IMG/VR virus record: IMGVR_UViG_3300010885_008007
Span: 1-26,626 of that record
Length of the DNA stretch: 26,626 bases
Strand: one strand, 5' to 3'
Source of the DNA: a virus
The notes beneath the pieces are model-generated. The model worked only from the letters and a program-made list of their open reading frames with translations. It was not told where the DNA came from and did no database searches. Shown piece after piece: positions 1-26,626 of this stretch; within the stretch, counting starts at the first letter, position 1; the number at the start of each line of letters is the position of its first letter. The position numbers were made by a program, and so were the translations under genes.

Positions 1-675
1 AAACGACATTTCCCAATCGCCGGGCTGGACTATGCCTAACGCAATAGCGGTCATCAACATATCTTTGCCTTCGTTAATTGCCTTGTCAGCGGTTGAGGCA
101 ATAGAAGATCCCACTCGAGTCACTCCATTGATCTGCGCTGCTGATAAAGATTTATATGGCCGAAGGTGATGAACTCGGTAAGGCGCGTAATCTAATTGAG
201 CGGTGTGTGAGATCCAAGTAACGCCAGCGAACAAAGTTACTTCTCTTGCTAGTTGTTCTCCATATCCGCCGGTACAGTTCAAGATAGCGTCAGCCTCAAC
301 CTCAGATCCGTTACTTAACTCTACGCTTGACCGGTCAATACCAATCACGCGTTCAGTTATGTCTGGATTAAGTAAAGGTACGAGTGGGTCTACTAACCAC
401 CAATCTTTTTGCGCTTTAATCTCCGGGCTGCGCCAATTTGATACATAAGCCTCTTTTGATCCGGCTGCTCCCCAAGCGCTGTACCACTCCCACGATCTTT
501 CAAGATCGGCGCGTTCAGATTTACTGAACCAAGTAGGGCGAATAGTCGCCAAAGCGGATCGTGACGCAGCTTGTTCAGGTGCGTGGTCAATCAAAGTCAC
601 TTCCCAACCCTTGCTCCGGGCGATCCTTGTTGCTGATGATCCCGCGATCCCTGCCCCAATCACAATTAGTTTCAT
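1..675 (-). CDS. FAD-dependent amine/amino-acid oxidase-like protein, C-terminus beyond window
   Basis: The frame stays open for all 225 codons from ATG 675 to the window edge, so the C-terminus is missing. Residues 3-13 are a Rossmann beta strand followed by GAGIAG (GxGxxG), and about residue 28 an acidic residue ends the second strand (TLIDHAPE), the usual FAD ADP-binding layout. A second conserved patch, ADAILNCTGGYG near residues 128-139, resembles the conserved late strand of D-amino-acid-oxidase/MnmC-like flavoproteins. The start overlaps the stop of the upstream transferase gene (ATGA), so it is the last visible gene of the modification operon. In phage thymidine hypermodification, a flavoenzyme of this kind shortens an attached amino acid to an aminomethyl group; MnmC does the same chemistry on tRNA wobble uridine. 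The flavoprotein fold is well supported. The DNA-base role is inferred from neighbours. Confidence 0.82.
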   Translation of the reverse strand, partial: MKLIVIGAGIAGSSATRIARSKGWEVTLIDHAPEQAASRSALATIRPTWFSKSERADLERSWEWYSAWGAAGSKEAYVSNWRSPEIKAQKDWWLVDPLVPLLNPDITERVIGIDRSSVELSNGSEVEADAILNCTGGYGEQLAREVTLFAGVTWISHTAQLDYAPYRVHHLRPYKSLSAAQINGVTRVGSSIASTADKAINEGKDMLMTAIALGIVQPGDWEMSF

Positions 676-1550
676 CGCACCGCAATCTCTCGAGTTTGGC
701 TGTATACAGATTTACGGCTTTTGTCTATTCCTGTCCAACCGTTAAGTTCGCCTAAATAGTTATGAGGCAAAGTCTCGTATCTTGCCTTTAAAGCCCACTC
801 AGTCAGGTCAGAAGGAACGCGGTGTAATTGTTCTAACATTTCATCTATGTCTATGCCGACATAGTAACGCCCCTTTGTCATCGCATAGAAATCGCACAAC
901 GAGGTCTCGGCTGTCTCCATGCTGACTTGAGTAACTCTGCCTGTCAGGTATTTGACTACTTCGTTGCTAAGGTCATCAAGCTTCGTTATCTCGTCAGGAG
1001 AATTGCCCATAGGCAGACCCGGAAAAAATAAACCTAAGCCTTTGCGTGGCCCACTTGAGTTCGCATTACCCATGTCTGGCACTTCGAGATTGAACCCGTG
1101 GCTTTTGAGTAGGATCTCTGCCGTTTTGTAGGCAGCCCAACGCCCGTTACCGAACACAGTCGCTAACTCATCGTTGATCGTCTTCCAATTGACTATCGGA
1201 TCTTCTGAGGTACAGGCGCTATCTAGCCATGCGCCTAGACCGTCATGCTCATCTATCTTTCGGCACAAAGAGTCAAGGTGCTGAGCGAACTTTAATGTAG
1301 ATCTATGTGCCCGGCGAGGTTGTGCGATTGGTAGCTTGAGAGTCTCTTGATCCGGAACAGTAGGAACTGGATAAAGGCTAAACGCTTTAAGCGCTGACCC
1401 CATGTGATAGTAACCAACGAATAGAAATGTTAGCCACAATCCTTTATCTCTTTCTAACTGATCCGCAAACCATTTTAATACCGGATAAGCAGGATCCATG
1501 TCGCGTGATTGAGTTTGCGCTTCATGAAAATAAGCATAATCACTATTCAA
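672..1550 (-). CDS. Amino acid:DNA transferase-like protein (aGPT-pyrophosphorylase family)
   Basis: A 292-residue protein resembling the alpha-glutamyl/putrescinyl-thymine pyrophosphorylases, a DNA-glycosylase-related helical family that replaces an activated 5-hydroxymethyl pyrimidine substituent in DNA with an amine or amino acid. Visible blocks are FGNGRWAAYKTAE (about 133-145), DMGNANSSGPRKGLG (159-173) and a late block ETSLCDFYAMTKGRYY followed by GIDIDE (215-237). The family call comes from recall of these motifs plus context, not from an alignment. The start is TTG at 1550, 8 nt inside the dioxygenase gene, with AAGG about nine bases upstream; the alternative ATG (residue 18) has no clear ribosome site. 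It lies between a TET-like oxygenase and an FAD oxidase, as expected for a substituent-transfer step. No kinase for activating the hydroxymethyl group is in the window. Confidence 0.75.
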   Translation of the reverse strand: MNSDYAYFHEAQTQSRDMDPAYPVLKWFADQLERDKGLWLTFLFVGYYHMGSALKAFSLYPVPTVPDQETLKLPIAQPRRAHRSTLKFAQHLDSLCRKIDEHDGLGAWLDSACTSEDPIVNWKTINDELATVFGNGRWAAYKTAEILLKSHGFNLEVPDMGNANSSGPRKGLGLFFPGLPMGNSPDEITKLDDLSNEVVKYLTGRVTQVSMETAETSLCDFYAMTKGRYYVGIDIDEMLEQLHRVPSDLTEWALKARYETLPHNYLGELNGWTGIDKSRKSVYSQTREIAVR

Positions 1551-2430
1551 TCTTCTTTACCTTGCCAATTGTTGGCATATCTATCTCGCCTTTAAGCGCT
1601 CGCGCCATGTTGTCTTCTCGATTTGTTCGAGACTCTTTGCCTTTAGCCGTTTCTACTGCGTAAGTAAAACAATCTTTCATACCGCGCAAAGCATAATAAA
1701 CTATCGAATATCGGTAAGCGTCTTTGGTCTTTGGAGACATTGGAGTTACTCCGTGAACATATTTGTATCCGGCAAAGAAAGTCACCCAGCCGTCACGACA
1801 AGAACAAGTCAGATCGTACTCAGGCAAAGTGAGATACCCGCCAGACATATCTCTACGGATCACCGGCATCGCAGACCAAGTAGCGAAATTGAAGCCGTCT
1901 CGGTGATAAGGCAAAGTTGAAGACTTATTTACTACTCCGGAAGTCCAAAGCGCGTCATCTGTCATACGCCACTCATCAGATAATCCTGCGTTCTCAAGGT
2001 TTTTCTTATCGTTCTCGTATAGATCTGGAGCGAACTCTTTATAGAGCTGCGCAAACCTTTCAGCAAAAGCGATCAATACTGCGTGTTCGCTTGGCTGTTC
2101 TAACGCGAGGGTAGTTGGTCGGCAAGTCTCTCTGCGTTGGAATATCTTGCGTGGAGCCATTCCGAAAGTTCTTGATTTATTTTTGAGTCCACTTGATTGC
2201 CGGATTGTTTCACCGTAATTGATATTGAGAACTGCTGCTCGAAGAAGATTGACTTCTTGCTCCATTGGAAAATAGACAAATATGACTTCTTCTGTGTCTT
2301 CGTCAATCCAGATCCCTTCTTTATTACAAGTTGGTTCAAATTCTGGAACGGTAGTACCAACAAGTGCGCTTGCGTCTTCCTCGGTCATAACTCGTTTGAC
2401 TTTATAGACAGGTAACTCAGCTAAGTTCAT
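1543..2430 (-). CDS. TET/JBP-type 2-oxoglutarate/Fe(II) dioxygenase
   Basis: A 295-residue protein whose C-terminal half has the double-stranded beta-helix dioxygenase signature. H176 and D178 (LPYHRDGFNF) form the HxD pair, H226 (YVHGVTP) is the distal iron ligand, and R240 (AYRYSIVYY) is placed to bind 2-oxoglutarate. The sequence before HxD (SGVVNKSS) and the GGYLTLPEY strand match the TET/JBP nucleic-acid-modifying branch rather than prolyl hydroxylases. TET/JBP enzymes oxidise the methyl group of thymine or 5-methylcytosine within DNA. The N-terminal 150 residues are not recognised and could serve DNA binding. The start ATG overlaps the ParB-like gene by 14 nt, and the transferase gene overlaps its end. 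No DNA methyltransferase is visible in the window, so the substrate base is undetermined. Confidence 0.85.
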   Translation of the reverse strand: MNLAELPVYKVKRVMTEEDASALVGTTVPEFEPTCNKEGIWIDEDTEEVIFVYFPMEQEVNLLRAAVLNINYGETIRQSSGLKNKSRTFGMAPRKIFQRRETCRPTTLALEQPSEHAVLIAFAERFAQLYKEFAPDLYENDKKNLENAGLSDEWRMTDDALWTSGVVNKSSTLPYHRDGFNFATWSAMPVIRRDMSGGYLTLPEYDLTCSCRDGWVTFFAGYKYVHGVTPMSPKTKDAYRYSIVYYALRGMKDCFTYAVETAKGKESRTNREDNMARALKGEIDMPTIGKVKKIE

Positions 2431-3091
2431 TAACGGGTCTTTTCTCTCCTACGGCATTCTCCACAAGGCTCAATACCGCGTCAGAGTTGCTCGTAATATT
2501 ATTGGCTGTTCGATATTGGATTAGTTTATCAATCAACCATACATAAGTATCGTTGTCATAGTCCATCATCAACATACGCGTAGCCTTTTGAGCATAGCGT
2601 TCCGCATAATCTCCCAAAGTTGGAATGAAATGGACTCCGCTTTGCCCGGTATCTCCTACCTCTACTGAGGTGAAATAAGTTTGATCTGATAGAACAGGCA
2701 TTGTAGCTTCGTTCATCACCGCTAAGAGGCTGTCGTATTCCTCGAAGGTGTAGCCAGTTCCGTCTAACTCAGGCAAAGCCTCGAGAAGTTCTGCTAATTG
2801 TTTGTTGTCGTATGTTCCATTATCACTAGAACGATTATCAATAGCCACGATCTTTGCTGCGGTTATGTCGTCTACATGGACATAAACAACATCTATGTAA
2901 TCCCAGCCTAAAGTCTCCGCAGCTTGGTAAGTGTGGTTGCCGGCTAGGATTTCTCCGGTGTTGGCATTGACCGTAATAGGTTTATATTGACCATAACGCT
3001 TTAGCGAGTCAGCAATTAGATCTACATTACCTTTACGCGGGTTGTTCCGATATAACTTGAGGTCGCCTAGTAGTACCTGTTTGATCTCCAT
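2417..3091 (-). CDS. ParB/Srx-like nuclease-domain protein
   Basis: A 224-residue protein. The N-terminal 100 residues have the ParB/sulfiredoxin pattern: NNPRKGNVDLIADSLKRYG (about 16-34), KPITVN, then the box GEILAGNHTYQAAE (46-59) in place of the usual GERR motif, followed by acidic IAIDNRSSD-type sequence near 86-95. Such domains in phages may be nucleases, NTP-using switches or DNA-binding specificity subunits. They recur beside DNA base-modification enzymes. The remaining 120 residues have no recognised domain. The start is well defined by AGGAGG six bases before ATG 3091, and the downstream dioxygenase start lies within the 3' end of this gene, so the two are likely translationally coupled. 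Whether it cuts DNA or guides the modification enzymes is not decided by sequence. Confidence 0.75.
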   Translation of the reverse strand: MEIKQVLLGDLKLYRNNPRKGNVDLIADSLKRYGQYKPITVNANTGEILAGNHTYQAAETLGWDYIDVVYVHVDDITAAKIVAIDNRSSDNGTYDNKQLAELLEALPELDGTGYTFEEYDSLLAVMNEATMPVLSDQTYFTSVEVGDTGQSGVHFIPTLGDYAERYAQKATRMLMMDYDNDTYVWLIDKLIQYRTANNITSNSDAVLSLVENAVGEKRPVNELS

Positions 3092-3108
3092 ATTGCCTCC
3101 TAAATAGA

Positions 3109-3288
3109 TTATTTCATTGTGAGTTGTAGTCGAGCGTCTAACAAGTCATCTAAACTGTCCAGCAGTAGCGTTCTTTTCTGATGAGTCAGCCGATTGCCGT
3201 AACGATCTTGGAGAAGCTCTCGCAGGTGCGCCAAAGCTTCATCTATCTCTGCGATAGTTACTATCTCAATATCGGCCACAATAGTCAT
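3109..3288 (-). CDS. Small helical protein, unknown function
   Basis: About 59 residues, predicted mostly helical from its leucine/aspartate-rich pattern (DEALAHLRELLQ, LLLDSLDDLLDARLQ). No family recognised. ATG 3288 is used here; a TTG two codons upstream is possible. Neither has a good ribosome site, and the upstream HTH gene ends only a few bases before, so translation probably depends on coupling. It sits between the HTH gene and the ParB-like gene. Confidence 0.55.
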   Translation of the reverse strand: MTIVADIEIVTIAEIDEALAHLRELLQDRYGNRLTHQKRTLLLDSLDDLLDARLQLTMK

Positions 3289-3297
3289 AGTCAAATA

Positions 3298-3510
3298 CTA
3301 CGATTTGTTACGGGTTTCTCGTTTAATTCCGTAAGCGATAACTTCTGCTTCCCGATAATAAACATTACGGCCTAATTTCTTGACCCAAACGAGAGTCTTT
3401 CGGCTTTGGATCTGACGCAAATTATTCATATTGATCCCAAGATGCTGCGCTACTTCCGCAGAACTCATCAAGCCTTCTTCTTTTCCTAAAGGAACTTCTG
3501 AGATCACCAA
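3298..3510 (-). CDS. Excisionase/MerR-like helix-turn-helix protein
   Basis: A 70-residue protein with a winged helix-turn-helix of the excisionase/MerR N-terminal type: LMSSAEVAQHLGINMNNLRQIQ (about residues 14-35) followed by a wing-like VKKLGRNVYYREAEVIAYG. A small DNA-binding protein or regulator is the reasonable role; there is no integrase nearby to suggest true excisionase work. Start is uncertain: TTG 3510 has GGAGGAGG about seven bases upstream, GTG 3507 makes a GTGA overlap with the SSB stop, and ATG 3468 directly precedes the HTH. Confidence 0.7.
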   Translation of the reverse strand: MVISEVPLGKEEGLMSSAEVAQHLGINMNNLRQIQSRKTLVWVKKLGRNVYYREAEVIAYGIKRETRNKS

Positions 3511-3875
3511 GGCGCTACCTCCTCCTGCTGTCGAGGCTGAGCCTTTTTGCCTTCTTTAGGTATCACATAGATCTCAGCAGCGTTAATTTCAAGATTGGTC
3601 TTTTCCACGCCTTCTTTGTTCGTGTAGGTGGATTGCTTCCAAGATCCCACTACGAATACTTTGTCGCCTTTGCTCACTTGATCCACCAATTGTTCGGCTT
3701 TGTCTCCAAACTGGACTACGCGAAACCACATCGTGTCGCCGTCAATCCATTGTTCGCCTTGTTTTGTTCGTGGCGTGTAAGCGAGGCTGAATGTCGCCCA
3801 AGCTTTGTCTGCTTTTGAAAACTTTAGTTCTGGATCTGATCCGACATTACCTTTGATCTGAATTGGAATACTCAT
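3504..3875 (-). CDS. ssb: Single-stranded DNA-binding protein
   Basis: A 123-residue OB-fold SSB. The start MSIPIQIKGNVGSDPELKFS matches the bacterial SSB N-terminus, followed by TFSLAYTPR, TMWFRVVQFGDKAEQL and KGDKVFVVGSWKQSTY, the normal strand order. A short tail ends EEVAPW, resembling the acidic hydrophobic-tipped tail that recruits partner proteins. It coats single-stranded DNA during replication and recombination. Its ATG overlaps the HNH gene stop (ATGA), placing it in the same leftward operon. Confidence 0.93.
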   Translation of the reverse strand: MSIPIQIKGNVGSDPELKFSKADKAWATFSLAYTPRTKQGEQWIDGDTMWFRVVQFGDKAEQLVDQVSKGDKVFVVGSWKQSTYTNKEGVEKTNLEINAAEIYVIPKEGKKAQPRQQEEVAPW

Positions 3876-4204
3876 TTACCTTCTCCTAGCGTTGTAATAG
3901 AACCGTCATTGTGTAGTAATACGAAAAAAGAATTATGGTAAAGCATGGGTTGTTCTTCGGGATCTTTCCACGAAGGAGTCATCCAGCCTTTATCCTCAGC
4001 CTTCTCCGGATTGAGATGAATACTATCGGTGTTTAGATTATGGCAACCGTGATGTACCCGTATCAAATTAGCCGGCGTGTCTTTACCGCCCCGGCTTTTT
4101 AACTTCCTATGGTGTAAGGCCATAGACTCAGTAGCCGTACCACCGCAGCTTTCGCAGTAGTAGCCAGCCCTTAGCTCGACTATCTTGACTATCGCCTTAT
4201 CCAT
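3872..4204 (-). CDS. HNH endonuclease-like protein
   Basis: A 110-residue protein with an HNH core: zinc-knuckle CESC (17-20), LHHRKLKSRGGKD (H31-H32), N46 and HHGCHN (51-56). These provide the metal and catalytic residues of a beta-beta-alpha-metal nuclease. The C-terminal 50 residues are unrecognised. It is embedded in the early operon beside ssb, not next to a terminase, so a DNA metabolism or free-standing homing-like role is more likely than packaging. No sign of an intron. Confidence 0.85.
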   Translation of the reverse strand: MDKAIVKIVELRAGYYCESCGGTATESMALHHRKLKSRGGKDTPANLIRVHHGCHNLNTDSIHLNPEKAEDKGWMTPSWKDPEEQPMLYHNSFFVLLHNDGSITTLGEGK

Positions 4205-4222
4205 AAGCGCATAGTAATCTAT

Positions 4223-4309
4223 TTATTCGTCTTCGTCATCTTCCCACTCCGGCGGAGTCGAAGTCGGTGAGACCCAAACGCCCGGCGGAACTATCTCAAT
4301 AATACTCAT
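4223..4309 (-). CDS. Acidic 28-residue micro-protein
   Basis: A short open frame of 28 residues beginning MSIIEIVPPGVWV and ending PPEWEDDEDE. Its ATG shares a base with the stop of the upstream lysozyme-like gene (TGATG), a typical coupling arrangement. No homologue recognised. Support comes from the exact overlap and from filling the otherwise empty gap before the HNH gene. Confidence 0.5.
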   Translation of the reverse strand: MSIIEIVPPGVWVSPTSTPPEWEDDEDE

Positions 4310-4605
4310 CAGTACCATTTCCTAATCTGCCAAAACGCCCACGCCCGGCAGGGAGTGGAATAACGGTGCTTAATATACTTGATCCCAAGGTCAATCTGCT
4401 TTGTGTGTGGCAGCAAAGGATCAAGTCCAAGGATCTGAGGAATACCTCCTGCGTGTTTGCCATTGACCTTGATTGGATTAAAGGCGCGTGGGTTCCAGCC
4501 AGACTCTTTGCCCCAAAGCTGCGCCAGACAGGAGAATTGTTTGGTCAAAGGCCATTCAGCCGTTACGAGTTTAAGCGCGTAGGCTTTCGGAGTCATCGCC
4601 AGCAT
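4309..4605 (-). CDS. Lysozyme/transglycosylase-like cell-wall enzyme, start unresolved
   Basis: The 98 residues from ATG 4605 contain a compact transglycosylase-like domain of the type seen in actinobacterial secreted proteins: CLAQLWGKESGWNP with the likely catalytic glutamate, GGIPQILG, TKQIDLGIKYIKHRYSTPC and AWAFWQIRKWY. It would cleave peptidoglycan. ATG 4605 has no ribosome site. The same frame continues upstream to TAA 4714-4716 and encodes what looks like a signal peptide (KFAQILLAAVLTVGFVALP, then AEAEA), but that stretch contains no ATG, GTG or TTG. The true start is therefore unclear. It lies far from the lysis genes, among early genes. Confidence 0.78.
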   Translation of the reverse strand: MLAMTPKAYALKLVTAEWPLTKQFSCLAQLWGKESGWNPRAFNPIKVNGKHAGGIPQILGLDPLLPHTKQIDLGIKYIKHRYSTPCRAWAFWQIRKWY

Positions 4606-4713
4606 TCTTTGTTCGTAGTTTGCTTTTGGAGCTTCGGCCTCAGCGTGAGGGAGCGCTACAAATCCTACCGTTAAGACGGCTGCTAAGAGGATCTGCGCGA
4701 ACTTGCTAACCCG

Positions 4714-4803
4714 TTACTCGTTCTGCCCCTTTTTACAAGCTTCGCAGAGTTGTTCCCCATAATGCCAAGCGCCAAAGGCGCAGCGGGATATTAGATTGTC
4801 CAT
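4714..4803 (-). CDS. 29-residue CxxC micro-protein
   Basis: A 29-codon frame beginning MDNLISRC and ending LCEACKKGQNE. C8, H14 and the CEAC pair could bind one zinc. AGAGGA lies about eight bases before ATG 4803. Its TAA stop is in frame with the hydrophobic leader of the following lysozyme-like gene. Function unknown. Confidence 0.55.
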   Translation of the reverse strand: MDNLISRCAFGAWHYGEQLCEACKKGQNE

Positions 4804-4841
4804 TTTCTTTTCCTCTCGGTTGGTAATGGAACGGGATTATT

Positions 4842-5048
4842 CTACCCTTTAACCGGAACGAACGCCGGGTGATAAAAAGTCTTAATGTGCGCTTGACCGT
4901 TAGGCTCAGTAAGCGTAATTATTCTTTCTTTACAAAATGTGCCGTGATCTATAAATTTGTCAAACGAATGAACTGCCTTTACCGCGTCATCGTAATCTTG
5001 TCGCCAAGCTTCTTTACCGTCTGCCATAACTACAATTGTGTATTTCAT
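4842..5048 (-). CDS. Hypothetical protein, 68 residues
   Basis: Begins MKYTIVVMADGKEAWRQDY. Start 5048 was chosen because GGAGGA lies seven bases upstream and the ATG overlaps the stop of the preceding gene (ATGA); the longer frame to 5084 has no ribosome site. The predicted structure is mixed alpha/beta with no recognised domain. It belongs to the run of coupled small genes. Confidence 0.7.
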   Translation of the reverse strand: MKYTIVVMADGKEAWRQDYDDAVKAVHSFDKFIDHGTFCKERIITLTEPNGQAHIKTFYHPAFVPVKG

Positions 5049-5254
5049 TCTCGCTCCTCCGTATAGGTATATGTGTGCTGACATTTCTTACATTCGATCT
5101 CTTGTTCTATGTTGCCCCAATCGTCTGTCTCGAGGTCTACCTCAAACACAGAGTCACAGGATCGCTTAACATCTATACAATCCCAGCAACGCTCCAAACA
5201 CACGATCTCTCGCGTTACCGTCTCTGAATAAATCCCTGACCCTTTCATGCTCAT
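5045..5254 (-). CDS. Small zinc-ribbon-like protein
   Basis: A 69-residue protein with C19, C23, C26 and C33 in the first half and an IECKKCQHTY knuckle near residues 54-62, consistent with a treble-clef or zinc-ribbon fold. Its ATG shares a base with the stop of the upstream 35-residue gene (TGATG). No family or function recognised. Confidence 0.65.
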   Translation of the reverse strand: MSMKGSGIYSETVTREIVCLERCWDCIDVKRSCDSVFEVDLETDDWGNIEQEIECKKCQHTYTYTEERE

Positions 5255-5361
5255 CAGATATCACCCTGACAAACTTCGCATAATTTCCAATCGAGCAATC
5301 TGATCATCTCGTCAGGATCAACTTTGTCTTCGCAACGCGTACACATTTCCAGATCGCTCAT
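5254..5361 (-). CDS. 35-residue CxxC/CxxC micro-protein
   Basis: A 35-codon frame beginning MSDLEMCTRCEDK and ending LCEVCQGDI. Two CxxC knuckles 17 residues apart would form one zinc ribbon. It is bounded exactly by ATGA with the upstream gene and TGATG with the downstream one. Function unknown. Confidence 0.65.
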   Translation of the reverse strand: MSDLEMCTRCEDKVDPDEMIRLLDWKLCEVCQGDI

Positions 5362-5612
5362 CCTAGAAGCTCGTACATCATCTCGTTGAGCGCCTTGTAA
5401 TCCAATTTTGCCGAGATCCAATTTATGCGATCTGGAGTCTTTTGATGTTCTAGGCCGGAGTCTTCACAGAAATCTATATAAGGTCTCTTGCCTGTATAGC
5501 CTTTCATGAACGCTACTGCCCCGGTATAGAGACCGTAATCATTGTTCAAAGTTAGCGACACATTCCATGTCGCGTAGTTCTTCCAGCCTGAGTATTCTTC
5601 TTCCTTAGTCAT
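5358..5612 (-). CDS. DUF7249-like phage protein
   Basis: An 84-residue protein starting MTKEEEYSGWKNYATWNVSL and continuing LNNDYGLY. The GWKNYATWNV block recurs in many phage early regions; I associate it with DUF7249, from memory. The C-terminus (YKALNEMMYELL) is helical. AAGGAAGG precedes ATG 5612. No biochemical role is known to me. Confidence 0.72.
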   Translation of the reverse strand: MTKEEEYSGWKNYATWNVSLTLNNDYGLYTGAVAFMKGYTGKRPYIDFCEDSGLEHQKTPDRINWISAKLDYKALNEMMYELLG

Positions 5613-5751
5613 CGCTGCCTTCCTTCCGTATCCGTTGATAGATTAAATGCGTACACCATTCACACTCATAAATAGCTTGGTTGTCCGAGGTCAAATAAAT
5701 AATTAACTGATTGATCAATCCGCCTCGAGATCCGCACCAAAAACATTTCAC
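5605..5751 (-). CDS. 48-residue zinc-ribbon-like protein with GTG start
   Basis: Starts VKCFWCGSRGG and later has YECEWCTHLIYQR, giving two CxxC knuckles 24 residues apart, a compact zinc-ribbon pattern. GTG 5751 overlaps the preceding stop as GTGA, and its end overlaps the next gene by eight bases. The end of this gene contains that gene's ribosome site. Function unknown. Confidence 0.62.
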   Translation of the reverse strand: MKCFWCGSRGGLINQLIIYLTSDNQAIYECEWCTHLIYQRIRKEGSDD

Positions 5752-5939
5752 GAGTGAGCCTTTACCACGCTAACTGTTTGTGCTTGTATGCCGTATATCC
5801 GTAACGCGTCATCAAGATCTAGCGTTAGGCGGATCTTAGCAAGCGCCTGAACATAAGAGAGCTGCGACCCTCTCGGAGCTTCGGCGTATTTATTTAGATC
5901 CTCCGGCAGATCTACTTCCACTATGGCTTTGAACTTCAT
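5748..5939 (-). CDS. Hypothetical protein, 63 residues
   Basis: Begins MKFKAIVEVDLPEDLNKYAE. Start 5939 has GGGGAGG seven bases upstream and overlaps the preceding stop as TAATG; the extension to a GTG at 5954 is not needed. Strand-helix-strand pattern; no domain recognised. Confidence 0.68.
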   Translation of the reverse strand: MKFKAIVEVDLPEDLNKYAEAPRGSQLSYVQALAKIRLTLDLDDALRIYGIQAQTVSVVKAHS

Positions 5940-6085
5940 TATTTGCCTCCCCACATCTGCGCCAATTCATGCGCTGTGATCTGACGATTGGCCTCCGGTG
6001 AGATTGCCCAGCACTCGAGGCATAGGCCACCGGGAAATATCGCTAAACGATCTACTTGTGACTTACATTGTGTACAGATCTCCAT
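5939..6085 (-). CDS. 48-residue zinc-ribbon-like protein
   Basis: Begins MEICTQCKSQVDRL with a second knuckle LCLECWA, giving CxxC-x14-CxxC, then a helical tail (ITAHELAQMWGGK). AGGAGG precedes ATG 6085. The stop TAA directly overlaps the next ATG. Probably a structural zinc ribbon; partner unknown. Confidence 0.65.
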   Translation of the reverse strand: MEICTQCKSQVDRLAIFPGGLCLECWAISPEANRQITAHELAQMWGGK

Positions 6086-6232
6086 TTATTTGCCTCCTAA
6101 TACGCACTCGGTCATTGATCCCCAGCAATAGTGGTCGCCAACCCACCAGATATTGCCGGTAATCTTGAACCCGGCGTAGATTGCTAACACGATAAATACT
6201 GCTCGAACTCTCTTGCCTCGCTTTGTAATCAT
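6086..6232 (-). CDS. Small single-span membrane-like protein
   Basis: 48 residues beginning MITKRGKRVRAVFIVLAIYA. A basic N-terminus followed by about 15 hydrophobic residues suggests one membrane segment with the N-terminus inside. The TAA abuts the ATG of the next gene, and GGAAGG precedes its own ATG. No family recognised. Confidence 0.58.
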   Translation of the reverse strand: MITKRGKRVRAVFIVLAIYAGFKITGNIWWVGDHYCWGSMTECVLGGK

Positions 6233-6351
6233 TTCGTTACCTTCCTCTTAATATTCAGATAAATCATTTTGGGTTGGAGGTCAATTGGGTTAATAAAAAT
6301 CCCATATTTATCGTGAATTATTTTTGTGACCTTGAACAATATCTTGAGCAT
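6229..6351 (-). CDS. Basic 40-residue micro-protein
   Basis: A lysine/isoleucine-rich peptide beginning MLKILFKVTKIIHDKYG and ending IKRKVTK. It is flanked by TAATG with the upstream gene and ATGA with the downstream gene, which is the main support. Function unknown. Confidence 0.5.
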   Translation of the reverse strand: MLKILFKVTKIIHDKYGIFINPIDLQPKMIYLNIKRKVTK

Positions 6352-6680
6352 TAGATCGCTTCCCAAGTCCACTCAGATCCGTCAAACAAATAGACAAACT
6401 CGAGGCCAGCATTTCCAGCCCAATCAATCCATTCTGCTTTACTAGACCAAACGGCAGCTTGAGTGTTCTCCCCGCGCCAAGAGTTATAGAACCGGCTCTC
6501 CTCGATAGTCGAAGCTAGAAAAGAACAATCGTGTTGGGCGATAATCTCTTTGGCTCGGTCAATAGTCGCGTAAGCGCTCTTGAGTAATTCGCCCATATAA
6601 CTTGGGTAGCCGTCTGAGTGGCAATAGATAGATTTAATCTGATTGTCTTCGAGGATCGCAATAGAGCTTCGGGTACTCAT
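6351..6680 (-). CDS. Phage protein with MSTRSSIAIL-type N-terminus
   Basis: 109 residues beginning MSTRSSIAILEDNQIKSIYC, then HSDGYPSYMGELL. This opening (a strand, then YCHSDGYP and a helix) recurs in hypothetical phage proteins. Tryptophan-rich C-terminus (FDGSEWTWEAI). Start 6680 is supported by GAAGG and by TAATG overlap; the longer frame to 6713 lies inside the preceding gene. Biochemical role unknown. Confidence 0.72.
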   Translation of the reverse strand: MSTRSSIAILEDNQIKSIYCHSDGYPSYMGELLKSAYATIDRAKEIIAQHDCSFLASTIEESRFYNSWRGENTQAAVWSSKAEWIDWAGNAGLEFVYLFDGSEWTWEAI

Positions 6681-6955
6681 TACGCGTTCACCTTCACATA
6701 AACACGAACGCACCTAGTGCCTGTTCCGTTTTCAAGATCGTAGCAACCCTCGCCATGACCGAAATCGTAAAATGAAACTTTGGAGAAATCGGCTTTTAAC
6801 ATACGGCGAATACGGGTCTGCCCTGCGACAGATTGCGCATCCGCATAATTACCGGCGCAACCGCAAGCGCAACCGGTTTTGCCGTTGTAGGTATCTGTCG
6901 CATGGTTTTGGATCGCATCGTACATAGCGTCATATGTAGTAACTTGAGTAGTCAT
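6680..6955 (-). CDS. Cysteine-containing hypothetical protein
   Basis: 91 residues with a tight cluster GCACGCAGNYAD near residues 28-39 and two later cysteines, possibly a metal site. GGAAGG lies about eight bases before ATG 6955. It is the first gene after a 99-nt non-coding stretch with a possible promoter, so it may open the small-gene operon. Confidence 0.65.
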   Translation of the reverse strand: MTTQVTTYDAMYDAIQNHATDTYNGKTGCACGCAGNYADAQSVAGQTRIRRMLKADFSKVSFYDFGHGEGCYDLENGTGTRCVRVYVKVNA

Positions 6956-6979
6956 CGGATTGCCTTCCGCTAGATCATC

Positions 6980-6994
6980 GGAGGGAGATCCTCC
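6980..6994 (-). other. Short GC hairpin in leader
   Basis: GGAGG and CCTCC are separated by five bases in the untranslated leader before the gene starting at 6955. It has no T tract, so it is unlikely to terminate; it may only stabilise the mRNA. Confidence 0.3.
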
Positions 6995-7003
6995 AATAGC
7001 TCT

Positions 7004-7031
7004 AATCTACCGATTCGGCTATAAAAGACAA
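7004..7031 (-). promoter_or_regulatory. Possible promoter for the small-gene operon
   Basis: On the minus strand TTGTCT (7026-7031) is 16 bases from TAGATT (7004-7009) in the only sizeable gap between 4.2 and 7.6 kb. The match is partial. Confidence 0.35.
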
Positions 7032-7054
7032 GGATTTATCGGGTATTTTTTCCC

Positions 7055-7426
7055 CTATTTTTTAGCGATTACGACCTCTACGCCGGGGCTTTCCCCATAG
7101 ACCTTCACAGCCCGGATCTCGATCACCTGTGAGTCATCTTTGTAGGCAATAGCCGTAAGCGCGTCTAGGGCTGCCCTAACAAGTTTATCGAGGTCTGGAG
7201 GAACGGTCGGATCTAGCCGGGTGACGGTGCGGGGCTTGTTCATAATAAATACGAGGGTCATCGAGACGGCCTCATGGGTTGGTCTCGCTCCGGCTGCTTT
7301 CGCCGATAGAGCTATGGCGCTTCGCCAAACTGCGAGCGCCGATCCTTGCGAATGGATTATGTGTCCATTGATGACTTTCATCGAACCTTGCGGTATCGGC
7401 TGACCGTCTACACGAAAAGAAATCAC
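7055..7426 (-). CDS. RusA-like Holliday junction resolvase
   Basis: A 123-residue protein with the RusA layout: FRVDGQPIPQGSMKV at the N-terminus and the acidic catalytic segment PPDLDKLVRAALDALTAIAY followed by KDDSQVIEI. The aspartates of DLDK and KDD are the likely metal ligands. It would resolve branched recombination or replication intermediates before packaging. GTG 7426 overlaps the preceding stop (GTGA), so it is coupled to the small upstream gene and shares its promoter. Confidence 0.9.
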   Translation of the reverse strand: MISFRVDGQPIPQGSMKVINGHIIHSQGSALAVWRSAIALSAKAAGARPTHEAVSMTLVFIMNKPRTVTRLDPTVPPDLDKLVRAALDALTAIAYKDDSQVIEIRAVKVYGESPGVEVVIAKK

Positions 7427-7611
7427 ATAATTATTCTAACGGGATTGTTCACAATTTCTAATTTAGCGTTGCCTTGATTGTCAATCAATCCAACATCGAA
7501 AGTTCCTATGCGATCTGGCCCATCTACGAACTTTACATTCCATACATGATTGTCAGGGGTAACTAATTGGTCGCCGGGTTGTAATGTTTGTGGCGATACG
7601 AGGCGTTCCAT
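7423..7611 (-). CDS. Small beta-rich hypothetical protein
   Basis: 62 residues beginning MERLVSPQTLQPGDQLVTPD. The alternating hydrophobic pattern suggests a small barrel. AAGGAG precedes ATG 7611. It is the first gene behind the promoter/operator at 7626-7664 and is coupled to the RusA-like gene. Confidence 0.7.
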   Translation of the reverse strand: MERLVSPQTLQPGDQLVTPDNHVWNVKFVDGPDRIGTFDVGLIDNQGNAKLEIVNNPVRIIM

Positions 7612-7625
7612 TTCTCTCCTTTACC

Positions 7626-7664
7626 ATAACGGTTACGAATAGTGTAACAGTTACGGCGTGTCAA
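7626..7664 (-). promoter_or_regulatory. Promoter with two palindromic operator-like sites
   Basis: The minus strand has a perfect -35 box TTGACA (7659-7664) and, 17 bases on, TATTCG (7636-7641). A perfect palindrome GTAACAGTTAC (plus-strand reading, 7644-7654) fills the spacer, and a near copy ATAACGGTTAC (7626-7636) sits at the -10 and start region, 18 bases centre to centre. This is classic repressor-site geometry. The binding protein is unknown; the HTH (3298-3510) and winged-helix (10402-10716) products are candidates. Confidence 0.6.
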
Positions 7665-7737
7665 GTCCATGTATTACGCAAGATCAATTACTCTTTGCCA
7701 AACGGGGAACATAAGTACCCGCGAGTGCTGGCAAACG

Positions 7738-7757
7738 CCCCTACCTTTTGGTGGGGG
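7738..7757. terminator. Hairpin at the end of the replication gene, possible terminator
   Basis: CCCCTACC and GGTGGGGG form an eight-pair stem around a TTTT loop, followed on the plus strand by TTTTTG. Read on the minus strand, the direction of the genes, the stem has one A/C mismatch and only a short T run. It covers the stop codon of the gene at 7741-8553, just before the next promoter. It could end leftward transcription weakly or block plus-strand transcription. Confidence 0.4.
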
Positions 7758-8553
7758 TTTTTGTCTTTAAGATCTTCTTCAACTCCTCAGGCATGGGTAC
7801 TGATTTTGCTCGCTGCTCCTCGAGATCATCAAAGAAACGCTGACTAGCAACTCTTTCCTGCTCTGTTCTTTTGCGAGCTTCTAATGCCTCTCTCGCCGTC
7901 TTTTCTTCCTTTGTGGTCTCTCGGGCTGGCAAAGGTTCATCGTTCCACCTTGCCCCGTTTAACCAAGTCGCCGGGTATAAAGTGAATTGCTGAACCCGAT
8001 TCGGATCTTGGGCATAACGAGTCGCGCCCTGAATAATTATCTCAACCTCAACCTCATCTAAAGAGTTTATGAAAGATTGTTCCGCTTTTTTCTTGCCGAC
8101 TTTGAGAGGATAGACAGACCAGAATAATTCAAACCCGGGTGTTTCTAAGGGTGGTTCTAAAGGAAGGTTCTTAGGGCGTAAAAGTCGCCCCGTATCCGGC
8201 GTAAGAGTCGCCCCGTCTATGTCTTGAGAGTCGCCCCGTAGCTTGCGGGTAGTCTCTTTGTCGCCCCGTAATTTCAAGATCCGGATTGTGTAGCGGTGAG
8301 GCCGGCGATCTTCTCGACAAGTCGCTGACCCTCCCTTGTGCTTCTCCATACGGAGATAGCCCTCTTTACATAAATTATTGACGGCTCTCTGTACAGTACG
8401 GATCGAGACGGAGGCCTTCTTAGCAATAGTAGCTTGAGAAGGCCACGCCTCTGTTCCCTCATCGTTCGCGTGATCGGCTATGACAAGCAAGACCATTTTC
8501 TCCACCGTTGGAAGATCGGTACGCCAAACTTCCGACATGAGGCGAATACTCAT
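7741..8553 (-). CDS. Replication initiator / replisome organiser-like protein with HTH
   Basis: A 270-residue protein. Residues 7-70 form a winged HTH common in phage replication proteins (SEVWRTDLPTVEKMVLL, then PSQATIAKKASVSIRTVQRA and VNNLCKEGYL). The second half has FELFWSVYPLKVGKKKAEQ (about 141-159), a motif seen in replisome-organiser C-terminal domains, and a charged coiled-coil tail. It probably binds the origin and recruits the host helicase. The linker between the domains (residues about 95-123) is encoded by DNA carrying four iteron-like repeats, the lambda-O arrangement of an origin inside the initiator gene. ATG 8553 overlaps the WhiB stop. Confidence 0.78.
   Translation of the reverse strand: MSIRLMSEVWRTDLPTVEKMVLLVIADHANDEGTEAWPSQATIAKKASVSIRTVQRAVNNLCKEGYLRMEKHKGGSATCREDRRPHRYTIRILKLRGDKETTRKLRGDSQDIDGATLTPDTGRLLRPKNLPLEPPLETPGFELFWSVYPLKVGKKKAEQSFINSLDEVEVEIIIQGATRYAQDPNRVQQFTLYPATWLNGARWNDEPLPARETTKEEKTAREALEARKRTEQERVASQRFFDDLEEQRAKSVPMPEELKKILKTKTPTKR
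8184..8269. repeat. Four iterons of GTCGCCCCGT, candidate replication origin
   Basis: Identical 10-mers start at 8184, 8207, 8230 and 8260 (spacings 23, 23 and 30), all in the same orientation. The 23-base spacing puts copies in different reading frames of the gene: two encode RGD, one DGAT, one TGRL. Selection therefore acts on the DNA, not the protein. Position within the initiator gene fits an iteron origin. Confidence 0.7.
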
Positions 8554-8891
8554 TTAGATCCTTTCGGCAAGCAGCTCTGTACCTGTTCCTTGGTGATCCC
8601 GTAACTCTCGAGATCAAAGAGCGCTCGCCTTCGCTGAGCCGGGTACAACTTGGGGAAGATCATCGCCTTTCTTTCCACACTCGTCAAACCTCCCCATACT
8701 CCGTAACTTTCGTATTGGAAGGCGTAACTTAAACAAGCATTGTAAATAGGGCAGCGAGCGCAGATAGATCTAACGGCATTTATGTAGTTATACGCGTGGG
8801 CGTTTCTTTCTTCCTCCACCGAATAAAACATTTCGTTATATGTATCAAAGCAAGCTGCTTGATCCCAATTTACTTCGCGGTACTCGGGCAT
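8550..8891 (-). CDS. whiB: WhiB-family iron-sulfur transcription factor
   Basis: 113 residues from ATG 8891, chosen because GGGGAG lies just upstream; the frame extends to 8924 inside the preceding gene. C14, C44, C47 and C53 give the C-x29-C-x2-C-x5-C [4Fe-4S] ligand set of WhiB proteins, followed by GVWGG (64-68) and TSVER. These proteins bind the principal sigma factor of actinobacteria. In phages they can redirect host transcription or act as superinfection factors (known from mycobacteriophage TM4). It overlaps the nuclease gene by 22 nt and the initiator gene by 4. Confidence 0.95.
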   Translation of the reverse strand: MPEYREVNWDQAACFDTYNEMFYSVEEERNAHAYNYINAVRSICARCPIYNACLSYAFQYESYGVWGGLTSVERKAMIFPKLYPAQRRRALFDLESYGITKEQVQSCLPKGSK

Positions 8892-9541
8892 CCAATCTCC
8901 CCTGTCGGATCGTAGTAAGAACAATATTTAGAGCAGAACGCTACTCGCTCTTCCGGAACTGGCGCAGGTTTATCCTCGGCAATTCCTTCTCTGATTGAGT
9001 CCAACCACACTAAAGCTGTGTTAGCAATTTGCTCATCATACGGTTCTCGGTGTACCCGAATATCCAACATTTCTCCGTCACGCGGGATCGCCACAAGAGA
9101 GACCTCTTTAACATCGTAACCGTTCTGCGCCAATAGCCAGCCGTACACTTGTACCTGCCAGCGCTGCTGCTCAGAAGGGAAGTAGCGTAATGATTTCACT
9201 TTAGTGGTCTTCCAATCCACCACTATTCCTTGATCTTTGATGAATAGGTCTATGTGACCTTTCATGCTCCCGGAACTCACCTCGATCTCGGTAAAGAAAT
9301 TATCGCCAAACGGATCTTCCCTTCTGATTGACTCCTCTATCCCGCTATGGATAAAAGTGCCAAGTATCGCAGCCAGCGATTCAGTATTGAGATTGGTTTT
9401 TTCCGTCAGCTTGAGGTCGTGATAGACGCGTCTACGACATCCACCCAGACTACTTGGCCCAATCTCAACTTGTTGCGAACGATCTCTTTGCTCGTCAAAT
9501 CCTTTTAGAGATTTTGTTAGCAAATCATGTAAATCAGTCAT
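8870..9541 (-). CDS. Cas4/RecB-like PD-(D/E)XK nuclease
   Basis: 223 residues from ATG 9541 (GAGG six bases before; an ATG at 9553 would add four residues). Order of motifs: C35 (LGGCRRR), H65 with E70 (GTFIHSGIEE), D98 (GHIDLFI), D109-W-K111 (VVDWKTTK) and QxxxY (QVQVYGWL). Three C-terminal cysteines (C203, C207, C218) complete a Cas4-type four-cysteine iron-sulfur site. Such phage enzymes resect DNA ends and would supply single strands to the annealing protein at 10713-11270 and to SSB. No CRISPR array is present, so this is not a Cas context. Confidence 0.88.
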   Translation of the reverse strand: MTDLHDLLTKSLKGFDEQRDRSQQVEIGPSSLGGCRRRVYHDLKLTEKTNLNTESLAAILGTFIHSGIEESIRREDPFGDNFFTEIEVSSGSMKGHIDLFIKDQGIVVDWKTTKVKSLRYFPSEQQRWQVQVYGWLLAQNGYDVKEVSLVAIPRDGEMLDIRVHREPYDEQIANTALVWLDSIREGIAEDKPAPVPEERVAFCSKYCSYYDPTGEIGCPSTAK

Positions 9542-9710
9542 TGTCTTCCTCATCTAATTCCGAGACGCTATCGGCTATTGCGGTAATAGAGCGAACGATA
9601 TTTACTGCTTCTTCTTGCGAACAATTGTTCTGTTTCATAATGGCTTGGAGATAGGCAAAATAAACCGACTCGCCTATTGGAGTCATGACAAAGGCATCGT
9701 CTTGGCTCAT
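9534..9710 (-). CDS. 58-residue acidic hypothetical protein
   Basis: Begins MSQDDAFVMTPIGESVYFAY and ends SELDEEDND; helical, acidic. ATG 9710 overlaps the preceding stop (ATGA), and its last codons carry the ribosome site of the nuclease gene. Function unknown. Confidence 0.68.
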   Translation of the reverse strand: MSQDDAFVMTPIGESVYFAYLQAIMKQNNCSQEEAVNIVRSITAIADSVSELDEEDND

Positions 9711-10069
9711 ACCAACTCCATAGAAGTACGCACCGAAGTTCCAATAGATCGAGCAATATCCACCTGCGTTCTAATGCGAGAAGCGTTAGCCCGAGCTGCT
9801 CTGACTAGAGCTTCGGCAGTAGCCATTTTCATGTGAAGATCCTCAGTAGCCACCAGCGCAAGATCGGCTTTGTCGCTGACCGTCACCTTTATATCTTTCT
9901 TACTGGCTACTGATAACCGGGCGTGAGCCAGAGACAATTCGTATTTCGCCTTGGTCTCAAAGTAATTCTTTTCCGCCTCAGCGAGATCGGTGTGAGAGTT
10001 ATCTACCTCTTTTGATAGCTCTTTTAAGCGCCGTTCTATCATGTCCGGCGTGATCGTTATGCTGCTCAT
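9707..10069 (-). CDS. Coiled-coil protein of the recombination block
   Basis: 120 residues, almost wholly alpha-helical with heptad spacing (MIERRLKELSKEVDNSHTDL, then AEKNYFETKAKYELSLAHAR). GAGGTAGGA precedes ATG 10069. The gene lies between the winged-helix and nuclease genes, so a role with the recombination machinery is plausible. No family recognised. Confidence 0.68.
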   Translation of the reverse strand: MSSITITPDMIERRLKELSKEVDNSHTDLAEAEKNYFETKAKYELSLAHARLSVASKKDIKVTVSDKADLALVATEDLHMKMATAEALVRAARANASRIRTQVDIARSIGTSVRTSMELV

Positions 10070-10173
10070 TTCCTACCTCGCTTCATATCTAGGCCGTGAA
10101 TATTAAGGTTGATCTGCCAGCGGTGAAATAGATCGGCAAGCCAAAAAATAAAAGCAATGTATTTATTTCTCAT
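10066..10173 (-). CDS. 35-residue micro-protein
   Basis: Begins MRNKYIAFIFWLADLFHRW, with a short hydrophobic helix, and ends DMKRGRK. GGAGG lies nine bases before the ATG and the stop overlaps the next start (ATGA). It could be membrane-associated. Function unknown. Confidence 0.55.
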   Translation of the reverse strand: MRNKYIAFIFWLADLFHRWQINLNIHGLDMKRGRK

Positions 10174-10405
10174 CAGGAACAACCTCCAAATTTCTACGCT
10201 GCTGTTGCTGGAGGATCACCTTGCCGGAGTCGGCAGACATATCGAACGGATCTGTGACGAGGCTGAGGCCAACCGCCTCAAGAACCTGCGCTATCTCGTA
10301 GGGATCTTGGTCAAGCTTTGTAGCCAAAGCGTGAATACGACCTATGTGTTCGTGGATTGTAACTATGTAGCCAACTGGAGGATTGAATTTATTCTCTTTA
10401 CTCAT
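10163..10405 (-). CDS. Hypothetical protein, 80 residues
   Basis: Begins MSKENKFNPPVGYIVTIHEH. Start 10405 gives an ATGA overlap with the winged-helix gene; the longer frame to 10435 starts at TTG inside that gene. Helical core (IGRIHALATKLDQDPYEIAQ) and a glutamine-rich tail. No domain recognised. Confidence 0.65.
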   Translation of the reverse strand: MSKENKFNPPVGYIVTIHEHIGRIHALATKLDQDPYEIAQVLEAVGLSLVTDPFDMSADSGKVILQQQQRRNLEVVPDEK

Positions 10406-10716
10406 AGGAGCATCTCGCCTTCTACTGATCGCCAAACGATACAGTCTTCGTTGTTGTGGTTTTTACGGGTAGTTCCGGTGTCAATAATGAAACCGTCTTT
10501 GACTAGCGAACCCCGGGTGGGGCGTAATGTATTGCCGGAGATCCGCAGAGCTGCTTCTATCTCTTGATCGGTTGCGCCCCTGAGACCACAAGCCACAAAA
10601 TAGTCATAGACCTTTCGGCGAATAGATCCGGTTCGAGGTAGCGCGTTTAGAGCTGCTGCGATTGTGGTGCGCTGAGCGTTCTTAGAAATCAGAACAGTAT
10701 TGCGATCTATGCTCAT
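10402..10716 (-). CDS. Winged-helix DNA-binding protein
   Basis: 104 residues. From about residue 31, SIRRKVYDYFVACGLRGATD then QEIEAALRISGNTLRPTRGS followed by LVKDGFIIDTG form a winged helix, with the recognition helix around NTLRPTRGSL. The N-terminal 30 residues are a basic extension. It may act in replication control or as an operator-binding regulator. ATGA overlap with the annealing-protein gene. Confidence 0.78.
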   Translation of the reverse strand: MSIDRNTVLISKNAQRTTIAAALNALPRTGSIRRKVYDYFVACGLRGATDQEIEAALRISGNTLRPTRGSLVKDGFIIDTGTTRKNHNNEDCIVWRSVEGEMLL

Positions 10717-11270
10717 GCCCCAAGAGCCTTCTTGCGATTGTTCACCGCAGTTTTAATGGATACGCCTTCAACTTTACACTCGGCTAGATCCTTGTATTGT
10801 TCCCAAAATGCTTTGAGAGCCATGACGGTTGGGGAGATATTTATCAAGTCAATTGCGGTCTTAGCGGTCTTTATTTCCGCCTCAGTAAATACGCGAATTG
10901 GTGCGACCTCTTTTACCGGCTTGCGTGGCTCGGCGTTGTAGCGTTCTACCTTTAGCATCTCCTCAGCGCTCGGGCGCTTGCCAAGAGAGGCAAAGCCACA
11001 GTTCGCTAATCCGCGCCCAATGCTGCTCGTCTCACAGTTTTCTAGGGCTGAGGTTCTGTTTACGGGAGAAGCTCCAACGATCTCCTCCGCGTATCCGGTA
11101 GCCACCGGGGTTGTGTCTTCGCGATCAAAATAGATCTCCGCGTAACATATAAAACGGCGTTCATCATGAAACTCAAGCTTCGTCAGAACGCGACCTTCTG
11201 GGTGTTTTTCCCAGAACCGGGCGAGTCTAGTTTCAACAGTATCGTAAGACTCTATATCGAATTTAGCCAT
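10713..11270 (-). CDS. Putative single-strand annealing (ERF-like) recombinase
   Basis: 185 residues. The core ATGYAEEIVGASPVNRTSAL then ENCETSSIGRGLANCGF (about 57-93) matches the ExxxTSxxGRxLAxxGF signature of ERF-type annealing proteins, preceded by beta strands (ICYAEIYFD). A helical tail (150-185) could oligomerise or bind SSB. With the Cas4-like nuclease and SSB it would make a two-component recombination system. It is the first gene after the 11271-11407 intergenic region. The ERF assignment rests on this motif, and a divergent family is possible. Confidence 0.68.
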   Translation of the reverse strand: MAKFDIESYDTVETRLARFWEKHPEGRVLTKLEFHDERRFICYAEIYFDREDTTPVATGYAEEIVGASPVNRTSALENCETSSIGRGLANCGFASLGKRPSAEEMLKVERYNAEPRKPVKEVAPIRVFTEAEIKTAKTAIDLINISPTVMALKAFWEQYKDLAECKVEGVSIKTAVNNRKKALGA

Positions 11271-11407
11271 ACCTATTCCTTTGTTTGGGGGAGCGTGAAT
11301 ACGCCCCTGTTGAGGAGAATGATGACGGATAAGTTACGCTTTGCCAAGGATTTAGCCCCGGCGAGTCGCCAATAGGTGAGACAATGGCTGTGTCAAAGGA
11401 GATCAAA
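11271..11407. promoter_or_regulatory. Divergent intergenic region with leftward promoter
   Basis: This 137-nt stretch separates the leftward annealing-protein gene from the only rightward gene. On the minus strand TTGACA (11391-11396), a perfect -35 box, is 16 bases from TATTGG (11369-11374). A bulged hairpin (GGGAGCGT/ACGCCC, about 11288-11307) lies in the leftward leader. No convincing rightward promoter was found. Confidence 0.45.
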
Positions 11408-11605
11408 ATGGCAGCTCGAGTCCATATAAGCCTATACAACTTGATCGTTGAGTTAGAGACCGATACAGCGTATCCGGATCAACTAACGGACATGGCTAAT
11501 CGCACTCTCAACTTATTTCAGAATGCCGTCTTGACCGCTAAAGAGACCGGCATAGATATTACGGATATGGAATTGCTGGATCTCGAAGATGACGAAGACG
11601 ACTAG
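11408..11605 (+). CDS. Small acidic protein on the opposite strand
   Basis: 65 residues from ATG 11408, chosen over 11384 because AAGGAG lies just upstream. Begins MAARVHISLYNLIVELETDT, has a helical middle, and ends with an acidic run (LLDLEDDEDD). The only well-supported plus-strand gene here. Its stop overlaps that of the convergent acetyltransferase gene by three to four bases. The acidic tail suggests protein binding; function unknown. Confidence 0.72.
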   Translation: MAARVHISLYNLIVELETDTAYPDQLTDMANRTLNLFQNAVLTAKETGIDITDMELLDLEDDEDD

Positions 11606-12222
11606 AACATAAACTCACGCAACCACGATTTGCCGGCTGCGTTGATAGCGTCTTGAGTCTTAGTGCGCTTCTTGTCTCCCCATGAATAATTCTCCAACCC
11701 CTCAGGGATCAATTTCTTTATAGTCTTTGCCGGAGGTAGAGCTTCTAACGGGTGATCTATCGCAAAGTCTCGGTAGGCCAGTTGTTCTGATCGAGTAGCG
11801 AACAAAGGTTGATCGGATCTCAAAGACCCCGAAGGATCTACCGCCCACCAAAGCAATCCATTTCGCTGATGCCATGTGATTGAACTAGGGGTACAAGACA
11901 TCTTTAAGCGAGTCACCCCGCGTTCTACTGCGTAGCTTGTCCAAATATCCCAAATCCGAGACGCGTATCCATTTCCTTCTTGACCTTGAATCGTGACTAT
12001 TTCGTACAAGTTCGAATAGGTATCGCGATTGTAAGTAGCAAAGATCAACGAAACTATTTCTCCATTGACTTCGTAGGCCATTGGAGGGTTCTTGTCATAG
12101 TTCTTGAAGCGATACCAAAGAGAGTGAGCGGAAGAAAGAAACTTGGTATTAGATCCTTTTTGTGAGGTGGCTACGATTGTCTCTACTTCGGCAAAATTAA
12201 GAAACTTAATAGCCTCACTCAT
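11602..12222 (-). CDS. GNAT-like N-acetyltransferase
   Basis: 206 residues. Strands around GEIVSLIFATYN and LYEIVTIQGQ lead into EGNGYASRIWDIW (82-94), matching the acetyl-CoA-binding loop RGxGYA and helix of GNAT enzymes with glutamate at the usual arginine/glutamine position. A second strand (GVTRLKMSC) and HQRNGLLWW (118-126) fit motif B. The C-terminal 80 residues are unrecognised. In thymidine hypermodification of some phages, a GNAT acetylates the aminomethyl base; because this phage also carries the transferase and flavoenzyme, that substrate is attractive but unproven. The upstream metallophosphoesterase TAA directly abuts its ATG. Confidence 0.62.
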   Translation of the reverse strand: MSEAIKFLNFAEVETIVATSQKGSNTKFLSSAHSLWYRFKNYDKNPPMAYEVNGEIVSLIFATYNRDTYSNLYEIVTIQGQEGNGYASRIWDIWTSYAVERGVTRLKMSCTPSSITWHQRNGLLWWAVDPSGSLRSDQPLFATRSEQLAYRDFAIDHPLEALPPAKTIKKLIPEGLENYSWGDKKRTKTQDAINAAGKSWLREFMF

Positions 12223-13254
12223 TTAATCCAACCAAACCTTGTATCCAGCAGTTACCCGACCAGCGACAGGATCTACAAAGTGAAGGCGCTGAGAAGGAGT
12301 AGCGCTCGCAGCTAGCATTACGCCGGCGTAGCGATTATCTGACTCAGTAGATCCGGTTTGATAAACAGATCCTTGACCGTTAGGCAAAGCCCATTCGTTA
12401 TGCGTGTGATAGTGGCCTATGTAGCAATCCCGAAAAGTCCAAGGGTACGATCCGGAAAGCCAGCGAGATACATGATTGACGATAGCGCCCGGAGAGGCGA
12501 AGCCATTTCTTCCAACTTCGTCTCCATGAATAAGCAGCGCTCGATAATTCCCAATCTCAACACGCTGAATATCTTCCGGGCACTCTTGCCATGTCAATCG
12601 CTTTTCCCCCGAAAGTAATTGACGGGCAAGTTCATAACACATACGGTCAAAGTTATCGGAGCGCGGAACATTGTCGCGTTTAGATCCTATACGCCCGTGA
12701 TTACCCCACTCTGGTACTACTGTCACCTTCTCGTAATTAGATAGAGCAAAGCGCACTACATCTACGCATAGCCGAGATACATTGACATATTGTTCAAATA
12801 ATGTCGCGTCTACCTCAAAGGCTTGAGTTGGAAAATTGAATAATCCCTCGACCATATCGCCACCAAATAATATGTAGCACTCGCGAACCGGGTGATCTGC
12901 TCGCTGGATCTCAGTAATTTTGACAGCCTTGTTAGCAAACTCCAGAACGCGCTTGCGCATAACCTCGGAATTATAGGTAGTAGTTCTTTTAGCGCCTTGC
13001 CAATCTGTCATGTGCCATAGTGCCACCTCTCCCTTTTTCTTGGATTTATCGGCAGCCGGTTCTATGACCGGAGGTACTTTACCCATACTAATCATCGCGT
13101 CATAAGCAGCTTGTTGCGTGGTCTCTACTAGATCCTCGGTGCGCTCTTTAGCCTTCTTAAGTTGCTTTTGTAGGCGCACAATGATCTGGCGAAGCTCTAC
13201 TACCTCTTTTGGTAACTCCGGCGGAATGTTCTCTAATTGATCTTTAAGGCTCAT
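12223..13254 (-). CDS. Metallophosphoesterase
   Basis: 343 residues. A coiled-coil N-terminus (about 15-55) precedes a calcineurin-like domain: D84-W-Q86 (the usual DxH with Q), GGDMVEG (131-137), WGNHG (183-187), LIHGDE (241-246) and GHYHTH (280-285). These supply the two-metal site of Mre11/SbcD-like phosphoesterases. Related proteins are common in actinophages; nuclease or nucleotide phosphatase activity is possible. Overlaps the upstream gene by 11 nt. Confidence 0.88.
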   Translation of the reverse strand: MSLKDQLENIPPELPKEVVELRQIIVRLQKQLKKAKERTEDLVETTQQAAYDAMISMGKVPPVIEPAADKSKKKGEVALWHMTDWQGAKRTTTYNSEVMRKRVLEFANKAVKITEIQRADHPVRECYILFGGDMVEGLFNFPTQAFEVDATLFEQYVNVSRLCVDVVRFALSNYEKVTVVPEWGNHGRIGSKRDNVPRSDNFDRMCYELARQLLSGEKRLTWQECPEDIQRVEIGNYRALLIHGDEVGRNGFASPGAIVNHVSRWLSGSYPWTFRDCYIGHYHTHNEWALPNGQGSVYQTGSTESDNRYAGVMLAASATPSQRLHFVDPVAGRVTAGYKVWLD

Positions 13255-13501
13255 CGGTCATCGCTATCTGCCTACCGTGTTCGGTGTATCCAACCTTATC
13301 TATCCATGAGTCTTCGTGAGCCGGATTGGCAACGCAGCGAATTGATTTGAAGAAGTCCAACATCAACGCTACTTTCCACGCCGGTATATCGTCTACTCCG
13401 AGGATCGCGCCCCAGCCTCGCCCAGCCTGAGCAAAGTTATAGTGAGCAGATCCGTATTGTGTCTCGCGTTCGTCTAATATCTTGTTTAAGTCTTGGGGCA
13501 T
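13244..13501 (-). CDS. DUF6378-like phage protein
   Basis: 85 residues with the pattern ILDERETQYGSAHYNFAQAG, KVALMLDFFKSIRCVANP and DSWIDKVGYTEHG. I associate this arrangement, from memory, with DUF6378, a helical phage family reminiscent of MazG-like nucleotide pyrophosphohydrolases. Biochemical activity is not established. It overlaps both neighbours and is part of the metallophosphoesterase operon. Confidence 0.75.
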   Translation of the reverse strand: MPQDLNKILDERETQYGSAHYNFAQAGRGWGAILGVDDIPAWKVALMLDFFKSIRCVANPAHEDSWIDKVGYTEHGRQIAMTDEP

Positions 13502-13722
13502 TTACAAACACCTAATCTATGAGATCTAATAGCCTCGTTGCTTGTCTTGTAACCTTCTGAGCGCAACGCTTGTAAAATAACTCTTTGCGATACTTCCTTA
13601 GCCCAAGCTTCGGCTAATGCTTTTCTGTCTTCCTCCGGCATAGAGTCCACTAACTTTTGATAGTGACAAATACCGCCGTGAAGATCGTTATTTATTTTAC
13701 CTATCTTGTCTGCTAATCCCAT
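13486..13722 (-). CDS. Hypothetical protein with HTH-like C-terminus
   Basis: 78 residues from ATG 13722, preferred over 13752 because GGAGG lies six bases upstream while 13752 has none. The C-terminal half (SQRVILQALRSEGYKTSNEA, then IRSHRLGVCKC) resembles a helix-turn-helix followed by a CxC tail. It is the first gene after the late terminator. Function not recognised. Confidence 0.66.
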   Translation of the reverse strand: MGLADKIGKINNDLHGGICHYQKLVDSMPEEDRKALAEAWAKEVSQRVILQALRSEGYKTSNEAIRSHRLGVCKCPKT

Positions 13723-13757
13723 AATTGCCTCCGTAGGTAAATCGTAACTCATCTCAC

Positions 13758-13790
13758 ATAAAAAGAAAACCCCGCCGATTAAAGCGGGGC
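13758..13790 (-). terminator. Rho-independent terminator of the late operon
   Basis: On the minus strand CCCCGC pairs with GCGGGG (13784-13789 with 13770-13775) around an eight-base loop, followed by TTTTCTTTTT. It lies 15 nt after the holin-like gene and ends transcripts from the structural and lysis genes. Confidence 0.9.
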
Positions 13791-13805
13791 TTCTACCTTG
13801 AAAAG

Positions 13806-14048
13806 TTATTTAGTTTTTTTGTTGCTGGCTTTAGCCAATTTATCAACTTCAAGATCTACTATGTCTGCGACCTTGCCAAATGCTGGATCTTTCTTGTCCA
13901 TGGAACGGATCGCAGGAGAGATAACTCCAGCCCCAACAGCAGCAAGATACGCCTTAGGATCAGTAGAGCCAATTACCAACAAAGGTGTGATAGCGACTAG
14001 AACACCACGAGCGTAAGACTTCAAAATACTTATCATTTTCGGTGACAT
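13806..14048 (-). CDS. Holin-like membrane protein
   Basis: 80 residues from ATG 14048 (GGAGG nine bases upstream; the frame to 14084 overlaps the endolysin gene). Two hydrophobic stretches, GVLVAITPLLVIGS and AYLAAVGAGVISPAI, flank a short turn and are followed by a lysine-rich tail, as in small phage holins. Adjacent to the endolysin and last in the late operon. Holin function is inferred from size, membrane segments and position. Confidence 0.7.
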   Translation of the reverse strand: MSPKMISILKSYARGVLVAITPLLVIGSTDPKAYLAAVGAGVISPAIRSMDKKDPAFGKVADIVDLEVDKLAKASNKKTK

Positions 14049-14067
14049 ACTTTCTTGCCTCCTTAGT

Positions 14068-14538
14068 TTATTTTGGTCGAGCAACCGCCATAATTGTAGC
14101 GTAGCTACGCTTTTTGAGATAGTAACCGCCTCCGTTTGACTGGCTTCCTGATTTACCTGAACTCGTATTGCCTTCGTAGACTTGGATTGTTTTGAGAGTC
14201 TTATTGTGGCTCTTTACGATACCGACATGATCCGGCTGAGCGTCTGTGTCAAACTGATAGAACACTAGATCTCCGGCTTGAGCCTGACCTACGGAAACGA
14301 GTTGATTGTTCTTAGTTAAATACTTGAGCCAAGCATCGCAGCTTGCGTAGCCTTTAGGCTTGTCCGATACGCTCTTAATAGCGTCATTATCGAAGAACAT
14401 CTTAGAGGCGCTCATGGCGCACCAAGGTTGATTGTTCAAGCCAAACCATTTACCAAACTTAGTGTCGTTATCGCCTGTCTCGGCATAATCTAAATTAGAC
14501 TCACAAAGAGCCAGCAAGTTCTTGATATCTATCGTCAT
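14068..14538 (-). CDS. CHAP-domain endolysin
   Basis: 156 residues that are essentially one CHAP amidase/peptidase domain: C40 (QPWCAMSASKMF) as nucleophile, H104 (PDHVGIV) and E122 (VYEGNT) completing the catalytic set. No signal peptide and no separate cell-wall-binding domain, so export should depend on the adjacent holin. ATG 14538 overlaps the preceding stop (ATGA). Confidence 0.92.
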   Translation of the reverse strand: MTIDIKNLLALCESNLDYAETGDNDTKFGKWFGLNNQPWCAMSASKMFFDNDAIKSVSDKPKGYASCDAWLKYLTKNNQLVSVGQAQAGDLVFYQFDTDAQPDHVGIVKSHNKTLKTIQVYEGNTSSGKSGSQSNGGGYYLKKRSYATIMAVARPK

Positions 14539-14792
14539 GCGTTCACCTTCGATCTTCTAGTTTTATCGGTCGCTTTAAGAACCGCTACATCAGTAACCAG
14601 TTTATTGACTTGATCCTTCATAGATTGGCCTCCGTTCTCGTAAAGTTGATACTCAATACGAACCAATCGTATATCTTGAGCGGTCAATCTTTCGTCTAAT
14701 TTACGCCACATCTTGAACCCGGCGCTAGGCAAAACTACGGCTACTGCTATTAGTTGCGCCATAGACATCGCGCTATCAAGGGATATGTTCAT
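14535..14792 (-). CDS. Single-span membrane protein of the lysis cassette
   Basis: 85 residues with one hydrophobic segment near residues 10-28 (SMAQLIAVAVVLPSAGFKMW), then an amphipathic coiled-coil tail ending in basic residues. Directly precedes and overlaps the endolysin gene. A second holin, antiholin or spanin-like accessory is possible. No strong ribosome site was seen. Confidence 0.65.
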   Translation of the reverse strand: MNISLDSAMSMAQLIAVAVVLPSAGFKMWRKLDERLTAQDIRLVRIEYQLYENGGQSMKDQVNKLVTDVAVLKATDKTRRSKVNA

Positions 14793-14810
14793 GAGCGTAA
14801 TAGTAACAAA

Positions 14811-15038
14811 TTACAAAGTGGTTTGAGTCAATTTGTACCAAGTAGTACCGTTCCAATAAACCAGATGCTCAGAGTCAAGATCATAAAATATGTCTCCCTG
14901 ACGAGGATAAGGTGGAATATTGGTAGCAAAATCTACTACGGGTGCGGTGAACCGAGTCGCTGTTTCTAGTTTGCGAAGACGATCATAAATGTCTTGAGCG
15001 AAGCGCCGAAGATCGAGAGGCTGATTGATATATCCCAT
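14811..15038 (-). CDS. Small virion-associated protein
   Basis: 75 residues. The helical N-terminus (LRRFAQDIYDRLRKLE) is followed by a beta module PPYPRQGDIFYDLDSEHLVY then WNGTTWYKL, a motif repeatedly found at the ends of phage tail-fibre and minor tail proteins. Its start overlaps the preceding stop (TAATG). Probably an accessory of the fibre or hub. Confidence 0.65.
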   Translation of the reverse strand: MGYINQPLDLRRFAQDIYDRLRKLETATRFTAPVVDFATNIPPYPRQGDIFYDLDSEHLVYWNGTTWYKLTQTTL

Positions 15039-16135
15039 TAGAAACCCGTTCCGAAAGTCAGCGTAAGGGTAACGCGCTCTGGCCCATCTTCGCCCGGTTC
15101 AACAGTTAGACCTACTATGCGATAGATCTCGTCAATACCGTTAGGAAAACGGCTATCTTGAATGATAACTCTTGCGTCATATCCAACTTCGTAAGTGCCA
15201 AACTCTGGATCTACAAACGGCGGAGCTACTAATTTAAGAGTAGTTGGAGGATAGGCCTGAGCAATCACTTGGCCTTCTGCTAGATTATCAAGAACGCTCT
15301 GATCTGTGACATCTGAATAGTTAGCCTGATCCTCAAGAAGCGCCCAACCTTCATCAAATTTGACGGTATCTTGCGCTACTGAGATCAATTTGCCTTCGTT
15401 AGATCCAGCGCCGAGCGCATAGATAGTGTTGGCTGCGATAGATCCGTCTTCGGGATATTCGTACTCAGTAGTGTTACCAGCCGGGAACAACCAAACCGGT
15501 AAAGTCGCAGAGTCAATTCTTGGGTAATAAGTGTTAAAGGCTTTAGTAGGCAGCCCGGTGATCGGATCATAATAAACATCTATATGGAAATCGAACCCGT
15601 CTAACTGACGCGACAGATCTTGAATAGCGGAGAAGACTCCTTTAAGTTCGTAAGAATAAAAAGTTCGATCTACCAATACTCCGGAAGTAGTTTCGCCCTC
15701 GGTATTAAGAAGTACCCCAATGTCTCCGTTAGGAACGGCTTGCGCTTGAACAATAATGTCAGCAGCCACTTCAAGTTGATCTACTTGATTGTAATCTACA
15801 TCCGTGATAATTCTACGGCGTTCAAAATAAGACATAAACTCTCGAGCGTTAATGACCAATTTCTGTTCTTGGCTATTGTATGAACGCCCCCAGATAACTC
15901 CACCCCAGACCAGAATGCCGTTACGATCTACATAGATAGCGTTCTTCATTGGGATCGTGGCTTCGTCTACATTAAATTGAGCCGTGTTAATACCGGAAAT
16001 CAATAAGTGGCCTTGCCAGTTACCGGCTTGATTGAGTTGCTGAGTGAAAGAGACCCCGGTAAAAGGTAGCTCGGCAATAATCTCGTTAGTTACCAAATTG
16101 GCAATTAAGTAGCGATAAGTGGTTGTAACCGGCAT
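15038..16135 (-). CDS. Tail hub/baseplate-like minor tail protein (Gp37-like)
   Basis: 365 residues, beta-rich. Features are an N-terminal strand set (YRYLIANLVTNEIIAELPFT), NAIYVDRNGILVWGGVIWGR (about 65-84), a REFMSYFERRR segment, and a C-terminal PNGIDEIYRIVGLTVEPG. This resembles the Gp37-like hub proteins that follow the distal tail protein in actinophages. GAGGAGG lies immediately before ATG 16135. Expected at the tail tip, linking tube and fibres. Confidence 0.75.
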   Translation of the reverse strand: MPVTTTYRYLIANLVTNEIIAELPFTGVSFTQQLNQAGNWQGHLLISGINTAQFNVDEATIPMKNAIYVDRNGILVWGGVIWGRSYNSQEQKLVINAREFMSYFERRRIITDVDYNQVDQLEVAADIIVQAQAVPNGDIGVLLNTEGETTSGVLVDRTFYSYELKGVFSAIQDLSRQLDGFDFHIDVYYDPITGLPTKAFNTYYPRIDSATLPVWLFPAGNTTEYEYPEDGSIAANTIYALGAGSNEGKLISVAQDTVKFDEGWALLEDQANYSDVTDQSVLDNLAEGQVIAQAYPPTTLKLVAPPFVDPEFGTYEVGYDARVIIQDSRFPNGIDEIYRIVGLTVEPGEDGPERVTLTLTFGTGF

Positions 16136-16221
16136 TGCGCCTCCTCATTTGGCTCAACTCTGCTTCATCTACCGCGTCATCAATTGTTCGTGGAGACGGC
16201 TCTCGCGAGCAATCACCCTCG
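16136..16221. other. Short gap between tail genes
   Basis: Eighty-six bases with two small palindromes (CTCGTTACGAG near 16219-16229 and CTCTCGCGAG near 16200-16209) and the ribosome site of the next gene. No T-tract terminator and no convincing coding sequence. Confidence 0.4.
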
Positions 16222-16566
16222 TTACGAGGCGACAACCTCTACCCAAGCGAGATCTTCTTCGCTCCATGTGTAGAATTTGTCGTCTTGTGGCGCTGGAGCA
16301 GGAGCTTCCCAAATGTAACTATCTGCGTTTAGTGTCCAAGACTCATAAGGCTTTGGAGCTGCGAAGCCTGTGCCGTCAAATGTGTAGCCAATACCTGCGT
16401 AATTCTTGTGTAGTGCCTCTCCGCCTTCGCGGTTATTTACTCCGGCGTATGTGTTGTAAGAAGTCTGTACCCACTGACCGCCAAGATTAGTTTCGCACCA
16501 TTCGGCTGTATCGGCAACGATTACTTGCTCAACAATTCCGTCTACGACTTTAGCAAAATGTGACAT
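16222..16566 (-). CDS. Tail-associated protein of the KNYAGIGYTFD type
   Basis: 114 residues. It begins MSHFAKVVDGIVEQVIVADT and has HKNYAGIGYTFDGTGF, AAPKPYESWTLN and WEAPAPAPQDD then FYTWSEEDLAW. This pattern is familiar from small structural genes of aquatic phages, especially cyanophages. Probably a fibre chaperone or fibre subunit. TAATG overlap with the preceding gene. Confidence 0.72.
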   Translation of the reverse strand: MSHFAKVVDGIVEQVIVADTAEWCETNLGGQWVQTSYNTYAGVNNREGGEALHKNYAGIGYTFDGTGFAAPKPYESWTLNADSYIWEAPAPAPQDDKFYTWSEEDLAWVEVVAS

Positions 16567-16772
16567 TATTCTTTTTCCTTTTCTTCTCCATAAAGAACTG
16601 CTGTGTTAAGTAATTTTACATCACGCTTCGTCACGATCCCGCCTTTTTCATCTAACTGACCTTTGGCTTCTGCTTCGGTATCAGCAACTATGTGAACAAG
16701 CATGACTACTTCATAACTAAATAATCGAGTCATTTTATCTGTTTTGATAGGTATTACTTTTTTATCTGTCAT
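16566..16772 (-). CDS. Hypothetical small protein in fibre region
   Basis: 68 residues, mixed strand and helix (LFSYEVVMLVHIVADTEAEA), lysine/glutamate-rich tail. AAGGAG precedes ATG 16772. It may be a fibre-assembly factor by position only. Confidence 0.6.
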   Translation of the reverse strand: MTDKKVIPIKTDKMTRLFSYEVVMLVHIVADTEAEAKGQLDEKGGIVTKRDVKLLNTAVLYGEEKEKE

Positions 16773-16783
16773 TTGCCTTCTCC

Positions 16784-19303
16784 TTATGCTAAGTAACGAA
16801 CTATAACGATACCAGATCCACCTGTTCCGGAGATATTGGAGTTATTAGTAGTTGTGTTTGATCCACCACCACCACCTCCACCTGTACTCACGGTTCCTGC
16901 TATTCCAGCACTAGCATCTTTTAGCGCACCGGCGCCACCGCCACCTGTTCCGCCAGTTCCTTGCGTTCCTGAACCACCCGGGTTCCAAGCAGCCGCGCCA
17001 CCGCCACCGCCAGCATAAGAACCACTGACGCCTGTTGATGTTGCGACAGCCCAACTTGAATAAGTAGAGCTTCCATTTCCGCCATTTCCACCGTTAGATA
17101 CAGTCGCGTTTCCACCAGCGGCACTAGCGCCACCGCCACCGCCGCCGTGAAATGAGTTTGAAGTATCAATAAGTCCAGCGCCACCGCTATTGCCTTGTCC
17201 TGATGTTGGCGCTCCACCTGTCGTTGCGACAGGCTGACCAGCACCGCCACCGCCTGAACCGCCACTAGATCCATTGTTTGTAGCAGGAGTGTTCGAACTC
17301 GTTCTGGCACCACCAGCGCCACCACCTACTGCGGCAGTAAAAGAAATACCTGCGCCAGTAAATGTAGTATTTGTTCCGTTATTACCTTTGACTTCAAATG
17401 TCGAAACACTAGCGCCACCCGCTCCGATTGTCACGGTATAGTCTGAGGCAGTTAAAGAATTACTTGCGTTGTAAACCAAACCACCTGCGCCACCGCCACC
17501 AGCAGAGTTACAACCGCCACTAGCACCGCCAGCAATTGTTAAAACATCAGCAGATAATGACTGATTTGGAGTAAATGTTCCCGATGAAGTGAATGTGTGA
17601 TACCAATAATTTCCACTTCTAGTTATAGTTCCGCCGTAGGCTTTTGCCGTTGTGTATTTAACTATGACAATGCCTGAGCTACCGGGTGTCGCATTACCGT
17701 TATTCAATTCATAAGCACCACCGCCACCACCGCCACGATTTACAGTCGCAGCCGTAGCGTTTGTACCTTGCGAAGCGCCATTACCGCCAACGCCACTACC
17801 GCCTGTGCCTGACACGCCTGTGTAAACCGTACAACCACCACCGCCACCGCCATAAAAAAGCGAAGAACCTGAAATAGAACTAGCAATACCAATACCGCCA
17901 TTACCGCCAGTAGCACCGTTTGTTGCAGTACCACCAATACCACCAGCGCCACCACCGCCACCTGCTGCGGCTTGGTTAGGTGTAGCAAGACGACCACCGC
18001 CGCCACCTGCGTAACCGTATCCAGTAGCGCCATCTACATTGCCTTGTGTGGCAGCCGCACCACTCGTGGTTCCCGGAGCGGCTGTTGGCGTAGCTCCGCC
18101 GCCGCCTGAACCGCCTGTTGCGCCTGTGCCTGAATCAATACTGAAACCGCCACCGCCACCGCCGCCAATTGCGGTCAAACTACCTAGAACAGAATCAGAT
18201 CCATTTCCACCTTTAGCATTAACAACAGGAGCAGCGCCACCAGCGCCGACAGTCACGGTTGATACAGTAGATATTGAACGATTTGTTTGAATTAATACGC
18301 CGCCGCCGCCGCCACCACCTGCGTAATTAAGACCACCAGCGCCACCACCTGCTACGACTAATACATCAGCGACTACTGGATTGAGTGGAGTAAATGTTCC
18401 TGATGAAGTAAATGTGTGAGTGAAAACAAAACCGTTACGCGTGATTGTTCCGCCGATTGCTTGTAAAGGAAAGAACTCACCTGACGAAGTGAATGAGTGA
18501 ATTGTATTACCACCGGCTGTAGTTATAGTTCCACCTAATGCTTTTTGAGTAGTGCCTAGATAACTAGCTATGACAATTCCTGAACCACCGTTACCGCCAT
18601 TGACGCCAGCACCGCCGCCACCACCACCGCCACCGCCGCCGCCTCTATTAGCCGTACCCGGATTTCCATTTCCAAGTGATGTCGCACCAGCGCCGCCACC
18701 ACCTGCGCCACCTGCGCCCGGAGTTGCTAAATAACCAGCACCTCCGCCACCGCCAGCATAAGTTACTGATGAACCTGAAATAGATGATGAGACACCCGCG
18801 CCACCCGCGCCGCAAATCGCACCAGAACTATTGACACCAACCGCACCAGCGCCACCGCCGCTACCTTGTGGATACGCGCCGCCCGTAGCACCGCTACCAG
18901 TTCCGCCAGCGAAACCTTCGACAGGCGAATACGATCCAGCATTACCAGCGCCGCCGGCAAAATAATTCGTTCCGTCAAATGTGCCACCACCACCTGAGCC
19001 ACCAGCGATACCTACACCAGCGGTATAAGTAACACCTCTCGCTCCACCTGTTGATGTGATCGAACTAAATACAGAATTTGCTCCGCTAGTTACGCCGCCG
19101 TAAGTTCCTGAACCTCCAGCGCCGACAGTCACAGTGATTGGAACACCTGTTGTGACAGTTAATTGCGATGTTCTTAGACCACCAGCACCTGCGCCGCTAC
19201 CTGTATTATCGCCGCCACCGCCACCGCCAGCGACCACTAGATAATCAACAAGCAAACCACTAACTTTAGAAATACTTGACGCGATAACTCCAATAATTGG
19301 CAT
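16784..19303 (-). CDS. Glycine-rich triple-module adhesin / tail fibre
   Basis: 839 residues from ATG 19303 (AGGAG upstream and TAATG overlap; the frame to 19330 lies inside the preceding gene). Three modules of roughly 230 residues each start with DYLVVAGGGG or ADVLVVAGGG-type strands, pass through long glycine/serine/alanine tracts (up to 11 glycines in a row), and end with SGIVIVKY or a variant. Linkers repeat GGTITRxG, HTFTSSGTFTP. Such domains can form sandwiches of polyglycine-II helices, as in the T-even phage S16 adhesin. A receptor-binding role is likely. The coding DNA is made of CC/GCC-repeat-like stretches unlike the rest of the genome. Confidence 0.85.
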   Translation of the reverse strand: MPIIGVIASSISKVSGLLVDYLVVAGGGGGGDNTGSGAGAGGLRTSQLTVTTGVPITVTVGAGGSGTYGGVTSGANSVFSSITSTGGARGVTYTAGVGIAGGSGGGGTFDGTNYFAGGAGNAGSYSPVEGFAGGTGSGATGGAYPQGSGGGAGAVGVNSSGAICGAGGAGVSSSISGSSVTYAGGGGGAGYLATPGAGGAGGGGAGATSLGNGNPGTANRGGGGGGGGGGGAGVNGGNGGSGIVIASYLGTTQKALGGTITTAGGNTIHSFTSSGEFFPLQAIGGTITRNGFVFTHTFTSSGTFTPLNPVVADVLVVAGGGAGGLNYAGGGGGGGVLIQTNRSISTVSTVTVGAGGAAPVVNAKGGNGSDSVLGSLTAIGGGGGGGFSIDSGTGATGGSGGGGATPTAAPGTTSGAAATQGNVDGATGYGYAGGGGGRLATPNQAAAGGGGGAGGIGGTATNGATGGNGGIGIASSISGSSLFYGGGGGGCTVYTGVSGTGGSGVGGNGASQGTNATAATVNRGGGGGGAYELNNGNATPGSSGIVIVKYTTAKAYGGTITRSGNYWYHTFTSSGTFTPNQSLSADVLTIAGGASGGCNSAGGGGAGGLVYNASNSLTASDYTVTIGAGGASVSTFEVKGNNGTNTTFTGAGISFTAAVGGGAGGARTSSNTPATNNGSSGGSGGGGAGQPVATTGGAPTSGQGNSGGAGLIDTSNSFHGGGGGGASAAGGNATVSNGGNGGNGSSTYSSWAVATSTGVSGSYAGGGGGAAAWNPGGSGTQGTGGTGGGGAGALKDASAGIAGTVSTGGGGGGGSNTTTNNSNISGTGGSGIVIVRYLA
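16790..19245 (-). repeat. Three tandem glycine-rich modules
   Basis: Approximate module bounds on the DNA: 19245-18560, 18378-17655 and 17556-16790, separated by one or two FTSSGTFTP linkers. The modules differ internally, so the duplication is old or the protein constraint is only on composition. Confidence 0.7.
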
Positions 19304-19941
19304 TATGAAATATCTCCTATCACATACCAAAGATCCGTGGCTACTTTAATTAAAGTAGCAGAAGAATACTGAACGCGAAGTTTTGGAGCGATAGCCGAAG
19401 CTCCAGTCGAAGCAATAGTAGTAGTTCCTGCTGTGACCGCTTGTATAGTTACCTGACCTGCGCCTATTTGAATAAGGTTAATTTGTGTTCCGATAGGGTA
19501 CGCAACGCTGGCGTTAGTAGGAATAGAATATGTTTGTGCCGAGGCGTTAGAAGCTGTGACTAATTTACCATTATCTGTAAGAACAAAAGTATATGTAGTT
19601 CCGGTTTGGGCGTTTAAAGATAGATTGATAATAGGCGCTGTAAGAGTCTTATTGGTAAGAGTTTGAGCAGTAGTTAGATCCGCTGTGACGCTGGTATCAA
19701 TAGCAATAGTTCCGGTAGAAGTGATCGTTCCGCCTGTTAAACCTGTGCTTGCGACAACGCTAGTTACCGTTCCAGTTCCACCGAAATACGATAGTGATGT
19801 CCATGCGCTAGATCCGTTACCTATCTTGGCTTTATTGGTATCGCTCTCATAGCCCCACTCACCTGCGGATAAAGTCGGATTAGTTGAAGTCCATTGAGCA
19901 GCAGTTCCTCTGCGAATTTGAATTTGCGTTACTACCGCCAT
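19303..19941 (-). CDS. Tail fibre protein with Mtd-like N-terminus
   Basis: 212 residues. The N-terminal VVTQIQIRRGTAAQWTSTNP then LSAGEWGYESDTNKAKIGNG is the phage fibre/major-tropism-determinant N-terminal repeat used to anchor fibres. A glycine/threonine linker follows. The C-terminal 119 residues from TLTNKTLTAP are a beta domain shared with the fibre at 20195-21241. TAATG overlap with the preceding gene. Confidence 0.8.
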   Translation of the reverse strand: MAVVTQIQIRRGTAAQWTSTNPTLSAGEWGYESDTNKAKIGNGSSAWTSLSYFGGTGTVTSVVASTGLTGGTITSTGTIAIDTSVTADLTTAQTLTNKTLTAPIINLSLNAQTGTTYTFVLTDNGKLVTASNASAQTYSIPTNASVAYPIGTQINLIQIGAGQVTIQAVTAGTTTIASTGASAIAPKLRVQYSSATLIKVATDLWYVIGDIS

Positions 19942-20198
19942 TATGGTGTTCCTCCGTTAAAAGTCTGTGTTGCTGTGTCACTTGGGAAACCGCCTTGATA
20001 CGGAGCAATACTATCAAATACGCCAGCATCTATCTCGCTAACGGTAGAGGTCGCGGATACTTGTGTCCAAGCAGATCCGCTGTAAACCATTAGACCGGTG
20101 GTTGTGTTGTAATAAAGATCTCCGGCTCTAAGGGTAGGCGTAGATATAGCCGTTGCCGAAGACGGAACATTAGTAGGAGTTAAGGCTTGGCGACTCAT
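19941..20198 (-). CDS. Small fibre-associated protein
   Basis: 85 residues. It contains TLRAGDLYYNTTTGLMVYSG then SAWTQVS, the short GDLYYNT...YSGSAW module found in tail fibres. ATGA overlap with the upstream fibre gene. Probably a structural accessory. Confidence 0.7.
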   Translation of the reverse strand: MSRQALTPTNVPSSATAISTPTLRAGDLYYNTTTGLMVYSGSAWTQVSATSTVSEIDAGVFDSIAPYQGGFPSDTATQTFNGGTP

Positions 20199-21241
20199 GC
20201 TATATCGCCAACCACAAGCCAGTTATTGGTAGAGGTTTGTATTGCGGTAGCAGTCGAATATTGAGCGCGTAGTTTAGGAGCAGAAGCCGTAGCTCCGGTT
20301 GATATTACCGTGACACCACCCGCGCCTTGAATAGTCACTTGACCCGCTCCAAGCTGCGCTAAGTTGATTTGCGCACCCACAGGATAATTGACAGAGGAGT
20401 TAAGCGCAATAGTAGTAGCGATAGCAGAAGCGTTAGTTTGTGTGACAAGCGCTCCATTATCGGATAGAACGGTTGTGTAAGTGGTTCCAGTTTGGGCGTT
20501 GATCCCCACATTTATTTTAGGCGCGGTCAAAGTCTTATTAGTCAGCGTCTCTGTTCCCGTTAGCGTGGCTAAAGTAGAAGGGAATGTGTTTGTTCCGCTT
20601 GTTAGATCTTTATTAGTCATCACCTGAGCGGTAGTTAGATCCGCAGTTACAGCCGTATTGATAGATAGAGTCACAGCCCCGGCGCTGCCACCTCCGCTTA
20701 ATCCTGTGCCGGCTGTTACTGAAGTTATATCTCCGGGATTAGAAGGAACATTAGAAGTTACTTCTACGCGAAGATCAGTTATGTTTCCTGAGTTAATTGA
20801 CAATACAGCAGCGCCTACCAGTACCTCGGCGAGAGCAATTGAGTTAGCAGGAGTAGCAGGAATAGTCGGTGACGCGTTAGGAGTTCCAGCGATCACTTGA
20901 TAGACCACATTGTCCAAAGCTCCGCTATAAAAAGAGTCGTTTACGGTCGCGCAAATTAGATCTTTACGAGGCAAAGTAGCGTTTGCGGTAGTGATAGTCA
21001 AAGTTACGGGAGCATCGTTATAGGCTACATAAACACCCATATCTGGCTGCGTTGTTCCTACGATAGCAGCCCAGCCGTCAGCAACGATTACGGTCATACC
21101 GACAGGAGAGTTGGCGGTGACTGCCATTGAAGACATATTGATAACGCCGGTAGTAGCCCACAAAGCCTGATTAGTCAGGCGATCATTCTCAGCTGGATGC
21201 GATCCGTTCTGTAACCAACTTGGTGGTAAGTGAAGTGTCAT
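20195..21241 (-). CDS. Minor tail / fibre protein
   Basis: 348 residues. The N-terminal half (LPPSWLQNGSHPAENDRLTN, then a beta domain with VADGWAAIVG and LPRKDLICATVND) resembles tail-attached fibre bases of actinophages. The C-terminal 117 residues repeat the domain of the 19303-19941 product. A threonine/serine-rich hinge (ITSVTAGTGLSGG) separates them. AGGAGAG precedes ATG 21241, seven bases after the previous gene. Confidence 0.8.
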   Translation of the reverse strand: MTLHLPPSWLQNGSHPAENDRLTNQALWATTGVINMSSMAVTANSPVGMTVIVADGWAAIVGTTQPDMGVYVAYNDAPVTLTITTANATLPRKDLICATVNDSFYSGALDNVVYQVIAGTPNASPTIPATPANSIALAEVLVGAAVLSINSGNITDLRVEVTSNVPSNPGDITSVTAGTGLSGGGSAGAVTLSINTAVTADLTTAQVMTNKDLTSGTNTFPSTLATLTGTETLTNKTLTAPKINVGINAQTGTTYTTVLSDNGALVTQTNASAIATTIALNSSVNYPVGAQINLAQLGAGQVTIQGAGGVTVISTGATASAPKLRAQYSTATAIQTSTNNWLVVGDIA

Positions 21242-21248
21242 TTCTCTC

Positions 21249-22106
21249 CTAAATGTAGGCTGATTGCCATTCTACCGTAGCGTAAGTTTCATCAATGACC
21301 GTAGAGTCACCCTCAAGGGTAAAGATCGAGTTCCCCGGAGGAGCTGCGAACCAAGTACCCGTAAGCAAAAGATTACGCGCCGATACGCCGTTAAGTGTAA
21401 TCAATTTATTGTAAAGATCAACGACAAGCACATCAGATCCGGTCATAGCGACATCGAAGTAAAGATAGTTATCCGTAGTCTCGTTGCCCAAAATTGGATT
21501 AGTGATTGGGCCATAAAGAGTAATCAAAGGATAGGCGGTATACCAGCCATTGTTAGAGACCGTAGTGGTCTTGACCAAAGTAGCCGGATCGTAGACCAAA
21601 TTGTAAACACGGTTGTAGACACGCCCGGTAGGTTGGAGATACTGTAAAAGAGCAGTTTGAGTGTTTGTATTGAAATAAGCCGGATTAGGGCAAAAGAAAT
21701 CTACCTTGCCAACAATATATCCATAAGTGTAATTTGGGTCTACGCTGGCTTGAAAGTTACGAACTCGAGCATTAATAACTTGAGTTCCCGCGTCACCCGA
21801 CAATTGGAAATAAAGAGGAGTTGTGCCAAAGGTTTGAGGCAATAGCGCTCGCTGAATGACATTGAAATTCTCTTGAGCCGTAGCGGTCTCAGTTCCCAAA
21901 CACAGAAAGATTATGCTAATAGTTCTGGAAGCTAGAAAGTCTCTACCTGAAAACATACCGTCAGCATAACCTCGGTTATCGTCTTGGCTTCTAATACCCG
22001 GAATCGCCTCAAGACCGTCTACTGATTGGATTTGATACGGAGATCCCGCACCGCCAAAAACTAGATTGTTAAAAGAAAACGAGTATTGAGCAATTAATGT
22101 TGTCAA
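21249..22106 (-). CDS. Distal tail (Dit)-like protein
   Basis: 285 residues. The start is TTG 22106, overlapping the tape-measure stop. The N-terminal beta domain (AQYSFSFNNLVFGG...YQIQSVDGLEAIPGIRSQD) and middle SGRDFLASRTISIIFLCLG, then RVRNFQASVDPNYTYGYIVG match Dit/minor tail proteins that follow the tape measure in siphoviruses. A C-terminal carbohydrate-module-like beta region follows. It forms the ring that joins tube to hub. Confidence 0.82.
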   Translation of the reverse strand: MTTLIAQYSFSFNNLVFGGAGSPYQIQSVDGLEAIPGIRSQDDNRGYADGMFSGRDFLASRTISIIFLCLGTETATAQENFNVIQRALLPQTFGTTPLYFQLSGDAGTQVINARVRNFQASVDPNYTYGYIVGKVDFFCPNPAYFNTNTQTALLQYLQPTGRVYNRVYNLVYDPATLVKTTTVSNNGWYTAYPLITLYGPITNPILGNETTDNYLYFDVAMTGSDVLVVDLYNKLITLNGVSARNLLLTGTWFAAPPGNSIFTLEGDSTVIDETYATVEWQSAYI

Positions 22107-25100
22107 TCTAGCAACGCCCTTCCTCTAAAACTATTTTGTAAAACAGAAGGCTTTGCCACAGAAGGCAAAGTCACAGTACGAGCAGCGATAGAAGCAGCAC
22201 CAATAGCACCGCTCTCACCTGCTGCTAATTTGCTAGGAGCGACCGGTACTACTGTATTGCCAAATTTGATAGCGGTAACGACCGTATTAGATGTCTCATA
22301 AGGATTAGTTAGATTAACTCCAGTTACATTAGTGTTGATATTAGTGACCGATCCTCCTGTTCCTGTCGTACTTCCAGAAGTACCGCCAGAATTAGCCACA
22401 ATTGGAGTATAAACCGGAGCATTAGCCATAGCAGCCTGAGCAGCTTGAGCAGCCCCGAGAGCAGCCATAGCAGCAGCCACTTCGGCTATTTTATCTTTAA
22501 GGGCTTGTAATTTCTTCTCTGTATCGGCGTTGATCTTGTCTACTGCCTCGTTGTATCTCTTTTGAGCCTCAATTAAAGACTCTTGTAAAGTCTTAGCAGC
22601 CTCAGCCAAACCTTCGTCTAAACGCTTTTTAGCGTCACCCAATGCTTTATCGAGAGCCTTTTGCGCTTCTGCCAATCCTTCGTCAAGGTTCTTTTTTGCC
22701 TCTGCTCGAGATTTAATAAGAGTTGCCATAGCGTCAGCCATAGTTTCGTCTAACTTGGCTTTAGCCTCAGCGATCTTTTCTTGGCTTGCTGCTGCTGCTT
22801 CTGATAGTGCTGCTTGATGAGCGGTTTGCGCATTGTCAAGATCTCGATTTAGAGCAGCCGAGGTTTCGCTCAATGCTTGTTTTAAGCCGTCAGATACTTC
22901 GTTGTACGCCTTCATCTGTTCTTCGGTGGAGAAGTTCAAGCCGTTATTGAGAGTCGAAGCTAGTTGATCTACGCCGTGAGCACTAATGTCATCTAGGCTG
23001 TTGTATAGATCTATAAGCGCTTGCTGTTGTTCTGGTTGAGCATTGAGAAGCGACTCAGCCATTTGATTGCCAATTTCTGGCCCATTCTTAATTACTTCTT
23101 CAATAAACTTTTGTGAGTATCCCTTACCGGCGAGCGCTGCTGCGTTAGCCTGTAATTTCTTAGCACCGGCAAGTTGCTTGGTGAGAGCGTCAGTAATTCC
23201 GCCTACGCCTTTAGTCTTAAATATGTCGCTGATATTTACGCCCATGCCAGCGGAGAAGGCAGAACGAAGCTTGTCTGCTCCGGCCTTGAGAATAGATACC
23301 TGCTTATCAGTAGCAGCCTTAATCAAATCTTGTTCTTTTTCGGCAGCCTTCTCTTTGATAGACAATAAAGTGGTTTGTAACTTTTCCTCAAGATCCGCTC
23401 TCTTTTTGGCGTAATCTTTTGCTTCGGCAGCAAGAGTCTTAGCGTAATCAGCCCGGGCATTAGCCTCGGTATCGTCATAGCGTTGCTGAGCATCTGCAAG
23501 AGCTTCGTTATATCGTTTATTAAGATCCGTTACCGTTTCGTTATACTTAGAATTAGCCTCAGTAACGGCCTCGTTATAGTCTTTATTTAGATTAGCAACC
23601 GTCTCCGCGTAGCGCTTGTTAGCCTCAGCCACCGCTTCGTCTCGATCTTTAGCAGCATTGAGAGCATCAGCGTTTGCGTCAGCAATAACTTCGTTCATAT
23701 CTTTGTAAATATCTACAACATCTTTGGCGTAATCTTTTAATTTGTCAGCGTCTTCTTCTGCTTTTTTCTTCGCTTCTTCGGCAGCAGCAGCAGCGTTAGG
23801 ATCTAGCCCGCCTGTGACAACTTTGTCTACTTTGTTTTTAGTTTTGGCTGCTGCTGCTTCTTGCTTTTTGACCAATGAATCTAATTTATTGCCAAGGCCA
23901 GTTACTTTGTCTGCTGCTTTATCAGCAAAGTCTCCTATGCCTTTAATACCGCTATTGATTAATTCCAAACCTTTTTTAGCAGCCCCGCCTACGCCCGGAA
24001 GTTTAGACAGTACGCCTAAGAATAACCGCATTGGGCCAGTAATAATCTTGACGAGGATCTCCATGTATCCGCCCCAAGCCTTGATCATTAAAGCGACCGC
24101 GCCCAATACGGCTTTAGCAATATTGACTACGATTTGGCGGAACTTTTCGCTCTTGTTCCAAAGAGTCACAAATATTGCTACAAGAGCTGCTACGGCGGTA
24201 ATGATCAAGCCCCAAGGATTAGCCTTCATAACCATATTAAGTCTGAGCATAGAAGCAGCCAGCGTGTTTGTGCTAGCAATAGTGGCTAATTGCTGACCTT
24301 TGACTAAGACTTGAATAACCGCAAAGGCTTTACTTGCTGCTGAGGTAGCAAGAATGACAGTTTTGTAAATTCCAAACGCGATCGCTCCGGCTGCTACGGC
24401 AGCGCCCAATGCGGTAACAAGAGTTTTATTCTTTTCGAGAAACCCGCCTAAAGAAGTCAATGCCGCAATGATCGGTTTTAATATTGCTAATAATGCTTGG
24501 AACGCCGGAAGTAGCGCTGCTCCAAGAGCAGCCTTAGCGTTCTCCATTTGCGCCCCGAGGGTACGCATAGTGTTCGCAGCTCCGTCAGCGGTACGCGCAT
24601 AGTCGCCCTGAGCCAGCGTTGTGTCTTTCATAATCAATGAATACGAAGCTTGAGCCTTAGCAGCAGGAGTTAGCGCGTCTTTTGTAGAATTGATTAAGCC
24701 CAAAGACATGGCTTCTGTCTTTAAGCGAGCGTCAGATAGCGCAACGCCAAATTTCTTTAGAGGTTCTGTCTCACCGGATAGACCGGAACGGAGCGCAAGG
24801 ATCGCATCGTCAATAGAAGTGTTATTGAACGAAGCCATATCCGAGGCAAGTTGAACGAGGCTCGTAGACATCTTTTGTGACTCGCCTTGACCGAGGCCGA
24901 AGGCTTGAAATAAGTTGCCGTAAGTACCGGTGGCTTCTAGCGCTGCTTGTTTAGAGATACCCATATTTACCGCAGCATCAGAGGCAAACTTTTCAACCGC
25001 AGCAGAGCCTTCACCGAACACTACATTGACTTTGCCCAGCGACTCGTTCATATTTGAGGCAGCAAGAATTACATCTTTGCCAAATTGAACTACTTGCTGA

Positions 25101-25291
25101 CCTGCGAAAGCTACGCCAATAGTTCCGGCTAGTGTCTTAAGTTTGCTAGTGAAAGTGCTAAAGCCGGAAGAAGTATTCTTCACGGTTGTGTCTAATCCTT
25201 TTAGGCTATTTTCGGCCTGAGTTAATCCTTGTTTAAGTTGCGATACATCTGCTTGAATAGATACGAGGAGCGTCTCTACGGCTGTTGCCAT
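22103..25291 (-). CDS. Tape measure protein
   Basis: 1062 residues, the longest gene in the window. N-terminal helical block with ASFNNTSIDDAILALRSGLS and GETEPLKKFG (about 150-180), typical of TP901/actinophage tape measures. Hydrophobic membrane-like segments occupy about residues 290-385. Two long coiled-coil regions (about 520-640 and 800-960) carry tandem AEANKRYAETV and AEAQKALDKALGDA type repeats. It sets tail length and probably helps DNA cross the membrane. By the usual 1.5 angstroms per residue rule this would give a tail near 150-160 nm. TAATG overlap with the preceding gene. Confidence 0.95.
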   Translation of the reverse strand: MATAVETLLVSIQADVSQLKQGLTQAENSLKGLDTTVKNTSSGFSTFTSKLKTLAGTIGVAFAGQQVVQFGKDVILAASNMNESLGKVNVVFGEGSAAVEKFASDAAVNMGISKQAALEATGTYGNLFQAFGLGQGESQKMSTSLVQLASDMASFNNTSIDDAILALRSGLSGETEPLKKFGVALSDARLKTEAMSLGLINSTKDALTPAAKAQASYSLIMKDTTLAQGDYARTADGAANTMRTLGAQMENAKAALGAALLPAFQALLAILKPIIAALTSLGGFLEKNKTLVTALGAAVAAGAIAFGIYKTVILATSAASKAFAVIQVLVKGQQLATIASTNTLAASMLRLNMVMKANPWGLIITAVAALVAIFVTLWNKSEKFRQIVVNIAKAVLGAVALMIKAWGGYMEILVKIITGPMRLFLGVLSKLPGVGGAAKKGLELINSGIKGIGDFADKAADKVTGLGNKLDSLVKKQEAAAAKTKNKVDKVVTGGLDPNAAAAAEEAKKKAEEDADKLKDYAKDVVDIYKDMNEVIADANADALNAAKDRDEAVAEANKRYAETVANLNKDYNEAVTEANSKYNETVTDLNKRYNEALADAQQRYDDTEANARADYAKTLAAEAKDYAKKRADLEEKLQTTLLSIKEKAAEKEQDLIKAATDKQVSILKAGADKLRSAFSAGMGVNISDIFKTKGVGGITDALTKQLAGAKKLQANAAALAGKGYSQKFIEEVIKNGPEIGNQMAESLLNAQPEQQQALIDLYNSLDDISAHGVDQLASTLNNGLNFSTEEQMKAYNEVSDGLKQALSETSAALNRDLDNAQTAHQAALSEAAAASQEKIAEAKAKLDETMADAMATLIKSRAEAKKNLDEGLAEAQKALDKALGDAKKRLDEGLAEAAKTLQESLIEAQKRYNEAVDKINADTEKKLQALKDKIAEVAAAMAALGAAQAAQAAMANAPVYTPIVANSGGTSGSTTGTGGSVTNINTNVTGVNLTNPYETSNTVVTAIKFGNTVVPVAPSKLAAGESGAIGAASIAARTVTLPSVAKPSVLQNSFRGRALLD

Positions 25292-25749
25292 TATTTACTC
25301 CTCAATACTTGTGCCACGCGCTGAGCAAATATGCGGTTTAACTCACCGGAGTTTATCAACTTTTGCGCTGCTGGTGTTAGGTATGGGTATTTTACTCCTG
25401 ATTTCCACAACGGAGAGCCTAGTTCGACCGCTCTGGCATAAACAACGGTTGGCCCAACTTCGGCAATATAAGTACCAAAGCCAACGCGAACTCGAGTAGA
25501 GATAGATCTTTTAAGTGCGCCGGTAATTACATTTGGGCCAGAACCGCTCGCTCCAATATGTCGAGGCGGAATTATCTTGTTGCCTTCTCGTTTGCGAGAT
25601 CCGTTATTGGCATTGATTTGCGCTTGGCGTTGAACGGCAAGACCAGCCATAGCCACGCCCATTTGCGCAGCCTTTTCGATATCACCTTCGACATTCTCCA
25701 ACGAAGCTAGAACCTCTTTAAGATTACGAACAACAATAGCACCGCTCAT
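25291..25749 (-). CDS. HK97-gp10-like head-tail/tail protein
   Basis: 152 residues: a helical N-terminus, PPRHIGASGSGPNVITGALK (about 61-80), then FGTYIAEVGPTVVYARAVEL and YPYLTPAAQ near the end. This is the pattern of HK97 gp10-like (tail completion) proteins. Such genes usually precede the major tail gene; here it follows the chaperones and overlaps them by ATGA. Its order may reflect a rearranged tail module. Confidence 0.85.
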   Translation of the reverse strand: MSGAIVVRNLKEVLASLENVEGDIEKAAQMGVAMAGLAVQRQAQINANNGSRKREGNKIIPPRHIGASGSGPNVITGALKRSISTRVRVGFGTYIAEVGPTVVYARAVELGSPLWKSGVKYPYLTPAAQKLINSGELNRIFAQRVAQVLRSK

Positions 25750-25970
25750 TGTTCGCTCATCCTCTCCGCTTCAACCTGCTGTACCGTGTGCGCGATCGAT
25801 AATAACCAATCAGCCGTTAGCGGATTGAGGTTATCTACTTGCTCTGGAGTCCAGCCAAACCTATCCGCCATTTGGTAGTAGATCCAATACTCATCAGGAT
25901 ACTCGAAATCTTCATGACGATGACCTCCTTTGAGTAGCCACTTCAATCTTTCTAACTGGCGGAAGGCGCT
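25746..25970 (-). CDS. Tail assembly chaperone, -1 frameshift extension (gpT-like)
   Basis: Open frame joined to the upstream chaperone by a -1 shift. It reads on through SAFRQLERLKWLLKGGHRHE, then YPDEYWIYYQMADRFGWTP, to TGA 25746-25748, giving 74 extra residues and a 183-residue fusion. A TTG at 25946 could start it independently, but the coding pattern extends upstream to the slip site. As in lambda gpG/gpGT, the long form would bind the tape measure and recruit tail tube subunits during assembly. Confidence 0.8.
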   Translation of the reverse strand, partial: SAFRQLERLKWLLKGGHRHEDFEYPDEYWIYYQMADRFGWTPEQVDNLNPLTADWLLSIAHTVQQVEAERMSEQ

Positions 25971-26296
25971 TTTGGGTCTTTGGCGTTTTCATCTGTATCG
26001 GCTAAAGAGGGGAACAAATATCCTTGTGCGTCTTTGGTTGCCTCGGTTAGCGCGTCATAATCAGACATAGATAATTCATCTAGGTTGTCCATTTTGATTG
26101 ACGGAATAATCATTTTAAATGACCAATCTTCAATCAACATAGCAATAAGAGCATCGCCTAGTGCCATTGCTTTAGATAGATCTCCGTCTTGTTTATCAGT
26201 AGCTCTAATGACCTTTTTACGATCTCCGACCTTTAGTGTGGAAGGGTCGCGAAGCTTGACGGTATTGCCTGACGGTAGTGTGATTTCGTTTGACAT
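25952..26296 (-). CDS. Tail assembly chaperone, short form (gpG-like)
   Basis: 114 residues beginning MSNEITLPSGNTVKLRDPST. The small beta N-terminus, helical acidic middle and poorly ordered end (DPKAPSAS) are typical of the first tail-assembly chaperone, as is position between major tail protein and tape measure. AGGAGG precedes ATG 26296. The slippery heptamer lies at codons 108-109. Confidence 0.85.
   Translation of the reverse strand: MSNEITLPSGNTVKLRDPSTLKVGDRKKVIRATDKQDGDLSKAMALGDALIAMLIEDWSFKMIIPSIKMDNLDELSMSDYDALTEATKDAQGYLFPSLADTDENAKDPKAPSAS
25970..25976 (-). promoter_or_regulatory. -1 ribosomal frameshift site CCCAAAA
   Basis: On the minus strand the chaperone frame reads C CCA AAA, a perfect X XXY YYZ heptamer. 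Tandem slippage to CCC AAA continues in the -1 frame without a stop to 25746. Confidence 0.82.
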
Positions 26297-26337
26297 TATG
26301 CCTCCTGTTTGGGTTGCCTTCCTTCAATAATAGCAGG

Positions 26338-26394
26338 GAGTAGGGGCGTGGGATAGCGGGAAGGCAGTCGCTATCAACCTAACCGCCCCTACTC
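26338..26394 (-). promoter_or_regulatory. Two-tier RNA hairpin between major tail and chaperone genes
   Basis: A perfect 11-bp outer stem (GAGTAGGGGCG at 26338-26348 with CGCCCCTACTC at 26384-26394) encloses a perfect 7-bp inner stem (GATAGCG 26352-26358 with CGCTATC 26369-26375). No T tract follows in the transcription direction. It may attenuate or stabilise the transcript to set the high tube to low chaperone ratio. Confidence 0.7.
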
Positions 26395-26403
26395 TTGGAA
26401 CTA

Positions 26404-26626
26404 TTAGTCGTTGATTGTTGTGTATGTATTGCTTGGAAGTGCGTTCTGTAAAGAGAAAGCAATCGGAGCAAATCCACCAAGAGCGCCAGCGTCAGTTGTA
26501 TTAGCCATTGCGTTGATATCGCAAGTGACTTGAACATAATCTTGACCGCGTTCAATCACGGCTGCTGTATAAGCACCCTTAGTGATCGTAGCAATCAAGC
26601 CAAGAGCGTCAGCGCCTGAGCCGTAT
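26404..26626 (-). CDS. Probable major tail (tube) protein, C-terminal part
   Basis: The frame is open to the window edge, so only the last 73 residues are seen, ending LQNALPSNTYTTIND. The visible part is beta-rich (IATITKGAYTAAVIERGQDY, then VQVTCDIN). The tube-protein call rests on position, just before the chaperones and followed by a strong hairpin. A capsid or other structural protein is less likely but not excluded. The TTG at 26598 is internal. Confidence 0.62.
   Translation of the reverse strand, partial: YGSGADALGLIATITKGAYTAAVIERGQDYVQVTCDINAMANTTDAGALGGFAPIAFSLQNALPSNTYTTIND

Follow-up and report, generated by a model that had tools for sequence, protein, structure and literature searches.

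A cassette of four overlapping genes on the minus strand of a freshwater actinobacterial phage is best read, with a probability of about 0.78, as a system for TET-first modification of thymine in finished phage DNA, in which the action of a TET/JBP dioxygenase would be followed by that of a kinase, an amino acid:DNA transferase (ADDT) and a flavoenzyme. The purpose of such a system is most likely anti-restriction, and its end product is most likely 5-aminomethyl-dU formed through an N-glycinyl intermediate. The window, i.e. the whole stretch of 26,626 nucleotides analysed, is a genome fragment, whose edge cuts off the C-terminus of the flavoenzyme. The cassette comprises:

2417..3091, minus strand: ParB-like protein, 224 amino acids, first gene of the cassette
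1543..2430, minus strand: TET/JBP dioxygenase, 295 amino acids, 14-nt overlap with the ParB-like gene
672..1550, minus strand: ADDT, 292 amino acids, TTG start, 8-nt overlap with the TET gene
1..675, minus strand: DAO-superfamily flavoenzyme, 225 amino acids up to the window edge, 4-nt overlap with the ADDT gene

All four open reading frames named in the preliminary description (ParB-like, TET, transferase and FAD) are present on this strand, overlapping one another in frame order and with Pfam/PHROG support. The dN/dS values of 0.05-0.07 obtained for the TET, ADDT and FAD genes against the nearest complete relative indicate that these genes are under constraint, and chance is ruled out by the recurrence of the identical gene order in tens of viral contigs. 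The cassette adjoins terminase/packaging genes. Pfam/PHROG scans of the window also revealed a lambda O/DnaD-like initiator and an SSB, and no DNA polymerase was found in the window by these scans. A GNAT-like gene at 11602-12222 was rejected as a member of the pathway, given its weak, sub-cut-off Pfam match, its distance from the cassette and the lack of a PHROG match.

Cassette proteins and the predicted reactions

The ParB-like protein belongs to the ParB_N/sulfiredoxin-like DNA-binding type, with a ParB_N (PF02195) match just under the Pfam cut-off (E 6.3e-5), matches to PHROG ParB families (PHROG 723, E 3e-46) and a good ribosome-binding site (AGGAGG) upstream of its gene, which precedes TET in nearly all relatives. 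It probably guides TET or the later enzymes on DNA, and a role in either targeting or regulating the modification enzymes is what we infer for it.

The dioxygenase matches Tet_JBP (PF12851) with an E-value of 7.7e-11 and 41.9 bits against a gathering cut-off of 34.9. The iron triad H176, D178 and H226 and the 2-oxoglutarate-binding R240, described earlier as complete, are indeed located at these positions and do not vary across 28 diverse relatives. An AF2 model (pLDDT 79.5) has its best structural match in TET2-DNA (Z 18.7), with CMD1 (17.6), NgTET1 (17.5) and also CcTet among its matches, while AlkB/FTO remain below the TET-type matches (Z 15.0 at most), and the best 26 rows of a Foldseek search with this model all belong to the TET family, pointing to a TET-type double-stranded beta-helix fold. 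The neighbours of this fold in the PDB act on 5mC. The designation "queuine tRNA-ribosyltransferase", carried by such TET genes in RefSeq and PHROG 6059, is ruled out by profile, residues and fold. In the proposed first step, TET would act on phage DNA coming from the host replisome and hydroxylate thymine at its 5-methyl group, yielding 5-hydroxymethyl-dU.

A kinase was among the genes to be sought to the left of position 1, and a P-loop kinase (PF18751) is encoded directly 3' of the FAD gene in a relative that is 97% identical (L003) and in G001, a colinear relative of 41.2 kb, whose genome is taken as complete on the basis of an exact 123-bp terminal repeat. This kinase, presumably lying just past the window edge, would convert 5-hydroxymethyl-dU to 5-phosphomethyl-dU. 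PF18751 and the family of the 5-hmdU kinase of phage M6 (PF18748) are separate Pfam families, and the profile link between the two kinases rests mostly on the P-loop. Some phages contain ParB, TET and the kinase without ADDT anywhere, and these are not explained by the proposed scheme.

Profile searches assign the product of 672-1550, previously described as an aGPT-pyrophosphorylase-like transferase, to the ADDT family (PF18724, formerly aGPT-Pplase2), with an E-value of 3.6e-17 and 63.3 bits against a cut-off of 26.2. M6 gp51 is a member of the same family (hhalign E 1.1e-15), and the family profile matches the PDB entries 25qc, "Amino acid:DNA transferase" (2.5e-17), and 8z2m, "Glycinyltransferase" (4.8e-10). 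ADDT is proposed to use an amino acid, most likely glycine, whose amino group would displace the phosphate of 5-phosphomethyl-dU. The FAD protein matches DAO (PF01266) over the gathering cut-off (E 2.5e-11), the GxGxxG dinucleotide-binding motif is kept in its family, and an uncut copy of 270 amino acids is found in L003 (3479-4291). The best of 45 PDB hits of its family profile are 8z2o and 8z79, both named "Flavin-dependent lyase" (E 3e-9), with the match to 8z2o spanning chiefly the N-terminal 160 residues. For this protein, the name flavin-dependent-lyase-like enzyme fits better than the earlier designation as an FAD oxidase. Such a lyase is proposed to trim the added amino acid, most likely cleaving the adduct oxidatively to 5-aminomethyl-dU and glyoxylate.

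The last two reactions could differ from this scheme, in that another amino acid than glycine is transferred, or modification stops at the amino-acid stage with the flavoenzyme carrying out some other oxidation; this sub-variant overlaps with the preferred explanation and deserves tentative consideration, with a chance of about one in three. Relatives that lack the FAD gene and have a TET of 76-84% identity contain a different ADDT (40-43% identity), suggesting that the transferase and the trimming enzyme are swapped together and that FAD-containing and FAD-less phages use different amino acids, and the tailoring gene itself varies among isolates (DAO, 290-aa DAO-like or Asp/Arg-hydroxylase-like). 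Glycine transfer followed by lyase action is nevertheless favoured by the nearest solved relatives, which are named flavin-dependent lyases in the case of the FAD protein and include a glycinyltransferase in the case of ADDT.

Substrate and source of the hydroxymethyl group

Thymine, and not methylcytosine, is the proposed substrate of TET. An unlikely alternative is that TET oxidises 5-methylcytosine to 5-hydroxymethylcytosine, which the kinase, ADDT and the flavoenzyme then decorate, in a variant of the TET-initiated cytosine pathway reported for other phages. Besides the substrate of the PDB fold neighbours, this reading draws on C5-methylase matches in 4 of 27 related records, two of which (G008 and G010) are of the ADDT plus FAD type and contain pieces of C5-cytosine methylases, so that cytosine substrates are possible in those two. 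However, the window, G001 and the complete genomes of eight cultured relatives yielded no C5-cytosine methyltransferase, and the pathways in which ADDT and the flavin lyase have been described are those of thymidine.

The set of 27 related TET-phage records, which includes the terminally redundant complete G001 and eight complete isolates, also bears on the stage at which the hydroxymethyl group is introduced. The phages whose thymidine hypermodification is treated in PMC6449724 incorporate 5-hydroxymethyl-dU into DNA at replication, and with the window being only a fragment, hydroxymethyl-dU could be drawn from the nucleotide pool as in M6 and ViI, leaving TET to do other work such as further oxidation or action on RNA. 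Against this, neither a TS-family hydroxymethylase nor ThyX was found in any of the 27 records (0/27 for each), while the TS search recovered the positive controls M6 (5e-20) and ViI (8e-16), in neither of which TET was found. Across the tested sets TET and TS never occur together, suggesting that TET takes the place of the hydroxymethylase. The host dTMP synthase is not known to produce hmdUMP, which also counts against a supply from the pool. Such a supply is very improbable. The preliminary claim that the group is made in DNA and not before replication thus agrees with these records, which lack a nucleotide-level source of hydroxymethyl-dU. Likewise, the order of events described there, with TET action followed by amino acid transfer and trimming, is well supported by the gene families, the kinase and the missing TS, with the chemistry of the individual steps being predicted.

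A probably exchangeable slot behind ParB and TET

A survey of 75 loci revealed that the position following ParB and TET is occupied by alternative modules. ADDT is accompanied by the kinase in 37/37 cases and glycosyltransferase-type genes occur without it in 25/25 (Fisher 7e-18), an association that persists once loci are dereplicated at a TET identity of 80% (9 vs 8, p 4e-5); tree-corrected pair tests, based on few independent pairs, point in the same direction (median p 0.25 for ADDT-kinase and 0.06 for glycosyltransferase-kinase). No glycosyltransferase is present in the cassette described here, and sister phages carry one instead of ADDT and the kinase. Among the alternative modules, c8 has no Pfam match and exhibits the T4 beta-glucosyltransferase fold (Z 21.9), and another corresponds to TAGT (PF20691), slightly under its cut-off. 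Sequence profiles of the families c8, c23 and c17 gave no PDB matches; c17 has a weak, PLP-enzyme-like resemblance to M6 gp52 in sequence.

Enzymes of the TAGT and T4-BGT-fold types act on hydroxymethyl bases, and the alternation is in line with a hydroxymethyl handle made in DNA by TET, which is either coated with sugar, or phosphorylated and then replaced by an amino acid. It also speaks against the least credible reading, in which the cassette modifies RNA: the RefSeq queuine label that suggests it is at odds with both profile and fold, and the cassette abuts packaging genes and is found in alternation with a family of DNA glucosyltransferases of the T4-BGT fold. We consider it rather probable that one freshwater actinophage lineage shares a ParB-TET writer, which places hydroxymethyl bases in finished DNA for TET-first thymidine hypermodification, combined with a swappable decoration slot, the latter holding either sugar modules (TAGT, T4-BGT-fold or GT-like) or phosphorylation/amino-acid modules (ADDT alone or joined by the FAD lyase, a putative PLP enzyme or a second dioxygenase).

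Relation to known systems and significance

The novelty implied in the preliminary description was overstated, since the same cassette occurs in cultured actinophages and a system of this kind has already been proposed (PMC11955845). The same cassette genes are found in isolates on Mycobacterium smegmatis. In the mycobacteriophages Phelemich and Reprobate, gp1-gp5 follow the same order of ParB, TET, ADDT, FAD enzyme and PF18751 kinase (the latter checked in Phelemich), then terminase, with 30-47% protein identity to the window and a Mycobacterium host; their records list a queuine transferase, a hypothetical protein, an oxidoreductase and a terminase small subunit, and do not propose modification. 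For the Rhodococcus equi phage Tonitrus, a 2025 note suggested a thymidine hypermodification system on the basis of ParB, TET-like, aGPT-Pplase2 (i.e. ADDT) and kinase genes (PMC11955845), although there a 293-aa gene akin to MakoManhole gp5, located after the kinase, replaces the DAO-type lyase. M6 and ViI likewise have ADDT, a kinase and tailoring enzymes, which in those phages work on 5-hmdU in DNA (PMC6449724), and differ by the presence of a TS-family enzyme and the absence of TET, M6 additionally by its PLP and radical-SAM genes and PF18748 kinase.

Two other kinds of system resemble the proposed scheme in that a phage TET makes a hydroxymethyl handle in finished DNA, followed by tailoring. 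Of these, TET-initiated C5-cytosine hypermodification in phages, which differs in its cytosine substrate, was reportedly described by Burke et al. (PNAS, 2021), and TET-linked operons were reportedly predicted computationally by Iyer et al. (NAR, 2013). The entries 8z2m and 8z2o, presumably the enzymes of Wen et al. 2024, are among the best PDB relatives of ADDT and the FAD protein, with distant sequence similarity. As cited in PMC11946847, that study concerns Nalpha-GlyT/5-NmdU enzymes. The literature searched yielded no experiment demonstrating thymidine hypermodification of the TET-first kind.

If correct, the combination of a thymine-hydroxylating TET with aminating enzymes would allow one-pot placement of amines at thymines in ordinary DNA, and the modular slot would provide DNA bases as a naturally occurring combinatorial library. 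Physiologically, with TET acting first the phage would not have to control the nucleotide pool or the polymerase; such a route would be suited to small phages of 40 kb, which depend on the host replisome, and may mark chosen thymines only.

Cassette genes and a probable kinase past the window edge

The 3.1 kb at the left end of the window, a 26.6-kb virus record, carry four overlapping minus-strand genes, encoding in transcription order a ParB-like protein, a TET dioxygenase, an amino acid:DNA transferase (ADDT) and a flavoenzyme (FAD), with dN/dS of 0.05-0.07 for TET, ADDT and FAD.

3091-2417, minus strand: ParB-like protein (Pfam ParB_N 6e-5, just under the curated cut-off; PHROG ParB families 3e-46)
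2430-1543, minus strand: TET (Pfam Tet_JBP 7.7e-11, above the curated cut-off)
1550-672, minus strand: ADDT (Pfam ADDT 3.6e-17, above the curated cut-off)
675-1, minus strand, cut by the window edge: flavoenzyme (Pfam DAO 2.5e-11, above the curated cut-off)

Genes for SSB (3504-3875) and an HNH endonuclease (3872-4204) are located a short distance upstream. The TET catalytic residues named in the preliminary description (H176-D178, H226 and R240) were correctly assigned and are invariant in 28 relatives with identity down to ~42%, and the TET model (pLDDT 79.5) matches human TET2-DNA, CMD1, NgTET1 and CcTet at Z 16-18.7, with AlkB and FTO structures ranking behind (Z 15.0 or less). The name 'queuine tRNA-ribosyltransferase', given to TET genes in many RefSeq actinophages (e.g. 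NC_042034, NC_022061, NC_047987) and to PHROG 6059, is contradicted by profile, residues and fold.

The kinase sought by that description to the left of position 1 is present there in two relatives. A 97% identical locus (L003) continues with an intact flavoenzyme (270 aa), a PF18751 P-loop kinase and a likely small terminase, and the 41,333-base contig G001, colinear with the window and with an exact 123-base terminal repeat, continues with the same series of genes (kinase E 1.6e-26) followed by the large terminase. This points to a kinase in this phage too. Such kinases are annotated as 'terminase small subunit' at L082:3330-3869, L085:1802-2377 and L088:3761-4333, and elsewhere as 'adenylate kinase'. 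The host is likely actinobacterial, because the window encodes at 8550-8924 a WhiB-like regulator, which is a marker for such hosts, the nearest cultured relatives all grow on Actinobacteria, and an 80% relative occurs in an Actinomycetota MAG.

Source of the hydroxymethyl group

TET-linked operons were reportedly predicted computationally by Iyer et al. in 2013, and the genomes of mycobacteriophages Phelemich and Reprobate begin with the same gene order as this cassette. In the papers covered, hydroxymethyl-dU incorporated at replication is the starting point of thymidine hypermodification (PMC6449724), the citations of phage TET activity concern cytosine, and a thymidine hypermodification system was already named from these families in the Tonitrus genome note (PMC11955845). 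The cassette is thus a predicted TET-first thymidine route, already proposed by others, for which no experimental demonstration was found in the papers searched.

We screened 27 records by six-frame profile search: the window, 18 viral contigs related to it (the complete G001 among them) and 8 cultured phages with complete genomes. None yielded a thymidylate-synthase-family gene or ThyX. The same search recovered a TS-family enzyme in M6 (5e-20) and ViI (8e-16), the classical hypermodification phages, both of which lack TET. TET therefore appears to replace the nucleotide hydroxymethylase. C5-cytosine methylase matches were limited to 4 of the 27 records, with none in the window, G001 or the 8 cultured phages; those at G008:C1:29723-30915, G010:C1:15657-17339 and G013:C1:27569-28556 are in two pieces, one with internal stops. 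Pfam and PHROG scans of the window revealed an O/DnaD-like initiator, SSB and exonucleases and no DNA polymerase, which suggests that phage DNA is host-made with ordinary thymine. We infer thymine as the TET substrate in this phage.

The ADDT family profile matches in the PDB an amino acid:DNA transferase (25qc, 2.5e-17) and a glycinyltransferase (8z2m, 5e-10), and M6 gp51 aligns with it along most of its length. For the flavoenzyme profile, the 'flavin-dependent lyase' 8z2o/8z79 is at the top of 45 PDB matches (3e-9). By analogy with the Nalpha-GlyT/5-NmdU enzymes of Wen et al. 2024 (cited in PMC11946847), from which the 8z2m and 8z2o entries probably come, the product here would most likely be 5-aminomethyl-dU, other amino acids being possible; we likewise infer the kinase specificity, the amino acid used and the final base.

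The variable slot behind ParB-TET

This TET occurs at 80 viral loci, of which 75 extend as far as the packaging genes. ParB-TET is near constant and the following slot differs, containing ADDT, FAD and kinase; ADDT and kinase; a kinase plus a PLP-like protein and a second type of ADDT; TAGT glycosyltransferases; the two-gene c8+c9; c23; kinase alone; or nothing. The kinase is present in 37/37 ADDT loci and 0/25 glycosyltransferase-type loci (Fisher 7e-18), a group in which the putative glycosyltransferase c23 was placed by the look of its sequence alone, and after dereplication at 80% TET identity the comparison stands at 9 vs 8 (p 4e-5). On the TET tree the modules require at least 24 changes, and independent pairs are few but all agree in direction with these counts. 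No Pfam family matches c8, but the c8 model (pLDDT 89.7) is nearest to T4 beta-glucosyltransferase (Z 21.9), then T4 alpha-glucosyltransferase (18.7), the DNA glucosyltransferases for hydroxymethyl bases. A HAD-like gene of 148-188 aa always follows c8 (c8 at L034:4765-5691 and at 13 other loci). In the simplest reading of the slot pattern, TET would make a hydroxymethyl handle, which sugars would join directly and amino acids only after its phosphorylation.

This scheme leaves unexplained the ParB-TET-kinase phages in which ADDT was not found (L053, L056, L062, L066, L085, L086 and L089), whose final base is perhaps phosphomethyl-dU; for phages of this type the search extended to the whole record in G011, G012, G013 and three isolates, and revealed no ADDT. 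In LilMcDreamy and L069 an Asp/Arg-hydroxylase-like dioxygenase is inserted. At L069:5184-6266 and L088:2656-3759 this second dioxygenase (the two copies are 44% identical) lies between ADDT and kinase, which suggests a hydroxylated amino-acid adduct. Gordonia, Rhodococcus and Microbacterium phages have cassette variants with other flavoenzyme-like genes. TET and ADDT also occur on a Brevibacterium contig (L092:5911-9603), followed by two tandem DAO-like genes, and on a Corynebacterium contig (L091:6348-7745), presumably as prophages.

Those relatives without FAD that share 76-84% TET identity have an ADDT only 40-43% identical, whereas in most FAD-bearing relatives at similar TET identity the ADDT is ~80% identical, so the transferase and the trimming enzyme would tend to be exchanged jointly.
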